Shown one piece after another: positions 1 through 64,000 of a stretch of 64,000 nt of DNA (the stretch's first letter is position 1; every line of letters begins with the position of its first letter). The DNA is taken from assembly GCA_947479455.1 (NCBI GenBank), contig CANJZE010000007.1:62001-126000 (forward strand), written 5' to 3'. The DNA comes from Bacteroidota bacterium (lineage in GTDB: Bacteria > Bacteroidota > Bacteroidia > Chitinophagales > LD1). The notes beneath the pieces were generated by a model. The model was given only the letters and a program-made list of their open reading frames with translations, was not told the DNA's origin and made no database searches. The position numbers were made by a program, and so were the translations under genes.

Positions 1-240
1 TTGCGACAAGGCTTAATTGATTTTGGAAAGAAGATGCGCGGCTACCGAACCAACGAAGCAATTTTAGTTGGCGTTGAAAGCCGAAGCAGCAGCCCTGTGC
101 GCATACCTCGAGAAAAAGAAACACTGCGTCATCCTCAAATCAAAAACTTATTTCCCTGTGGCGAAGGTGCGGGATATGCCGGAGGAATTGTAAGTGCTGC
201 TATGGATGGAATGGCTTGCGCCATGAAGTTGAGTGATTAG
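1..240 (+). CDS. FAD-dependent dehydrogenase, C-terminal fragment
   Basis: This is the last 79 codons of a gene that begins before the window. The end carries a FPCGEGAGYAGGI segment followed by SAAMDGM, typical of the C-terminal FAD-contacting region of the large uncharacterised NAD(P)/FAD-dependent dehydrogenases (COG2509-like, about 500 residues). The 'RSSSPVRIPR' segment just before it is also usual for that family. The substrate is unknown. Its stop overlaps by a few bases, tail to tail, with the minus-strand sulfotransferase gene. The family call rests on one motif region only. Confidence 0.7.
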   Translation: MRQGLIDFGKKMRGYRTNEAILVGVESRSSSPVRIPREKETLRHPQIKNLFPCGEGAGYAGGIVSAAMDGMACAMKLSD

Positions 241-1394
241 AATTCTTTTTCAAAACCAAACTCATCCATTATGTCGCCAAGCTCGGCATAAATTTCCTGC
301 TTGGTAAATCCATACTGCTCTAACGAATATTCATGTGCGCTTTTGTAGTTTTTGTTTCGCGCGTCTTCTTTCGAAAGTTTTACCAAAAACTTTTCAGATA
401 AACTCCAGTTGAAATGCGAATAAATTTTTTTCACCGTTCCTTGCGGGTCGGCAAGTAAATCATCATACTTCAATCCAATAAATTGTGAAGCAGGAATTGA
501 TTTACGCATCTCTTTCGAATATTTAAAAAAATCAATTCCGAGTTGTGCCCACGATTTATTGGCAGGATGTGTATAGGCCAATTTAGGAGAATGAATTTTG
601 TTGAGTGCCGTAAACATACTGGCAAACGAAGGCACCGAATCGTAAGGATGACGGGCGATGTAAATAATTTTTGCATCGGGAAAACGTTCAAGCAAAGTTT
701 TGAACCTACCGGTGCTCATTACATTTTTTGCCAGATAGGTTTTGTTTTTTCCTGCACGAAAAACAAATCGCTTTACACAGCTTTCGTAAAAATCCATCAC
801 GTTCTTGCGCACCTCATCGGGCTGGTGGTCTAAAAATTTATTGTCGTGTATTTGATGGAAATAGGGAAAGGGCATCATGACACCCACACTCATCATAGCC
901 TGCGCAAAAACCAATTCATCTTCTTCGGCTTTGTTGAAACCCATTGCATGAATATCGTCCCAACCGCCCCAGAATTTGTCATCTAAAAAATTTAAACTTC
1001 TACTGATGATACCTCGAAATATTTTTTTGTCGACCCAACGAAACACAAAATAAAACTGCACAAATGAAGCAGTCATGAAAAAAGTGTGTGCGTATTTGGT
1101 GTATGTGAACCGCTCTTCATCCATTGCCATTAAGCGATGTAAAAAGGTTGTGCCGCTTCTGGGATTAGCAATAATGAAAACGGGCTGAGTAATTTTTTGC
1201 TTTAAATGATTGCGATGAAAAACCGCATCGAGCAAACGGAAAAACAAATGAATAAACTGGTTGATGAAATACAGAAAAATGAAAACTATACTGAGCAACC
1301 ACACTTTCCAATTGAACTGACGGTACGTTTCGCGAATGATTTTTCTGAAGGTGCTGTACCTAACGTAATAAAAGGAAGCCGAAAAATATTTCAT
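237..1394 (-). CDS. sulfotransferase family protein
   Basis: A probable PAPS-dependent sulfotransferase that would move a sulfuryl group to an unknown acceptor. Near residue 75 it has the 5'-phosphosulfate-binding loop (PVFIIANPRSGTTFLH) and near residue 245 the 3'-phosphate-binding strand with IIYIARHPYDSVPSF. The N-terminal 60 residues contain a hydrophobic stretch (VWLLSIVFIFLYFINQF), so the protein may sit on the membrane. The frame extends to a GTG at 1403, but the ATG at 1394 is preferred. It is convergent with the dehydrogenase fragment and divergent from the aminotransferase. The family is confident; the acceptor cannot be told. Confidence 0.85.
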   Translation of the reverse strand: MKYFSASFYYVRYSTFRKIIRETYRQFNWKVWLLSIVFIFLYFINQFIHLFFRLLDAVFHRNHLKQKITQPVFIIANPRSGTTFLHRLMAMDEERFTYTKYAHTFFMTASFVQFYFVFRWVDKKIFRGIISRSLNFLDDKFWGGWDDIHAMGFNKAEEDELVFAQAMMSVGVMMPFPYFHQIHDNKFLDHQPDEVRKNVMDFYESCVKRFVFRAGKNKTYLAKNVMSTGRFKTLLERFPDAKIIYIARHPYDSVPSFASMFTALNKIHSPKLAYTHPANKSWAQLGIDFFKYSKEMRKSIPASQFIGLKYDDLLADPQGTVKKIYSHFNWSLSEKFLVKLSKEDARNKNYKSAHEYSLEQYGFTKQEIYAELGDIMDEFGFEKEF

Positions 1395-1478
1395 ATAGCG
1401 CACAAGGTTAGTAAACCTGCAAGAGTTTAAAAAGGCTATTGGTTGACGAAAGCCGTTATTTTAGCCAACCGTAAATTT

Positions 1479-2657
1479 ATGCTTTCGAACCGCCAACTTT
1501 TTCTAGCACATGTGGCGCAAACCAGCCCCGCACCGCTTTTACTTGAAATTGAAAAAGCCGAAGGCATGTACATGTTTGATGTGAGCGGCAAAAAATATCT
1601 TGACCTCATTGCCGGAATTTCGGTGAGCAATCTTGGTCACTCAAATCCACAAGTTGTTCAGGCGGTGAAAGAGCAAGCAGAAAAATATATGCACCTGATG
1701 GTGTATGGCGAGTTTGTCGAAAGCCCGCAAGTAAAATATGCGAAACGACTAACAGAATTTCTTCCCGCAAATTTAAACAACGTTTATTTTACCAATAGCG
1801 GAGCCGAAGCTACCGAAGGCGCTATGAAATTAGCGAAGCGCGTAACGGGAAGAACACAATTTGTTTCATTCAAAAATGCGTATCACGGAAGCACGCAAGG
1901 CGCGTTGAGTGTAATGGGCAATGAAGGTTTCAAAAGAAAATTTCGTCCGCTATTGCCCGATACTTTGCAATTAGAATACGGCAACGATAATGATTTGGAA
2001 AAAATTTCGTGTAGAACAGCCGCAGTAATTATTGAACCAATACAGGCAGAAAGCGGTATCACCATTCCTTCTCAAAAATTTTTGTCGCAGTTGAGAAAGC
2101 GATGCGATGAAGTAAACGCGCTTTTGATTTTTGACGAAGCACAAACAGGTTTGGGTCGCACAGGAAAAATGTTTGCGTTTGAACATTATGGAATTACTCC
2201 CGACATTCTTCTCTTGGCAAAGGCTCTTGGTGGCGGAATGCCTTTGGGTGCTTTTGTTTCTTCGAAAGAAAAAATGAATCTGCTTACAGAAAATCCTGTG
2301 CTGGGGCACATCACCACATTTGGCGGACATCCGGTTTGTTGTGCAGCGGGCTTGGCTGCGTTTGAAGTTTTGCTCAAAGAAAATTTGATTTCACGGGTTG
2401 AAGCAAAAGGAAAACTATTTGAAGAACTTTTGGAGCATCAAAAAATAAAATCGAAACATAGAATTGGTTTGATGATGGCTTTGGAGTTTGAAAGTTTTGA
2501 ACAGAACAAAAAAATTATTGACAAGTGTATTGAACGTGGCGTACTCATCGATTGGTTTTTATTTGCTGCGCATTGCATGCGCATTGCACCACCGTTTGTA
2601 ATTGCTGAAGAAGAAATAAAATTAGCGTGCAACGTAATTCTTGAATCAATTGAATAA
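1479..2657 (+). CDS. class III PLP-dependent aminotransferase
   Basis: A fold-type I, class III aminotransferase (acetylornithine/4-aminobutyrate type). Visible motifs are the PLP-phosphate contacts in TNSGAEATEGAMKLA, the pyridine-nitrogen aspartate in LLIFDEAQTGLGRTGKM, and the Schiff-base lysine in LLLAKALGGGMPLGAF. At about 392 residues it has the usual length of compact members. An in-frame TTG at 1443 adds 12 residues, but the ATG at 1479 is the better start because homology begins shortly after it. The amino donor is not deducible, and no arginine or lysine pathway genes lie next to it. Confidence 0.85.
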   Translation: MLSNRQLFLAHVAQTSPAPLLLEIEKAEGMYMFDVSGKKYLDLIAGISVSNLGHSNPQVVQAVKEQAEKYMHLMVYGEFVESPQVKYAKRLTEFLPANLNNVYFTNSGAEATEGAMKLAKRVTGRTQFVSFKNAYHGSTQGALSVMGNEGFKRKFRPLLPDTLQLEYGNDNDLEKISCRTAAVIIEPIQAESGITIPSQKFLSQLRKRCDEVNALLIFDEAQTGLGRTGKMFAFEHYGITPDILLLAKALGGGMPLGAFVSSKEKMNLLTENPVLGHITTFGGHPVCCAAGLAAFEVLLKENLISRVEAKGKLFEELLEHQKIKSKHRIGLMMALEFESFEQNKKIIDKCIERGVLIDWFLFAAHCMRIAPPFVIAEEEIKLACNVILESIE

Positions 2658-2694
2658 GTCGAATACAAAAAATGTAACGCAACGCTATAGTTTT

Positions 2695-4176
2695 TTATTG
2701 CAGAGTTTGGTACAGATCTAAAGTTTTTCCCGCCATAATTTTTTTAGAACCTAAAGGAAGATTTCCGCCCACTTGATTAGGTAAAGTTAAGTAGAAAGAC
2801 GTTTTTATATTTTCATGTGCCAGGCAAACTCGTTTACGATACAGGCGAAGCAAATAATCTTTCAAGCTCCATCGTTCAAAAAAAACATCATCAGCACAAA
2901 TGGCGGTTTCGCTTTTTGTAAGAGCATTTACTTGTTGCAAATCGCTTAGCAAATCATTGTCGCGAACAAAGGTTCCGGCTTGAGTAAAACATAAAACTAC
3001 GCAAAGTAAAATGGTAGCAATACTTCCATATTTGATTATGGGAATAATTTTTTGCTGCCAGGTTTCTTTGATTTTTTCGTTCAGCCATTCTACAAGTGGC
3101 AACAAATAAATAGCAAAGCCAATAACTAAAGGAACCATAGCCGGAAGTAAATAAAACTGCTTCTGCTTATTGCTAATCATAATCGGAAGACTTCCGCATA
3201 AACCCAGCAAGAGAAACCGCCAATAGCTTTTCTGCAACAAATGCATTTTGGGTTTTACCCAAAAACTAAAACCGCACAACAATAGAAACGGAGAAATTAC
3301 CAATACTAAATCCAGCAGAATAGTGAGTGATTTGAGCTGCGTGGGCAATGGCGAAACTAAGGCAGGCTTAATTTGTTCGTTTAAATAATTTTGAAAAAAT
3401 ATAGATGCAGAAGATGAAGTGAAGAGCAAACCGAAAAGTACAGCAATGAAAAAGATTTGTAATACGGAATACTTCACTGCCTGAGTCCAATCAAACTTTT
3501 TGTTGGAATGGATAAACAAAAAAGGCACGGCAAAAACAAAAAGCGAAACAGGTCCTTTGGTAATAAATGCGAGCAATAAAAAAACAGCGGCAAGAAAAGC
3601 GCAAGCCAAAATATTTTTTTGAGTCTGCACAAAGTATAATGACACAAGGATGGCGCAAGTGGTAAACAAAGTCATCGTATTTTCCATCAGGTTGTTGCCA
3701 TAGCACCATCCGGTTAAAGGCGAAATCATCCAGAGTAAACAAGGAAGCCAGGATTGTTTTTTAATAGATTCTTCATTGGCAAAAAATGTTTTCCAAAGCT
3801 GATAAATCAATCCTAACTGAAGTAGCGCGCACACAAAAGAATAGATTCGCTCTACGCAATAGTGGTCGCCAAAAATTTTGTAGAAAAGGGAAAGCATATA
3901 AATGCTTAGTGGCATAGTTCCCCACGACCACGAACCAGCTTGCGATTTTGGTTCCCAAAATGAACTAATATGCAAATACAAGCTTTGTGCAAGAATGGCG
4001 TCTACAATTCCATCTATAAACATGCCTGCTGCTAATAAATTAGGAACCCACAACACGGCTGCAATAGCAGCAATTAAAAGCCAAGCTGTAGTCTTTGTTT
4101 TTGAATTCACTTTGTTTTGATAACGATTAGATACCAGTGCGGCAGAAGAAGAAAAATATTTCTGCTTACCAAACAT
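2695..4176 (-). CDS. GT-C (ArnT/PMT-like) membrane glycosyltransferase
   Basis: A polytopic membrane protein of the dolichyl-phosphate-mannose/ArnT superfamily (PF13231-like). These use polyprenyl-phosphate sugars to glycosylate lipid or protein on the periplasmic face. After the first membrane segment comes an acidic loop (GMFIDGIVDAILAQ), where this superfamily keeps its catalytic acid residue. Many hydrophobic segments follow, with a soluble C-terminal tail. The ATG at 4176 is preferred over the TTG at 4182. The start overlaps the 3' end of the upstream PagL-like gene by 11 bases, which indicates co-transcription and possibly a shared lipid A target. Confidence 0.75.
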   Translation of the reverse strand: MFGKQKYFSSSAALVSNRYQNKVNSKTKTTAWLLIAAIAAVLWVPNLLAAGMFIDGIVDAILAQSLYLHISSFWEPKSQAGSWSWGTMPLSIYMLSLFYKIFGDHYCVERIYSFVCALLQLGLIYQLWKTFFANEESIKKQSWLPCLLWMISPLTGWCYGNNLMENTMTLFTTCAILVSLYFVQTQKNILACAFLAAVFLLLAFITKGPVSLFVFAVPFLFIHSNKKFDWTQAVKYSVLQIFFIAVLFGLLFTSSSASIFFQNYLNEQIKPALVSPLPTQLKSLTILLDLVLVISPFLLLCGFSFWVKPKMHLLQKSYWRFLLLGLCGSLPIMISNKQKQFYLLPAMVPLVIGFAIYLLPLVEWLNEKIKETWQQKIIPIIKYGSIATILLCVVLCFTQAGTFVRDNDLLSDLQQVNALTKSETAICADDVFFERWSLKDYLLRLYRKRVCLAHENIKTSFYLTLPNQVGGNLPLGSKKIMAGKTLDLYQTLQ

Positions 4177-5344
4177 AACCAAGATTCAGTTCTAAAAACT
4201 CTGCTTGTCCTTCGTTGGCACTTACATAAGCACCAAGAAAAACGTTGTTTCTTGGATGTTTGTATGGGTCAAGAATGTAATAGTTTAGACCGAAGCGTGT
4301 TGCAAGGTATCGCTTGCTATAGTAGCTGAAGCCCTTTGATTTTTCGTAGTAGTCGTTGAATGCAGAATAAGCGGGTTTGTAAACGTTTACACCGGCCTCT
4401 AAACTAATAGCGAAATGCCCAAGCAATAAGTCGGCACCAACAAAAACAATAAAAGCAGATGAGCGCAAAGTGAGTTGAGAGTCGAACACTTTATGTTCTT
4501 CTATAAATGTTTTATACATCGGATAGTACCGATATGTCAATCCTATTTTTGCAGTAATCAATTTAGCTAACCTGCGCGTGGTGTAAATGGAGGCGGTGTA
4601 AACCGGATATTTCTTTTTGTCTTTGCTTCCGAAGGCATTTCCCATTTCGTGCCAGCCTGCACCAAAGCGAAAATTAAGGTGCCACTTTCTGTCAATTTGC
4701 ACAGAATCGAGGTCATGATTCCTGCTGAATTTTCCAAACGGATAAACTAGTATGCCTGTGTAAATGGCAAAGTTGTTCATGCCTACATTGGGCAATTTGG
4801 TGTGTGCATTTGAAGCATGATACCAAACCCCACCAAGTTGCAGACCTATATACTTACTTATGTTCCAGTTAAGATTTGCACCAAGGGTATATTGCCAGGT
4901 AAATATTGAACTAACCTCTGAGTTGCGCGGATTTTCGATTGAATCGTAAACATTGGTAAAACAGGCTACACCTAAGCCGTACCTTAATTCTGCATAAACT
5001 TTAGCCGTTTCTTTTTTTGCAGTTGAAAAATAAACCGTAGGAACGATTGAAAACTGCTGACCGAAGATGGCGCGGTTGCCTAAGTCCTGATATATAAATG
5101 AAAGCCCAATACGCGGGTAATTAAACAACCGGTGCCATGGTTTATTCCCATACGCCTGATAACCCAAAAAAATTTCTGCCGAATTGGTAAAACTTGTTTT
5201 TGGGAAATTGGGATGCATGGGAAACAATTTGCCTGCCGCATAATGTATGTCAGCAACAAAAGGATTGGGTTTTTGCTGATTTTCTTGTGCGTGTGCAACG
5301 GCACTTAAGAAAACCAAAACGAGAAACAAAAAATATTTTGGCAT
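4166..5344 (-). CDS. PagL-like acyloxyacyl hydrolase / lipid A 3-O-deacylase family protein
   Basis: A predicted outer-membrane beta-barrel of the PagL family (PF09411). It has a signal peptide (MPKYFLFLVLVFLSAVAHAQ) and then alternating amphipathic strands. The motif GGVWYHASNAHTKLPNVGMN matches the catalytic His-Ser region of PagL-like deacylases (H-x-S-N with a downstream P-N-x-G), although the Ser position reads HASN here. About 392 residues is longer than classical PagL (about 180) but normal for Bacteroidota members. The ATG at 5344 is used; the frame reaches a TTG one codon earlier. The downstream glycosyltransferase gene overlaps it, suggesting an envelope-remodelling pair. Confidence 0.7.
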   Translation of the reverse strand: MPKYFLFLVLVFLSAVAHAQENQQKPNPFVADIHYAAGKLFPMHPNFPKTSFTNSAEIFLGYQAYGNKPWHRLFNYPRIGLSFIYQDLGNRAIFGQQFSIVPTVYFSTAKKETAKVYAELRYGLGVACFTNVYDSIENPRNSEVSSIFTWQYTLGANLNWNISKYIGLQLGGVWYHASNAHTKLPNVGMNNFAIYTGILVYPFGKFSRNHDLDSVQIDRKWHLNFRFGAGWHEMGNAFGSKDKKKYPVYTASIYTTRRLAKLITAKIGLTYRYYPMYKTFIEEHKVFDSQLTLRSSAFIVFVGADLLLGHFAISLEAGVNVYKPAYSAFNDYYEKSKGFSYYSKRYLATRFGLNYYILDPYKHPRNNVFLGAYVSANEGQAEFLELNLGYVW

Positions 5345-5405
5345 CAATCAAAAATAGAATTAGCGGCCACACTAAGAAAAAGCCTGCTTAGCGATGATGA
5401 AAAAT

Positions 5406-6110
5406 TTATTTAGCACTAGCAATGGCAACAAAACTAACACAGGTGTTTTCTGTTTTTAAAATGGTTTGCAAGCACGTTTCGGAAGTAGCACCGGTGGTAA
5501 CCACATCATCTACCAACAAAATATGTTTGCCTTTTAGTTGTGTTTCATCGCTCACCGAAAAAATTTGCGCCACGTTGTCCCAACGGTCATAGCGTTTCTT
5601 TTTTGTTTGAGAAATATTTTCGTGCGTGCGCTCTAAGGCAGTTGAAGTCCACGGCACATTTAACGCTAGCGACAATCCTTGAGCAAACGAATCGCATTGA
5701 TTGTAACCGCGCATTTTTAATTTTTTCCAATGCAAAGGAACGGGCACAATCAGGTCAACATTTTTTATGATTGAATTTTCCTGCTTCAGTTGATTTCCTA
5801 AAATTTTTCCGAGATGTTCGCCCACCTCTTGACGTCCTCTGTATTTTAGTTCATGCAACAAATGTTGTACTTCATTGCCTTTATGAAACTGATACAACGA
5901 AGCTGCTCCTTGCAGCACTACTCTTCCCCAAAATCGTTTCATTAAACTATTGTCTGTTTGTAACCAATGGCGTGTTGTCGGCAATTCACTTTCACAACGA
6001 AAACAAATTACATCTTCTCCTCTCAACAACTTTCGTGAACAACCCAAACAAATATTCGGATAGAACAAGTCGAAGAAATCGGAGAAAGAGTTTTTCAAAA
6101 ACGTAACCAC
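5406..6110 (-). CDS. comF: ComF family protein (phosphoribosyltransferase-like)
   Basis: A competence-protein F homologue. The N-terminus carries a four-cysteine zinc-ribbon (CLGC...CFRC), and the C-terminus has the PRPP-binding signature HILLVDDVVTTGATSETC. The 234-residue length is normal. ComF is needed for DNA uptake in transformable bacteria, though a general role is possible because the gene is widespread. It starts 5 bases after the stop of the exonuclease gene, so the two are probably one transcript. The ComEC homologue lies about 7 kb away at 12.4-14.7 kb. Confidence 0.85.
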   Translation of the reverse strand: MVTFLKNSFSDFFDLFYPNICLGCSRKLLRGEDVICFRCESELPTTRHWLQTDNSLMKRFWGRVVLQGAASLYQFHKGNEVQHLLHELKYRGRQEVGEHLGKILGNQLKQENSIIKNVDLIVPVPLHWKKLKMRGYNQCDSFAQGLSLALNVPWTSTALERTHENISQTKKKRYDRWDNVAQIFSVSDETQLKGKHILLVDDVVTTGATSETCLQTILKTENTCVSFVAIASAK

Positions 6111-6115
6111 AAAAA

Positions 6116-6847
6116 TTATTTTACAATGATGATGTCTTCTTCATTGAGCATTTCCACATCGCCTTTAAAACGCAGAAGTAAACGCGCTACGGTTATTACA
6201 TCCTTTTGGCAGTACTCTACAATTCGATTTAATCCATTTTCTTTCCAATAAACGCGACAAACATCTTTTCCTTCAATATCATCTTTAGGTGTGGGAATGC
6301 CTAGCACTTCGGCTAGCAACTTAAGCGAAGTATAATGCTTATAGTCACCAAATTTCCAAAGTTGAAGTGTATCCACATCATACATTTCCCAAGGGCGTTT
6401 TCCCGATACATCAAGTGAGTCAGGAAATTTTAATTGCTGAATCAATAGCCTGCGACAGATAAAAGGAATGTCAAACTCACGAATGTTGTGTCCGCAAAAA
6501 TGAAATCTTTCGGGGTCGAAATTTTTGTTGATGAGATAAATAAACTCTTCCAGCAATATTTTTTCATCATCTCCTCTAAATGATTTTACGCGAAATGTTT
6601 TCTGCTTGGTTTCTTTCTCTATTCTGAAATAACCAATGCTGATGCAAACTATTTTGGCGAACTCGGCATACACCCCTGCACGTTTTAAGTAACCTTCTTC
6701 TGAACTTTCACTTTCGTTTTTTAGAAATGAATGTTTCGAAGCCCATAAATCTTTCATGGAATTACTCAATTGTTCATGAGCAGCAAACTGAGGCACCGTT
6801 TCAATGTCAATAAAAATGAGGTCGTAAATATTGATGTGCGAAAGCAT
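6116..6847 (-). CDS. 3'-5' exonuclease of the DnaQ/PolB-exo2 type
   Basis: A predicted RNase H-fold 3'-5' exonuclease (PF10108-like). The first acidic motif is DLIFIDIETVPQF (D-x-E), the second is in FCGHNIREFDIPFI, and a third is YCQKDVITVARLLLRF, giving the DEDD set of metal ligands. The 243-residue length matches stand-alone members. Its substrate is unknown; members of this family occur near DNA-metabolism genes, and here comF follows directly. The gap of 92 bases upstream to the PPK2 gene can hold its own promoter. Confidence 0.8.
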   Translation of the reverse strand: MLSHINIYDLIFIDIETVPQFAAHEQLSNSMKDLWASKHSFLKNESESSEEGYLKRAGVYAEFAKIVCISIGYFRIEKETKQKTFRVKSFRGDDEKILLEEFIYLINKNFDPERFHFCGHNIREFDIPFICRRLLIQQLKFPDSLDVSGKRPWEMYDVDTLQLWKFGDYKHYTSLKLLAEVLGIPTPKDDIEGKDVCRVYWKENGLNRIVEYCQKDVITVARLLLRFKGDVEMLNEEDIIIVK

Positions 6848-6939
6848 CTATCTGTATTATCTCACTAAAATAGTATTGGCTTTTAATAGCGCAAATAAAT
6901 TCTTGAGTTGAAAATAGAAGTATCAAACAGTACGTGTGG

Positions 6940-7692
6940 CTAGCTGGCAGTTTTTAATCCTGGAAATTTCATCTTCAGTGCTTCCAACGTTTCTACTACT
7001 TTTTTTGCAATGATATATTCTTTGTACCAGTTTTGGTCGGAGGGAATGATGTTCCATTCCACAGCAGAAGAACATTTTTCGAAAACATCTTCGTATGCTT
7101 TTATGTAGTCGTTCCAAAATTCGCGTTCTTTTAAATCGGCATCGTTGTGCTTCCACATTTTAGTTTTATCGCTGAGGCGCTCGTTCAATCTTTCTAATTG
7201 CTCTTCCTTTGAAACGTGTAGATAAAATTTCAAAACTGTTGTTCCGGTTTCGAGTAAAAGTTTTTCGAAGTTGTTGATGTGAACGAAGCGCTGCTCAATA
7301 GTTTTTTCATCTACCCAATTATGCACGCGCTGAATGAGCACATCTTCATAGTGTGAACGATTGAAAATATGAATCATTCCTTTTTCGGGAACATTGGCGT
7401 GAATACGCCAGAGGAAATCGTGTTTCATTTCCAACTCGCTTGGTTTCTTAAATGGGATAACGCGACAGCCCATTGGGTTCACGTTTTCAAAAACATTTTT
7501 GCTTACCCCGTCTTTACCCGAAGCATCCATTCCTTGCAACACAATCAAGAGCGCGTGTTTACCTTCGGCATACATTAAATTTTGCAAGTCACCCAAACGC
7601 AATTTCAATTTGAGCGTTTCCTTTTTAACTGCCTCTTTATGAAATCGCTTAGGAGCGCGCGAGTCGATGCTTTTTAATTTCTTTTTGTTCAT
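6940..7692 (-). CDS. ppk2: polyphosphate kinase 2 family protein
   Basis: A PPK2-type polyphosphate:nucleotide phosphotransferase that would use polyphosphate to phosphorylate nucleoside mono- or diphosphates. Seen are the Walker A loop LQGMDASGKDGVSKNVF, the following FKKPSELEMKHDFLWR segment, and the NRSHYEDVL motif that carries the Walker B-type acidic residues. About 250 residues fits the short single-domain PPK2 group. The ATG at 7692 is chosen over an upstream in-frame start at 7725. It is divergent from the MDR oxidoreductase gene. The subclass (ADP, GDP or AMP preference) cannot be assigned by eye. Confidence 0.9.
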   Translation of the reverse strand: MNKKKLKSIDSRAPKRFHKEAVKKETLKLKLRLGDLQNLMYAEGKHALLIVLQGMDASGKDGVSKNVFENVNPMGCRVIPFKKPSELEMKHDFLWRIHANVPEKGMIHIFNRSHYEDVLIQRVHNWVDEKTIEQRFVHINNFEKLLLETGTTVLKFYLHVSKEEQLERLNERLSDKTKMWKHNDADLKEREFWNDYIKAYEDVFEKCSSAVEWNIIPSDQNWYKEYIIAKKVVETLEALKMKFPGLKTAS

Positions 7693-7711
7693 GGTAAGTT
7701 TTACTTTACAT

Positions 7712-7719
7712 CGAAAATA
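7712..7719 (-). promoter_or_regulatory. possible -7 element for ppk2
   Basis: On the minus strand the sequence reads TATTTTCG, close to the Bacteroidota -7 consensus TAnnTTTG, and it ends 19 bases before the chosen ATG. No well-spaced TTTG -33 box was found, so this is a weak call. Confidence 0.25.
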
Positions 7720-7880
7720 ATTCAATCACTCAAACGACCTACGTGAAAGAATGGAATGAAGGAATAACTGGATGATTGGATCAGCCTTTTGCATTTTATC
7801 TATCATTCAAGTATTCCAAGAATAGTTTTGATAAAAACAGTTTTTCGTTTCCTAAATTTCATTTTTTAAAAGCACTCCTC

Positions 7881-8900
7881 ATGAAAGCAATATACATTGT
7901 AAAACACGGTGACACCGATGAAGCATTTGAAGTTCGTGAAACTCCGAAGCCCGTTCCAAAAGCTGGTGAGGCATTGATTAGAGTAGAGGCGTTCGGATTA
8001 AATTTTGCCGATGTAATGGCACGAAAAGGAATGTATAAAGATGCTCCGCCTATTCCGAGTGTGATTGGGTATGATGTAGTAGGAATTGTAGAGCGTGTAG
8101 GAAGCAACGTAACAAATCTGCTCGAAGGTGATCGCGTAACTGCGCTCACGCGTTTTGGTGGTTATGCTGAATATGCGATTACCGATGCACGTGCTGCAGC
8201 AAAAATTTCGGATAAAATAAATGTGACGGAAGCTACTGCGCTTACTACACAATACTGCACCGCTTATTACTGTGCAGCCGAAGTGGTGAATTTATTTGCG
8301 GGTGATAAAGTGTTGATTCATTCTGCCGCAGGCGGAGTGGGAGCTGGTTTAATGCAATATGCCCTGCATAAAGGTTGTGAAGTGTTTGCAACAACGGGCA
8401 GCGATTCGAAAGTGGAATTGCTGAAACAAATGGGAGCGCATCATGTCATCAATACAAGCAAAGTAGAGTTTGATGAATATGTAGAAGAAGCAACCAAGGG
8501 CGATGGCGTGGATGTAATTTTTGATGCCGTGGGTGCAGATTTTATTAAGCGCGGAATAAAAATTTTGAATGCCGGTGGTAGAATGGTTTGCTATGGTGCC
8601 GCACAAATGACGGATGCCACCAATGTTTTTTCGCAGTTGGTAAAAGGAATTCAGTTTGGTTTTTATCATCCCGCTGAATTTATGATGACTTCTAAAAGTT
8701 TGATTGGTGTGAACATGCTTAAGATTGCCGACCACAAACCCGATGTGCTAAAACGTTGCTTAGAAAATGTAGTGAGACTAGTTGATGAAGGTGTGTTCAA
8801 ACCACAAGGCGGAAAAATTTTCAAAGCATCAGAAATAGCCGAAGCGCATACTTTCTTAGAAGGTCGCAAGAGCACAGGTAAGGTGGCTTGCACCTGGTAG
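7881..8900 (+). CDS. zinc-type MDR oxidoreductase (quinone reductase/VAT-1-like)
   Basis: A medium-chain dehydrogenase/reductase using NADPH. The N-terminal GroES-like half contains NFADVMARKGMYKDAPPIP and PSVIGYDVVGIVE. The Rossmann half has the AAGGVGAGLMQYA nucleotide-binding turn, as in quinone oxidoreductases and synaptic VAT-1 proteins. No structural or catalytic zinc cysteines are seen, so it is probably zinc-independent. The ATG at 7881 is preferred: the 35 codons upstream are AT-rich, non-conserved sequence. An inverted repeat lies just after its stop. The substrate is unknown. Confidence 0.85.
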   Translation: MKAIYIVKHGDTDEAFEVRETPKPVPKAGEALIRVEAFGLNFADVMARKGMYKDAPPIPSVIGYDVVGIVERVGSNVTNLLEGDRVTALTRFGGYAEYAITDARAAAKISDKINVTEATALTTQYCTAYYCAAEVVNLFAGDKVLIHSAAGGVGAGLMQYALHKGCEVFATTGSDSKVELLKQMGAHHVINTSKVEFDEYVEEATKGDGVDVIFDAVGADFIKRGIKILNAGGRMVCYGAAQMTDATNVFSQLVKGIQFGFYHPAEFMMTSKSLIGVNMLKIADHKPDVLKRCLENVVRLVDEGVFKPQGGKIFKASEIAEAHTFLEGRKSTGKVACTW

Positions 8901-8910
8901 AAATTTCGTT

Positions 8911-8983
8911 TTACACAAAGACGCGAAGGCGCAAAGAAAACGAACTGTAGATTTCCTCTTCGTGTCTTTGCGCCTTTGTGTAA
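8911..8983. repeat. interspersed inverted repeat, copy 1 (ACACAAAGGCGC type)
   Basis: Imperfect inverted repeat with perfect 10-base outer arms TTACACAAAG / CTTTGTGTAA and GCGCAAAG-rich inner arms. Related copies occur at 52353-52410 and 58035-58095. It lies between two plus-strand genes, so it may form an RNA hairpin in the transcript. Confidence 0.75.
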
Positions 8984-9039
8984 TATTTTATGAATAGAGA
9001 ACCACTGTTTTTTATTTTCACGCTCCTCAAATTTTAACT

Positions 9040-10554
9040 ATGAGTCACGAATTGAACGACCAGGAACTGGTAAGAAGAGAAAAATTGCAGAAGCTCAACG
9101 AGCTTGGCATTGATGCGTATCCCGCTGCTGCGTTTGAAGTAAATTGCAACAGCGCACAGATACTTGCAGAGTATAACGATGAAGAAAAAAACTTTCAAAC
9201 CGTAAGCATTGCCGGAAGAATTATGAGTATTAACTCCAAAGGCAAGGTGACGTTTTTTAAAATTCAGGATGAGAAAGGAAAGATTCAACTCTTTGTAAGC
9301 ATTGATAATGTTTGCCCTAATGAAGACAAAACGTTTTACACTTCGGTGGTTACTCACTTGCTCGACATTGGAGATTTTATTGGTGTGAAAGGAGAAGTGT
9401 TTATTACGAAAACCGGTGAGACTTCTATTCGTGTGAAAGAAATGACAGTGCTTTCAAAAGCATTGCGTCCTCTACCGGTGGTGAAAGTGAAGGACGGGGA
9501 AACCTTTGATGCTTTTTCTGATGTGGAGTTGCGTTCGCGTCAACGGTATGTTGATTTAGTGGTGAACCCTCATGTGCGTGAAACATTTTTGAAGCGCACA
9601 AAATTGATTCAAACCATTCGCAATTTTTTAAATGAACATGGAGCTATTGAAGTAGACACACCGGTGCTGCAAAGTATTCCGGGTGGTGCGGCTGCGCGAC
9701 CATTTGTTACACATCATAATGCATTGGACATTCCTTTGTATTTGCGCATAGCCAATGAACTTTATTTAAAGCGATTAATTGTTGGCGGATTTGATTTTGT
9801 GTATGAGTTCAGTCGCAATTTTCGTAATGAAGGAATGGACCGCACACATAATCCTGAATTTACGGTGCTGGAATTTTACGTGGCCTACAAGGATTATTTC
9901 TGGATGATGGATTACACCGAGCAAATGATGGAGAAGATTGCTATTGCATTGCATGGCACTACCGATGTTCCGCTTGGCGATAAAATAATTTCGTTCAAAG
10001 CTCCTTTTAAACGAGTGGCGATTTATGATGCCATAAAAGAAATTACCGACTTTGATGTGAGTGAGATGAATGAAGAACAACTGCGCGATGTTTGCAAACA
10101 ATTGCGCATAGAAACAGATGCTACCATGGGTAAAGGAAAATTGATTGATGAAATTTTTGGCGGCAAATGCGAAGGCAATTTTGTTCAGCCCACTTTCATT
10201 ATTGACTATCCGGTTGAATTAAGTCCGCTGACAAAGAAGCACCGAAGTAAAGCCGGATTGGTTGAACGATTTGAACTGTTCATTAACGGAAAAGAAATAG
10301 CAAATGCTTACAGCGAGTTGAACGACCCGCTCGACCAGCGTGCGCGGTTTGAAGAGCAAACTAAATTGATGGAACGCGGTGATGATGAGGCGATGTTTAT
10401 TGACCATGATTTTCTTCGTGCGCTTGAATATGGTATGCCGCCAACATCGGGAATAGGAATTGGTATTGACCGCTTGGTGATGATGCTGACGAATCAATCT
10501 ACTATTCAAGAGGTTTTACTTTTCCCTCAGATGCGACCGGAAAATCCCGAATAA
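9040..10554 (+). CDS. lysS: lysyl-tRNA synthetase, class II
   Basis: Charges tRNA-Lys with lysine in the cytoplasm. The N-terminal OB-fold anticodon-binding domain (AGRIMSINSKGKVTFFKIQD) is followed by the class II catalytic core: motif 1 around FLKRTKLIQTIRNFL, motif 2 FRNEGMDRTHNPEFT, and motif 3 GIGIGIDRLVMMLT. The 504-residue length is standard. The start ATG at 9040 follows a 139-base gap holding an inverted repeat. A hairpin terminator follows the stop. Confidence 0.97.
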   Translation: MSHELNDQELVRREKLQKLNELGIDAYPAAAFEVNCNSAQILAEYNDEEKNFQTVSIAGRIMSINSKGKVTFFKIQDEKGKIQLFVSIDNVCPNEDKTFYTSVVTHLLDIGDFIGVKGEVFITKTGETSIRVKEMTVLSKALRPLPVVKVKDGETFDAFSDVELRSRQRYVDLVVNPHVRETFLKRTKLIQTIRNFLNEHGAIEVDTPVLQSIPGGAAARPFVTHHNALDIPLYLRIANELYLKRLIVGGFDFVYEFSRNFRNEGMDRTHNPEFTVLEFYVAYKDYFWMMDYTEQMMEKIAIALHGTTDVPLGDKIISFKAPFKRVAIYDAIKEITDFDVSEMNEEQLRDVCKQLRIETDATMGKGKLIDEIFGGKCEGNFVQPTFIIDYPVELSPLTKKHRSKAGLVERFELFINGKEIANAYSELNDPLDQRARFEEQTKLMERGDDEAMFIDHDFLRALEYGMPPTSGIGIGIDRLVMMLTNQSTIQEVLLFPQMRPENPE

Positions 10555-10574
10555 GTTTTTCGAATTTCAGAAAA

Positions 10575-10604
10575 GCAATCTCATACTAAATGAGGTTGCT
10601 TTTT
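10575..10604 (+). terminator. intrinsic terminator after lysS
   Basis: A nine-pair stem (GCAATCTCA with TGAGGTTGC, one G-U pair) with a 7-base loop, followed by TTTTT. It lies about 20 bases after the lysS stop. Confidence 0.75.
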
Positions 10605-10647
10605 CGTTTCTATACAGATTACCTAACTTGCCAACCAAATTACTTCC

Positions 10648-12429
10648 ATGATAAACAGAATTGTTTTCAGTTTCATTTTTTCGATTGTTATGCTGTTCAG
10701 CTTTGCGCAGACAAAGCCAGTTGATAAATCTTTTACTCAAGAAGATTGGGATAAGTTGAGTCAGCCCGCGAAGGATTCTATCAATAAAGTTTTATTGCAA
10801 AAATTTGAAGAAGCAAAGCGCGATGCGGAAACAACGGATGAAGTGAATGCGAATCAAATTATTGATGAAGCTTTGAAAAATGTTAACGCTACAACATCAC
10901 TTACACTGAATGCATTTCCTAAAACACAATTGCGTGATGATATTACAAAGCTGAAAAACGTTGAAGAGTTTACCTGCACTAAATGCCGCGCGTTGGATTT
11001 GAATGTGTTGTTCGAGCAACTTTCGTTGTTGCCGAAATTGAAGCGGGTAAATATTTCAGGAGGTGCATTTAAGGTTCTTCCGAATACAATTAAGAAACTT
11101 TCAGCACTTGAAGAATTGAATTTGAAAGACAACAACTTTACTACACTTCCCGATTCTTTTACTTATTTGAAAAATTTGCGCGTGTTGAATTTGGAGCACA
11201 ATGCCTACTTGTATGACGATGATGTTTTTGAAAGAATTAAAACGCTGAATATTGAAGAGTTGAATTTTTCTGCAAGCGGTTTACTGGAGTTGAATGATAA
11301 GATTGGACAGGTAAAGAGTTTGAAGAAGCTGGATTTGAGTGTGAATGATATTAAGGTGTTGCCGCCATCGTTTAATCAGCTAACGAATTTGCAGCAGTTG
11401 AATCTTTCGCAGAATTTCAATTTGGATGTGATAAAGATAGTGGCGAGTGTTTCGGGTTTCGTAAGTCTTGCAGATTTGGATTTGAGCCAGTGTTTGATGG
11501 AGAATCTTCCGCTTGATATAAGCAAGCTGACTGCGTTGAAGAAATTAAATCTGAAAGCAAATCGTTTGACTGCGCTGCCGCTTTCGTTTGGTTCATTGGT
11601 GAACCTGGAATATTTAGACCTTGGCTATTTAGAGATGGGTACGCGGATGAACAAAATTACTGACCTCGGCCCTTCGTTTAGCGGATTGAAGAAGTTAAAG
11701 TATTTGATTCTGGCGGGAAATCAATTGCAAGGTTTACCTGAAGGGTTTGCAGGGTTGACTGATTTAGAAGAATTGAATTTGAGTTTGAATAAGTTGCAGG
11801 GGTTTCCAAATGCGGTAACAGGCTTGAGTAAATTAAGAGTACTTGACTTAGGTTTGAATGAGCAAAGTGCGGTGCCTTCGACCATAGCAAATCTTGCGCA
11901 ATTAGAGTATCTGAATCTTGACGGAAATTTTTTTAGTAAACCCGATAAAAAAATAAAACTACTACCTGACGAGTTGTGTCAGCTGCACAATTTGAAAACT
12001 CTTTCACTTAAAGACAATGTGATTGAAACACTGCCTAATTGTATCGGTAACCTTACAAAATTAGAGAAGCTTGATTTGCGCGATAATCTGATTAACTCGT
12101 TTGGAACAGGTTTTACGCAACTGAAAAGTTTGAAGTGGCTAGACTTAAAGGCGAATGATTTTACGGCTCTGCCGAGTGGTTTTGAGAACCTGAGTAGTAT
12201 GAAGGAACTTAACCTGGCAATGAATGTGAAAATGAATTTTGAAGCGGAGCGCGGTAAGTTGGAGCAACTGAAACAATTGGAAAACCTTGAGCTGAGTTAT
12301 AATAACATAACGAGGGAGCAAGTGGAGCCGCTGATGAAGGCACTGCCGGATGTGAAGGTGAGGAATTTAGATTATAGCAAGACGGTGCTACCGCAACCAA
12401 CTAATAGAAGAAATGCTTCGGAACACTAA
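10648..12429 (+). CDS. secreted leucine-rich repeat protein
   Basis: A 593-residue protein with a signal peptide (MINRIVFSFIFSIVMLFSFAQ), an alpha-helical N-terminal region to about residue 80, and then roughly eighteen bacterial LRR units of 23 or so residues (LxxLxxLNLxxNxLxxLPxx). The LRR solenoid should bind protein or glycan ligands outside the cytoplasm. No type IX sorting domain or lipobox is visible, so its final location is open. The stop overlaps the comEC stop by 4 bases, tail to tail. No enzymatic domain is seen. Confidence 0.8.
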   Translation: MINRIVFSFIFSIVMLFSFAQTKPVDKSFTQEDWDKLSQPAKDSINKVLLQKFEEAKRDAETTDEVNANQIIDEALKNVNATTSLTLNAFPKTQLRDDITKLKNVEEFTCTKCRALDLNVLFEQLSLLPKLKRVNISGGAFKVLPNTIKKLSALEELNLKDNNFTTLPDSFTYLKNLRVLNLEHNAYLYDDDVFERIKTLNIEELNFSASGLLELNDKIGQVKSLKKLDLSVNDIKVLPPSFNQLTNLQQLNLSQNFNLDVIKIVASVSGFVSLADLDLSQCLMENLPLDISKLTALKKLNLKANRLTALPLSFGSLVNLEYLDLGYLEMGTRMNKITDLGPSFSGLKKLKYLILAGNQLQGLPEGFAGLTDLEELNLSLNKLQGFPNAVTGLSKLRVLDLGLNEQSAVPSTIANLAQLEYLNLDGNFFSKPDKKIKLLPDELCQLHNLKTLSLKDNVIETLPNCIGNLTKLEKLDLRDNLINSFGTGFTQLKSLKWLDLKANDFTALPSGFENLSSMKELNLAMNVKMNFEAERGKLEQLKQLENLELSYNNITREQVEPLMKALPDVKVRNLDYSKTVLPQPTNRRNASEH

Positions 12430-14651
12430 AAAATCGCTGCATTCTTGATATAAGCTCCGCGCTCAGTTACATCCCAATATTTGATTTTCATTTTCGAACA
12501 ATCTTTTTTCCAGTAGTCAACTTTCCATTTTTTGTTGGAGGAATCAAAAACCACTTCATCAAAGTCAACTAGCTTTTTCAAATTCTCTAAATAAACTTTG
12601 GGACTGTGCGATAGAATTACTAAATCAATTTTTAGTTTTTTCTCCATCGCGAAATCAATTTTCTCCAGTAAAGAATCAATGAGCAAAACTTTCTTGCCTT
12701 CAAAGAAATATAAATTGCCAAAGGGAAAACCTTCAACATGCAACGTATAACTCGCAACCTTCAACTCTTCATCTACACCGCACTTCCACCAATGATGTTT
12801 TACATGAAACAACATGGCGCTTGGGTCGCTTAATAATTTTTCGTCAAAAGCTGTGAGCACTTTCCTTCCATCAATAAATGCAATAGCTTTTTGTTTGGGC
12901 ATGGAGTAAACAACTAGTTGTTTCTGTTTTGAGTTTTCGATTTGTCTATACGAGTGAGATGAAGTCAACCCCAAAACAAGGAGCAATGATACAAGCACGA
13001 GTTTCGTTCTTTTTTCTTCTGTAAGCCAGCACAAAAGAAAAATTAAAACATACCACGCCATCATTTCAATCATGGTAATACTTATGCCCTGCACTAGCGC
13101 AAACCAAAGTGAGTCAATCCAAAAAATAAATTTGTTCAACACAACAAGAAGAAAGTTAAAACACCAGCCCACGATATCATTGATGTAAGAAATTTTACCA
13201 ACGGCAAACAAGCCGGTACCAAGGAACAAAATCAAATTGCTTACAGGAATAACTACAAGATTTGAGAGTAAAAACAAGTTGGGGAACTGATGGAAGTAAT
13301 AAAGACTCAAAGGAAATGTTGCAATCTGCGCGGCAATAGAAACAGCAACAATCTGCCAGCCCAAATCAACTACGGTAAGAAAAAACCAATACAAATCATG
13401 TCGCAAAAACGTGAACGCCTTCAGAAAATAATTTTTCTGTTTTTTGAATTCGGGTTGCTTGCCCGTGCCAATTACTAGAAGCGAATAAATTTTTGGATGC
13501 AGAAAAATGATGCCGAGCACAGCGAGATAACTTAAACGAAATCCAACTTCTGTTACAATAAAAGGATTGAACAAAAGCAAAACCACAATACTTGCAAAAA
13601 TGATGTTGTAGGTATTTACATTTCGAATCATCACCCTGCCAAACTGAATCATTGAAAACATCATGGCAGAGCGCAACACCGATGGACTTAACCCGGTAAG
13701 ACAGGCATAAAACCAAATGAACAAAATAATGATAACCGACTTCGCGATTTGAAATTTTCTTCCACGGTTATCCATCCATCCCAATAGGAAATTGAGCATA
13801 ATGAACATAATGCCTACGTGCAAACCACTCACACTTAGTACATGCAGCGCACCCGAACTTGCGTAAGCGCGTGTTACATCGCTATTCATATAATCATTGT
13901 AACCAAGCATGATAGCGCTGGCCACCGCAAAATCATTTTTGTTCTTTACATACTTTATGATGAGCGATAAAAAGTATTCACGCACTTGATAAACCTGCGC
14001 CATCAAAAACATTCCTTGATGCTCTCCTACTAATTTCCAATCGCCACCTTTCAAAAAAGTTCGGTGATAGATGTTGTGAAAGCTTTGATACAATTTGAAA
14101 CTGAACTCCTCAGGATTTTTGGGTTCATCAAATTCCTGAATGGTAGAATTGAAAACAATCACATCACCATATTTCAACTCGTTGCTCGTGCTATCGCGCA
14201 TTACGTTGATAAGAATGTTTCCTGTAGTAGCGGTTGATTCGTTTTTATTTTTTACCGCGTCAATCTCCGCTACCACCGTTATTACTTTTGCTTTCTCCAA
14301 AGGCGGCTTTGTAATTTTTGCCACCAGAAAACTTTCGTTCGTTAGAAATTTTTGAAAGTGTGTTTGATAGTTTTTATCGGCATAAAGCCAGGTTAGAACA
14401 TAGCCGAATGAAAAGAGCAAAATGAAAATGGCGATGCCATTTATAACTCGAGAACGATAGACAAGTTCTGTTTTAGTGATAAAGTTTAAAATAACCAGGG
14501 TGAGCAGAGAACTACTTAGCAAGAAAAGTATCACCATCAAAACATCAGCAGAACGATGAAGAACGGAATCAGCAAGAATTTGAACACCAATTCCTGCAAT
14601 GAGCGAAAGGGTGATTCTGAGCATCGGTATTTGATTCCAAAAACTACGCAT
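12426..14651 (-). CDS. comEC: ComEC/Rec2 family DNA-uptake channel protein
   Basis: A polytopic inner-membrane protein for passage of single-stranded DNA during natural transformation. It has an N-terminal DUF4131-like OB region (KPPLEKAKVITVVAEIDAV...) and the competence domain with the hallmark YASSGALHVLSVSGLHVGI and LTGLSPSVLRSAMMF. The C-terminal soluble part is only about 170 residues and shows no HxHxDH motif; LVILSHSPKVYL is all that resembles the metallo-beta-lactamase domain of Bacillus ComEC. The ATG at 14651 is preferred over the frame opening at 14738, which would overlap rraA. ComF is about 7 kb away. Confidence 0.85.
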   Translation of the reverse strand: MRSFWNQIPMLRITLSLIAGIGVQILADSVLHRSADVLMVILFLLSSSLLTLVILNFITKTELVYRSRVINGIAIFILLFSFGYVLTWLYADKNYQTHFQKFLTNESFLVAKITKPPLEKAKVITVVAEIDAVKNKNESTATTGNILINVMRDSTSNELKYGDVIVFNSTIQEFDEPKNPEEFSFKLYQSFHNIYHRTFLKGGDWKLVGEHQGMFLMAQVYQVREYFLSLIIKYVKNKNDFAVASAIMLGYNDYMNSDVTRAYASSGALHVLSVSGLHVGIMFIMLNFLLGWMDNRGRKFQIAKSVIIILFIWFYACLTGLSPSVLRSAMMFSMIQFGRVMIRNVNTYNIIFASIVVLLLFNPFIVTEVGFRLSYLAVLGIIFLHPKIYSLLVIGTGKQPEFKKQKNYFLKAFTFLRHDLYWFFLTVVDLGWQIVAVSIAAQIATFPLSLYYFHQFPNLFLLSNLVVIPVSNLILFLGTGLFAVGKISYINDIVGWCFNFLLVVLNKFIFWIDSLWFALVQGISITMIEMMAWYVLIFLLCWLTEEKRTKLVLVSLLLVLGLTSSHSYRQIENSKQKQLVVYSMPKQKAIAFIDGRKVLTAFDEKLLSDPSAMLFHVKHHWWKCGVDEELKVASYTLHVEGFPFGNLYFFEGKKVLLIDSLLEKIDFAMEKKLKIDLVILSHSPKVYLENLKKLVDFDEVVFDSSNKKWKVDYWKKDCSKMKIKYWDVTERGAYIKNAAIF

Positions 14652-14705
14652 GGATATTTCAAATTGCTTTCTAAATTTAGTTGAAAATTTTAAATACAAC
14701 TGACC

Positions 14706-15185
14706 ATGCTCCTTACTACCGACCTCTGCGACTCTCATTCCGACAAACTAAAAATTGCCGAACCCATCGGTTTTAAAGATTTTGGCGGTGCAAAAAATTT
14801 CAACGGAAAAATTTATACCATCAAATGTTTTGAAGACAATAGTTTCGTTCGCAAAGCATTGGAACAAAATGGCGATGGCAAAGTGTTAGTGGTAGATGGT
14901 GGCGGCTCTATGCGCTGCGCCTTGCTTGGCGATATGCTTGGCGACCTTGCTGTAAAAAATAAATGGAACGGCATTGTTGTTTACGGCTGCATTCGCGATT
15001 CTGTGGCTATGGCAAAACTTCCGCTTGGTGTTAAAGCACTCAACACGCATCCGCTCAAAAGCAACAAGCGAAACGAAGGTCAGGAAAACATCACCGTTCA
15101 TTTTGCGGGCATTGATTTTACTCCAGGTGAATTTCTTTATGCCGATGAAGACGGAATTATTGTTTCGAAAGAAGCACTTCAATAA
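14706..15185 (+). CDS. rraA: RraA-like protein (RNase E inhibitor / aldolase-type fold)
   Basis: A 159-residue RraA family protein. In E. coli RraA binds RNase E and alters mRNA decay, while homologues include HMG/CHA aldolases. Visible are the GDGKVLVVDGGGSMRCALLGD segment, the NGIVVYGCIRDSVAMAK loop, and the end with GIDFTPGEFLYADEDGIIVS. In aldolase members the G-x-x-R-D region binds divalent metal, and IRD is present here. RNase E is not seen nearby, so the physiological role is open. It is divergent from comEC (54 bases) and 5 bases from the NUDIX gene, with which it likely forms an operon. Confidence 0.85.
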   Translation: MLLTTDLCDSHSDKLKIAEPIGFKDFGGAKNFNGKIYTIKCFEDNSFVRKALEQNGDGKVLVVDGGGSMRCALLGDMLGDLAVKNKWNGIVVYGCIRDSVAMAKLPLGVKALNTHPLKSNKRNEGQENITVHFAGIDFTPGEFLYADEDGIIVSKEALQ

Positions 15186-15190
15186 CCACC

Positions 15191-15775
15191 ATGCACAAAG
15201 TTGCCACAGCACTTTTGTTCGACCGCAACAATCGCTTGCTCATTTACCTTCGCGATAACAAACCCGAAATTTCTTTTCCCAATCACTGGGATTTATTTGG
15301 CGGACATGTAGAAGAAAACGAAATACCTGAGCAGGCTTTAGTCCGCGAACTCAAAGAAGAGTTGAATTTGCACATCACCGATTATACTTTTTACAAAACC
15401 TTCGAAAGCACTAACGAACAAAAGCCAAACACAAAATTTGTGTTTGTAGTAAGAACCGAAAAAGAAGCAGAAGAACTAACTCTTTACGAAGGACAGTATT
15501 TAAAAGCAATCAGTTTGAGTGAAAGAGGCAATTACAAATTCGCAAACATGCTTGGAGAAATTTTGGATGAGTTTGCGAAAAAGAAAGAAAGTCTCTGTCA
15601 CCCTGAGCTTGTCGAAGGGTTCGTTCACAAAATGCTTCGACAAGCTCAGCAAGACAACCGTTACTACCGCATCAACGTAATCGAACCTTTTCGCAATTCC
15701 TCATTGGCAGAACCGAGGAATCCCAATTTAAGTGTCCATACATACACGCCCGGATTTTGCAACACACCTTTATAA
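15191..15775 (+). CDS. NUDIX hydrolase with repeat-derived C-terminal extension
   Basis: A NUDIX-fold pyrophosphohydrolase. The NUDIX box is GGHVEENEIPEQALVRELKEEL (about residues 38-60; canonical Gx5Ex7REUxEExGU with the glycine near the end replaced). The substrate could be a nucleotide or other X-linked diphosphate. The family domain ends near residue 137. The remaining 57 residues start with a perfect 15-base inverted repeat (15603-15649) and run antisense through the 3' end of the neighbouring giant gene, overlapping it by 112 bases. The original stop was probably lost when the repeat element inserted. Confidence 0.75.
   Translation: MHKVATALLFDRNNRLLIYLRDNKPEISFPNHWDLFGGHVEENEIPEQALVRELKEELNLHITDYTFYKTFESTNEQKPNTKFVFVVRTEKEAEELTLYEGQYLKAISLSERGNYKFANMLGEILDEFAKKKESLCHPELVEGFVHKMLRQAQQDNRYYRINVIEPFRNSSLAEPRNPNLSVHTYTPGFCNTPL
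15603..15649. repeat. palindromic element CTGAGCTTGTCGAAG
   Basis: Perfect 15-base inverted repeat: CTGAGCTTGTCGAAG at 15603-15617 and CTTCGACAAGCTCAG at 15635-15649, with a 17-base loop. This sequence is, to my knowledge, a common dispersed element in Bacteroidota intergenic regions. Here it lies inside the open frame of the NUDIX gene. Confidence 0.85.
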
Positions 15776-18700
15776 GTTCCGTCCCATTTAAAATGGTGGT
15801 CGTTGCTTTCAAAAACTTTCTCCCCCCAACGGTTGAACACTTGTATTTCGAGGAAGCGTAGTGGTTTCAGGTTTCCGAAAATCTGGAAGAAGTCATTGTT
15901 GTTATCGCCATTTGGTGTAAACACGTTTGGCACAAAAATTACAGGGCCTTGAACAATAATAGGAATGAGCACCGTATCGCGACAACCATTGGCATCTACT
16001 GCGACAACCGAGTAACGAACATCAACAGGCGGAGCAACTACTGCACTTGAACAGGTTGAACAACTAATTCCAATTGTTGGCGACCAATTATAACTCACCA
16101 AATTTGCACCTGTGCTGCTGTAAATAAAAACAGTGATGCTGTCATCTGTAGTAAGCGTAGCTTTATTCGGGTCGGCATATAAGCCAATGTCCGATAAAAT
16201 ATTGAGTGAAAGCGTGACCACACTATCACATCCACCTGAGGATAAGAGTGTGTCTACATAAACTCCCGTGGCTGAATAATAATTTCCGTTCAACAAAAAT
16301 TGTTGTCCATAACAAAGTGTTTGCTGAATCTGTGAACTGAAATTATTCACCACATTCAAATCCGTTGAAAGAATACTATCGCAGCCAATCGAAGTGGTAA
16401 GCGTGTCAACATATATTCCGGGAGTAGATTGATAAGTGCCTCCTGTGAGGAAACTGTCTTTATCGCAAATTGTAATTTGTCGGTTGCCTGTCAAAATATT
16501 CGGCTCGGTAATACTTGTTGCATTTGTTGCAGTGCAACCTTTATTATCGGTGACTACTACTGAATAACTTCCCGTATTAAGATTCTGTAGGTCTTCGGTA
16601 ATGAATGCTCCGCTGTTCCAGTTGTAGTTGTAATTTGGTGTGCCACCGCTCACCGTTAAATCAATGCTTCCGTTGCTTCCGCCAAAGCAGGAAATATTAT
16701 TTGTGACCAGCGTAATTGCCAATGCATTTGGTTGCGTAATTACGGCACTATCATTTTTCACACAACCATTCGAATCGGTAATCGCCACATAATAAGTAGC
16801 TGCTGCAACTCCATTTATATCCTGAGTAGTTAAGGTGTTGCTCCACAAATACGATAGCGGATTTATTCCGCCATTCACCGTTAAATCAACCGCTCCATCG
16901 TTTCCTCCGTTACAACTTACGTTCGATACAATGGTGGAGGTAATCACTCCTACAGGCTCAAACACCGTTGCCGAAACCGAAACCGAACAGTTGTTAGTAT
17001 CGGTTACGGTTACTGAATAATTTCCTCCGCTCAAATTGAAAATGTCTTCGGTGGTTAATAAATTATTCCAAACAAAAGTGTAGGTTGTGGTTCCTCCTGT
17101 TGGCGTAAGGTTCACACTTCCATTGGCGGCACCGTTGCAGGTAACATCAACAGCAACTAAAGTTGCTGCGAGTGGTTGAGCAGGCGCGGTGATAGTAGCG
17201 CTTGCGCTTGCTGTGCAATTTGCTCCGTCAGTTAGCACTACAGAATTATTACCGGCACCCAAGCCCGTTAAATCCTGATTGGTAGAAGTGTTGCTCCACA
17301 AATAAGAATAGTTCAATGTTCCTCCGCTTACAGTAAGGTCAATAGCTCCGTCAGTTAAACCAAAGCAGGAAACGTTGGTTGTTGCAAGCGTTAAAACCAA
17401 AGCTGTTGGTTCGGTAATGGTAACGGTATCTGTTCTTACGCAACCATTCGAATCAACCATGTTCAGTGCATATTGTCCGGCAGGAATTGCGTTTAGGTCT
17501 TCAGTAAGATACGCTCCCGAGTTCCATGAAAAAACATAAGGCACAATCCCACCGCCAACAGTTTCATCAATACTTCCATCGCTGCTGCCAAAACATGTTG
17601 CATTGGTTGAAGTGTGTGAAAGCACAATTGGAGCAGGCGCGGTAATTATTTCAGTATCTATTTTCAAACAGAAGTTAGCATCGAACACATAAGCTATATA
17701 TTGTCCCGGAGGAAGATTGGTGAGGGGAGTATTCAGAACACTGGTATCACCATTCCAAAAATAAACGTAAGGTGGTATACCACCTACAGGAACCACTGCG
17801 ACACTTCCATTGTTATCACCGGCACACAAAACATTTTGAGAACTTGTTGTAATGCTAAATGGTGGTGGAATTAAATTCAACGGAATACTGTCTAAACGAA
17901 TACACCCATTGGCATCTGTAACAGTTACAGTGTAAGTTATTCCCGGGTCTAATCCCCAAATGGAATCAACGGTTGAATTAGCTGGGTCGTTCCACAAATA
18001 CGTGTAGGGCGGTAAGCCGCCTGTAACATCCAATACCACTTCACCATCGGCACCTCCAAAACATTTTACATGGAAACCATTGTAAAGCGTGGCCACAATA
18101 TTGGTTGCAATATTCTGGTAAATAGTAAAGACGCTTGTATCACGTTTTGTGCAGCCATTAAAGTCTGCGATCAAAACGGTGAATGTTCCAGCGGCAAGTC
18201 CGCTGATATCTTGAGTCGTATACAAACCATTATTCCATGAGTATGTATATGGCGGTGTTCCGCCATAAGGAGTCAAATCAATTGAACCAAGACCGTTATT
18301 GCAATACGGATTTACAATTACCATGGAATCTGCTACGCGCGTTGGTTGTGTAAGCGGAACAGGTATAAATGTTGTAGCGCAATTGTTCGCATCGGTAACC
18401 TTGACCGCATAATTTCCCGGGCACAAATTGCTCACATTATTATTTGTTCCAATCACTGCACCGCTCGAATTTCTCCATTCATAAACATACGCAGGAGTTC
18501 CACCCGACACATTTACCGAGGCACTTCCGTTGCAATTTCCGAAACAACTTGGAGCAATAGTTCCGGTAATAGGATTTAGAGCAGCAGGTTGACTGATGAC
18601 AAAAGGAATATTCAACGAACAACTGTTAGCATCGCTGGCTATCAAAGTGTAATTGCCAGCGCATAAATTTGCGATGATAGAACTTGCACCGGTGTATACA

Positions 18701-20937
18701 GTTGCGCCACCGGCATTTTGAACCAAATAAGAATATGGAGCTACGCCACCGCTTGTAGTCGCAGTCACCACTCCGTTGCAATCGCCATTGCATAAAACAG
18801 AAGTGGCAATTACATTTACCACTAAAGGATTATTTAAAATTACCGCATTGGTTCGTGCAATACATCCTTGCTGGTCGGTGAACTGAACAATATAATTTCC
18901 GGGACAAAGATTTTGTATCGTTGGATTTGTTTGCCCTACTAGTACATTATTCAAGCTATCGAACCACATATAAGTATACGGTGCCACTCCTCCCGAACCC
19001 GAAGTAGAAATTGTGCCGTTGCAGTTTAATCCGCAGGTGTTTAATGTTGGAGTAGCCGTTGGAACAATGGCTGATGAGGAATTAATGACAGCACTTTCAA
19101 AAGAGTTACAACCCAAACCGTTGGTCACATGAACGGTGTAATTACCAGGGCACAAATTATTGGCAAGCGCATTTGTTTGCCCTGCAATAACAGCACCGAG
19201 TGAATCGAGCCATTGATATGTACACGGTGGATTAAGGCAACCACCCGAAAGATTCGCAGTGGCGGTTCCGTTGCAGATGTTACTACACGTGGCGTTTGTG
19301 CTCGTACTCGGCAATAAAGGCTGTGCGCCATTCTCGTTTATAGCTACAGAAAAAGTGTCTCGACAACCCGAGATCCCACCATCTTCTACAATTACTAAAT
19401 ACAGCCCTGCGCATAAGCCGATAGCGGTTTGCGAAGTTTGATTTGGTGTAGTGAGCCATGTATACAGATAAGCACCTGTTCCTCCGGCAGCATTTACTGT
19501 TGCTGTTCCGTTACATACACCGCATGCTGCATCAACGTGTGCTATGGTAGCAGTAATAGGTGGCGGCTGTGCAATATTAACAGAAGTAATAAAGGTGCAT
19601 CCATGGGCATCTGTGGCGGTAACATTGTGAAGTCCACCTGACAAATCTACTACGGTATCACCGTAGGTTCCGTTATCCCAATAGTAGGTGTAACCCGGAG
19701 TTCCGCCACTCATACTTAAAAGTGCAGAGCCGCCATTCCAACCATAACATCGAACTAATCCCTGAATAGTAGTTGTGCCAGCCAAAGGAAAAGGGAAATC
19801 GAGTACTGCTACGGGCTGCGCGGGAACTGCCGGACAACCGTTTCCATCGGTAACTGTTACATTATAGTTGCCCGGGCAAAGTCCTGTTGCTGTTGCGGCA
19901 TTCTGATTGCCAGGGTCATTCCACGTTACAGAATAAGGCGGTGTGCCGCCAGAGAAAGTGGCCGTGGCTGTGCCGCTGCATTGACCTGTACACTGCGTAA
20001 CCGTGGAAGTCAAGGCAATGTTCGAAGGACAAAAAATACCTGTAATAGAATCTATAATTCCGGTACATCCGTGGTTGGTCGTAATATCAACGGTGGTATA
20101 TGGAATAACAGGAGGACAAGCCGGAAAAACATAGGTCGGGTTTGCTGAAGTGCTGGTTGTACTATCCGGAAAATGGAAAAGCCAACTGGTAATTGGACCT
20201 GTGGTGTTTACCTGAAAATAAGTGGTGTCTCCTAAACAGGTTCCAGCAAGAACATTTACTAATCCGCTACTTGTGGTAATATATGGATCGGTAGTTCCCG
20301 GAAGATTTGGAGTGGTGTTTGGCGGACAATTGATGTAAACGGTTTGCACTAAAGTATCGTGTCCCTGAACGGCACAGCACGGAGTTGAATTGTCAACAAT
20401 CAAAGTTACGTTATAGGTGCCGCAACTATCAAATGTGTGAATCGGATTTTGCGCAGAACTCGTAGTGCCATCACCAAAAATCCAGGTATACGAATTTGTT
20501 CCAGTTCCAACAGAAGTATTCGTAAACTGCATAGAGTTACCCAGACAAACCGTGTCGGCTACAAAATTTGCATTGAACGCAGGAGCAATGGAAGTTACCG
20601 TTACCGTTTGCGTAATGTGACAAGTGGTAGTAAACAAATTGAACAATATATTATGGCAATAAGCCACAATAGTCATCGTAATTGTGTAGGTACCCGGAGT
20701 TGCGTAATGGTGACAAGGGCTTCCCCCAGAAACCGTAGTTCCATCACCAAAATTCCAATCAACGCTTACTAACTGGTCACAATCACTAATGTAATTACCG
20801 CATACCTGATAACAATCGCACCAAGGGGAGTATTGCACGTTGAACCAGGAGCCGGTACAGCCATTGGAGCTCACTTTCTGCAAACAGAAAATGCTCAACA
20901 CTAGTGTTAGAAAAATTGATTTGTAAACAGCTTTCAT
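15664..20937 (-). CDS. giant secreted surface protein with PKD domains, SprB repeats and type B T9SS sorting domain
   Basis: A 1757-residue exported protein. Order: signal peptide (MKAVYKSIFLTLVLSIFCLQKVSS); two PKD domains (WNFGDGTTVSGG; WIFGDGTTSSAQ) and a degenerate third; about fifteen SprB-type repeats of some 80 residues, each with C-x-G-x-x-x-G then GGTPPYTYxW and GxYxVxVTDxxGC; two shorter repeats with a GxYxDTL-x-x-GCDS core; and a C-terminal CHU_C/type B sorting domain (FVPNVFTPNGDNNND through FNRWGEKVFES to GSITLMR). Such proteins are exported by the type IX system and act as adhesins, including gliding adhesins like SprB. A propeller-like secreted protein gene lies just upstream on the same strand. 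Confidence 0.9.
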   Translation of the reverse strand: MKAVYKSIFLTLVLSIFCLQKVSSNGCTGSWFNVQYSPWCDCYQVCGNYISDCDQLVSVDWNFGDGTTVSGGSPCHHYATPGTYTITMTIVAYCHNILFNLFTTTCHITQTVTVTSIAPAFNANFVADTVCLGNSMQFTNTSVGTGTNSYTWIFGDGTTSSAQNPIHTFDSCGTYNVTLIVDNSTPCCAVQGHDTLVQTVYINCPPNTTPNLPGTTDPYITTSSGLVNVLAGTCLGDTTYFQVNTTGPITSWLFHFPDSTTSTSANPTYVFPACPPVIPYTTVDITTNHGCTGIIDSITGIFCPSNIALTSTVTQCTGQCSGTATATFSGGTPPYSVTWNDPGNQNAATATGLCPGNYNVTVTDGNGCPAVPAQPVAVLDFPFPLAGTTTIQGLVRCYGWNGGSALLSMSGGTPGYTYYWDNGTYGDTVVDLSGGLHNVTATDAHGCTFITSVNIAQPPPITATIAHVDAACGVCNGTATVNAAGGTGAYLYTWLTTPNQTSQTAIGLCAGLYLVIVEDGGISGCRDTFSVAINENGAQPLLPSTSTNATCSNICNGTATANLSGGCLNPPCTYQWLDSLGAVIAGQTNALANNLCPGNYTVHVTNGLGCNSFESAVINSSSAIVPTATPTLNTCGLNCNGTISTSGSGGVAPYTYMWFDSLNNVLVGQTNPTIQNLCPGNYIVQFTDQQGCIARTNAVILNNPLVVNVIATSVLCNGDCNGVVTATTSGGVAPYSYLVQNAGGATVYTGASSIIANLCAGNYTLIASDANSCSLNIPFVISQPAALNPITGTIAPSCFGNCNGSASVNVSGGTPAYVYEWRNSSGAVIGTNNNVSNLCPGNYAVKVTDANNCATTFIPVPLTQPTRVADSMVIVNPYCNNGLGSIDLTPYGGTPPYTYSWNNGLYTTQDISGLAAGTFTVLIADFNGCTKRDTSVFTIYQNIATNIVATLYNGFHVKCFGGADGEVVLDVTGGLPPYTYLWNDPANSTVDSIWGLDPGITYTVTVTDANGCIRLDSIPLNLIPPPFSITTSSQNVLCAGDNNGSVAVVPVGGIPPYVYFWNGDTSVLNTPLTNLPPGQYIAYVFDANFCLKIDTEIITAPAPIVLSHTSTNATCFGSSDGSIDETVGGGIVPYVFSWNSGAYLTEDLNAIPAGQYALNMVDSNGCVRTDTVTITEPTALVLTLATTNVSCFGLTDGAIDLTVSGGTLNYSYLWSNTSTNQDLTGLGAGNNSVVLTDGANCTASASATITAPAQPLAATLVAVDVTCNGAANGSVNLTPTGGTTTYTFVWNNLLTTEDIFNLSGGNYSVTVTDTNNCSVSVSATVFEPVGVITSTIVSNVSCNGGNDGAVDLTVNGGINPLSYLWSNTLTTQDINGVAAATYYVAITDSNGCVKNDSAVITQPNALAITLVTNNISCFGGSNGSIDLTVSGGTPNYNYNWNSGAFITEDLQNLNTGSYSVVVTDNKGCTATNATSITEPNILTGNRQITICDKDSFLTGGTYQSTPGIYVDTLTTSIGCDSILSTDLNVVNNFSSQIQQTLCYGQQFLLNGNYYSATGVYVDTLLSSGGCDSVVTLSLNILSDIGLYADPNKATLTTDDSITVFIYSSTGANLVSYNWSPTIGISCSTCSSAVVAPPVDVRYSVVAVDANGCRDTVLIPIIVQGPVIFVPNVFTPNGDNNNDFFQIFGNLKPLRFLEIQVFNRWGEKVFESNDHHFKWDGTYKGVLQNPGVYVWTLKLGFLGSANEELRKGSITLMR

Positions 20938-20972
20938 GCGGGTGCTGTTTTGGGTTTTTTATAAGGTGAAAT

Positions 20973-22409
20973 TCAAAAACACAGATTCTTCACTCTTGCT
21001 TCGCGCTTTTTTTCCTTAATGCTTTCCGGATTTGGCTTTACAATATTGGGTGGCACAATTCCCTGCTCAACTTTTTGCATAGCCGCACCTTTTACTGCAT
21101 GGGAAGTAGAAACTAAAGCGCCCACATTCATGGTTACATTATTTGCTATGCAGGTTCCGTTTCCATTAAAATCGGTTTTAAAAAAGAGCACATCAAAACC
21201 TTCGCTGTTAAAGCTTGCGGTAGAGCCCACTGTTAGTATTCCACTTTTTGTGAGAGCGAGTTTAGAAGGATATTCTTCATTCTTTCCTCCGTAAGTTTTT
21301 GACCATTCAATATCTCCGCTCTTATTTAATTTAAACGTAAGCACATCGCTGCTTCCGCTTCCAAAACTTTTGGTAAAACCCGAAACCACAAAACCACCAT
21401 CGGGTAATTGCAATACATCGGCTACCGATTCAAAACCTTTACCGCCAAAAGTTTTTGCCCAAAGCACGTTACCGTTAGCATCTAAACTCATGGCAAAAAT
21501 ATCGAGGTTGAATTTTGAAACGCTGGTGTTTCCCACTACCACAAATCCACCTTCGCGTTTTTCAATAACGGTATAACCCATCGCAATTTGATTCGATTGA
21601 AACTCGCGCGCCCATAGTAAATTTCCGTTTGGTTTTACTTTGGTCAGCAATATGGTTCGCGTGTCTTCCATATTCACAGTTTGTGCAGGCTTCTCAATTT
21701 TTTTATCGGTGTGTCCCATCTTGGCAATGTTGCCTGCTACCAAGTAAGAGCCATCGGTTGTTACAATCACTGAAGTTCCGGTGGAGCCAACATTCTCTTC
21801 GCCATACGTTAAACTGCGCGACCATATTTTATTTCCGTTGCCGTCTACTTTAATTAAATACATGTGCTGGTCTTCGGCACGCATATCGAAAAACGTGTTT
21901 GACACCATCGTCATACTTTTTACCATGCCAGCTACTATATAATTATTATCGGGTGTATGCTGAATTGAAAACCCCTCGGTTTCGTTTCCGCCTTCGTCAT
22001 AAATTTTTTTCCAAAGTAAATTTCCGTACACATCGGTTTTTAAAAGCGTGAGGTGTTCGCCTTCTACTTTGTTGGGTTGGTATTTTTCGGCTGTGGCAAT
22101 AAAGCCGTGATCAGCTGTGGCAATAACATCGTTGAGGGTTTCTCTATCGGGTCCGCCAAAAGTTCTTGTCCAAATCAAATGACCGGTGCTATCGGCATGC
22201 ATAAGCAACATGTCGCGCTCGGTTTGTCCGTAGCTTTCGGTTTCACCGGCTATAATAAAGCTACCGTCATCTAAAACACGAAGGGAACTCCCCTTTTCAA
22301 AACCTTCCATACCAATGGCCGACTGAAAAGTAGGTTGTGCTGCAACAAAAAACATTGCATGAACGCAAACAAGCGTAAGTGAAAAAAATTTGTTGACACG
22401 CTTATGCAT
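20973..22409 (-). CDS. secreted protein with seven propeller-like repeats
   Basis: About 478 residues. A signal peptide (MHKRVNKFFSLTLVCVHAMFFVAAQ) is followed by seven repeats of 45-70 residues with the pattern D-x-G-[FY]-[IV]-x-x-G ... L-x-K-x-D-x-x-G-x-[LI]-x-W-x-[KR]-x-[FY]-G-G, as in Delta-60/SBBP-type repeats, which suggests a seven-bladed beta-propeller. The basic C-terminus (KPESIKEKKREARVKNLCF) is not a recognisable type IX signal. The ATG at 22409 starts a good signal peptide; the frame runs to 22499. It is 36 bases upstream of the giant adhesin gene, so co-expression is likely. Function unknown. Confidence 0.75.
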   Translation of the reverse strand: MHKRVNKFFSLTLVCVHAMFFVAAQPTFQSAIGMEGFEKGSSLRVLDDGSFIIAGETESYGQTERDMLLMHADSTGHLIWTRTFGGPDRETLNDVIATADHGFIATAEKYQPNKVEGEHLTLLKTDVYGNLLWKKIYDEGGNETEGFSIQHTPDNNYIVAGMVKSMTMVSNTFFDMRAEDQHMYLIKVDGNGNKIWSRSLTYGEENVGSTGTSVIVTTDGSYLVAGNIAKMGHTDKKIEKPAQTVNMEDTRTILLTKVKPNGNLLWAREFQSNQIAMGYTVIEKREGGFVVVGNTSVSKFNLDIFAMSLDANGNVLWAKTFGGKGFESVADVLQLPDGGFVVSGFTKSFGSGSSDVLTFKLNKSGDIEWSKTYGGKNEEYPSKLALTKSGILTVGSTASFNSEGFDVLFFKTDFNGNGTCIANNVTMNVGALVSTSHAVKGAAMQKVEQGIVPPNIVKPNPESIKEKKREARVKNLCF

Positions 22410-22512
22410 CGGTTGGTTTTGTAATGTGCCAGGATAAACAGTTGGAAAAGTAATTTTATATTTTCTGAAAACCAAAAAAATAATTTTCGGCAAAAACACA
22501 CCAATAAAATTA

Positions 22513-23991
22513 CTACCTCGAATAATTCGGGGCTTCCTTGGTAATAGTTACATCATGTGGATGCGATTCCTGAACACCTGCCGCAGTAATGCGTACAAAC
22601 TTTGCCTGTTGCAATGCCTTAATATTTTTTGCTCCGCAGTAACCCATACCCGCGCGCAAACCGCCAATGTATTGATACATTACTTCCTGCACGCTGCCCT
22701 TAAATGGCACGCGTCCAACTATGCCTTCGGGCACTAATTTTTTTATGTCGTCTTCCACATCCTGAAAGTAACGGTCTTTACTTCCCTCTTGCATCGCCTC
22801 AACACTTCCCATACCTCTGTAAGATTTGAATTTTCTGCCTTCATAAATAATGGTTTCACCGGGGCTCTCATCAGTGCCGGCAAAAACACTTCCTGCCATT
22901 ACGCAATCGGCACCGGCAGCAATTGCTTTTACAATGTCTCCAGTAAAACGAATTCCTCCATCACCAATAATCGGAACACCCGCTTTTTTTCCGGCTTTGC
23001 TGGCTTCGTAAATGGCTGTGAGTTGAGGAACTCCTACTCCCGCCACAATTCGTGTGGTGCAAATACTACCGGGGCCAACACCCACTTTTACTCCGTCTAC
23101 TCCAGCATCAATTAATGCCTGTGCGCCTTCTTTAGTAGCTACGTTTCCGCCAATAATATCGAGATGCTTAAAGGTTTGTTTTGCTTTTTTTATGGCAGTT
23201 AAAACTCCGCGCGAATGTCCGTGTGCAGTATCAATACAAATTACATCTACTCCCACATGTTGCAATGCTTCAATGCGCTGAAACATATCGGCAGTAACAC
23301 CTACAGCAGCACCACACAACAAACGACCGTATTTATCTTTCGAAGAATTTGGATGGGCTTTTACTTTTAAAATATCCTTGTAAGTAATCAGCCCAACTAA
23401 CTTTCCGTTCGTATCAATTACGGGAAGTTTTTCAATTTTATATTTCTCTAAAATCTTTTCTGCTTGTTTCAAATCCATTCCCTTTGGTGCGGTAATGAGT
23501 TTTTCTTTCGTCATTATCTCTGTCACTTTCTTCTTCATGTCTTTCTGAAAACGCAAATCGCGGTTGGTCAGAATGCCCACGAGCTTCCCGCTCTTGCTAA
23601 TGATAGGAATACCGCCAATTCTGTTTTCGGTCATTAAACGATGAGCCTGTCCAACCAGTGCATCTTCGGTTAGTGTAACAGGGTCAAGAATCAAACCGCT
23701 GTCGGCACGTTTTACTTTGCGTACCATTTCGGCTTGCTTTTCAATGCTCATGTTTTTGTGCAAAATGCCAATGCCGCCTTCGCGCGCAATAGCAATTGCA
23801 AGCGCCTGTTCGGTTACAGTATCCATAGCCGATGAAACAACGGGCACGTTGATTTCAATGTTGCGGGTTAAACGGGTTTTAATTTCTGCTTCGCGGGGAA
23901 GAATTTCGGAATACGCTGGAACGAGGAGAACATCGTCAAAAGTTATTCCTTCGTTGCTGAATTTTTCGTCAGGAGATTTTTTTGTTGCCAT
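22513..23991 (-). CDS. guaB: IMP dehydrogenase
   Basis: Oxidises IMP to XMP with NAD, the first committed step of GTP synthesis. The TIM barrel is interrupted by a Bateman pair of CBS domains at about residues 95-210. Catalytic features are the phosphate loop and cysteine in [17 protein letters not shown] and the flap region [11 protein letters not shown]. The 492-residue length is standard. The ATG at 23991 is preferred over a TTG two codons upstream. The long intergenic region common to purine-regulated genes is absent. Confidence 0.97.
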
Positions 23992-24101
23992 GCGCAAATA
24001 TGGGAAAAAAGTGGAGAGCGAAAACTTCTATGGGCGAAGGAATCAATGGGCAAGAGCTTTTTTAGTTTACTTTAAGCAATATTTCAAGCAAAAAAAATTC
24101 G

Positions 24102-25472
24102 ATGTTCTTCAAAAAGCAAATTCAATTTTTTCTTCTTGTGCTTTCTGTTGCAGCGCTGTTGCCTTTTGTAATTATCTGTTTCTATGCTTTTCCATTTGCC
24201 GATGATTTTTGTTTTGGCTGGACGGCTTCTGAAAAAATTTCGTTCGTGCAAAAATTTCTGAACCAGTATTTGTATTGGAACGGAAGATATATGGCTGATG
24301 TGCTGGTGAATTTTCATCCGCTCGTAACAGGAAAAATTTTGGTGTATCAGTTCCTCATCCTCATTTCTCTCCTTATTACACCAATTCTTCTTTACTTCTT
24401 TATAGCTACAACTGTATTCAATCTTAACTATTCCATATTAAATCTTAAATCGCTCCACACTTCTCTCCTCCTCACGCTCTTCTACCTCAACTACCAACCC
24501 AATATCACCGAAGGCATTTATTGGTTCATAGGCATTTCAAATTATCATCTCGGCAATCTTTGTTTGCTTTTGCATTTCATTTTTTTGACTAAATCCTTTT
24601 CAGCGAATGGGAAATCGAAAATGGTTTTTCAAGTCTTAACCTGTTTACTCCTTATCGTTTCGATTGGTTTTAATGAAATAGGCGCATTGCTCATTCCGTT
24701 ATTTTATTTTTCAATTCTAGTTTTGAATTTGAAAACAGAAAACAGAATTTTTTTAGCGGGATTGTTTTTTATAACCATCGTTTCTTCGGCTTTTGTTTTC
24801 TTCTCTCCCGGAAATTTTGTTCGTGCAAACGTGTTTCCTGAACGATACAATCTGCTTCACTCGCTTTTGTATTCATCGGCACAAACACTTCGTTTCTTAT
24901 CGAAATGGATTTTCAATCTGCCTCTCATTCTTCTGAGTTTGGTAATTGCTTCAAATGCAGATAAAGTAAAACTCAAATTACCTGTTTTAGATTTTCGTGT
25001 TTTAGCAATCGCGCTTTTCTTCATCGTGTTCTTCGGTTCTTTCATTCCGTATTTTGCTACCGGAATTCTTGGTCAACACAGAACCATGAACTATGTTTTT
25101 TTCTATTTCATTTTGATGTATCTTCTGCTACTCATTGCGGTTTCGCAAAAATATTTTTTGCATAAAAAATTGTATTGGTTGAAGCAGGAGAATAGAATTA
25201 GTGCAACTGTGATAATCAGCATTTTCCTAATGATGTGCTCAGGAAACTGTTTGAAAATACTTCAGGATTACAAAGCGGATAATTTTAAAAATTATAAAGC
25301 CGCATTTTTCGAAAGGCAGCGAAGCCTTTTGCAAAAACCTGAAAAGCAGATTGCTCCTTTAAAAAATATTCCGACTGTTTTTTCCATCACAGATACAAAA
25401 AGCGATTCCGCTTTTTGGGTAGACAAGTGCATGAAAAATTTTTACATCGAAACAGGAAAGGAGTTGAACTAA
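24102..25472 (+). CDS. polytopic membrane protein, GT-C/DUF6056-like
   Basis: A 456-residue protein with about ten hydrophobic segments. After the first comes FPFADDFCFGWTASE and then YLYWNGRYMADVLVNF; a later loop reads ITEGIYWFIGISNYHLGN. An early acidic pair, a W-x-GRY motif, and a [EG]-x-YWFIG loop recall the DUF6056 type of putative membrane glycosyltransferases, but this is from memory and unproven. The ATG at 24102 is the first in frame. It is divergent from guaB and convergent with the secreted protein at 25.5 kb. No function can be asserted. Confidence 0.55.
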   Translation: MFFKKQIQFFLLVLSVAALLPFVIICFYAFPFADDFCFGWTASEKISFVQKFLNQYLYWNGRYMADVLVNFHPLVTGKILVYQFLILISLLITPILLYFFIATTVFNLNYSILNLKSLHTSLLLTLFYLNYQPNITEGIYWFIGISNYHLGNLCLLLHFIFLTKSFSANGKSKMVFQVLTCLLLIVSIGFNEIGALLIPLFYFSILVLNLKTENRIFLAGLFFITIVSSAFVFFSPGNFVRANVFPERYNLLHSLLYSSAQTLRFLSKWIFNLPLILLSLVIASNADKVKLKLPVLDFRVLAIALFFIVFFGSFIPYFATGILGQHRTMNYVFFYFILMYLLLLIAVSQKYFLHKKLYWLKQENRISATVIISIFLMMCSGNCLKILQDYKADNFKNYKAAFFERQRSLLQKPEKQIAPLKNIPTVFSITDTKSDSAFWVDKCMKNFYIETGKELN

Positions 25473-25473
25473 A

Positions 25474-26541
25474 CTAATTGGAGTACAACAGAAACCGCAA
25501 ATAGAGAATGTGTTTGCCTTTAGGATTCTTTGAGTAGTCAAGAATTACAGATCCGTACTTGTCGTTACTAAATTGCAAATCGGAGAGGACTTTAGATTCT
25601 TTGTTTGCCAAGCAAGAAGCCGTCCAGCCTTCAGAGACCGAAAAGTTTTCAGTGAGTTTCTTTTCAAAATCTTTATACGAAGAAACAAAGGATTGGTCAA
25701 CAGCATCAGCTTCTTTTATAACCGAAACAAAATCGAGTGGCGATTGATAGAACGGAAAGCTATAAAGCATATTGAATTTCTCACCCGGTATTTTAAGCTT
25801 GGTGGTATAGGCAAATTTATAGTTCCAGAAATTGGAAGAACTCTTGGAGCTGCTTTTAATGGAGTAGAAATTTGATTCACGATAGGATTTAAACACATCA
25901 AGAACTGCTTGCTTAAAGGTAGAAAGGGCAGGTGTGTTCTTGTTGATTTCTGCTAGGGGTATTTCCAAAAAGGTTGCTTTTTCTAACTGCTTGTATTTTT
26001 CCTGGTTTTTAATTTTGGCATAAGAAGTTTTTTTCTGCTCGGCAGTTTTCACTTCTATAGGAACAACTTTTGCCTCATTGAAAAACTTTACAGAACCTAT
26101 GGTTTCAAAATTTGCATTAGTAAACGAAACTTCAACCGCAATTTTATCTTGATAAAACTTCATGGCATTTCTACCGACCAGCTTTTGCCCCCCTCCTAAT
26201 TTTGTTTGTAGTGCAGCGGTATCATCGCTCAATAAAATTCCATAGGGTAAGGCAGAGCAGCACTTCAAAAATTTAGTTCCGTTAGCCTGGTAATTTTCTC
26301 CAGCTATTAAAATGCCCTCCACTTTATCGGTAATGCTGTTTACCGAAAGCTTGATGCCACCATAATTGTTTTCGAAATTTTTATCGAGCAACCAAAATTC
26401 TTTGATGGGTTTAAAATCTTTTGATGCAGTGTTGAAACCAAGAAGAAGAAGAAGGTTGTTGCCCACATATTCTGTGGCAGCATTTCCATAAAGAAATAGA
26501 AGGTTGAAGAGAAGACTGACTACAAGAAATTTTGGACGCAT
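25474..26541 (-). CDS. unknown secreted protein
   Basis: About 355 residues, with a signal peptide (MRPKFLVVSLLFNLLFLYGNAA) and a mixed alpha/beta mature part rich in lysine and phenylalanine. I recognise no domain. A CC pair (LKCCSALPYG) and a second part with KSSSKSSSNFW are the only peculiar features. The ATG at 26541 gives a clean signal peptide; the frame extends to 26613. It ends 2 bases after the convergent membrane protein's stop and follows dinB by 80 bases on the same strand. Confidence 0.6.
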   Translation of the reverse strand: MRPKFLVVSLLFNLLFLYGNAATEYVGNNLLLLLGFNTASKDFKPIKEFWLLDKNFENNYGGIKLSVNSITDKVEGILIAGENYQANGTKFLKCCSALPYGILLSDDTAALQTKLGGGQKLVGRNAMKFYQDKIAVEVSFTNANFETIGSVKFFNEAKVVPIEVKTAEQKKTSYAKIKNQEKYKQLEKATFLEIPLAEINKNTPALSTFKQAVLDVFKSYRESNFYSIKSSSKSSSNFWNYKFAYTTKLKIPGEKFNMLYSFPFYQSPLDFVSVIKEADAVDQSFVSSYKDFEKKLTENFSVSEGWTASCLANKESKVLSDLQFSNDKYGSVILDYSKNPKGKHILYLRFLLYSN

Positions 26542-26621
26542 TTTGTTTTTTCCGTGGCCGAATATATTTTTTAATCCAAGCAAGAATATTGCTGCTATGT
26601 TACGTTGAACCATATGAAAGT

Positions 26622-27842
26622 TCAGCGGTCATCTTTCTTTCGTTCTCGCTTTGCCTCTTTGTCTAAATCCGCTTTTGGGTCATTGCGTTTTACAATTCCA
26701 ATGTTCAGATTTTGCGCCAGCACCAATTTTTCTTTGCCGTGTTTTATTTTCATTTCATCAATGGCTTTGTAAAGCAGAATATCTTTTTCGCGGTCGTCAA
26801 ACAAATTGATTTGATAAGCTCCGTCTTCTAACGAAGAAAATTTTACTCCAAGCAAACGCACTTTTCTATTTGTATCAAAAGATTCGCAGAATAAGTGAAT
26901 AGCTTTTTCCGTCAGCAATTTTGAATTAGATGTAATTGGAATAGCCAACTGTTTGGTGTGCGTTTCAAAATCGCTGTAACGAATTTTTATTGCCACACAC
27001 GAAGTCAGCTTTTTTTCTTCGCGCAATTCGAATGCTAATTTTTCGGTGAGCGCAATGATTACTTTCTTCAACCATTCTGTGTCGTTTGTGTCGGCATCAA
27101 AAGTTCTTTCGCTGCTCATGCTCTTTGGTTCGTGGTAGGGGTGCAAAGTGGAAGTTGCTCTGCCATGTGCACGTTCCCACAAATCAATTCCGCTTTTCCC
27201 CATCCAGTTAAACAATGCTTCGCGCGAAAATTGACGTAAGTCATAAATCGTTTTTACGCCTTTGCTATTTAGGAAAGCTTCTGTTTTCTCTCCGCAAAAA
27301 GGAATTTTTCCAACAGGTTTCGGGTCAAGAAATTCCTGTTCTTTTCCAATCTCAATCATGTATTGTCCATTTGGTTTGGCCTCGTTGGTTGCCATTTTCG
27401 CCAGCATTTTATTGATGCTAAGCCCCCATGAGATTGGAAGTTTAGTTTCTGCAATAATTGTTTGCCTTAATTCCGTTGCCCATTTATAAGTGCCGAAATA
27501 TTTTTCCATGCCGGTGAGGTCAACATAAAATTCATCAATGGAAGCTTTTTCAAAAAGTGGCGCGCGTGCAGCAATTATATCCGTCACCATTTTCGAATAC
27601 TTGCCATAATCATTCATTCGGCCCCATAAAAAAATGGCATGCGGACAAAGTTTCTTTGCTTTCGAAGTTGACATAGCACTATGCACTCCGAATTTCCGCG
27701 CCTCATAACTACATGACGAAACAACTCCGCGCGTACTCGTTCCACCAACAATTACGGGTTTGTCATTCAATGAAGGGTCGAAGAGTCGTTCAGCAGAAAC
27801 GAAGAATGAATCGAGGTCGAGATGAAGAATTTGGGTTTGCAC
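26622..27842 (-). CDS. dinB: DNA polymerase IV (Y family)
   Basis: A translesion DNA polymerase. Catalytic motifs are HLDLDSFFVSAE at the N-terminus and KASIDEFYVDLTG near residue 105, which contain the three metal-binding acids. A helix-hairpin-helix region and little-finger domain follow (SMSSERTFDADTND, CVAIKIRYSDF). The 406-residue length is usual. The start codon is GTG at 27842. The lysine-rich end lacks an obvious clamp-binding peptide. It is divergent, across 63 bases, from a LexA-like S24 repressor that may control it. Confidence 0.93.
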   Translation of the reverse strand: MQTQILHLDLDSFFVSAERLFDPSLNDKPVIVGGTSTRGVVSSCSYEARKFGVHSAMSTSKAKKLCPHAIFLWGRMNDYGKYSKMVTDIIAARAPLFEKASIDEFYVDLTGMEKYFGTYKWATELRQTIIAETKLPISWGLSINKMLAKMATNEAKPNGQYMIEIGKEQEFLDPKPVGKIPFCGEKTEAFLNSKGVKTIYDLRQFSREALFNWMGKSGIDLWERAHGRATSTLHPYHEPKSMSSERTFDADTNDTEWLKKVIIALTEKLAFELREEKKLTSCVAIKIRYSDFETHTKQLAIPITSNSKLLTEKAIHLFCESFDTNRKVRLLGVKFSSLEDGAYQINLFDDREKDILLYKAIDEMKIKHGKEKLVLAQNLNIGIVKRNDPKADLDKEAKRERKKDDR

Positions 27843-27848
27843 GAAACA

Positions 27849-27895
27849 ATACTAAGTAAATTGCTAAATATTTTTGCTTATGTTTGAACCACAAA
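27849..27895. promoter_or_regulatory. dinB / S24-repressor divergent control region
   Basis: The 63-base gap between the GTG of dinB and the ATG of the repressor must hold both promoters and any operator. It contains a palindrome AAATATTT and two TTGCT copies 13 bases apart (TTGCTAAATATTTTTGCTT), a possible operator. No classical SOS box (CTGT-N8-ACAG or GAAC-N4-GTTC) is present. Confidence 0.4.
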
Positions 27896-27905
27896 ACTTA
27901 TCACT

Positions 27906-28694
27906 ATGGATTTTATAGCAACCAACATGAAATTTTTGCGCAAGCAAAAATCGTGGACACAAAATGATTTGGCAGAAGAACTCAATATTAAGCGTTCGCT
28001 TGTAGGTGCGTATGAAGAAAGTCGTGCGCGTCCAACGTACGAAGTGTTGCACGACCTTTCAAAACTTTTTAAGTATTCGATTGACCAGCTCATTACAAAA
28101 GATTTACGCCAAACAGAAAAGGTTGCGCTGTTTAGTGAAGAACAATTGAACAGTGATGTGACAGGAAAAAATTTGCGCGTGTTGGCGATTACCGTCGATA
28201 AAAAGGATAATGAAAACATTGAAATGATTCCTGCAAAAGCTTCTGCCGGATATTTAACGGGCTATGCAGATCCAACTTTTATTAAAGAGCTGAACAAATT
28301 CCGTTTGCCGTTTTTGCCAGTAGGAACTTACCGTGCATTTGAAATTAAAGGTGATTCCATGTTACCGATTTTGCCGGGCACAGTAATAGTAGGCGAGTAT
28401 GTAGACAATTGGAAAACGATTAAAGACGGAAGCACTTACATAATTCTTTCAAAACACGATGGCATTGTTTTCAAGCGCGTGTTTAATCAGATTGAAGAAA
28501 ACGGAACCTTGATTTTGCGAAGCGATAACACTTCGTATCCTGCCTATCCAATTAAAGCAGAAGAAGTGCTCGAAGTTTGGAGAGCCGTGCTCAACATTAG
28601 CTACATGAATAAAGGAGCCGATATGAGCTACCAAAACATTTTACAATTGATGCAGGAATTGAAAAAAGATGTAGCTGATTTGAAAGCGAATTGA
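27906..28694 (+). CDS. LexA-like transcriptional repressor (XRE HTH plus S24 peptidase)
   Basis: A 262-residue regulator. Residues 5-60 form an XRE-type helix-turn-helix (WTQNDLAEELNIKRSLVGAYEESRARP is the core), and residues 105-225 form an S24/LexA self-cleavage domain. The expected elements are seen: an Ala-Gly cleavage site A114-G115 (KASAGYLTG), catalytic Ser151 (IKGDSMLPI) and Lys190 (DGIVFKRV), with spacings close to LexA and phage repressors. It should bind an operator and be inactivated by RecA-promoted self-cleavage. The divergent dinB gene is the obvious target. This is inferred, not shown. Confidence 0.85.
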   Translation: MDFIATNMKFLRKQKSWTQNDLAEELNIKRSLVGAYEESRARPTYEVLHDLSKLFKYSIDQLITKDLRQTEKVALFSEEQLNSDVTGKNLRVLAITVDKKDNENIEMIPAKASAGYLTGYADPTFIKELNKFRLPFLPVGTYRAFEIKGDSMLPILPGTVIVGEYVDNWKTIKDGSTYIILSKHDGIVFKRVFNQIEENGTLILRSDNTSYPAYPIKAEEVLEVWRAVLNISYMNKGADMSYQNILQLMQELKKDVADLKAN

Positions 28695-28724
28695 TTTTTC
28701 TACGGTTACTCTCGTTTATAATGC

Positions 28725-28732
28725 TACATTCG
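28725..28732 (+). promoter_or_regulatory. possible -7 element of the DEAD-box helicase gene
   Basis: TACATTCG, a close match to the Bacteroidota -7 box TAnnTTTG, about 208 bases before the helicase ATG. The -33 box is not clear. If real, the mRNA has a leader of some 200 bases. Confidence 0.35.
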
Positions 28733-28940
28733 CCCCGCGTTACAAAAAAGTGGCGCACTTCACACGGACTACAAGTGTGAGATGTGACTTAACAAGCAAA
28801 GTCGTAGCAGGTTTTTAAACTCTGCGTATCCGTCAGGGTTCTCTCTCCAAAAAAAGTTCGGTGAAAAAACCGAAGTCAATTTTTAATCATCGCGATTTGC
28901 GTGACGTTCATTCGTTTGCAATTGCGACAAAACAAACAAC
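28733..28940 (+). ncRNA. structured 5' leader candidate upstream of the DEAD-box helicase
   Basis: A 208-base non-coding stretch with two hairpins. The first is TCACAC/GTGTGA (28760-28765 with 28775-28780, 9-base loop), extended by CAC/GTG outside a small internal loop. The second is a perfect TTCGGT/ACCGAA stem (28857-28862 with 28869-28874, loop GAAAAA), followed by a short T run. No open frame is convincing. It resembles no riboswitch I know. Control of an RNA helicase by its own leader would fit known helicase and cold-shock regulation elsewhere. Confidence 0.35.
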
Positions 28941-31001
28941 ATGGAAATGGAAAAATTCCGCGCGCTCGGATTGAGCGAAAATGTACTTAATGCTTTAGCA
29001 AAAAAAGGATGGGAGCAACCATCGCCTATACAGGAAAAAACAATTCCGCTTTTGCTCAGCGGCTTAAAAGATATTGTGGGACAAGCACAAACCGGTACCG
29101 GTAAAACGGCTGCTTTCGGCTTACCGCTTATCGAAAAATTAGATGACAACAACAAGAATGTGCAAGCCCTTGTGCTTTGCCCAACTCGTGAATTGGCAAT
29201 ACAAGTAGGTGAAGAAATCAACTCTTACAAAGGCGATAAGAAATTCAACGTGTTGCCGGTATATGGAGGACAGAGTTATCAAATTCAAGAGCGCGGATTA
29301 AAACGCGGTTCGCAAATTGTGGTAGGTACGCCAGGTCGTATTCGCGATTTGATTGACAAGAAAACATTGAAGCTTGACCATGTAACACACGTGGTGTTAG
29401 ATGAGGCCGATGAAATGTTGAACATGGGATTTGAAGAAGAAGTTCGCGAAATTCTGAAGGCAATTCCGGAGGAAAGAAGAATGCTGTTGTTCAGTGCTAC
29501 TATGCCTGCGCAAATTCTTCGTTTGGCAAAAAACTTCATGAAGGAGTATGACCTGGTAGAAATGAAGAGTGAGCAAACAACTTCATCGCTGACCGAACAA
29601 ATTTATTTTGAAGTGCGCCCAAGCGAACGCTTCGAAGCGCTGTGCCGAATCATTGATATTGAGCCTGAGTTTTATGGTATTGTTTTTTGCAGAACAAAAA
29701 TTGAAACCGATAATGTAGCGCATCAATTGAACGACAGGAGTTACGAAGCCGAAGCTATGCACGGGGATATTTCGCAAAATCAACGGGAATTGATTATCAA
29801 AAAATTCAAAGCGAAGAAGGTAACGATTCTTGTGGCTACCGATGTGGCAGCACGTGGCATTGACGTCAACGATTTGACACACGTTATCAATTACAATTTA
29901 CCGCAAGACCCTGAGGCATACGTTCACCGAATTGGAAGAACAGGTCGCGCAGGAAAACAAGGAACGGCTATCACTTTTATTTCTCCAAACGAGTTGCGCG
30001 AACTTTTGTTTATTCAAAAAATTGCACGCGCCACTATCAAGAAAGAGAAAGTGCCTACCGTAAAAGATGTGATTGAAATTCGCAGAACAAAAATTAAAAC
30101 GGATATCCGCGAAATGATTGACACCGGAGAATATCAGGAATTTGTAACCATGGCGCATGAACTGATTGACGAAGGTCAAACGGCAGAGCGTGTAGTTGCA
30201 GCCTTGTTGAAATACACTTTCAAAGATGAATTGAAGGAAGAAGCGTATCGTGAAATTAGCGAGAGCCGCGGAAGCAGTGTAGACAGTAAAGGTACCGCGC
30301 GTTTGTTCGTTGCCCTCGGAAGAGAGCAAGGGTATTCACCGGGAACACTGGCTAAATTCCTTGAAGACGAAGGAAACATTAAGCAAAGCACCATTAAGGA
30401 CATTAAGGTGTTTGATAAGTTCTCGTTCATCAGTGTTATGTTTCAGGAGGCAGAACAATTGTTGGCTGTATTTGCTAAAAACAAAGAGGGAAGAAAACCG
30501 CTTATCACTAAAGCGAAAGATAGAGACAGCAACAGCAGCAGTGGTGGAGGAAATCGTTTTGGCGGAGACCGCGGAGGAGACCGTGGCGGACACCGCAACA
30601 ACTTGAACGATGAAAGCCGTGAGAAAAGTTTTACCGATAAGAAACCTTATGCGGAAAAAAAATCTTTCAGCGGAGACAGAAAACCATTTAGCAGCGAGAA
30701 AAAATCTTACGGTGGCGAAAGAACTTCTGCCGATGGTAAAAAATCTTTCAGTCGCGAACGCAAACCAATTTCAGATACGGGCGATTCAAAACCGTATGAA
30801 AAACAGGATTACATCAAGAAAGATTTTGCGAAAAGCGATTCAACTTCCGATGCTAAACCGGTTCGCAAACGCGACAATAAGTTGACAGACTATTTGGAAA
30901 AGAAACCTGCTGTTGATACAAAAGCATCAAAGAAAAAAACCAATACACCGGAACTCGAAAACTTCATGAAGAAATTCAGCGATGATGATTTGAGTTGGTA
31001 G
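28941..31001 (+). CDS. deaD: DEAD-box ATP-dependent RNA helicase with basic low-complexity tail
   Basis: Unwinds RNA duplexes, probably in ribosome assembly and mRNA decay at low temperature. Motifs in order: Q motif GWEQPSPIQ, Walker A GQAQTGTGKTAAF, PTRELAIQ, DEAD (VLDEADEML), SAT, and HRIGRTGRAGKQGTA. Residues about 440-515 form a DbpA-type RNA-binding domain (FVALGREQGYSPGTLAKFL). The tail from about 520 is rich in G, R, K and S with repeated [KR]-K-[SP]-[FY] units. An in-frame ATG two codons downstream is possible. It has a long structured leader. The length of 686 is usual for Bacteroidota DeaD. Confidence 0.95.
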   Translation: MEMEKFRALGLSENVLNALAKKGWEQPSPIQEKTIPLLLSGLKDIVGQAQTGTGKTAAFGLPLIEKLDDNNKNVQALVLCPTRELAIQVGEEINSYKGDKKFNVLPVYGGQSYQIQERGLKRGSQIVVGTPGRIRDLIDKKTLKLDHVTHVVLDEADEMLNMGFEEEVREILKAIPEERRMLLFSATMPAQILRLAKNFMKEYDLVEMKSEQTTSSLTEQIYFEVRPSERFEALCRIIDIEPEFYGIVFCRTKIETDNVAHQLNDRSYEAEAMHGDISQNQRELIIKKFKAKKVTILVATDVAARGIDVNDLTHVINYNLPQDPEAYVHRIGRTGRAGKQGTAITFISPNELRELLFIQKIARATIKKEKVPTVKDVIEIRRTKIKTDIREMIDTGEYQEFVTMAHELIDEGQTAERVVAALLKYTFKDELKEEAYREISESRGSSVDSKGTARLFVALGREQGYSPGTLAKFLEDEGNIKQSTIKDIKVFDKFSFISVMFQEAEQLLAVFAKNKEGRKPLITKAKDRDSNSSSGGGNRFGGDRGGDRGGHRNNLNDESREKSFTDKKPYAEKKSFSGDRKPFSSEKKSYGGERTSADGKKSFSRERKPISDTGDSKPYEKQDYIKKDFAKSDSTSDAKPVRKRDNKLTDYLEKKPAVDTKASKKKTNTPELENFMKKFSDDDLSW

Positions 31002-31058
31002 AAACGGTAGTTAGTAATTAGTATTGAGTAGTTAGACAATACAAATACAAGTACAATC

Positions 31059-31092
31059 AAAAGGCAGTGAGCGTTAGTTTGCTGCCTTTTTT
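31059..31092. terminator. bidirectional terminator between helicase and DUF4126 genes
   Basis: A nine-pair stem AAAAGGCAG/CTGCCTTTT with a 14-base loop and T residues on both strands. It lies where the two convergent genes end and overlaps the last codons of the minus-strand DUF4126 gene. Confidence 0.75.
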
Positions 31093-31643
31093 GTTTTCGC
31101 CAATGAAAAACGCAGAATCGAAAAAATAATTCCTACAAAAACAATCAACATTAGTAGAGGAATAAACAAGGAAGTCAGTGTTCCTAAAACAGAAAAAATA
31201 TTTTCAGCTGTTGCTACAAAGCTATTTCCAAACCCTGCTGTAAATTTTGTTGAACCCAAACGAAACAGACCTGTTCCGACTTGAATAATTCCTGCGGTGC
31301 CACCTCCTGCTATTAAGGCTAAAGTCCATTTCAACATCGGGTCAAAATCAATAAAGACAGAAGCGGCAATTACCGTTCCTGCAACTACGGAACTCGGTGT
31401 GTTGAGCGCATCTAAAAAGTTATCTACTACAGGAATATAGTAGGCGGCAATTTCTAAAACGCTAGCCAACAAAAAACAAATAATCGTAGGAGCTGTTCCC
31501 AGCCATTCAAAGCCCGATGAAACATTCAGCCAATGAAATTTTGCAGCAATGCTTGCTATCAGCAGCGGAATAAAAATGCGGAAACCGCAACAGGCAGCCA
31601 GCGATATACCCAGTGCCAAAGAAATAACGTAAGTAGAAATCAT
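31074..31643 (-). CDS. DUF4126 family integral membrane protein
   Basis: About 189 residues, strongly hydrophobic with glycine-rich membrane segments (SLALGISLAACCGFRIF; IPLLMLIVFVGIIFSIL). It matches DUF4126 in the LAACCGFRIFIPL start, the YIPVVDNFLDALNTPSS loop and the GGGTAGIIQ segment. No function is known for the family. The ATG at 31643 is chosen; the frame reaches 31706, into the first codons of the divergent amylase gene. Its 3' end lies within the shared terminator hairpin. Confidence 0.8.
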   Translation of the reverse strand: MISTYVISLALGISLAACCGFRIFIPLLIASIAAKFHWLNVSSGFEWLGTAPTIICFLLASVLEIAAYYIPVVDNFLDALNTPSSVVAGTVIAASVFIDFDPMLKWTLALIAGGGTAGIIQVGTGLFRLGSTKFTAGFGNSFVATAENIFSVLGTLTSLFIPLLMLIVFVGIIFSILRFSLAKTKKAAN

Positions 31644-31678
31644 GTTGTGAATTGAACAAAGAAATTTCAAATTGCAAG

Positions 31679-33358
31679 ATGTTTCGAATTTTGATTTGCC
31701 TTCCAATCTTACTTCTTACTTCTAAAATCTGCCTTGCACAAATGCCCTGGTATCATCACACTACTATTTACCAAATTTATCCACGCTCGTTTTATGATAG
31801 CAATGACGATGGAATTGGAGATATTCAGGGCATTATTCAAAAACTCGATTACATCAAATCTATCGGATACGAAACCATTTGGTGTTCGCCATTTTTTAAA
31901 TCACCACAACAGGATTTTGGTTACGATGTTTCTGACTACTGCGACATAGCTCCCGAATATGGCACACTAACCGATGCGCAACACTTAATAGATGAAGTGC
32001 ACAAGCGCGGAATGAAAATTGTTTTTGACATGGTGATGAACCATACTTCTATGGAGCATCCGTGGTTTTTTAAAGATAGAAGTCGAAAGACCGAAGACAG
32101 AAGCAATACGAAGGACTTCTACATTTGGGCAAACAAACCAAACAACTGGAAAAGCATGACGGGTGGAAGTGGTTGGCACTACTCACCTGAACGCGGTCAA
32201 TATTATTGGGCAAGTTTTCTTCCGTTTCAACCCGATTTGAATTACCGCAACCCTGAAGTAAAAAAAGTGATGCTCGATAACGTTCGTTTTTGGCTCAAAC
32301 GCGGGGTAGATGGTTTTCGTTTGGATATTTTCAATGTGATTTATAAAGATTCATTGCTGCGCAATAATCCGTTTTCGTGGAAGGCAATACCCGATGAAAA
32401 AAACCCCAATGGATTTTTTCAGCAGTTTAAATACACCATCAATCAACCGGAGAGCATGGCGTTTGCAAAAGAGTTGCGAAATGTTTGCAATGAATTTGAC
32501 GACAGAATGTTATTGGGCGAAGTAAGCGGCAATCGAAAAATTATCCGAAAGTTTTCGGGCGATGAAAAAAATGACGGGCTCGGTTTAGTGTTCAATTTTG
32601 AAATGCTCCGCTTCAAATTCAAAGCGAAATATTTTTATGAATTAGTAAGCGGCATTGAAGAGGATTTTCCCGAGCCGTTTATGCCGGTTTATGTTTTCAG
32701 CAACCACGACAGGCGCAGAAGTATGAAGCGATTGAACAACGATGTGCGCAAAGCGAAACTGCTGGCTCTGTTTCAGCTTACGGTACGTGGTGTGCCCTGC
32801 ATGTATTATGGCGAAGAAATAGGAATGACCGATGCGCGCATTCCTTTCAAGAAAGGCTTAGATCCTATTGCGCAGAAAATGAAAAATGTTCCCCGTTTTC
32901 TTTTCGATTTAGCTGGCGAAACACCTAACCGCGATGAACTGCGTACACCTATGCAATGGAACAGTTCTGTGAACGCAGGGTTTTCTTCTGCTCAAAAAAC
33001 ATGGCTGCCGGTGCATACTAATTTCACTGAAGTAAACGTTGAGAAAGAAATGAGCAACGAAAACTCTTTGCTCAAAGTAGTTCAACAGGTTTTAAAAATC
33101 AGAAAAGAGATGCCGGCTATTTATTCAGGAACATTGGAGTTGATAAGAACCGGAGAATTGCCTTCGAATGTGCTTGCTTTCAAACGGAAACTGGAAGGAG
33201 AAGAAATATTGGTTGTACTCAATTTCAGCAATGCTGAAAAAGAAATTTCTTTGACAGAAAAATTTTCAAATGTTCTGTTCAGCAGTTCGGCAAACGAAAA
33301 AATCTCGGAAGGAAAAATTCATTTAAGTGCTTACGGCACTATGATTTTAAAGAAATAA
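31679..33358 (+). CDS. GH13 alpha-amylase family enzyme (alpha-glucosidase / oligo-1,6-glucosidase-like), secreted
   Basis: Hydrolyses alpha-glucosidic bonds of starch-derived oligosaccharides. After a signal peptide (MFRILICLPILLLTSKICLAQ) comes the TIM barrel with the four GH13 regions: DMVMNHTS, the nucleophile Asp in GFRLDIFNV, the acid Glu in LLGEVSG, and FSNHDRRRS. The YQIYPRSFYDSNDDGIGDIQGI segment is typical of alpha-glucosidases. A C-terminal beta-sandwich follows. The ATG at 31679 is preferred over a TTG at 31652. Secretion to the periplasm suggests maltodextrin breakdown, but no SusC/D genes are present here. Confidence 0.9.
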   Translation: MFRILICLPILLLTSKICLAQMPWYHHTTIYQIYPRSFYDSNDDGIGDIQGIIQKLDYIKSIGYETIWCSPFFKSPQQDFGYDVSDYCDIAPEYGTLTDAQHLIDEVHKRGMKIVFDMVMNHTSMEHPWFFKDRSRKTEDRSNTKDFYIWANKPNNWKSMTGGSGWHYSPERGQYYWASFLPFQPDLNYRNPEVKKVMLDNVRFWLKRGVDGFRLDIFNVIYKDSLLRNNPFSWKAIPDEKNPNGFFQQFKYTINQPESMAFAKELRNVCNEFDDRMLLGEVSGNRKIIRKFSGDEKNDGLGLVFNFEMLRFKFKAKYFYELVSGIEEDFPEPFMPVYVFSNHDRRRSMKRLNNDVRKAKLLALFQLTVRGVPCMYYGEEIGMTDARIPFKKGLDPIAQKMKNVPRFLFDLAGETPNRDELRTPMQWNSSVNAGFSSAQKTWLPVHTNFTEVNVEKEMSNENSLLKVVQQVLKIRKEMPAIYSGTLELIRTGELPSNVLAFKRKLEGEEILVVLNFSNAEKEISLTEKFSNVLFSSSANEKISEGKIHLSAYGTMILKK

Positions 33359-33443
33359 GTTTTCATCTCAAAGTATTTTCATCACCTACCACGGCATTCA
33401 AAATATTCTATTTTCGCCTTCGTCAATACAACAAAACCAGAAC

Positions 33444-34058
33444 ATGAACACAAGACAAGAAGAACCGGAAAAACCATCCACAGAGCCCGATAAGTTAATG
33501 GAGAAATTTGCCGGTGGCATGATGAAGTTCGACAACAAGTTTCTCGAACAGCGCAAAATATTTTTGTGGGGAGGAGTGCATGATGAGAGTGCCGAAAAAT
33601 TAGTGAACCGTTTATTGTTTCTCGAAGCTACTGACCCGGGAAAAGAAATTACTTTCTATATCAATAGCCCCGGTGGTGTGGTGACAAGTGGCATGGTAGT
33701 GTATGATGCTATGCAAATGATTACATCGCCTGTAACTACAATTTGTATGGGACTTGCCGCATCAATGGGTTCAATTTTATTGAGCGGTGGTACCAAAGGC
33801 AAGCGTTTGATTTGGCCAAGCGGAAGAGTAATGATTCATCAGCCATCGCTTGGTGGCATGTATGGTCAGGCAACCGATATTGAAATTACAGCTGCTGAAA
33901 TTCAGAAGATAAAAGAAATGAGTGCAGAGCTTTTGGCGAAGAACTGCGGCAAAACCTATGAGCAGGTAATGAAAGATTTTGACCGCGACCATTGGATGAA
34001 TGCAAAGCAAGCTGTTGAGTACGGAATTGTAGATGGCATTGCTGATAAACTTTTATAA
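33444..34058 (+). CDS. clpP: ATP-dependent Clp protease proteolytic subunit
   Basis: A serine protease subunit that forms tetradecameric chambers with a Clp ATPase. The catalytic triad is visible: Ser in CMGLAASMGSILL, His in RVMIHQPSLGG, and Asp in the MKDFDRDHWMNAKQA segment. The 204-residue length fits. The N-terminus has about 30 extra polar residues (TRQEEPEKPSTEP) and no classical propeptide. There is no clpX or tig next to it, unlike in many bacteria, and a second ClpP elsewhere in the genome is possible. Confidence 0.9.
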   Translation: MNTRQEEPEKPSTEPDKLMEKFAGGMMKFDNKFLEQRKIFLWGGVHDESAEKLVNRLLFLEATDPGKEITFYINSPGGVVTSGMVVYDAMQMITSPVTTICMGLAASMGSILLSGGTKGKRLIWPSGRVMIHQPSLGGMYGQATDIEITAAEIQKIKEMSAELLAKNCGKTYEQVMKDFDRDHWMNAKQAVEYGIVDGIADKLL

Positions 34059-34160
34059 ATGGAAATTTGGACAATGGTGCATTGGGTATTTGGAAATACA
34101 ATACGCCATTCTTCTTTACTAATTGCCTAGTACCCTAATTGCCCAATTCCCCGATAACAA

Positions 34161-34565
34161 ATGACACGCTTAGACCAAAATGTTGAAGTAGCCCGCTATC
34201 AAAAAGATATTGCTACTCGCCTTGGAATAGATTCTCAAAATCTGATTTTTAATTACAAGCAAAAGAACGAAACTGTTCGTTTAGATTTAGTAACTGTAAA
34301 TCCGAAACACGAGCAGAGTTTTCTTTTTCAAACAATAACCGGCACCGATAAAATAGATGCGCTAAAAAAAATGCTCGAGTATGTTACCGAGCATTATTAC
34401 AACGAAAATAGTTTGACCATTCAGTGGATTAAAATAGGAGAGAACAAGTTGCACACTTCTTATTTCCGCGCGCAAAATATGTATGAAGCACTCGATAAAT
34501 TTTATTACGGCAGAGATATGGGCTCGTATAAAATTTTCAGTATTGCGTTGAATCCTGTGAGTTAA
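34161..34565 (+). CDS. conserved hypothetical protein, 134 residues
   Basis: A small soluble protein with mixed helix and strand content (TRLGIDSQNLIFNYKQKN; MLEYVTEHYYNENSLTIQWI). No signal peptide, cysteine cluster or catalytic motif is visible. Codon use and length support a real gene. It is 102 bases downstream of clpP on the same strand, with no terminator seen between, and ends 3 bases before the convergent PLP enzyme gene. I do not recognise the family. Confidence 0.6.
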   Translation: MTRLDQNVEVARYQKDIATRLGIDSQNLIFNYKQKNETVRLDLVTVNPKHEQSFLFQTITGTDKIDALKKMLEYVTEHYYNENSLTIQWIKIGENKLHTSYFRAQNMYEALDKFYYGRDMGSYKIFSIALNPVS

Positions 34566-34567
34566 AA

Positions 34568-35707
34568 CTAACTCAACGCCTGTTTCAAATCTTCGAGCAA
34601 ATCTTCTACGTCTTCAACACCTACACTTAACCGAAGAAGGTTATCTACTACTCCCACTCTTTCTCTTTCTGCTTTTGGAATAGAAGCATGAGTCATAGTA
34701 ACAGGATGATTAATCAGCGACTCTACTCCGCCTAACGATTCGGCCAACGAAAACAGTTTGAAGGAAGATGCAATGCGGAAAGTTTCTGCTTCATCAGCAT
34801 TTTTTAAAACAATAGAAATCATTCCGCCAAAATCGCGCATTTGCTTTTTAGCGATAGGATGATTCGGATGATCTTCAAAGCCGGGCCAATAAATTTTTTC
34901 GATACGTATATGCGTTTTCAAATACTCCGCAATTTTTCTTCCGTTGAAACAATGACGTTCCATGCGCAGGTGCAACGTTTTTATTCCGCGCAAAACCAGA
35001 AATGAATCCATAGGTCCCGGATTTGCACCACATGAATTGAGAATGAAATAAAGTTGCTCGTGCAGTTTGTCATCGTTCATTATGAGTGCACCCATCACCA
35101 CATCGCTGTGCCCGCCCAAATACTTTGTAACGCTGTGCATCACGATATCTGCACCGAGTGCTAACGGAGTTTGTAAATACGGAGAAGCAAATGTGTTGTC
35201 AACAGCAAGCAGAATATTTTTCTCCCTCGCAATTTTTGCGCAGGCTTCAATATCTACAATCTGCATAGTTGGATTGGTAGGAGTTTCCAGCCAAATCAAT
35301 TTTGTTTTGTCATTCACATGTGCGCGAATATTTTCTACATCGGTCATGTTAACGAAGTGAAACTTGATTCCGTATTTCGCAAATACTTTCGTGAACATTC
35401 GGTAAGAGCCGCCATACAAATCATCGCCTGTTATTACTTCATCGCCCGGGTTCAATAGTTTTATAACTGCATCAGTTGCTCCCATTCCGCTACTGAAACA
35501 AATAGCGTGCTTACCATCTTCTAATGCAGCGAGATTCTTTTCAAGCGCAGCACGAGTAGGATTTTTTCCGCGCGCATAACCGTATCCTTTATTTTTACCC
35601 GGAGATTCCTGCACATAAGTAGATGTTTGATAAATGGGAGTCATAATGGCTCCTGTGCTTGGGTCAGGTTCTAAGCCCGCATGAATTGCCTTGGTTCCGA
35701 ATTTCAT
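34568..35707 (-). CDS. Cys/Met metabolism PLP-dependent enzyme (cystathionine gamma-synthase/lyase type)
   Basis: A trans-sulfuration enzyme of the MetB/MetC family. The PLP lysine lies in VMHSVTKYLGGHSDVVMGA, and the N-terminal FGTKAIHAGLEPDPSTGAIM and GYGYARGKNPTRAALE segments are diagnostic. The 379-residue length is typical. Which reaction it runs (gamma-synthase, gamma-lyase or beta-lyase) cannot be told from sequence by eye. The ATG at 35707 is used; the frame opens at 35797. It is divergent from the PhoD-like gene. Confidence 0.9.
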   Translation of the reverse strand: MKFGTKAIHAGLEPDPSTGAIMTPIYQTSTYVQESPGKNKGYGYARGKNPTRAALEKNLAALEDGKHAICFSSGMGATDAVIKLLNPGDEVITGDDLYGGSYRMFTKVFAKYGIKFHFVNMTDVENIRAHVNDKTKLIWLETPTNPTMQIVDIEACAKIAREKNILLAVDNTFASPYLQTPLALGADIVMHSVTKYLGGHSDVVMGALIMNDDKLHEQLYFILNSCGANPGPMDSFLVLRGIKTLHLRMERHCFNGRKIAEYLKTHIRIEKIYWPGFEDHPNHPIAKKQMRDFGGMISIVLKNADEAETFRIASSFKLFSLAESLGGVESLINHPVTMTHASIPKAERERVGVVDNLLRLSVGVEDVEDLLEDLKQALS

Positions 35708-35797
35708 AGAAAATGATTTTTGAAAAGCGAAGATAGAATTCACTTCAACTTCACCAGCGGCAACTAAATTCTTACTTTCATCAAATAAATTTTCCAC

Positions 35798-37681
35798 ATG
35801 AAACAGCTTTCTACTTTTCTTTTTTTATTGTTCGCGTGCCAGCAACTGCAATCGCAATTACCCAATGGATCTTCGCGCTCATCGGTAAATCCTTATCTGT
35901 TTCCGTTTTATCATGGAGTGGCTTCGGGCGACCCGCTTGCCGACAGAGTAATTCTTTGGACGCGCATTACGCTTGATATTCCTATTGACCCCGTGTCGGT
36001 GAATTGGGAAATTGCTACCGATACATCTTTCAGCAACATCATTAATAACGGAACGGTTTCAACCGACAGCACAAGAGATTACACAATTAAAGTTGATGCA
36101 ACGGGATTGCAGCAAAGTACCTGGTACTACTATCGGTTCATTTACGATACGTTGAAATCTGTCATTGGAAGAACGCGAACACTACCTACCGGAGCGGTAA
36201 ACAATCTTCGTTTTGCCGTAGCGAGTTGTCAGGATTATCAGGATGGATTTTATAATGCGCATCGTCACCTGAGCCAACGAAATGATATTGATGCCGTTTT
36301 ATTTTTAGGTGATTACACCTATGAAAGTGGCGAGAATGTAAATGCTGTGGGCGGGCGTTTGCATGAACCAAGCAGCAAAACAATTCGGTTAAGTGATTAT
36401 AGAATTCGTCAGTCGCTCTATCATCTTGATGCTGATTTGCAAGAAGCGCATAGACAATATCCGTGGATTTGCGTATGGGACGACCATGAAACAGCAAACA
36501 ACTCTTACACCATTGGAGCAAAAAATCATGGAATAAATGATGGACCATGGTACGATAGAAAAGTAAATGGTGTTGAAACGTATGAAGAATGGATGCCCAT
36601 TCGTATGCCAGATGCGAACGACACGTTTAGGATTTTCAGACGATTTACGTGGGGAGGTTTAGCTGACTTGCACATGATTGACACGCGTTTATATGACCGC
36701 AGCAAACAAGTAACTACTGCGCAGTATATTCCTACTAACGACACAGCAATTCTTGATTCCACTCGTACCATGTTGGGTCCCGTTCAGTTAGACTGGCTCA
36801 AAAACAACTTAGACAGTTCAACAGCCCAATGGCAAATTATCGGGCAACAGGTAATCATTGCCCCTTTGATTGTGCCTGCAGGAATACTTGGACCTACCCC
36901 GGTGATAATAAATTCTGACCAATGGGATGGTTATCCTTTTGAGCGACAGAAATTGTATGACCACATACAAAGCCATAACATCAACAACGTTGTGGTCCTC
37001 ACCGGAGACATTCACACTTCCTGGGCAAATGATTTGCCGTTGAGTAATTACGATTCACTTCACCGCAATAATTCAATTGGGGTTGAATTTGTTACCCCAA
37101 GTATTTCATCGGGAAATGAGTTACCATCTTTGGTTTCGGAACCTGTTATTTATGGTCTGGCACAATTTGTTCGTTATGTTAATTTGACTTTGCATGGCTA
37201 TTACATTCTCGATATTAATACCCAGCGCACACAAGGCGATTTTGTTTACGTGAGCGATGTCACTACAAGGAATTATACGGTTAGCACAGCACCATCGTGG
37301 TATGTAAACAGTGGTGAAAAATTTTTGCGCCAAGCAGGTGCTCCTGCTGTTTCGCAGGTTAGCTATCCAACACTTGCACCTGTTACTGTTCAAAACACTT
37401 CCATTAAAAATTTAACCGACAACATCACTACAATTTCTGTTCACCCGAATCCATTTTATGACGAAGTGCTGATTCAGTTTAATTCGCAATTGCCCGAAGA
37501 AGTAACACTCGAAGTTTTTTCTTCAACAGGCAAAATAATGACGAAGAAAAGTCTTGGCATCACAAGAGAAGGGCTTAACTACGCTACGTTTAACGGAAAC
37601 AATTTTCCTTCAGGGTTTTATATGGTGGAATTAAAGGGCAATAGCCATTCGGTAGGAAAAGCAGTGATTAAAGTGAATTGA
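35798..37681 (+). CDS. phoD: PhoD-like alkaline phosphatase with type A T9SS sorting domain
   Basis: A secreted phosphodiesterase/phosphomonoesterase of the PhoD family. It has an N-terminal signal peptide, a fibronectin-like N-domain (YHGVASGDPLADRVILWTRI), then a metallophosphatase core with LGDYTYE, CVWDDHE and VVLTGDIHTSW as metal-binding motifs. The last about 80 residues (VHPNPFYDEVLIQF ... GFYMVELKGNSHSVGKAVIKVN) are a type A sorting domain, so the mature enzyme is probably on the cell surface. Phosphate scavenging is the likely role. The GH31 gene follows immediately on the same strand. Confidence 0.9.
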   Translation: MKQLSTFLFLLFACQQLQSQLPNGSSRSSVNPYLFPFYHGVASGDPLADRVILWTRITLDIPIDPVSVNWEIATDTSFSNIINNGTVSTDSTRDYTIKVDATGLQQSTWYYYRFIYDTLKSVIGRTRTLPTGAVNNLRFAVASCQDYQDGFYNAHRHLSQRNDIDAVLFLGDYTYESGENVNAVGGRLHEPSSKTIRLSDYRIRQSLYHLDADLQEAHRQYPWICVWDDHETANNSYTIGAKNHGINDGPWYDRKVNGVETYEEWMPIRMPDANDTFRIFRRFTWGGLADLHMIDTRLYDRSKQVTTAQYIPTNDTAILDSTRTMLGPVQLDWLKNNLDSSTAQWQIIGQQVIIAPLIVPAGILGPTPVIINSDQWDGYPFERQKLYDHIQSHNINNVVVLTGDIHTSWANDLPLSNYDSLHRNNSIGVEFVTPSISSGNELPSLVSEPVIYGLAQFVRYVNLTLHGYYILDINTQRTQGDFVYVSDVTTRNYTVSTAPSWYVNSGEKFLRQAGAPAVSQVSYPTLAPVTVQNTSIKNLTDNITTISVHPNPFYDEVLIQFNSQLPEEVTLEVFSSTGKIMTKKSLGITREGLNYATFNGNNFPSGFYMVELKGNSHSVGKAVIKVN

Positions 37682-37725
37682 AAAATTTTAAAATCATTAG
37701 TTTAGGAGTTCAAAAAACAAAACCC

Positions 37726-39369
37726 ATGAGAAAAGCCCTACTCTTATTCTGCGTTTTTGCTGTCAACAATTTTTTTCAAAATCATCTAAGTGCTCAAACA
37801 ACAGCATGGCCTGAATGGGTTTTTCATAATTGGGTATGGGAAGATGAGGGCACGAGACAAAGTGCGCTGCAACTTGTTGATGATTACAAAGCCCACAACA
37901 TTCCTGTAGGTGCGGTTATCATTGACAGCCCATGGGAAACCGGCTACAACACTTTCGATTGGGATTCCTCTCTTTATCCTAATCCGCAGTCGATGGTCGA
38001 TTCGTTTCATGCAAAAGATGTAAGAGTTGTTGTTTGGATTACCACTGCAATAAATACCGATATGACCGCTCTTTGGCACTATGCCGATTCGATGGGTTAT
38101 TTTATGAAAGCAAATGCAGGCTCGGGCTCGGCAGTTATAAACTGGTGGAAAGGTGACGGAAGCATGATTGATTTTTTCAATCCGGCTGCGGTAAACTGGT
38201 GGAAAGCAATGATGGATAAAACGCTTGATCTGGGTATTGACGGATGGAAATGCGATGGCACCGATTATTCCATTCTGCTGGGCAACGCTCTATATTCTCC
38301 GGGAATGGGAAGCACTGTAACGCGGTTGCAATACTCGCACGCTTACTACCGTCTGTTTTACGATTACTCCCGCCAGCGTTTGGGTAATGACCGTATCATT
38401 ATGTCGCGCCCGGTAGATAATTATGGATACACTTTTATTACCGACCCAAACTTAGTTTCGTTTACTCCGCGCGATATTGGCTTTGCTTGTTGGGTGGGTG
38501 ACCAGGATGCAACTTTTGCAGGAATGAAAAATGCGTTGAACAATATGTATCAAAGCGATGTAAATAATTACCTCGCGTTTGGGTCTGACATTGGTGGCTA
38601 TCGCGAAGAGCCCTTGCCTAACGGAAGAGCGAAAGATGTGTTTGTTCGTTGGGCGCAATTGGGTGCGTTTAGTCCGCTTATGGAAAATGGCGGTGGCGGG
38701 GAACATCGCCCGTGGATGTTTGACCAACAAACTGACAACATCTATAACAAGTTTGCGCGGTTGCATCACGCTATGGTTCCATACCTCATGCATCAGAGCG
38801 ATTCATTATTTAATGCCACCCAGTCGTTGATGCAGTTCTTCAACAGCACCGATTATCGTTTCATGCTTGGAAGTGAAATTTTTGTAGCTCCTGTATTAAG
38901 TTCTTCGAATAGCATATCGGTAAGTTTCCCTGCGGGAAGTTCATGGACTTATCTTTTCAATAATTCGCAGGTATATAATGGCGGCTCTACTTCCACATTA
39001 AATATTCCGCTTGACGAATATCCTGTTTTTATAAAATCGTCATCAACTTTATTGGCAACGCTCGATAGTGTTATAGGTAGTGTAACCGGCATAGAAACGG
39101 TAATTACTCAGGCGAATACAATTACATTGTATCCAAATCCTGCAACAGAAGAAGTTTATGTTTCCGGCTTACAGTTTAATGCAAATGAAGAATACGACTT
39201 CTGCTTGTTTGATGTGCTCGGAAGAAATTTATTGAAGACACACCTAAGCAGTAAAAACGAAAAAGTTGCACTCAAAGATTTTGCGAACGGAGTTTACTAT
39301 TACACCATTGGGAGTTCAAATTTTTCTGCTACGAGAAAAATTTCGGGGAAGGTGGTAATGCAGAAATAG
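37726..39369 (+). CDS. glycoside hydrolase family 31 protein with type A T9SS sorting domain
   Basis: A secreted alpha-glucosidase/alpha-xylosidase-type enzyme. After the signal peptide, the (beta/alpha)8 core shows the nucleophile Asp177 in IDGWKCDGTDYS and the acid/base region around Asp288 in FGSDIGGYREEP. It lacks the large N-terminal beta-sandwich of typical GH31 enzymes, being only 547 residues, so activity is unproven. The C-terminus is a type A sorting domain (LYPNPATEEVYV ... SGKVVMQK). The ATG at 37726 is chosen. Its last codons and stop are part of a 47-base repeat that recurs 764 bases downstream. Confidence 0.85.
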   Translation: MRKALLLFCVFAVNNFFQNHLSAQTTAWPEWVFHNWVWEDEGTRQSALQLVDDYKAHNIPVGAVIIDSPWETGYNTFDWDSSLYPNPQSMVDSFHAKDVRVVVWITTAINTDMTALWHYADSMGYFMKANAGSGSAVINWWKGDGSMIDFFNPAAVNWWKAMMDKTLDLGIDGWKCDGTDYSILLGNALYSPGMGSTVTRLQYSHAYYRLFYDYSRQRLGNDRIIMSRPVDNYGYTFITDPNLVSFTPRDIGFACWVGDQDATFAGMKNALNNMYQSDVNNYLAFGSDIGGYREEPLPNGRAKDVFVRWAQLGAFSPLMENGGGGEHRPWMFDQQTDNIYNKFARLHHAMVPYLMHQSDSLFNATQSLMQFFNSTDYRFMLGSEIFVAPVLSSSNSISVSFPAGSSWTYLFNNSQVYNGGSTSTLNIPLDEYPVFIKSSSTLLATLDSVIGSVTGIETVITQANTITLYPNPATEEVYVSGLQFNANEEYDFCLFDVLGRNLLKTHLSSKNEKVALKDFANGVYYYTIGSSNFSATRKISGKVVMQK

Positions 39370-39378
39370 GGTCGAGGA
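39332..39378. repeat. 47-base direct repeat, left copy
   Basis: The sequence from cgagaaaaatttcgg to tcgagga. It covers the last 12 codons of the GH31 gene, its stop and 9 bases beyond. It matches 40096-40142 at 43 of 47 positions; the mismatches are at 39357, 39358, 39373 and 39376. Together the copies flank a toxin-antitoxin module. Confidence 0.9.
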
Positions 39379-39418
39379 AAACTTGAGATTTTATCGGTAA
39401 GCAACAACTATTTTTCGT

Positions 39419-39426
39419 TACTTTTG
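39419..39426 (+). promoter_or_regulatory. possible -7 element of the toxin-antitoxin module
   Basis: TACTTTTG fits the Bacteroidota -7 box TAnnTTTG exactly and ends 22 bases before the antitoxin ATG. It lies inside the inserted segment, so the module may carry its own promoter. A -33 TTTG at the right spacing was not found. Confidence 0.4.
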
Positions 39427-39448
39427 GTAAATAAAAATTGACAAGACA

Positions 39449-39655
39449 ATGCTAATTGAACGCACAAACAATAATCAAATAACCATTACGGTTTCATCAT
39501 CGGTTGACAGTTTTGGATTGCAACGACTGATTGATTATGTAAAATATTTAGAAGCAACAGCAAAGAGTAAAGCGAAGCAATCGGACATAAACAAACTTGC
39601 TGACGAGGTGAACGCCTCTTGGTGGGCAAAGAACCGTAAACGTTTTATCAAGTGA
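39449..39655 (+). CDS. antitoxin of a PIN-domain toxin-antitoxin pair
   Basis: A 68-residue protein with an N-terminal beta-strand region (RTNNNQITITVSSSVDSFGLQRLIDYVKYLE) and a charged helical C-terminus ending WWAKNRKRFIK. The size, the charge pattern and the GTGA overlap with the downstream PIN gene fit a type II antitoxin whose C-terminal part wraps the toxin. No DNA-binding fold is certain. It lies within the segment bounded by the 47-base direct repeats. Confidence 0.75.
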   Translation: MLIERTNNNQITITVSSSVDSFGLQRLIDYVKYLEATAKSKAKQSDINKLADEVNASWWAKNRKRFIK

Positions 39656-40089
39656 AAATAATTGTTGATGCCAACATTGTTTTTAGCGGCATACTGAACG
39701 CCAACGGAAAGATTGGCGACCTTCTTATCAACTCAAAAAAGCATTTTGACTTTATCGCCCCACATTTTTTACGGGGAGAAATCTACAAACACTATCCACG
39801 GCTAAGTAAAATTTCGGGAATGAGTATTGAGCACGTTAGAGAAGCGGAATTTCAAATTTGTAAGGACATCACTTTTATTTCAGAAGAACAAATTAAAGCG
39901 GCAACATGGGTAGCAGCAGAAAAATTAGTTGCAGATATTGACCCTAAAGACACGCACTATATTGCTTACTCAAAACATTTTAGATGCAAAATTTGGAGTG
40001 GCGACAAGCAACTAATCAAAGGACTTGCGAAAAAGGGATTTATAAATTTTACTTCAACTGATGAACTTTTTTTATTAAGAGAACAATAA
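39652..40089 (+). CDS. PIN-domain toxin (VapC-like endoribonuclease)
   Basis: A 145-residue PIN-domain protein. Acidic residues in the expected places are Asp6 (IIVDANIVFSG), Glu43 (RGEIYKHY), Asp97 and Asp100 (ADIDPKDTHYIA), and Asp118 (IWSGDKQL). Members cleave tRNA, rRNA or mRNA when freed from antitoxin. The start is GTG at 39652, overlapping the antitoxin stop. The pair is bracketed by 47-base direct repeats. The cognate RNA target is unknown. Confidence 0.85.
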   Translation: MKIIVDANIVFSGILNANGKIGDLLINSKKHFDFIAPHFLRGEIYKHYPRLSKISGMSIEHVREAEFQICKDITFISEEQIKAATWVAAEKLVADIDPKDTHYIAYSKHFRCKIWSGDKQLIKGLAKKGFINFTSTDELFLLREQ

Positions 40090-40095
40090 AGTCTT

Positions 40096-40142
40096 CGAGA
40101 AAAATTTCGGGGAAGGTGGTTGTGCAGAAATAGGGTTGAAGA
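40096..40142. repeat. 47-base direct repeat, right copy
   Basis: Matches 39332-39378 at 43 of 47 positions. It would encode RKISGKVVVQK and a stop, with a Val where the intact GH31 protein has Met, a plausible end of a type A sorting domain but detached from any gene. Confidence 0.9.
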
Positions 40143-40154
40143 TGCCTTCACGCT

Positions 40155-40195
40155 AAACGTTCCAATTCTTTAAGAAGTGGAACGTTTGTTTTTTT
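40155..40195 (+). terminator. intrinsic terminator downstream of the toxin-antitoxin unit
   Basis: A perfect ten-pair stem AAACGTTCCA/TGGAACGTTT with a short interrupted inner stem and GTTTTTTT after it. It is plus-strand directed. It lies 13 bases beyond the right repeat, where the GH31 terminator would have been before insertion. Confidence 0.85.
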
Positions 40196-41453
40196 ACCGC
40201 ATCACATCATACCGCTGCGTATCGAGCCGTATGAAAATGAAAAGCAACACGGTGAATGAGAGAAGCGATGAACCACCATAGCTGATAAACGGAAGTGGAA
40301 TGCCGATAACCGGTGCTACGCCAATTGCCATTCCTACATTAATGAGAAAATGAAAGAAGAGAATACTCGCTACGCAATAACCATACACACGGCTGAATTT
40401 GGAGCGTTGCCGCTCGGCTAAATAAAGCAGGCGGTAAAAAAAGCCGAGGAAAAGAATAATCAGAATAGCGCTCCCAACGAAACCAAACTCTTCGCCAATT
40501 GAACTGAAAATAAAATCGGTGCTTTGCTCTGGAACAAATTTCAGTTTCGTTTGCGTGCCGTTTAAATATCCTTTGCCAATAAATCCTCCAGAGCCAATAG
40601 CGATAATAGATTGACGAATGTTCCAGTCTTTTCCGGTTTCTACTTCTTTACCCAACAATACATTAATACGGTCCCGCTGATGCGGTTTCATTTTTTTGAA
40701 AGCAAAGTCAACAGAGAAAACAAAACTTGATGCAACAACCCACAAACCCAAAATAATTAAAGCGAGTTTTTTGTTTCTCCGCAAAAAATAAATAGCGATG
40801 AGTGAAGCCGCTAACAACACACCCGCCAGAATAAATTTATTGACAAGCAGCGCGAGCACACCAAGCACAGCTATCGATGCACCAATGATGAGATAGTAAG
40901 ATTCTAATCCTTCACGAAACAAAACAAGTGCAAGCGCCACAAACACAATAGCAGAACCTGCATCGCCCTGTATTAAAACAATAAGCACCGGAATACCAAT
41001 GATAGCAAACACGCGCCATTTGTCTTTCCATTTTCGTATATCCACATTTAAGCCCGAAAGAAATTTTGCCAAAGCTAAACTCACCGCAAACTTTGCCATT
41101 TCGCTCGGCTGCATTTGAAAACTACCTATGCGAATCCAGTTACGTTGCCCTTTCACTTCCACACCTACAAACATTACAAGTACCACAAATAGCATGAGCA
41201 AAACAAAGAAGACGTATGAGAATGTGGTATAAAATCTGGAGTCAACAATTAAGATAATTGCAGCAAGAACAAGAGAAGCAAGAATCCATTGAAATTGTTT
41301 CCCGCTGTTAATGCTCGAATCGAAAATGCTTTTTTCATCGCCCGAGTAAGAGGAGGAATAAATTACCACCCAACCCAAAATCACCAACACACCATAAAAA
41401 ATTATAGTGAGCCAATCTATTTTTCCCGTAAGAGATTCTTGCTTGCGAGCCAT
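40194..41453 (-). CDS. rodA: rod shape-determining protein RodA (SEDS glycosyltransferase)
   Basis: Polymerises lipid II into glycan strands with PBP2 during cell elongation. It is a multi-spanning SEDS protein with KGQRNWIRIGSFQMQPSEMAKFA, the signature loop WNIRQSIIAIGSGGFIGKGYLNGTQTKL, and FIFSSIGEEFGFVG. The 420-residue length fits. The ATG at 41453 is chosen; the frame opens at 41492. It is the last gene of the mreB-mreC-mreD-PBP2-rodA operon. Its stop is next to the terminator at 40155-40195, which points the other way. Confidence 0.93.
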   Translation of the reverse strand: MARKQESLTGKIDWLTIIFYGVLVILGWVVIYSSSYSGDEKSIFDSSINSGKQFQWILASLVLAAIILIVDSRFYTTFSYVFFVLLMLFVVLVMFVGVEVKGQRNWIRIGSFQMQPSEMAKFAVSLALAKFLSGLNVDIRKWKDKWRVFAIIGIPVLIVLIQGDAGSAIVFVALALVLFREGLESYYLIIGASIAVLGVLALLVNKFILAGVLLAASLIAIYFLRRNKKLALIILGLWVVASSFVFSVDFAFKKMKPHQRDRINVLLGKEVETGKDWNIRQSIIAIGSGGFIGKGYLNGTQTKLKFVPEQSTDFIFSSIGEEFGFVGSAILIILFLGFFYRLLYLAERQRSKFSRVYGYCVASILFFHFLINVGMAIGVAPVIGIPLPFISYGGSSLLSFTVLLFIFIRLDTQRYDVMR

Positions 41454-41472
41454 GTAATATGTAAGATATAAA

Positions 41473-41513
41473 ATTGAATATTGAATACACAAAGCGGCTG
41501 TTCAATATTCAAT
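41473..41513. repeat. 13-base inverted repeat between PBP2 and rodA
   Basis: Perfect arms ATTGAATATTGAA (41473-41485) and TTCAATATTCAAT (41501-41513) with a 15-base spacer, in the 84-base gap between the PBP2 stop and the rodA ATG. It could form a hairpin in the operon mRNA and adjust rodA expression, or be a remnant of a dispersed repeat. Confidence 0.7.
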
Positions 41514-41537
41514 CTGCAATTTTAATTCTTCAATTTC

Positions 41538-43433
41538 CTACTCTTCTCCTTCCTCCTTCATGCCCGCGCTCTTGTTCGTTTGCACACCATACTTGCTTAG
41601 CAAATTTGTTTCAATCATTCTCTTCTCAATAGGCAAACGCTTGGTTGCAATGGTATCGTTCAAATATTTTTCAACCAGCAAGCTGGCAATAGGTGCGGCA
41701 TACGTTGAACCATAACCACCGTTTTCAACCACCACGGCAATAGCAATTTTAGCTTCATCCTTTGGGGCAAAGCCCGCGAACATGGAGTGATTATCTCCAT
41801 GAGGATTTTGTGCCGTTCCGGTTTTGCCACATAAAGTAATGCCTTCAACACGGGCAGCTTTTGCCGTTCCTGCTTCCACTACTTCAAACAAACCTTCAAT
41901 CACCGGAATGAAATGTTCTTTATCAATCAATGCAGTGTGCTTTTCGTATTCGTGTGTAACATCTTTATTAGAAACAGGGTCAGTAATTTTTTTGACGATG
42001 TGCGGTGTAATCCAGTAACCATGATTACTGATGCAAGCAAAAATATTTGCCATTTGTAGAGGAGTGGTCAATACTTCGCCTTGTCCAATTCCTAACGAAA
42101 CAATGGTGGCAAACTTCCATCGGTTGGCGCCATAAATTTTATCGAAATAATTTACCGTAGGAATATTGCCGCGCACTTCGCTTGGCAAATCAATTCCTGT
42201 TTTTATTCCCAAACCAAAACTGTGGCAAATGTTAACCCACTTGTCGTATGACTGTGCTGTACTCATACCCGCATTTTTCTCCAGCGAATTTTTAAACGTT
42301 TGGCAGAAATATGGATTGCATGATTGCGCTAACGCATATTGAATATTGGTTGGTGAAGGGTGTTTGTGCGAGCAATGCACAATGACCCCCCCCGCGTTAT
42401 ACGCCTGATTGCATGGGTAGCTGTAATTAATTCCCTGCACCCCTTCATGCAATGCAATCAGGGCAACAATTGGTTTAAACGAAGAGCCAGGAGGATAAGT
42501 AGCCAACGTAGGTCGCGAATACAAAGGCAACAACGAATCGGTTAGGAGTGCATTGAAATTTTTTCCGCGCACTGCACCGCACAATAAATTGGGGTCGTAA
42601 CCGGGGCTACTCACCAGGGCCAAAATTTCACCTGTGCTTGGTTCAATAGCCACCACGCTTCCCTTTTTGTTTTGCATCAATTGCTCTGCGTACTCTTGTA
42701 GTTTTATATCAAGTGTAGCAATTACGTTATCGCCCGAAATTGCCAGCGTATCAAATTCGCCATTGTTGAACGAACCCATTTCGCGATTGTGTACATCCAC
42801 AAAAACTAATTTCTTTCCGCGTCTACCACCCAACTCTTTTTCATATACCTTTTCAATGCCGCTTTTGCCCACATAATCACCGGGCTTGTAATAACCTGCA
42901 GATGTTTCAATTTGTTTTTCGCTCACCTCACCAATATCGCCAAGAATAGTGGCAGCCACCCGATGCGGATATTTTCGGATAGTTCGAACTTGCCCATAGA
43001 AACCGCGAAAGAGATATAACGATTCTTGCAGGCGCGAATAATCGCGCAGCGAAAGTTGCTTCATAAAAACATTCGGCTTGTACCTGGAAAATCCTTTTGT
43101 CTTCGGCAGATCTTTAAATTGCTTTACACACTCCTCTTTTGTTTTGCCTAATAGTTCTGCCAATTTCGCGGTGTCAATTTCTTTGGCCTGACGCGGAATT
43201 ATCATCAAATCGTAAATAGCTTCGTTGTAAACAATCAGTTCTCCTACGCGGTCATATACCATTCCGCGTGTTGGGTAAATATCCAACTCTTTAATGGCAT
43301 TGTTCTTTGCAAGCGAAACATATTTACTGTCAACCACCTGCAAATAAAAAAGGCGTAACAAAAAAACCACCGCAAAAAATGCAATGATGATTTGAATAAC
43401 CTGGTGGCGATTTTTGAAAAGGTCTTTGTTCAC
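41538..43433 (-). CDS. mrdA: penicillin-binding protein 2 (elongasome transpeptidase)
   Basis: The class B PBP that crosslinks peptidoglycan in the lateral wall. One N-terminal membrane segment (VIQIIIAFFAVVFLLRLFYLQVV) anchors a pedestal domain and the transpeptidase domain. Active-site motifs: SxxK with Ser317 and Lys320 (YPPGSSFKPI), SxN in ALAQSCNPYF, and KTG in LCGKTGTAQN. The 631-residue length is typical. The start is GTG at 43433. It sits between mreD (13 bases) and rodA in the operon. Confidence 0.95.
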   Translation of the reverse strand: MNKDLFKNRHQVIQIIIAFFAVVFLLRLFYLQVVDSKYVSLAKNNAIKELDIYPTRGMVYDRVGELIVYNEAIYDLMIIPRQAKEIDTAKLAELLGKTKEECVKQFKDLPKTKGFSRYKPNVFMKQLSLRDYSRLQESLYLFRGFYGQVRTIRKYPHRVAATILGDIGEVSEKQIETSAGYYKPGDYVGKSGIEKVYEKELGGRRGKKLVFVDVHNREMGSFNNGEFDTLAISGDNVIATLDIKLQEYAEQLMQNKKGSVVAIEPSTGEILALVSSPGYDPNLLCGAVRGKNFNALLTDSLLPLYSRPTLATYPPGSSFKPIVALIALHEGVQGINYSYPCNQAYNAGGVIVHCSHKHPSPTNIQYALAQSCNPYFCQTFKNSLEKNAGMSTAQSYDKWVNICHSFGLGIKTGIDLPSEVRGNIPTVNYFDKIYGANRWKFATIVSLGIGQGEVLTTPLQMANIFACISNHGYWITPHIVKKITDPVSNKDVTHEYEKHTALIDKEHFIPVIEGLFEVVEAGTAKAARVEGITLCGKTGTAQNPHGDNHSMFAGFAPKDEAKIAIAVVVENGGYGSTYAAPIASLLVEKYLNDTIATKRLPIEKRMIETNLLSKYGVQTNKSAGMKEEGEE

Positions 43434-43446
43434 GAGGAATTACTAT

Positions 43447-43968
43447 TTACACAAAACGTCTTTTCTTTTTTGATGAAAACAGAAAAAGAAAAACAAGCAT
43501 GAAGATAACCGATACAATGGTGCTCAGAAAAATTTTGAGGAGCATGAAAAAGAAATTTAAAAACGTGGCGGCTTCTACAAAAAAATAAAGCGTGAGATAG
43601 ATAAACATGGTAATGCCTAAGTAAACAATAAACCAGGTTATACCTTGTGCATATACGTTGGGGCTGATTTCAAATTCAGTTCCTTTGGGCGTAATAACAT
43701 TGATGAGAAACGGACGCATGTACCCAATAAGCAAACCGGCTGCCGCGTGCATACCGGTAGAACCTATAAAATAATCTAAGAGCAAACCCGAGAGCAGTCC
43801 TATGAACATAAGCACCCAACGCGGAGTTTCGAAAGGAAGTAACAATACGAATAGCGGAAAGATGTAGGGATTTACAAACGAGCTAAAATTTAGGTTGCTG
43901 AAAATGAGAATTTGCGCCAGCAATAGCACAGCCAAACGAAAAATATTAAGTGGAATTTGATTGAGCAT
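43447..43968 (-). CDS. mreD: rod shape-determining protein MreD
   Basis: A small membrane protein of 173 residues with about five hydrophobic segments, recognised by position (between mreC and the PBP2 gene) and by features such as RLAVLLLAQILIFSNL and SGLLLDYFIGSTGMHAAA. MreD belongs to the elongasome that joins MreB filaments to the wall-synthesis enzymes. It starts 3 bases after the mreC stop. Sequence conservation in this family is low, so the operon context carries the call. Confidence 0.88.
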   Translation of the reverse strand: MLNQIPLNIFRLAVLLLAQILIFSNLNFSSFVNPYIFPLFVLLLPFETPRWVLMFIGLLSGLLLDYFIGSTGMHAAAGLLIGYMRPFLINVITPKGTEFEISPNVYAQGITWFIVYLGITMFIYLTLYFFVEAATFLNFFFMLLKIFLSTIVSVIFMLVFLFLFSSKKKRRFV

Positions 43969-43971
43969 TTT

Positions 43972-44802
43972 TTAATGTGCTAAGCTGTCAAGTAAAAGGA
44001 TTTCTTGCTTCTTCAAATTGTTCACCACATACACATAACTTAAACTTCCAAAATTGGTACTCAAATTAACCGTGATTTCCAAAAAATTTTTGTCCGGCTC
44101 CATCGTTACACTTTTTACTCTACCTACCATTATATTTCTTGGAAACAATTGAGAGAAACCACTTGTCACCAACGTATCACCAACTTTTACGGGAACGTGT
44201 TTAGGAATATCTTCCATACTTGCGGTGGTTGAATTAACTCCATCCCAATGAAGATTTCCAAAAAATTCATTCTTCTTAAACTTCGCACTCACTTTAAATT
44301 CTTTACTCAACACACTCATTGCAGCCGAATAATTATCGGTTACCGCTACTACTTGTCCTACAATTCCGTTGGCGTTAATCACACCCATTTGTTTTCCTAT
44401 ACCTTGTAATCTTCCTCTATCGAGGTAAATTAAGTTGGCGGCTTCGTTTACCGAGTTATGAATGACACGGGCGGAGATGAACGAATATTGCTGCACATTT
44501 TTCAATGTTGAATCGCGCAGAATTCCAGAGTCAATCTTACTGTTGTACTTTGAATCAAGAAGTTGCGCACGCAGTTTTGCGTTTTCATCTACTAGACTAT
44601 CGCTGAATCTGCGCAGGTATAAATAATCACTCACACCAGTGTAAGTGGAATATACTTTTCCGCTAACGCTGTTGGCCACATTCATATACGCTACTTCGTT
44701 GTAGTGCTTATTTTGAAAAATGAGGTAGAAGCAAAAAATTTCGAGCGAAACAAAAAGGAGGAAAAGGTAATAGCGAAGAAAAAATTGGAAGAGATTATAC
44801 AC
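43972..44802 (-). CDS. mreC: rod shape-determining protein MreC
   Basis: A bitopic protein of 276 residues: an N-terminal membrane helix (YYLFLLFVSLEIFCFYLIF), a coiled-coil around residues 65-90, and a beta-rich periplasmic domain with ANLIYLDRGRLQGIGKQMGVINANGIVGQVV and VGDTLVTSGFSQLFPRNIMVG, as in MreC. It bridges MreB and PBP2. The start is GTG at 44802. The 90-base gap to mreB upstream holds an imperfect inverted repeat. Confidence 0.93.
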   Translation of the reverse strand: MYNLFQFFLRYYLFLLFVSLEIFCFYLIFQNKHYNEVAYMNVANSVSGKVYSTYTGVSDYLYLRRFSDSLVDENAKLRAQLLDSKYNSKIDSGILRDSTLKNVQQYSFISARVIHNSVNEAANLIYLDRGRLQGIGKQMGVINANGIVGQVVAVTDNYSAAMSVLSKEFKVSAKFKKNEFFGNLHWDGVNSTTASMEDIPKHVPVKVGDTLVTSGFSQLFPRNIMVGRVKSVTMEPDKNFLEITVNLSTNFGSLSYVYVVNNLKKQEILLLDSLAH

Positions 44803-44817
44803 TATATAAAGTTTACG

Positions 44818-44887
44818 GTTTACGGTTCACAGTTCACGGCAAAAACCAAATTGTATTACTGCCAACCGCGAACTGTCAACTGTCAAC
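44818..44887. repeat. imperfect 22-base inverted repeat between mreB and mreC
   Basis: Arms at 44818-44839 (GTTTACGGTTCACAGTTCACGG) and 44866-44887 pair at 18 of 22 positions. The left side also repeats GTTTACG in tandem. Sequences of this GTTCACAGTTCAC type are, in my experience, dispersed in Bacteroidota genomes. Here the element interrupts the mre operon without breaking a gene. Confidence 0.65.
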
Positions 44888-44892
44888 TGGTT

Positions 44893-45921
44893 TTAGTCAT
44901 CCATTAAGAAAGTGAATCTATCCATATTCTTCAGTGCAATGCCGGTGCCGCGCACCACCGCACGCAACGGGTCTTCGGCTACATGAACAGGCAACTTTGT
45001 TTTTTGCCCGATGCGTTTATCCAAACCGCGAAGCAATGCACCACCACCGGTGAGATACAAACCTGTTTTAAAAATATCGGCAGCTAATTCAGGTGGAGTT
45101 GTTTCAAGTGCTTTCAAAATTGCTTCTTCAATTTTTGAAATTGATTTATCAATAGCGTGTGCAATTTCAGAATACGAAACAATAATCTGTTTTGGAATTC
45201 CGGTCATCAAATCTCTGCCGTTAACCGGGTAATCATCGGGTGGCGAATCAATATCAGTCAACGCTGAGCCCACGTGTATTTTTATCTTCTCGGCAGTTCT
45301 TTCGCCAATAAGCATATTGTGTTGTCTGCGCATGTAGTCCACAATATCAAGTGTAAATTCATCGCCTGCTACACGAATACTTTGGTCGCACACAATTCCT
45401 GAAAGCGCTATTACTGCAATCTCTGTAGTTCCGCCACCAATGTCAATAATCATATTTCCGTTTGGCTCTTCTACATCTATTCCAATTCCAATAGCTGCAG
45501 CCATTGGCTCGTGAATCATTTTTACATCTTGTCCGCCTGCTTGTTCAGCGCTGTCTTTCACTGCGCGTTTTTCCACTTCAGTAATTCCTGATGGAATGCA
45601 AATCACCATTTTATAACGCGGTGGAAAAAATGGCTTCTTTTCGCCATAAATCATGGCTATCATTTCGCGAATCATACTTTCTGCAGCGCGAAAATCTGCA
45701 ATCACTCCGTCTTTCAGCGGGCGCACAGTTTTAATATTCTCGTGTGTTTTTTCGTGCATTTGCATAGCACGCGTGCCAACCGCAATTACCTTATCGGTTC
45801 TTCGGTCAATGGCAACAATTGAAGGTTGATCAACAACAACTTTGTCGTTATGAATAATGAGGGTGTTTGCGGTGCCGAGATCAATCGCAATTTCCTGAGT
45901 TAAAAAATTAAACAAAGCCAT
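44893..45921 (-). CDS. mreB: rod shape-determining protein MreB (actin-like)
   Basis: A 342-residue bacterial actin that forms membrane-bound filaments directing elongation. Phosphate-1 loop IDLGTANTLI, connect-1 and phosphate-2 MIIDIGGGTTEIAVIALSG, and adenosine motif LYLTGGGALLRGLDKRIG are all present. It is the first gene of the mre operon. A promoter-like sequence lies about 55 bases upstream. Confidence 0.97.
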   Translation of the reverse strand: MALFNFLTQEIAIDLGTANTLIIHNDKVVVDQPSIVAIDRRTDKVIAVGTRAMQMHEKTHENIKTVRPLKDGVIADFRAAESMIREMIAMIYGEKKPFFPPRYKMVICIPSGITEVEKRAVKDSAEQAGGQDVKMIHEPMAAAIGIGIDVEEPNGNMIIDIGGGTTEIAVIALSGIVCDQSIRVAGDEFTLDIVDYMRRQHNMLIGERTAEKIKIHVGSALTDIDSPPDDYPVNGRDLMTGIPKQIIVSYSEIAHAIDKSISKIEEAILKALETTPPELAADIFKTGLYLTGGGALLRGLDKRIGQKTKLPVHVAEDPLRAVVRGTGIALKNMDRFTFLMDD

Positions 45922-45974
45922 GCTTTGGTAAAGGTTTAGAAGGGGTTTTGAATTGCGCGTAAAGAAGTGAAAAA

Positions 45975-46005
45975 CAAATTACAGTAAATAAAAAGTATCC
46001 ACAAA
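45975..46005 (-). promoter_or_regulatory. mreB: promoter candidate for the mre operon
   Basis: On the minus strand TTTG (46005-46002) is followed after 20 bases by TAATTTG (45981-45975), close to the Bacteroidota TTTG/TAnnTTTG promoter, though one base short. It lies 54 bases before the mreB ATG and after the upstream hairpin terminator, as expected for an operon promoter. Confidence 0.4.
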
Positions 46006-46054
46006 AATTCAGAAACCCCAAAACCTCGTTTCTGATGAAACTTTTCAAGAAAAC

Positions 46055-46115
46055 AAAAGGGACTTTAAAAGCCAATTGCAAGATTTGTATTTGGCATTAA
46101 AGTCCCCTTTTATTT
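46055..46115. terminator. large bidirectional hairpin between the small secreted protein and mreB
   Basis: A ten-pair stem GGGACTTTAA/TTAAAGTCCC and an inner five-pair stem GCCAA/TTGGC separated by a small internal loop, with T runs on both sides. It lies 56 bases after the stop of the small secreted protein (46166-46666) and upstream of the mreB promoter. Confidence 0.8.
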
Positions 46116-46165
46116 CATTCTGCTTCCGGGAAGAAGATTTACCTACTTGTAAACGGGCATAGTGG

Positions 46166-46666
46166 CTATTGCATTTTAATGACCATGGTATTGAACGGGT
46201 CATCGTTCATGATATACTTAATACTGGCGTTGCTCTTCTCATCGCTTTCCATAGGTTGCAGAAAAATATCTGCGTCTAAGTAGGTGGCGTTCTTGTCAAT
46301 ATTTTTTACCACATAACGCTTATAGCCTGCTACTTTAAAAATTAAGCGAACAGGTTCGCCTAACTCCTTTTTGTTTAGAGCAATAGCGTAGTTCCCTGCC
46401 TTATCTACCGATGCCTGAATTAACTCTTCACCAAAACGGTCGAAATTAATTTTCGCATTGCCTATCGGTTTTTCACTGGCGGCATCCACAATTTTTCCCG
46501 TTATCACCAACACATCGGGATTCGATACCGCGTGATTTGTTACTGCCTGCGGTCCCGCAGTCAAATTTGTTTCGCCTGTTGTTGACTTGTCTTGTGCTGA
46601 AACATTTCCATACACAAAAAACAACAGGATACCTACGCTGAGCGTTAGAATTGTTTTTGTTTTCAT
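46166..46666 (-). CDS. small secreted protein with carboxypeptidase-regulatory-like domain
   Basis: A 166-residue protein with a signal peptide (MKTKTILTLSVGILLFFVYGNVSAQ), a linker, and a beta-sandwich starting at VLVITGKIVDAASEKPIGNAKINF, which is the transthyretin-like regulatory domain pattern (G-x-V-x-[DA]-x-x-x-x-x-P-[IL]-x-x-A). It has no TonB-dependent barrel or sorting domain, so it may be a periplasmic or surface-associated module. It is preceded by a strong AGGAGG ribosome binding site, rare in this genome, and followed by a hairpin terminator, so it is a single-gene transcript. Possibly highly expressed; function unknown. Confidence 0.7.
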   Translation of the reverse strand: MKTKTILTLSVGILLFFVYGNVSAQDKSTTGETNLTAGPQAVTNHAVSNPDVLVITGKIVDAASEKPIGNAKINFDRFGEELIQASVDKAGNYAIALNKKELGEPVRLIFKVAGYKRYVVKNIDKNATYLDADIFLQPMESDEKSNASIKYIMNDDPFNTMVIKMQ

Positions 46667-46671
46667 GACGT

Positions 46672-46677
46672 CCTCCT
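46672..46677 (-). promoter_or_regulatory. strong Shine-Dalgarno AGGAGG of the small secreted protein
   Basis: Minus-strand sequence AATATAGGAGGACGTCATG: a full AGGAGG, five bases before the ATG at 46666. Most genes here lack any recognisable Shine-Dalgarno, so this one stands out. Upstream at 46750-46790 are two GCGAATTT copies, the second extended to the dyad GCGAA-TT-TTCGC, a possible operator. Confidence 0.6.
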
Positions 46678-46844
46678 ATATTAAATGGTTATAAAATCGG
46701 GTAAGTAAAAATTTGTTGTGGAAACCCTTCCTACACCTTTCGACCCGCGAATTTCCTTATCCAGCGAATTTTCGCAACAAATATATACTAATAAAAACGG
46801 ACGAAGGGGGAAAAGATTGTATACCTCTTGTTAAAAAATGGAAA

Positions 46845-46885
46845 AACCCCTAAATCCCCTTCCCGCTACGCGGGAAGGGGGTTGG
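46845..46885 (-). terminator. terminator-like hairpin after the ABC transporter gene
   Basis: An eleven-pair stem CCCCTTCCCGC/GCGGGAAGGGG (46856-46866 with 46870-46880, loop TAC), just after the ABC transporter stop. On the minus strand it is followed by GATTTAGGGGTTTTTCC with a T run. The AACCCCTAAATCCCC... form is common as a dispersed Bacteroidota element, so it may be both repeat and terminator. Confidence 0.65.
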
Positions 46886-46888
46886 GGG

Positions 46889-48709
46889 TCAGAACGCCTG
46901 CAACTCTACCAGCTTATTGTAGATACCGTTCTTCGCCATTAGGCTAATGTGATTGCCGCGCTCAGAGATGTGACCATCCTGCATCACAATAATTTCATCG
47001 GCATATTGAATAGTAGAAAGGCGATGTGCCACTATGATAGTGGTTCTTCCTTTCATCAGTTTTGTCAGGGCATCCTGTACCGATTTTTCGGAATTGGAAT
47101 CAAGAGAAGAGGTGGCTTCATCCAAAATCAATATCGGTGGATTTTTGAGAACAGCGCGCGCAATCGTTAGCCGCTGACGTTCGCCACCACTTAGCTTTCC
47201 TCCACGGTCGCCAATGGTGGAATCATAACCGTTCTCCATATTCATGATAAAATCGTGTGCATTTGCAATTTTTGCAGCTTCCATTACTTCTTCGCGAGTG
47301 GCACCTTCGATTCCAAAAGCAATATTGTTGAGCACCGAATCATTAAAGAGAATTGATTCCTGCGAAACCATTCCGAACAAGCCACGCAAATGGTTCAACT
47401 TATAGTCGCGAATATTTTTGCCATCAATTAGAATTTCACCTTCGCTTACATCGTAAAAGCGCGGCAGCAAATCAACCATCGTGGTTTTTCCCGCACCCGA
47501 TTGCCCAACGAGTGCAATCACTTTTCCCTTACTGATTTTTAAATTAATCTCTTGAAGAATTTTTTTGTTATCGTAATTGTGATAGGCAAAGCCTACTGAA
47601 CGATACTCAATTTCATTTTTGAATTCTTTAATCGCAGTTGCGTTTTCTTTTTCTGCAATTTTCACTTCGGCATCCAGCACTTCAAAAATTCGTTGTGCCG
47701 AAGCCAATCCCTTTCTAATGTTATAAGATGCTGATGAAAAATTTTTTGCCGGTGGAATTAACTGCGCAAACAAAACCATGAAGGCAATAAATGTTTCTGC
47801 CTCCAAATTTTTCTGCAACACCAGCGTTCCTCCAAAATACAATACGGTACAAACAACCACCATTGCTAAAAACTCAGTAAGCGGAGACGACAATTCTCTG
47901 CGCGTAGTGATTTCGCGACTCAGTGAAAAAAACTCTGCGTTCACTTTATCAAATTGTTTGCGCATGAATTTTTCTGCATTGAACGCATGAATAATTCTCA
48001 ACCCGCTGAGCGTTTCATCAATAATAGAAAGCAAGCGACCCGAAACAGATTGCGCTTCCATAGACTGTCGCTTTAAACTTTTGCCCACTCTGCCAATAAT
48101 TAAACCAGTAACCAGTAAATTGATTAAAACAAAAGCAGTGAGCTGCGGACTGAGCAAAAGCAGTGCGCCTAAAAAAATGATAATGTTCAGCGGTTCGCGT
48201 ACGGTTACTTCAATAAAACTGATGATGCTAATTTCCACTTCTTTCACATCATCGGTAAGGCGCGAAATCAAATCGCCTTTGCGCTCTTTAGAATAATAGG
48301 AAAGCGGAAGCGACAACACTTTTGCATAAAGCTCGTTTCGGATATCGCGCACTGCACCGCTGCGAATAGGAGAAAGAAAATAAAGTGCAAGAAACCGAAA
48401 CAGGTTTTTTAGAAAAAACAGAATCGCAATAGCTGCGCAAAATTTTATCAACGCAACAACCTGCCCCGCGTTCATTATCTCGGTGCTCAAAACATATTTC
48501 ATGTAATCAATAAACCAGGTGGCGCTTAAGTGCAGTTCCGGCTTGGTTACAACTTTCGGAATTTTGTTGAATAACAACTGCAAAAATGGAATGATCATCA
48601 CCACCGAAAACAGCGAAAACAAAACGGTGAGCACGTTGAACAGAATGTTCAACAACGCAAACGAAGCGTATTTGCGAACGTAAGAGAGAATTCGGAGAAG
48701 ATTCTTCAT
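46889..48709 (-). CDS. ABC transporter, fused permease and ATPase (MsbA/lipid-exporter-like)
   Basis: A 606-residue half-transporter. The N-terminal 330 residues hold six membrane segments of the type I exporter fold. The ATPase half has Walker A GQSGAGKTTMVDL, signature LSGGERQRL, Walker B ILILDEATSSLDS and the H-loop AHRLSTI. It is expected to dimerise and flip lipid A core or another amphipathic substrate across the inner membrane. The substrate is not determinable. The adjacent rRNA methyltransferase gene on the same strand is probably separate. Confidence 0.9.
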   Translation of the reverse strand: MKNLLRILSYVRKYASFALLNILFNVLTVLFSLFSVVMIIPFLQLLFNKIPKVVTKPELHLSATWFIDYMKYVLSTEIMNAGQVVALIKFCAAIAILFFLKNLFRFLALYFLSPIRSGAVRDIRNELYAKVLSLPLSYYSKERKGDLISRLTDDVKEVEISIISFIEVTVREPLNIIIFLGALLLLSPQLTAFVLINLLVTGLIIGRVGKSLKRQSMEAQSVSGRLLSIIDETLSGLRIIHAFNAEKFMRKQFDKVNAEFFSLSREITTRRELSSPLTEFLAMVVVCTVLYFGGTLVLQKNLEAETFIAFMVLFAQLIPPAKNFSSASYNIRKGLASAQRIFEVLDAEVKIAEKENATAIKEFKNEIEYRSVGFAYHNYDNKKILQEINLKISKGKVIALVGQSGAGKTTMVDLLPRFYDVSEGEILIDGKNIRDYKLNHLRGLFGMVSQESILFNDSVLNNIAFGIEGATREEVMEAAKIANAHDFIMNMENGYDSTIGDRGGKLSGGERQRLTIARAVLKNPPILILDEATSSLDSNSEKSVQDALTKLMKGRTTIIVAHRLSTIQYADEIIVMQDGHISERGNHISLMAKNGIYNKLVELQAF

Positions 48710-48791
48710 GTGCTCAAATATAGAATGATGAATGAAACGCTAGGAGCTCGAAAATATTTCGCTGTGCTCCATCGGCATGGCGAAGGAAGAT

Positions 48792-50201
48792 CTAACCCAT
48801 CTTCAACCTCAACAAGGCTACATTCTCAATATGCGTAGTATGCGGAAACATATCTACGGGCTGCACTTTTTCTACCGAATATTTTTCGGATAGCAATTGC
48901 AAATCGCGCGCTTGTGTGGCAGGATTGCAACTCACGTAAACAATCTTTGGAGATGCTAATTGCAAGAGCGTTTTCACCACATCTTCGTGCATGCCTGCCC
49001 GTGGCGGGTCGGTGATAACCACATCGGGTTTGCCGTTAGCGGCAATAAAATCATCGCGCAAAACCATGCGCACATCGCCTGCATAAAATGAACAATTGCT
49101 AATGGAATTCAACCGTGCATTTTCTTTGGCATCTTCAATAGCCGCTTCAATTTGTTCAATGCCTGTAACCTGTTTGCACTTATCAGAAACGTAAATGGCA
49201 ATGCTACCTACGCCCGTGTACAAATCGTAAACCACATCTTCTTTTTTAAGCGCGGCAAATTCTTTGGTGATGTCGTACAGCACTTTTGCCTGCACCGAAT
49301 TGGTTTGGGAAAAACTCTTGGGATTAATCTTGAACTGATAGTTGCCGAGTTTTTCAATGATATGGTTTTTGCCTTTGTAAACCTTGGTTTCCAAATCGTA
49401 AATGGTATCATTTCGTTTTGGATTGATAACGTATTGTAAGGAAGAAATAGCGGGAAAACTCTCCGCCACAAAACTCAGCAAGGCTTCAATTTTTGCTTCA
49501 TCGTTTTCGAAAAACGAAACCAGCACGAGTAGTTCTCCAATAGAAGTAGTGCGTATGAGCAAATTGCGCAACAAGCCGTTCTGCTGTTTTAAATTGAAAA
49601 ACGTGTAACCGTTTTTTAACGCAAATTCCTTAATCGCAATTCGTATTTGGTTCGATGGGTCGGCTTGCAGAAAACATTTTTCAATATCAACTACTCCCGA
49701 AAAACTATTGGGCACATGAAAGCCGAGCGCGTTGCGCTGCTCAAAATTTTCTCCGCTGCTAATTTGTTCTTCGGTGAGCCAGCTACGGTCGGTAAAAGCA
49801 AATTCGAGTTTGTTGCGGTAATAAAAATTTTCTGCGCAGCCAATGGTTTCAGGAATTTCGGGAAAGTCAATTTTGCCTATGCGTTCAAATGCATCAGCCA
49901 CAATTTTTCGTTTGAACTTCAACTGCTCGGCATAATCAATATGTTGCCATTTGCAGCCGCCACACACACCAAAGTGCGAGCATTGCGGCTGCACACGCAG
50001 CGGAGAAGCTGTGTGCAGTTGCGTAATAATAGCTTCCGAAAAACTCTTTTTGCTTTTGCGCAACTCCACATCCACCACATCGCCCGGCACGGCAAAATCG
50101 GTAAAAATCACTTTGCCTTCTACCTTGCTTATACCTTTTCCTTCGCTCGAAATATCGGTTACCTCTAAGCCCTGCAAAAACTTTTTTTCTTTCTTCTTCA
50201 T
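48792..50201 (-). CDS. rlmD: 23S rRNA (uracil-5-)-methyltransferase of the TrmA/RlmD family
   Basis: Methylates a uracil in rRNA or tRNA using SAM. It has an N-terminal TRAM domain (VTDISSEGKGISKVEGKVIF), an iron-sulfur cysteine set (CSHFGVCGGCKWQH plus the later KCFLQAD), SAM motif DLYTGVGSIAIYVS, and the catalytic cysteine motif VYVSCNPATQARDL preceded by VITDPPRAGM. At 469 residues it fits. Which base it modifies (RlmD, RlmCD or TrmA type) cannot be settled by eye. A promoter candidate for the next plus-strand operon lies just upstream. Confidence 0.88.
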   Translation of the reverse strand: MKKKEKKFLQGLEVTDISSEGKGISKVEGKVIFTDFAVPGDVVDVELRKSKKSFSEAIITQLHTASPLRVQPQCSHFGVCGGCKWQHIDYAEQLKFKRKIVADAFERIGKIDFPEIPETIGCAENFYYRNKLEFAFTDRSWLTEEQISSGENFEQRNALGFHVPNSFSGVVDIEKCFLQADPSNQIRIAIKEFALKNGYTFFNLKQQNGLLRNLLIRTTSIGELLVLVSFFENDEAKIEALLSFVAESFPAISSLQYVINPKRNDTIYDLETKVYKGKNHIIEKLGNYQFKINPKSFSQTNSVQAKVLYDITKEFAALKKEDVVYDLYTGVGSIAIYVSDKCKQVTGIEQIEAAIEDAKENARLNSISNCSFYAGDVRMVLRDDFIAANGKPDVVITDPPRAGMHEDVVKTLLQLASPKIVYVSCNPATQARDLQLLSEKYSVEKVQPVDMFPHTTHIENVALLRLKMG

Positions 50202-50261
50202 ACGGGCGAAAATAGTTTTTCTGTAATCGTATTAGTCGAGGCATAGAGCCGTTCTCTCCCC

Positions 50262-50291
50262 TTTGCCCGCTGTTAAAAAATTCTAACTTCG
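50262..50291 (+). promoter_or_regulatory. promoter of the envelope-folding operon
   Basis: TTTG at 50262-50265 and TAACTTCG at 50284-50291 with an 18-base spacer, a good match to the Bacteroidota -33/-7 promoter. It lies 56 bases upstream of the first ATG of the operon. Confidence 0.55.
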
Positions 50292-50347
50292 CCCCTCCTT
50301 AAAAAGCGGGTAGTAATATTTGCCGCCCATTAAAAAACAAACCCGGT

Positions 50348-52321
50348 ATGAAGAAAATTGCAGCTATTTATTCCTTAGTCCTGTTTGCCTTCTCAGCATT
50401 TGCACAAAACAATAACGACACGCGCACCCTCTTTACTGCCGGTGGCGATAAAGTAACCGTTAGCGACTTCACTTACGTTTACAACAAAAACAACGTAAAC
50501 AATCAGGCAGATTACAGCGAAAAAAGCCTACGCGATTATTTAAACCTGTATGAAAATTTTCGCCTTAAAGTGAAAGAAGCAGAAGCACTTCACCTCGATA
50601 CAATCGTGAGTTTGAAGAGCGAACTAGAAGGATACAGAAAGCAATTAGCCAAGTCTTATTTGACCGACCGCGAAATTTCGGACAAGTTGATTACCGAAGC
50701 TTACGAGCGATCGAAAACTGAAGTAAACGCCAGCCATATTTTGGTTCGTTGCGATGAAAACGCAAACCCTGCTGATACTTTGGCAGCGTTTAAAAAAATA
50801 ACTGCACTGCGCAAGCGAATTGAAAAAGGCGAAGCTTTTGAAAAAGTAGCTAAGGAAAGTTCTGAAGACCCTTCGGCAAAAACCAACGAAGGAAACATAG
50901 GTTGGTTCACAGTGTTTGGAACCATCTATCCTTTTGAAACAGTAACCTATACTATAAAGAAAGGTGAATTGAGTCAGCCCGTTCGCACCGAGTTTGGTTA
51001 CCACTTGGTGAGATTGAACGACTCGCGCGCTGCACGCGGACAGATTCATGCTGCGCATTTATTGCTTCGTTTTCCGGAGAAAGCTACTACACAACAACAG
51101 GATTCAGTGAAAAAGAGAATTGATTCGGTATATGCTTTAATTACCATCGGCAAAGTAAGTTTTGAAGAGGCAGTAAAAAATAATTCAGATGATAAAGCAA
51201 CGCGCGTAAAAGGCGGAGAGTTGCAGTGGTTCGGTTCGGGCTCTTCGGTTCGCATGGTTCCTGAATTTGAAGATGCGGCTTTCACTTTGCAAAAAGATGG
51301 CGACTACACCAAGCCGGTTAAAACGCAATTCGGTTATCATATCATTAAGCGGTTAGAGAAACGCGACATTGCTCCGTTCAGCGAAGCAAAAAGCGATTTG
51401 AAAAAGAGAGTGGAAAGAGATTCGCGCTCGCAGGTGGCTAAGTCGGTATTGGTAGAAAGAATTAAAAAGGAAAACGGTTTTGTTCAATACCCGGAAGTAA
51501 AAACTGCTTTTGCCGCAAAGGTAGATAGCTCACTTAGCAAAGGAAACTGGAGAGCCGACAGCATTTTAAAGAACAGCAAAGTGTTGTTTGTGTTGGCAGG
51601 AAAAAATTACACACAGGCAGACTTTGTTGATTTTGTAGAGAAGAATTCGAAACAGCGCAACGACAAAACTAAAGATGCTTTGCTCAACGAATACTACGAT
51701 GGCTTTGTAAACTCAAAATGTTTAGAGTATGAAGAAGGCACTTTGGAAACCAAGAAGCCAGAATTCAAAAACTTGATGAAGGAATACAAAGACGGAATTC
51801 TTTTGTTTGAATTGATGGACAAACAAGTTTGGACAAAAGCAGTGAAAGACACTACAGGTTTGGAAGCCTTCCGAAAGAACAATGAACAAAAATACATGTG
51901 GCAGAATCGTGCAGAAGTAGAAATCTACAACAGCAACGATGAAAAAATTTGTAACGATGCTTACAAATTAGCGCAGAAGAAAAAAGGTGCCGATGAAATT
52001 AAAACCAAGTTGAACAAAGAAGGAACGAAGGCTCACGTTTCAACTATTGGCGGCAAATACGAAAAAGGCCAGTATGATGTGGTTGACAAAATTGACTGGA
52101 AGCCGGGCTTAACGCCTATCAAGAAAATTAACGACAGCAGTTTCCAGTTTATTCTGGTAAAGCAAATTGTAAATCCTGAGCCGAAGAGTTTGAAAGAAGC
52201 GAAGGGCTATATCGTTTCAGACTATCAGGAATTTTTGGAAAAAACCTGGTTAGCGGAATTGCGAAACAAGTATCCGGTTAGTGTAGATGAAAGTGTTTTC
52301 AAATCGCTGATAAAAAAATAA
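50348..52321 (+). CDS. periplasmic peptidyl-prolyl isomerase with two parvulin domains
   Basis: A 657-residue folding factor with a signal peptide (MKKIAAIYSLVLFAFSAFAQ), an N-terminal chaperone region, and two PpiC/parvulin rotamase domains at about residues 120-222 (ASHILVRCDENANP ... TEFGYHLVRL) and 228-340 (AAHLLLRFPEKATT ... TQFGYHIIKR). The remaining C-terminal 300 residues are helical and lack a known domain. It probably helps outer-membrane proteins fold. It is the first gene of a plus-strand operon with a promoter at 50262-50291. Confidence 0.9.
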   Translation: MKKIAAIYSLVLFAFSAFAQNNNDTRTLFTAGGDKVTVSDFTYVYNKNNVNNQADYSEKSLRDYLNLYENFRLKVKEAEALHLDTIVSLKSELEGYRKQLAKSYLTDREISDKLITEAYERSKTEVNASHILVRCDENANPADTLAAFKKITALRKRIEKGEAFEKVAKESSEDPSAKTNEGNIGWFTVFGTIYPFETVTYTIKKGELSQPVRTEFGYHLVRLNDSRAARGQIHAAHLLLRFPEKATTQQQDSVKKRIDSVYALITIGKVSFEEAVKNNSDDKATRVKGGELQWFGSGSSVRMVPEFEDAAFTLQKDGDYTKPVKTQFGYHIIKRLEKRDIAPFSEAKSDLKKRVERDSRSQVAKSVLVERIKKENGFVQYPEVKTAFAAKVDSSLSKGNWRADSILKNSKVLFVLAGKNYTQADFVDFVEKNSKQRNDKTKDALLNEYYDGFVNSKCLEYEEGTLETKKPEFKNLMKEYKDGILLFELMDKQVWTKAVKDTTGLEAFRKNNEQKYMWQNRAEVEIYNSNDEKICNDAYKLAQKKKGADEIKTKLNKEGTKAHVSTIGGKYEKGQYDVVDKIDWKPGLTPIKKINDSSFQFILVKQIVNPEPKSLKEAKGYIVSDYQEFLEKTWLAELRNKYPVSVDESVFKSLIKK

Positions 52322-52352
52322 GCAAAGCGGCTATATAAAAACTGCTTTTTAC

Positions 52353-52410
52353 ACAAAGGCACAAGGACGCTAACAAAACCAATCGGGTTTTTAGTTCTTT
52401 GTGCCTTTGT
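52353..52410. repeat. interspersed inverted repeat, copy 2 (ACACAAAGGCGC type)
   Basis: Arms ACAAAGGCACAAG (52353-52365) and CTTTGTGCCTTTGT (52397-52410) pair almost fully. It lies in the operon between the parvulin gene and the lipoprotein gene, and supplies an in-frame GTG at 52401 that is unlikely to be a real start. Confidence 0.75.
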
Positions 52411-52442
52411 TTCTTTATGTTGATTGTCATAAAAATAATTTC

Positions 52443-53297
52443 TTGAGAAACGCCCTCCTCTTTTTTCTTATTGCCTCAATTGCTTCTTGCTCTTTTTTTA
52501 AAAAGAAAGCAACGGTTGATAAGGATGTAATTGCAAGGGTGAATGATGAGTATCTGTATATTTCTGACATGCAATCGCTCACCAAGGGACTGAAGGGAAA
52601 AGACAGCAGCGATGTTTTAAAAAACTATGCCGAGAACTGGGTGCGCAGAAAACTATTGCTGCAAAAAGCCATTGATAATATTCCTGCCGATGATGTGGGC
52701 ATTGCCAAAAAAGTAGAAGATTATCGCGAAGAGCTTACTCTATATGAGTACGAAAAAGCGCTCATCAATCAGAAACTCGATACGGTTATTAAAGATGAAG
52801 AGTTGAATACCTGGTATGAAAAAATGAAGACTGATTTTCCGTTGGAAGATGATGTTTGTCTTTTGTTCTGGGTAAAGGTGAAAAAGGATGCACCGGGTTT
52901 AGCCGATGCACGCAAATGGATTTTAAAACCGAAGGATGAAGAAGACCAGCGCAAACTGGAAGGGTACTGCAAAGAGTTTGCGATGAGTTATGTGCTCGAC
53001 AAAGGCATGTGGTATACTGATGAAAATATTTTGAAAAACTTTCCGCTCAGTGATTACGATATTAATGCACTGGCGGCATCAAGAGAGTTTAAGGAGTTTA
53101 AAACCGAAGAGGCTTCATGGTTTATTCGAATGGGCGATGTCATGAAAAAAGATTCACCATCGCCATTAGAGTTTGTGCGCGAGCCAATTGTAAAAGCCAT
53201 GATTGAAAAGCGCAGATTGCAATTGATAGAAAGAGTGTATAAGAAGATTGAACAAGATGGTATTAAATCAAAATCGTTTGAGATTTTAGTTAAGTAA
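52443..53297 (+). CDS. lipoprotein of the SurA-like operon, no rotamase domain
   Basis: About 284 residues from the preferred TTG at 52443; an upstream GTG at 52401 lies inside a repeat. A signal sequence with lipobox (LIASIASC, Cys16) makes it a lipoprotein. The mature part is helical and starts DKDVIARVNDEYLYISDMQSL, resembling the SurA N-terminal chaperone pattern (A-x-V-N-x-x-x-I-x-x-x-[DE]), but no parvulin domain follows. A role as periplasmic chaperone or OM-assembly partner is inferred from the neighbours. It ends 1 base before the next gene. Confidence 0.65.
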   Translation: MRNALLFFLIASIASCSFFKKKATVDKDVIARVNDEYLYISDMQSLTKGLKGKDSSDVLKNYAENWVRRKLLLQKAIDNIPADDVGIAKKVEDYREELTLYEYEKALINQKLDTVIKDEELNTWYEKMKTDFPLEDDVCLLFWVKVKKDAPGLADARKWILKPKDEEDQRKLEGYCKEFAMSYVLDKGMWYTDENILKNFPLSDYDINALAASREFKEFKTEEASWFIRMGDVMKKDSPSPLEFVREPIVKAMIEKRRLQLIERVYKKIEQDGIKSKSFEILVK

Positions 53298-53298
53298 A

Positions 53299-53883
53299 AT
53301 GGAAAAGTATTGGGCAATTATTTTCGTTCTTCTTTCGTTTTGTGCTAATGCGCAGGTCGAAAAGGGAAAATATTTTGTGGGTGGCAGTGCCGATATCAAC
53401 GTTTCTTTCATTGGCAAAAACAGCGGATTTAATCTTGGTGTTTCTCCAAATCTTGGGGTAGTAGTGGTTCGCAGTTTTGTAATAGGCGCACGCTACAGTT
53501 TTAATATTGCAAGCAACAAAACTTTCGACACACGCAAAAACGAATATGTTACTACTACCACTTACAGTTCGGCAATTGGGGCTTTGTTTCGGTATTACCC
53601 CGGCAAAAAACAATTGAAAGGGGTTATAGTATTTAACCCTGCTTACCTTACCACCACCACCATGCGCAAAAGCAGTGTTTCGGGCACACATGGTTTTGCG
53701 CTCTATGGCGCAGCCGGTATTGCTTACTTTGTGAACGACCACATTTCGATTGAAACTTTATTGTATGCAAATGTTTCGGGTTATACGAAAGTGTTGCCTA
53801 CTTCGCGCTTTGGGCTTTCGGTTGGAATATTTGTGTTTTTAGATAAGAAAAAGAAAGAAGCAGCGTTACCCAAAGCCGAATAA
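53299..53883 (+). CDS. small outer-membrane beta-barrel protein
   Basis: A 194-residue protein with a signal peptide (MEKYWAIIFVLLSFCANAQ) and then alternating beta strands with glycine and aromatic girdle residues (GKYFVGGSADINVSFIG; FVIGARYSFNI; AALYGAAGIAYFV), as in small outer-membrane barrels (OmpX/porin-like, 8 strands). The FRYYPGKKQ and GVSPNLGVVVV segments are typical of Bacteroidota barrels. No specific function. It sits in the SurA operon, separated by 1 and 15 bases from its neighbours. Confidence 0.65.
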   Translation: MEKYWAIIFVLLSFCANAQVEKGKYFVGGSADINVSFIGKNSGFNLGVSPNLGVVVVRSFVIGARYSFNIASNKTFDTRKNEYVTTTTYSSAIGALFRYYPGKKQLKGVIVFNPAYLTTTTMRKSSVSGTHGFALYGAAGIAYFVNDHISIETLLYANVSGYTKVLPTSRFGLSVGIFVFLDKKKKEAALPKAE

Positions 53884-53925
53884 TAAATTTGATACTCCAT
53901 GAACTCAAAAATTCAAAACCATAAA

Positions 53926-55290
53926 ATGATTGTAAGCCGTAAAATATTTTCAGTGATCATAGTGTTGTGTGCGGCTATGTTCGTTTCATCGCAGGCTATT
54001 CAGATAGATAAAGTGCTAGCGGTGGTTGGCGATAACACCATTCTGCTATCCGATGTTGAATCGCAGTATCAGCAAATGTTAAATCAGAATCAAGGGCAGC
54101 CTTTACCCGAGGATACGCGCTGTAACATTTTCGACAACCTGCTGCTAGAGCGTTTGTTTCTTTCACAAGCATTGCTCGATAGCGTTACCACCAGCCCCGA
54201 TGAAGTGGAAGCCGAGCTTGACCGAAGAATCAAATATTTCATTTCCATTTTTGGATCAAAAGAAAAGCTGGAAGAGTATTATGGTAAATCGGTTCTGGAG
54301 TTAAAAGATGATTTCAAAGACGATATCGAAAAGCAATTGCTAGCTGACAAAATGAAAGGCAAAGCATTTACCGGCTTAAAAGTAACACCTGCAGAAGTAA
54401 AAGATTTTTTTGACCGCATCCCGGTTGATAGTGTTCCTTATTTTAACTCAGAATTAGAGATAGGTCAAATCATTATGTTTCCTAAGGTGAATCAGTATTC
54501 AAAAGATTATGCCCTGAAAAAAATTCAAGATGTGCGCGAAAACATTGTTAAAGGCGGAGATTTTTCGGTGCAGGCTATGATTAACTCGCAGGACGATGGT
54601 AGCGCCCGTGATGGTGGAAGTTTGGGGATGGTAGAGCGTGGAGAAATGGTTCCCGAGTTTGAATCGGTAATTTTTAAATTAAAAGAAGGCGAGGTGAGCG
54701 AAGTGTTTGAAAGTCCTTTCGGGTTTCATATTGCTATAGTGGATGAAATTCGCGGAGAAAAAAGAAAGGCGCGTCACATTTTAGTGAAAGCGCAAACTAC
54801 CCCTTCTGACTTAACTGCAGTGGCCGATCGCATGGATAGTATTCTGCATGAACTTCGTGTTGACTCGTTAAGTTGGAGAGAAGCGGTAAACAATTTTTCG
54901 GAAGATGAGCAATCAAAAAGTGTAGGCGGCTTAATGACGAATCCGAAAACCGGAACTACTTATTTTGAAAAGCCGGATATTGATGGAACGCTTATTCTTT
55001 CGCTCGATAGACTAAAAGTAGGAGAGTACTCGGATGTGTTGGGTCATAGCACGCAAGACCGCACCGGAGAAATAAAAAAAGGATACCGTATAGTTTGGTT
55101 AAAGACCGAAACCAAACCGCATAAAGCAAATTTAGATCAAGACTATTCAAAAATTCAGACGGCAGCAAAATCAGAAAAACAACAGAAGGCATTGGAGCAA
55201 TGGATAAAATTGCACCGCTCTAAAAATTTTGTACGTATTGATGACCAAATGAAAACCTGCGGACAAATAGAAAAGTGGTTGGTGAATTAG
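53926..55290 (+). CDS. surA: SurA-type periplasmic chaperone / peptidyl-prolyl isomerase
   Basis: About 454 residues. A signal peptide (MIVSRKIFSVIIVLCAAMFVSSQA) is followed by the SurA N-terminal chaperone domain (IQIDKVLAVVGDNTILLSDVESQ) and two parvulin domains (GQIIMFPKVNQYSKDYALKK ... FGFHIAIVDEI; ARHILVKAQTTPSDL ...). A helical end ending with CGQIEKWLVN follows. It escorts unfolded outer-membrane proteins to the Bam machinery. The frame starts at 53899; ATG 53926 gives the more typical signal sequence. It is followed by a moxR gene. Confidence 0.9.
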   Translation: MIVSRKIFSVIIVLCAAMFVSSQAIQIDKVLAVVGDNTILLSDVESQYQQMLNQNQGQPLPEDTRCNIFDNLLLERLFLSQALLDSVTTSPDEVEAELDRRIKYFISIFGSKEKLEEYYGKSVLELKDDFKDDIEKQLLADKMKGKAFTGLKVTPAEVKDFFDRIPVDSVPYFNSELEIGQIIMFPKVNQYSKDYALKKIQDVRENIVKGGDFSVQAMINSQDDGSARDGGSLGMVERGEMVPEFESVIFKLKEGEVSEVFESPFGFHIAIVDEIRGEKRKARHILVKAQTTPSDLTAVADRMDSILHELRVDSLSWREAVNNFSEDEQSKSVGGLMTNPKTGTTYFEKPDIDGTLILSLDRLKVGEYSDVLGHSTQDRTGEIKKGYRIVWLKTETKPHKANLDQDYSKIQTAAKSEKQQKALEQWIKLHRSKNFVRIDDQMKTCGQIEKWLVN

Positions 55291-55336
55291 CGAATGGATT
55301 TTCTTTATTTGCCAACAAGAACAAAACAAATAATCA

Positions 55337-56296
55337 ATGTATAACTCAGACGTAGAAGGATTAGATGCATTTGCAGTCAGGTATAAAGAATTGCGTGCCG
55401 AAGTGGCCCGTATAATTGTGGGTCAGGAAGACGTGGTTAAGAATGTGCTCCTTTCGGTTTTTGGTGACGGGCATAGTTTGTTGATTGGCGTTCCCGGTTT
55501 GGCTAAAACGCTTTTAGTGCATACTATTTCCGAAGTGCTTGATTTAAGTTTCAATCGCATTCAGTTTACTCCCGATTTAATGCCGAGTGATATTATTGGC
55601 TCTGAAATTTTGAATGAGAATCGCACCTTTAATTTTAACCGTGGCCCAATTTTCGCGAACATAGTTTTGGCCGATGAAATAAACCGTACACCACCTAAAA
55701 CACAAGCGGCATTGCTCGAAGCTATGCAGGAGCGTAGCGTAACGGTAGCCGGCACACGCCACAAACTCGATTTGCCGTTTTTTGTTTTGGCCACACAAAA
55801 TCCTATTGAGCAGGAAGGAACTTATCCGCTGCCCGAAGCGCAACTCGACCGCTTTATGTTTTCTATCAACTTAGATTATCCAACTTTTGAAGAAGAAATA
55901 AATGTGGTGAAGAGCACTACTTCGGGACTGAAAGTGAAACTGAACACCAAAATGACCGCGCAGGAAATCATTTATTTTCAGCAGCTGATTCGCAGAATTC
56001 CAATTGCTGATAACGTGTTGGAATATGCTGTGAAGTTGGTGGTGAAGACCAGACCTAATTTACCTTCCTCACCAAAATCTGTAAACAACTACATTAGTTG
56101 GGGTGCGGGACCACGCGCTTCGCAATATTTAGTGCTAGGGGCTAAATGCCATGCAGCATCATTGGGAAAATATTCACCCGATATTGAAGATGTAAAAGCA
56201 ATTGCACTTCCGGTGCTTCGCCATCGTGTTTTCAAAAACTACAAAGCCGAAGCCGAAGGTTTAGATATTGATACGATTGTGAGTGGGTTGTTGTAG
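55337..56296 (+). CDS. moxR: MoxR family AAA ATPase
   Basis: A 319-residue MoxR ATPase, thought to act as a chaperone-like activator of metalloproteins or envelope proteins. Walker A LIGVPGLAKTLL, Walker B NIVLADEINRTPPKTQAALLEAMQE, sensor 1 FFVLATQNPIEQEGTYPLPEAQLDRF and arginine finger region are present. MoxR genes usually precede DUF58 and von Willebrand factor genes; here none follows within the window, so its partners must lie elsewhere. It is 46 bases after surA, probably the same transcript. Confidence 0.93.
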   Translation: MYNSDVEGLDAFAVRYKELRAEVARIIVGQEDVVKNVLLSVFGDGHSLLIGVPGLAKTLLVHTISEVLDLSFNRIQFTPDLMPSDIIGSEILNENRTFNFNRGPIFANIVLADEINRTPPKTQAALLEAMQERSVTVAGTRHKLDLPFFVLATQNPIEQEGTYPLPEAQLDRFMFSINLDYPTFEEEINVVKSTTSGLKVKLNTKMTAQEIIYFQQLIRRIPIADNVLEYAVKLVVKTRPNLPSSPKSVNNYISWGAGPRASQYLVLGAKCHAASLGKYSPDIEDVKAIALPVLRHRVFKNYKAEAEGLDIDTIVSGLL

Positions 56297-56317
56297 AATC
56301 TAACAGACTACAATTTT

Positions 56318-56585
56318 TCACAATCCTTTGTAAATTTCTTTTCTGTCGCCAATACTTATTACATCTACTACCAACTTATCATCCGCCACAGTATAAACTA
56401 CTCTATAATCAGCAAAGCGAATCCGATAAGTATTTTGATATCCTTCAAGTTTTTTACAACCTGAGGGACGTGGTTCTGTAGATAATGCTTGTATTGCAGC
56501 ATCGATTTTAACAGCAAAATGTTTTTGGAATTTTCTTAAGCGTTTTTAGTGCTCTCGATTTAATGGTAATGGTGTACTTCTTCGA
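56318..56585 (-). pseudogene. frameshifted RelE/ParE-family toxin
   Basis: Reading the minus strand, the first frame gives KKYTITIKSRALKTLKKIPK, then within an A5 run near 56525 the reading must shift by one base to HFAVKIDAAIQALSTEPRP and on to RIRFADYRVVYTVADD, VDVISIGDRKEIYKGL and a stop at 56318. That is a full RelE/ParE toxin with the canonical R-x-x-x-[YF]-R-[VI]-x-Y core. In frame there is also no good start: ATCGAAGAAG sits where ATGAAGAAG would be. The gene seems dead, unless the A-run is an assembly error. Confidence 0.75.
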
Positions 56586-56586
56586 T

Positions 56587-56796
56587 TTATTTTCTTCCGA
56601 AGATTTCTTTTCGTGCGGCTTTATAAGAAACTGACTTTTCATTTTTAGAAAGCTCAACCGATACCATATCCTCAAGGTCTTCAAACAAATCTACCAAATC
56701 GGTATTCTTCTTAATTTTTTTGCGAAGCGATTTGATATCAATAAAGATTCCATCTGTTTCGCCATTTGCATTAGTAACGTATTTGAATGGAGCCAT
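56587..56796 (-). CDS. antitoxin partner of the degenerate RelE-type toxin
   Basis: A 69-residue acidic-basic protein (GETDGIFIDIKSLRKKIKKN; LFEDLEDMVSVELSKNEKSVSYKAARKEIFGRK). Its size, charged helical C-terminus and position directly upstream of a RelE-like reading frame support an antitoxin call, although no DNA-binding domain is clear. The ATG at 56796 is the first in frame. It overlaps or abuts the toxin start. It is now an orphan if the toxin is truly frameshifted. Confidence 0.65.
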   Translation of the reverse strand: MAPFKYVTNANGETDGIFIDIKSLRKKIKKNTDLVDLFEDLEDMVSVELSKNEKSVSYKAARKEIFGRK

Positions 56797-56835
56797 GATT
56801 TATAGTTTTGTTGTAAATATAGAAATGAATTATCT

Positions 56836-58017
56836 CTACAACACCTCGAGCTCTTTTCCAATTTTCGTAAACGCAGCAATACATTTGTCTAAATGTTCGC
56901 GCTCATGCGCGGCACTTACCTGCACACGAATACGCGCTTTGCCTTTTGCCACCACCGGAAAGAAAAAACCAATAACGTAAATACCTTCGTCTAAAAGTTT
57001 GGCAGCAAAGTTTTGCGCCAACACTGCATCGTATAGCATAACCGGTGTAATAGGATGTACACCGGGCTTAATATCAAAACCCGCAGCCGTCATTTTTTCG
57101 CGAAAATATTTTGTGTTGGTCTCGAGCTTATCGCGCAGTGCGGTGGTTTCGCTCAACATATCTAATACGGCAATAGAAGCACCAACAATAGCGGGCATTA
57201 ATGTGTTACTAAAAAGATAAGGACGCGAACGCTGACGAAGCAGCTCTATAATTTCTTTTTTGCCACTGGTAAAACCACCGCTCGCTCCGCCCAATGCTTT
57301 GCCGAGCGTTCCGGTAATGATGTCAATCTTTCCGTGCACACCACAATACTCCGGTGTGCCTCTTCCTGTTTTACCAATAAACCCCGAAGCGTGACATTCA
57401 TCTACCATTATCATGGCCTTGTATTTATCTGCCAGCGCAACAATTTTATCAAGCTGCGCAATCGTTCCATCCATTGAAAAAACTCCGTCAGTAACTATAA
57501 TGCGCGAACGGTTTTTTTGCGTTGCAATTAGTTGCGCTTCCAAATCTTCCATGTCATTATTCTTATAGCGCAATCGCTCTGCTTTGCATAAACGCACCCC
57601 ATCAATTATAGAAGCGTGATTTAATTCGTCACTAATAATTGCATCCTCTTCATTGAAGAGAGGTTCAAACACTCCGCCATTAGCATCAAAAGCAGCAGCA
57701 TAAAGTATAGTGTCTTCTGTTCCCAGAAATTCAGAAATCTTTTGCTCCAGCTCTTTATGAATATCCTGCGTGCCGCAAATAAACCGCACACTGCTCATGC
57801 CATAGCCGTGCGTGTCCATTGCTTGTTTTGCAGCTTCTAAAACTTTAGGGTGCGATGAAAGACCGAGATAATTGTTGGCGCAGAAATTAAGAACTGTTAT
57901 TCCGTTCACTTGAATCTCGGCACCTTGGGGTGAGGTAATAATTCTTTCGGTTTTATAAAGTCCGCTGGCTTTAATTTCTTCTACATCTTTCTGTAAGCGT
58001 TGCTGAATAGAATACAT
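56836..58017 (-). CDS. kbl: glycine C-acetyltransferase / 2-amino-3-ketobutyrate CoA ligase
   Basis: A PLP-dependent alpha-oxoamine synthase, 393 residues. The Schiff-base lysine is in [19 protein letters not shown]; the Asp that pairs with the pyridine nitrogen is in [19 protein letters not shown]; and the N-terminal [16 protein letters not shown] and [15 protein letters not shown] are typical of Kbl. It joins acetyl-CoA and glycine to 2-amino-3-oxobutyrate in threonine breakdown. No threonine dehydrogenase lies next to it. Serine palmitoyltransferase is a related alternative that Bacteroidota use for sphingolipids, but the [13 protein letters not shown] segment favours Kbl. Confidence 0.87.
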
Positions 58018-58034
58018 AGTTGGTGGTTTATTTA

Positions 58035-58095
58035 TTTACACGAAGACACAAAGTAATAATTGCATTTTTCTTAGCGGCTTAGCGCCTTTGTGTAA
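58035..58095. repeat. interspersed inverted repeat, copy 3 (ACACAAAGGCGC type)
   Basis: Outer arms TTACACGAAG (58036-58045) and CTTTGTGTAA (58086-58095), nine of ten paired, with GCGCCTTTGTGTAA on the right as in copy 1. It lies in the divergent gap between kbl and the TrhO gene. Confidence 0.7.
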
Positions 58096-58182
58096 GTTGC
58101 ATTTGTATTTCAAAAATAGATTTTCTGCTTGCATGATGCACATCATTTACAAAATGCGCCAATGAATTATCTTCGCGCTTCA

Positions 58183-59106
58183 ATGAAACCATATCAGACC
58201 TTACTTTATTACAAATACACGCGCATTCCCGGTGCCGAAGAGTTTGCGCAACACCATTTGGAATTTTGCGAACGCTTAGGAATTGTAGGAAGAATAATAG
58301 TTGCCGAAGAGGGATTGAACGGAACTGTTTCGGGAACTGTAGTGCAGTGCAAAAAATATATGGACACCATAAAATCGAACCCAATGTTCGAAGGCATTGA
58401 GTTTAAAATTGATGAAGTTGATGCACCAACATTCGAAAGATTATACGTGCGCTTTAAACCCGAAATAGTGCACAGCAGTTTACGCGGCATAAAAAATGTT
58501 GACCCTAATCTAACCACCGGCATACATTTAAAACCGAAAGAGGTAGATGAAATGATTGAGCAGGATGATGTCGTGTTTATAGATGTGCGCTCTAATTATG
58601 AAAGCGGTGTCGGGCATTTTAAAAACGCATTGAAACTCGACATCGATAACTTCCGCGATTTTCCTGAGCAGCTAAAACAACTCGAACATTTAAAAGATAA
58701 GAAGGTGGTTACCTACTGTACAGGTGGAATCAAATGCGAAAAGGCAAGTGGTTATCTTTTACAGAATGGTTTTAAAAATGTTTATCAGGTTGATGGAGGT
58801 GTAGTCAAGTATGCTAAAGAAACCGGAGGCAAAAACTTTGAAGGCAAATTGTATGTGTTCGATAACAGAGTAGTGGTAGATGTAAATTCTGTTGAGCCAT
58901 CGATTGTTTCTACTTGCAAAATTTGTAACAAAAAATCGGCACACATGGTTAATTGCGCCAATGCTGAGTGCAACGAACATTTTGTTTTATGCGAAACATG
59001 CGGCTGGAAAATGGAAGGTTGCTGTAGCGAAGTCTGCTTGAAAGCCCCCGCTAAACGCGTGTATGACGGCACAGGTTATTACCAGCGCGAATCTGTTCAA
59101 CAATAA
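58183..59106 (+). CDS. trhO: tRNA uridine(34) hydroxylase TrhO (rhodanese family)
   Basis: Hydroxylates uridine 34 of certain tRNAs to 5-hydroxyuridine. Visible features are the N-terminal ferredoxin-like domain with AEEGLNGTVSG, the rhodanese domain with the active-site loop TYCTGGIKCEKASG, and a C-terminal cysteine-rich part (CKICNKKSAHMVNCANAECNEHFVLC). The ATG at 58183 gives MKPYQTLLYYKYT, the usual start; upstream frame to 58129 is not conserved. Its 3' end overlaps the open frame upstream of the M42 peptidase start, without overlapping the real gene. Confidence 0.9.
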   Translation: MKPYQTLLYYKYTRIPGAEEFAQHHLEFCERLGIVGRIIVAEEGLNGTVSGTVVQCKKYMDTIKSNPMFEGIEFKIDEVDAPTFERLYVRFKPEIVHSSLRGIKNVDPNLTTGIHLKPKEVDEMIEQDDVVFIDVRSNYESGVGHFKNALKLDIDNFRDFPEQLKQLEHLKDKKVVTYCTGGIKCEKASGYLLQNGFKNVYQVDGGVVKYAKETGGKNFEGKLYVFDNRVVVDVNSVEPSIVSTCKICNKKSAHMVNCANAECNEHFVLCETCGWKMEGCCSEVCLKAPAKRVYDGTGYYQRESVQQ

Positions 59107-59158
59107 ACTGCAAACAAATTCTAAGTTTGTTTTACTAAAAAATCTCAATTCTCCAATT

Positions 59159-60211
59159 ATGATTAATGTTTCCCTTCTAAAAGAAATTTGTGAATTGCCG
59201 GGTGTTCCGGGTCACGAACAAAAAGTGCGCGAACTCATTCAACGCGAACTGAAAAATATTGCCGATGATATTTCTATTGACCATATGGGCAATCTCATAG
59301 CGGTTAAAAAAGGTAAGAGCAGTGCCAAAAAAGTAATGGCAGCTGCGCACATGGATGAAATTGGTTTCATTGTTCATCATATTGATGAGAATGGGTTTTT
59401 GCGTTTTCATCCGCTGGGCGGCTTCGACCCTAAAACATTAACCGCGCAGCGTGTAATTGTTCACGGCAAAAAAGATGTGATAGGTGTAATGGGCACTAAA
59501 CCTATTCACTTAATGACAGCCGAAGAACGAATCAAACCACTTCATCTCACTGATTTTTTCATTGACCTCGGTATGCCCCGCAAAGAAGTGGTAAAGATTG
59601 TAGAAGTAGGCAGCACCGTTACCCGCGAGCGCGAATTGATTGAAATGGGAGAATGTGTAAACTGCAAAAGCATTGACAACCGTGTAGCTGTTTTTATTCT
59701 TATTGAAACACTTCGCGAGTTGAAAGGCAAAAGTATTCCTTACGATTTCTACGGCATTTTTACGGTGCAGGAAGAAGTAGGTATTCGCGGTGCACAAGTA
59801 GCTGCACATCACATTGGAGCTGAATTCAGTTTTTGTATTGATACCACTATTGCTTTCGATACACCGGGAGCAAAACCCGAAGAGAGTGTTACGAAACTTG
59901 GAGATGGAGTAGCCATAAAAATTATGGATTCATCGGCTATATGCGATTACCGCATGGTGAAATACATGAAAGAACTTGCCGACAAAAACAAAATTAAATG
60001 GCAACCCGAATTGCTTCCTGCTGGCGGAACCGACACTGCCGGCATGCAGCGTATGGCACCTAACGGAACTATTGCCGGGGCGGTTTCAATTCCTACCCGT
60101 CACATTCATTCAGTAATTGAAATGGCACACAAAGCCGATATAAAAGGCAATATTGATTTGCTTAAATTGTGTTTGACCAATTTGGATAAATACGATTGGT
60201 CGTTTAAGTAG
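59159..60211 (+). CDS. M42 family metallopeptidase (aminopeptidase/glutamyl type)
   Basis: A co-catalytic dizinc aminopeptidase of about 350 residues, forming dodecameric tetrahedral particles in known cases. Seen: AAAHMDEIGFIVHHI (zinc ligands), CKSIDNRVAVFILIE, TVQEEVGIRGAQVAAH (catalytic Glu), FCIDTTIAFDTPG, and RHIHSVIEM (last His). It trims peptides in the cytoplasm. The ATG at 59159 is chosen because the N-terminus LLKEICELPGVPGHEQKVREL is typical from there; the frame opens at 59063. The pterin dehydratase gene follows on the same strand. Confidence 0.9.
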   Translation: MINVSLLKEICELPGVPGHEQKVRELIQRELKNIADDISIDHMGNLIAVKKGKSSAKKVMAAAHMDEIGFIVHHIDENGFLRFHPLGGFDPKTLTAQRVIVHGKKDVIGVMGTKPIHLMTAEERIKPLHLTDFFIDLGMPRKEVVKIVEVGSTVTRERELIEMGECVNCKSIDNRVAVFILIETLRELKGKSIPYDFYGIFTVQEEVGIRGAQVAAHHIGAEFSFCIDTTIAFDTPGAKPEESVTKLGDGVAIKIMDSSAICDYRMVKYMKELADKNKIKWQPELLPAGGTDTAGMQRMAPNGTIAGAVSIPTRHIHSVIEMAHKADIKGNIDLLKLCLTNLDKYDWSFK

Positions 60212-60216
60212 TTGTC

Positions 60217-60253
60217 ATGCTGAACGAGGTTTCCGAAGTGAAGCATCTTGTAT
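60217..60253. repeat. dispersed repeat fragment TCATGCTGAACGA
   Basis: GTCATGCTGAACGAGGTTTCCGAAGTGAAGCATCTTG between the M42 and pterin dehydratase genes. The TCATGCTGAACGA...GAAGCATC core forms an imperfect hairpin and resembles a frequent dispersed Bacteroidota element. Confidence 0.5.
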
Positions 60254-60296
60254 TTTCATCTGCTAATTTGCTAATCAACTAATTGTCTCATCAAAT

Positions 60297-60527
60297 ATGT
60301 GGACAGAAGAAAATAACTCCCTCAAACGCACCTTCACCTTCAAAGACTTTTCCGAAGCTTTTGCATTTATGTCACGTGTGGCATTGCTTGCCGAAAAACA
60401 AGACCACCATCCTTATTGGGTAAACGTTTGGAACCGCGTGGAGATTACACTCAACACACACAGCGAAGGAAATATAGTAACAGAGAAAGACAGAAAGCTG
60501 GCCGCTGATATTGATAAACTTGTCTGA
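60297..60527 (+). CDS. phhB: pterin-4a-carbinolamine dehydratase
   Basis: A 76-residue dehydratase that recycles 4a-hydroxytetrahydrobiopterin formed by aromatic amino acid hydroxylases. The active-site motif [19 protein letters not shown] holds the conserved His-His-Pro and the second His. The acidic C-terminus follows ([14 protein letters not shown]). The length is at the short end of the usual 90-110. No phenylalanine hydroxylase gene lies near. A role in pterin recycling is inferred. Confidence 0.9.
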
Positions 60528-60615
60528 AATCAAAAGCAGTTTCACATAGCATGTGAATCGTTTGTCTTTTACAACCATACGCAAGATTTATTTTTGAAAC
60601 AAGCGTACAGCTGTT

Positions 60616-62412
60616 ATGAAAATTCTTGCGACTACCTTTTTGCTTTCCCTAATCGTATTGCTGAATACTTCGTTTCATGCAGTTGTTATCACTCAACCAA
60701 CAACGAGCAATTTGCAAACTTTAACCGACAGTCTGCAACTTCCGACTTCCGACTTCCGACTTCCGACTGATTCTAATTATTTCTCTTCTCCTCTCGATAT
60801 TTCTCCGCTTACCATTGTTGGAAATTTCGGAGAGCCACGCAGATTGCATTTTCATACAGGCTTAGATTTTAGAACAAATCAAGAAGAAGGTCACGCGGTG
60901 TTTGCTGTGGCTGATGGATACATTTCGCGCATCAATGTTTCAGGAGCGGGTTATGGAAATGCGCTTTACATTACGCACCCGAATGGATATGTAACGGCAT
61001 ACGGACACCTGCAAAAATTCAACGCGCAATTGATGGCACGCTTACGCGCTGAGCAATATGCTAAAGAAAGTTTTGCCGTTGATTTTAAATTGTTACCCCA
61101 AGAAATTCTGGTTAAGAAAGGGGACACGATTGCACTAAGCGGGAACACAGGCGGTAGTGGTGGTCCGCATTTGCATTTCGAAATTCGCGATTCATTAGAA
61201 AGAGTTTACAACCCATTATTGTTTGGTTACAAACTGAAAGACGATATGAAACCGTTGGTGAGTTTTTTAAAATTCTATGCGCTCGATGATTTAAAAAACA
61301 AAAGCGATGGTTACCGCACAAAAGTTTTTGGAAAGCTTGGTGTATATGAAGTAACAGGCGGAATTGTAAAATTGAATTCAACCCAAATCGGAATTTCTGT
61401 TAACACATTTGACGTTATCAATCTTTCTGATGCGCACATCGGCATTTACAACATCACCGTTTTTGATGGCGATAAAATGATTTACGAATACAAGATGGAC
61501 AGGATCGCTTTTTCAGACAAGCGTGATGTGCTCAGCCATACCGACTATCCTATTTTTATGAACGAAGCGCATCGAACTTTTCATAAATGTTTTGTAGAGC
61601 CCGGAAATCACTGCCCTGTTTATTGCAGTTTAGAAAACAGCGGGGTAATTAATTTGAGTGATGGCAAAGCGCACGACATTCATTTAGAGGTAAGCGATTA
61701 TGCAGGTAACGTTGCGCTTGTAAAATTCAAACTGCAATATGATAAAACAAGCCAACTGCTTAAAGAAAAAGAATTGAAATACACCACGCGCTTCGACTTC
61801 GACCACGAAAACGAGTTCTCCAATTCTGACATTAAAATGAAGTTGCCTTTAGGTTGTCTGTTCGATCATGTATTCTTCAATTTCTCTTCGGCACTTTCCA
61901 CCGAGCCGAATTTCTTTTCAAAAATTTATCAGCTTGATAATAGTAATACGCAAGTATTCGATTGGTTTGATTTAAGCATTAAAACCGAAAACTTAAATCC
62001 TGCTTTTGCAGATAAAGCCATAGTCATTTACAAAGATGGCACTGGTGCTACCACTTCGCGCGGAGGAAAATTTGAAAACGGTTTTATAACTACTAAAGCG
62101 CGCGAGTTTGGAACATACTATGTGAAGTTAGATACCACGCTGCCGCAAGTAAAAATACTGAACGTAGTGCCGAACAGAAACATGCGGCTTTACAAAAAAA
62201 TTCTCATCAAAATTACCGATAATCTCAGCGGCATCATTGACTTTGATACTTATGTTGATGGCAAATGGGTAGTAACCGTTTACGATGCAAAGTTTTCCAT
62301 GCTCACTCACTCGCTCGACCAAAACCTTTCGACTGGCGAACACTTATTCAAAGTGGTAGTAACTGATGAAAGAAATAATCGCTCGGAAGTAGAAATGAAG
62401 TTTACGATGTAA
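60616..62412 (+). CDS. M23 family peptidoglycan endopeptidase, secreted
   Basis: A 598-residue LytM-type zinc metallopeptidase. After a signal peptide and a short Thr/Ser-rich linker, the catalytic domain (residues about 75-205) shows zinc motif HTGLDFR and GGPHLHFEIRD. The long C-terminal part is beta-rich with a Big-like or FN3-like end (QVKILNVVPNRNM), of unknown role. The linker at residues 40-52 is encoded by four TTCCGAC heptamers (60740-60767); a change of copy number would shift the frame. It probably opens the cell wall during growth or separation. Confidence 0.85.
   Translation: MKILATTFLLSLIVLLNTSFHAVVITQPTTSNLQTLTDSLQLPTSDFRLPTDSNYFSSPLDISPLTIVGNFGEPRRLHFHTGLDFRTNQEEGHAVFAVADGYISRINVSGAGYGNALYITHPNGYVTAYGHLQKFNAQLMARLRAEQYAKESFAVDFKLLPQEILVKKGDTIALSGNTGGSGGPHLHFEIRDSLERVYNPLLFGYKLKDDMKPLVSFLKFYALDDLKNKSDGYRTKVFGKLGVYEVTGGIVKLNSTQIGISVNTFDVINLSDAHIGIYNITVFDGDKMIYEYKMDRIAFSDKRDVLSHTDYPIFMNEAHRTFHKCFVEPGNHCPVYCSLENSGVINLSDGKAHDIHLEVSDYAGNVALVKFKLQYDKTSQLLKEKELKYTTRFDFDHENEFSNSDIKMKLPLGCLFDHVFFNFSSALSTEPNFFSKIYQLDNSNTQVFDWFDLSIKTENLNPAFADKAIVIYKDGTGATTSRGGKFENGFITTKAREFGTYYVKLDTTLPQVKILNVVPNRNMRLYKKILIKITDNLSGIIDFDTYVDGKWVVTVYDAKFSMLTHSLDQNLSTGEHLFKVVVTDERNNRSEVEMKFTM
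60740..60767 (+). repeat. TTCCGAC tandem repeat, four copies
   Basis: Four perfect copies of the heptamer TTCCGAC lie inside the M23 gene just after the signal-peptide coding region. A seven-base unit is not a multiple of three, so loss or gain of a copy shifts the frame and truncates the protein early. Confidence 0.85.
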
Positions 62413-62429
62413 TAAGATATGCCCTACTA

Positions 62430-63893
62430 CTATTCGGAAGAAGATTTTTTTAAGCTGTAAACTTTAATCGTTCCTTTTTCAAGAACCAGTTTGTCAAGGT
62501 GATTTTTAATTCCTGCATCCGCATCAATATTTCTTGAATCAGTATACAGATACTTGGCTCCGTGTTCAATCATTAGTTCCAGTTGTTCGGTAGTCAATTC
62601 ATCATTGTGAAACCCCCATCCTTTTTTGTCAATGTAATAGAAGAAGATAAAGTGCGACACATCGTTTCCAACTACTACCAAGGCATTTTTTGGAACAGCA
62701 TTCTGAAGCTCGGTTTTATAAACCAACAAATCTTTATTGAAGCCGGGTAGTTCAGGATTCCATCTTGACTGCATTCTTAAATAACATGTGAGTGGCAGCA
62801 AAAGCAGAAGTAGGACGGTTAAGTATTGAACAAATTTGACGTTTGAGTTATACATATGATATGCACCATATGCTACCAACATAAACAGCAACGGATAGAA
62901 CGGAAAAAGATAATAATCGTGGTCAACACCAATGGCGTTAATCTCAAACAAAAAATAGATAAGGACCACAACACTCCAGGCAAGCATCAGCAGAAATCGA
63001 GAATCTTTGAAAGCTCTTTTTGTAAACAAAAAATAAAACCCCGCTAGAAAAAAAAGCACCGAACCATAATTGAGCAATAGTTCGGGTAATGTGGAAATCA
63101 AATTATGAAGCAGAAACTCAACTATTCTATTTGTTGTTTCCCGATTGTTGAACATGCCTTTTACAATCATGTTTCCGTTCCATTGAGGCATTACAGTTAC
63201 ATACCAAAGCAAGGGCAATACCAATGGCGTAAAAAGAACAATTGCGGAGATTATCTTTTTGCCATCCAGTTTTTTTTGAAAAAGTTGCAACCCAAAAAAG
63301 AAAAGGGGAACGATATAGTAAACAACGAAAGGTAGTTTGCAAAGCGAGCCAATACTTAACAATACTCCTGCTAAAACCAGATGTAACCATTGTTGGTTGT
63401 TCTGCCACATAAAGAAAAAAGCAATGCCCCAAACGGAACAGCACAACGCCAAATTATCGGGAATGGGATTAATGGTGTAGTAATAAAAGCAGGGCGAAAA
63501 ATTAAAAGCCCACGCACCCATTAGTGAAAGTGTGGTGCTTCGAAAAAGACTATGAAGCAATTGATAGATTCCGAGTATTGTAAATAACCCTATGATAAAC
63601 ATGCAAACTCTAGTAATGAACAGATGATTTCCAAAAACTTTATAAGCGCAAGCAACCAGCCATTGCATTAAAGGAAACTCCATTCTGAAAATGCCATCAC
63701 CATTAGCGCGGTCGTTTCTTCGAGGATGGAGAATATTCATATCCTCTTCGTAAAAATTAATGATGGTGCTTTGTGTTTGCGTTTGTCGCCACACATGAAT
63801 GCTCATTAAATCTTTTGAGAAATCTTTAAGGTGCATGAAGAAACTAATTGCCAAGATGGATAGCAGAATGATGTTTCTTAAAAAATTGCTCAT
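62430..63893 (-). CDS. GT-C (ArnT/PMT-like) membrane glycosyltransferase
   Basis: A 487-residue polytopic protein of the glycosyltransferase 39/PMT superfamily. The early loop after the first helix reads KDFSKDLMSIHVWRQTQTQSTIINFYEEDMN with DGIFRMEFPLMQWLVACAYKVF, the typical GT-C start region where the catalytic acid lies; many hydrophobic segments and a short soluble C-terminus follow. It shares the family of the gene at 2695-4176, but the two are not close copies. It would transfer a sugar from a polyprenyl carrier. The next minus-strand gene upstream may be in one operon. Confidence 0.78.
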   Translation of the reverse strand: MSNFLRNIILLSILAISFFMHLKDFSKDLMSIHVWRQTQTQSTIINFYEEDMNILHPRRNDRANGDGIFRMEFPLMQWLVACAYKVFGNHLFITRVCMFIIGLFTILGIYQLLHSLFRSTTLSLMGAWAFNFSPCFYYYTINPIPDNLALCCSVWGIAFFFMWQNNQQWLHLVLAGVLLSIGSLCKLPFVVYYIVPLFFFGLQLFQKKLDGKKIISAIVLFTPLVLPLLWYVTVMPQWNGNMIVKGMFNNRETTNRIVEFLLHNLISTLPELLLNYGSVLFFLAGFYFLFTKRAFKDSRFLLMLAWSVVVLIYFLFEINAIGVDHDYYLFPFYPLLFMLVAYGAYHMYNSNVKFVQYLTVLLLLLLPLTCYLRMQSRWNPELPGFNKDLLVYKTELQNAVPKNALVVVGNDVSHFIFFYYIDKKGWGFHNDELTTEQLELMIEHGAKYLYTDSRNIDADAGIKNHLDKLVLEKGTIKVYSLKKSSSE

Positions 63894-63925
63894 GAATTTT
63901 TGTTGCCATCAAATCTAAAAACCTT

Positions 63926-64000
63926 CTACTTCTTGATGTTGCCAAAAGCAAGCACCTTTTTTTTTACATTTGGAGAAAGAAAATAATCAAGTAGCATGAA
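63926..64000 (-). CDS. 3' end of an unidentified gene
   Basis: The minus strand reads an open frame to the window edge, FMLLDYFLSPNVKKKVLAFGNIKK followed by a TAG at 63928-63926, 32 bases before the GT-C gene start. The composition is protein-like and the spacing fits an operon. Only 24 residues are visible, so no family can be given. Confidence 0.4.
   Translation of the reverse strand, partial: FMLLDYFLSPNVKKKVLAFGNIKK

Follow-up and report, generated by a model that had tools for sequence, protein, structure and literature searches.

A predicted toxin–antitoxin (TA) pair lies at the 3′ end of a GH31 glycoside hydrolase gene in a Bacteroidota genome, enclosed by two copies of that gene end. 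The same site is empty in two congeners, comparable duplications surround related TA pairs elsewhere, the unit carries no recombinase gene, and the repeats at different loci have no sequence in common. Our preferred explanation, to which we assign a probability of roughly 60%, is that a self-promoted TA pair was inserted at the GH31 3′ end by a long target duplication, and that in some cases of this kind a gene end was imported together with the pair. The features of the locus in the window, i.e. the whole 64-kb stretch of DNA that was analysed, are as follows.

37678–39369, + strand: gene for a GH31 glycoside hydrolase with a T9SS type A sorting domain (ORF; PF01055, PF21365, PF18962; TIGR04183)
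39329–39378, + strand: left (gene-attached) repeat copy, consisting of the last 13 GH31 codons including the stop, and 9 nt
39409–39448, + strand: upstream stretch conserved in some TA relatives (TA units begin to resemble one another no more than 40 nt ahead of the antitoxin gene)
39449–39655, + strand: antitoxin candidate, 68 aa (4-nt overlap with the toxin gene)
39652–40089, + strand: PIN_2 (VapC-like) predicted toxin, 145 aa (PF10130, E 2e-25)
40093–40142, + strand: right (orphan) copy of the GH31 end, adjoining the native downstream flank
about 40154–40196, + strand: the original rho-independent terminator of GH31, parted from the gene by the insert (fold; equal position in two congeners)
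40194–41492, − strand: rodA (FtsW/RodA/SpoVE), convergent neighbour (Pfam; also after GH31 in the empty-site genomes)

The 3′ end of the GH31 gene is the duplicated target. The direct repeat is 50 nt long, its copies being 45/50 identical (90%) at a spacing of 764 nt. This confirms the original prediction, made from the letters of the sequence, of a repeat 764 bases downstream; the 43/47 identity given there is the inner part of the 45/50. The two copies share an identical 23-nt core that is absent elsewhere in the window (0 in 100 shuffles), and even when up to 3 mismatches are allowed it occurs at only these two places in the 3.76-Mb genome. The idea that the incoming sequence came from a paralogous sorting domain of the same genome is contradicted by this uniqueness.

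As had been predicted, the antitoxin and the PIN toxin are the only two plausible genes between the repeat copies; the remaining ORFs of at least 30 aa are short and overlap them. No integrase or recombinase gene was found between the copies. Five inverted-repeat pairs were found in 38800–40700, none of them placed at the two ends of the unit. The tRNA search gave no hit anywhere in the window, nor did the Rfam family search of 38000–42000. The unit resembles type II TA systems of the VapBC class in that a small antitoxin gene and a PIN toxin gene overlap, in its promoter-like upstream stretch and in its conserved acidic residues, but here a PIN_2 toxin is combined with an antitoxin candidate that matched none of the Pfam, NCBIfam or PADLOC models. 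The predicted fold of the antitoxin candidate is of low confidence (pLDDT 65). Its relatives were observed to adjoin PIN_2 toxins in other Bacteroidota. In the predicted toxin, D6, E43, D97, D100 and D118 are invariant in an alignment of ten; its profile matched no solved structure, and the search for carriage on mobile replicons gave no phage match and one distant plasmid match with 31% identity. Within the upstream stretch, TACTTTTG is located at 39419–39426, which we take to match the TAnnTTTG −7 element of Bacteroidota promoters.

The hairpin and T run 3′ of the right copy have a folding energy of −16.5 kcal/mol (z −3.6, fold versus shuffles), and this hairpin is missing from the list of a simple terminator scan. 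Four further contigs of this genome were observed to contain it as well, over 25–36 bases at 88–96% identity. The repeat copies themselves are not strong hairpins: the left one folds no better than shuffles, and the right one somewhat better, with 11/200 shuffles as good.

The state of the locus before insertion was sought in 149 genomes, comprising the window's own and 148 relatives, with a cut-off of E 1e-30. A GH31 relative was present in 25/149 genomes (own included), and five congeners gave a full-length match. In two of these, G015 and G004, the GH31 gene is followed by a single gene end, the hairpin and rodA (93% protein identity), and there is no TA pair within the 11 kb examined. In the other three, G016, G001 and G017, no rodA was found within the 12 kb retrieved, making them uninformative on the insertion site; none of the five has a TA pair in its GH31 stretch. 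The empty-site order in G015 and G004 therefore identifies the 764 bases as an insertion and the terminator as that of GH31. It bears out two proposals of the original prediction, namely that a unit lacking a recombinase gene was inserted at a gene end and left the gene complete, and that the strong terminator behind the right copy once ended the GH31 transcript, the hairpin standing at the same place in both congeners. A third proposal is reversed by these relatives. The Met-to-Val difference between the copies had been regarded as a change in the right repeat; however, G015 and G004 both encode Val where the gene-attached copy has Met. Judging from this alignment, Val is likely ancestral and was retained by the orphan copy.

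The arrangement recurs among relatives of the TA pair. A toxin-profile scan of genome contigs from 421 relatives gave 80 loci that could be scored, one of 81 being too short. About 700 bases before the antitoxin were aligned to about 500 bases after the toxin, and a score of at least 40 was taken as a repeat. A repeat surrounds the pair in 24/80 scored loci including the window, i.e. in 23/79 without it, whereas only 21 of 1,379 shifted windows of equal geometry from the same loci reach a score of 40 (1.5%). The other 56 of the 80 loci have no repeat at this score. With the looser score of 34, the numbers are 27 loci and 30 shifted windows. One of the 24 positives, L095, is the locus of the congener G011, the repeat of which was known before the scan. 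By self-BLAST the toxin is enclosed by a repeat pair in 22/81 loci, as compared with a mean of 2.4 and a maximum of 6 in 2,000 trials of random placement. Thus 23/79 loci bear out the expectation that other TA pairs would stand between copies of adjacent sequence, in many cases of gene ends. Pairs with a HigB toxin (PF09907) show a weaker enrichment under the same scoring, with 5/60 against 20/901, and 8/60 are enclosed by self-BLAST against a random-placement mean of 1.45. This sample covered 60 of the 75 places above the cut-off, omitting the G012 unit (whose repeat was already known), G029, one of G070 and the twelve weakest. In L207, among the eight HigB positives, the repeat resembles by eye the end of a second HigA-like gene, and may be a tandem paralogue. 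A recurrent process probably places the PIN_2 TA family, and more weakly others, beside unrelated genes in Bacteroidota.

Could such repeats arise by coincidence or from assembly, through strain mixtures in metagenome bins or repeat-rich hypervariable regions? The window's genome is assembled in 70 contigs, and the 80 loci are for the most part from metagenome-assembled genomes. However, the shifted windows and the random placements stand far below the observed counts, and two (L143 and L161) of the ten loci that belong to named strains by their record titles carry the repeat. An artefact is thus a very improbable explanation.

The repeats of the 24 loci are 33–320 bp long and 80–100% identical. 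No similarity between loci was found among the 24 repeat pairs (blastn, E 1e-3), and there is no common att core. Homology between TA units, as listed for 37 loci, begins no more than 40 nt ahead of the antitoxin and ends within 14 nt after the toxin stop. Since it is limited to the unit, the moving core shows no sign of shared end sequences in these 37 loci. A gene could be assigned to the repeat in 11/24 cases, mostly an ordinary gene, and the other 13 repeats are intergenic or without an assigned gene. The duplicated 3′ ends belong to GH31 and, by Pfam, to a transketolase-type (PDH E1 beta-like) gene, a thiolase, an acyl-CoA-synthetase-like ATP-grasp protein, a pseudouridine synthase, an ABC-F-like ATPase, a DEAD helicase and SOD; three further cases are duplicated 5′ ends, of SCO1, a methyltransferase and RtcB. 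In all 11 assigned cases one copy completes an intact gene, with the proviso that assignment required an intact ORF at the repeat and broken-gene cases would be missed.

The repeats also decide against the proposal that T9SS sorting-domain codons are the target. No T9SS sorting domain was found by Pfam in the assignable genes of the ten other cases, which are for the most part housekeeping genes. The three gene-start duplications, the lack of an assignable gene in about half of the 24 repeats and the absence of a shared repeat sequence contradict it as well. Only at L105 does a C-terminal sequence seem, by eye, to resemble a T9SS type B tail.

A gene end that is restored on insertion is also what a site-specific element would leave, if moved by a tyrosine recombinase acting in trans in the manner of islands at tRNA 3′ ends or of integron cassettes. 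The terminator-type repeats of G011, arrayed with several TA-like genes, agree with such an element. We nevertheless hold it to be improbable, considering the repeat lengths, the missing common sequence and the lack of a strong hairpin in the window copies. In addition, the window unit contains TA genes only and has no integrase gene, in which it differs from elements of the tRNA-island type. A transposon or insertion sequence differs from the unit in two respects, since the duplications here are long and variable and no terminal inverted repeats stand at the unit ends.

In the G011 array, the TA pair is situated behind infB, between terminator-hairpin copies and together with DUF433-like and HigA-like genes (named by eye). 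Further copies of the hairpin follow an oxidoreductase-like gene nearby and accompany small antitoxin-like genes in a second contig. Allowing up to 3 mismatches, this dispersed terminator has 6 copies in G011 and 1 in G006, and none in G000, G012 or G014. At L082/L079 (G011 C212), antitoxin-like small genes are parted by near-identical terminator hairpins in a cassette-like array. The region behind infB is perhaps a hot spot; in G014 no TA gene was seen by eye within 900 bases behind infB. As side observations, differing TA genes occupy this stretch in G011 (L054 5300–6800) and G006 (L058/L084), and in G006 an antitoxin-like stretch on the opposite strand comes after HigBA. In G012, a HigBA unit (L055 756–1575) is bracketed by a 39-base direct repeat (79%) and followed by the same PIN pair as in G011; the contig ends 24 bases past the toxin stop.

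Repeat pairs other than the focal ones were also inspected in these loci. Among the non-focal pairs of at least 80% identity, 7/22 have TA, nuclease or defence-like genes between their copies, as identified by Pfam (RES-Xre with HNH, Gp49, PIN, ParE, AAA_15 with DUF4435, HEPN and DUF559), 20/36 ORF entries having been scanned. None of the 10 scanned control ORFs is of this kind, and four of the ten have no match at all; this control is small (10 of 20 random ORFs), and the loci themselves were selected for TA genes. In Mucilaginibacter arboris (L134 6520–9536), RES-Xre TA genes and an HNH nuclease gene lie between direct repeats of about 297 bases (93%), and at L124 927–3204 an AAA_15 ATPase and DUF4435 pair, which is defence-like, is flanked by 40-base direct repeats.

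If the target were simply duplicated, the orphan copy, being free to drift, would be expected to be the changed one. The direction of change was examined in four of the 24 cases: the window (2 relatives), L088 (6 of 11 retrieved), L143 (5) and L097 (4). In the window, with 3–4 informative sites, the discordant sites match the orphan by 3:0 in both relatives, so that the change lies in the gene-attached copy. In L088, the orphan is favoured by 8:3, 9:2 and 10:2 in the three nearest relatives; among three further, more distant relatives the ratio is 8:4 for the orphan once and 5:5 twice. At about the repeat start, the L088 gene drops in identity to the two relatives nearest to it, from 0.90–0.93 to 0.79–0.85, although identity windows of 0.77–0.82 are also found mid-gene. 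A His is present in the gene-attached copy of L088 only, four of five aligned relatives having Ala and the fifth Leu; one amino-acid change, from Arg to Ser, is peculiar to the orphan. In L143 the polarity is the opposite, the gene-attached copy being native-like and the orphan changed (8:2, 7:2, 6:2, 9:1 and 4:2 in the five relatives). L097 gives 5:2 with its nearest relative and mixed results with the three others.

Mismatches in the coding part are distributed over codon positions as 25/18/58 in the 12/24 cases with an assignable frame, the frame of L105 being that of a short ORF. The third-position share of 57% greatly exceeds 33%, yet does not clearly exceed the approximately 50% that a constrained gene copy and a drifting orphan would give together. 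Because that mixture alone accounts for such a share, the codon-position skew is weak support for a foreign origin and no proof of it.

These polarities bear on pure target duplication, in which a staggered break or paired nicks 33–320 nt apart were filled in and a TA fragment was captured, both copies deriving from the recipient and differing by later mutation only. The variable length of the repeats and their lack of common sequence are consistent with this, and so are the polarity of L143 and the stop codons contained in the orphan copies of L159 and L144. In the window and L088, however, it is the coding copy that has changed. Furthermore, Ku had no match in 18/18 genomes of the genus, the own genome included and 13 of them at least 90% complete, which makes classical end-joining unlikely there. 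On balance, we regard duplication alone as rather unlikely. That at least some insertions brought in a diverged gene end joined to the TA pair has about even odds, going by the sequence comparisons above. Such an import fits recombination guided by the gene end, and fill-in with end joining fits less, given that Ku had no match in these 18 genomes.

Our preferred explanation, insertion with a long target duplication and import in some cases, can be pictured as follows. A minimal type II TA pair, composed of an antitoxin and a PIN_2 RNase-type toxin, would have entered at the GH31 3′ end. The gene end is now present in duplicate, with the intact one on GH31 and the orphan one beside the native terminator, and no gene is disabled by the insertion. 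In some cases the pair may have come in as foreign DNA already fused to the gene end of a related species. On one side the imported gene end would recombine by homology, and on the other side the DNA would be joined ahead of the resident gene end. Such a route would be a one-ended homologous or circle-type RecA recombination, not a transposition. Addiction, which like toxicity is presumed here, would select against loss of the pair through recombination between the repeats.

Insertion with a long and variable target duplication has been described for restriction-modification (RM) systems, according to passages in PMC3874152, PMC1643837 and PMC3031569, through which Nobusato et al. 2000 and Furuta et al. 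2010 are known to us as its sources. The likeness, as far as these passages tell, lies in an addiction-type unit without mobility genes of its own, a direct duplication that is long (around 100 bp) and variable, and a direct-repeat state able to excise or amplify. The RM systems differ in their cargo, which in the window is a TA pair with a toxin of an RNase-type family rather than a DNA endonuclease. The class represented by the window also differs in belonging to Bacteroidota, in recurring within one family and in that some copies are seemingly imported. For RM systems, two links to mobility and rearrangements are proposed in the part of PMC3031569 consulted, one of them being that the restriction enzyme breaks DNA. 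A 2009 TA review cites the same RM work, in the passage seen, with regard to how mobile these systems appear to be (PMC2654758). In natural transformation, homology-facilitated illegitimate recombination and the formation of interchromatid merodiploids, in the parts of PMC3240628 and PMC3784515 consulted, likewise involve homology-guided integration of short fragments, after which a duplication or a foreign joint is left; merodiploids are described there as approximately 100–900 kb (PMC3784515), and the likeness to the window's insert is one of geometry alone.

The insertion pattern is one known from RM systems, of which the window presents a variant with a different cargo. The suggestion that the unit might belong to an undescribed family of small passive TA cassettes stands in so far as a recurring class exists; the word "undescribed" has to be qualified, given the RM precedent as reported in PMC3874152 and PMC1643837. 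Among the titles and abstracts searched, there was no report of insertion with long target duplication for TA pairs, and no paper was found on PIN toxins, Bacteroidetes and direct repeats in combination; the primary RM papers being known via citing passages, priority is not established.

By what route small TA pairs pass from one chromosome to another, with no transposase, is a question that has long been open. The PIN_2 TA family carries insertion scars often enough (23/79 besides the window) for this question to be studied statistically, and the two gene-end copies record the donor and the recipient of the DNA, by which the mechanism becomes testable from sequence alone. The occurrence of the same mode with a PIN toxin of the RNase type suggests that the cargo need not cleave DNA. 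More tentatively, and with the odds in our estimate against it, TA pairs of the PIN_2 family may be recombinase-free travelling cassettes, each moving with a host gene end. If this were true, the imported end would replace that of the recipient and displace the native one, homology would guide the insertion, and addiction would hold the harmless insert in place.
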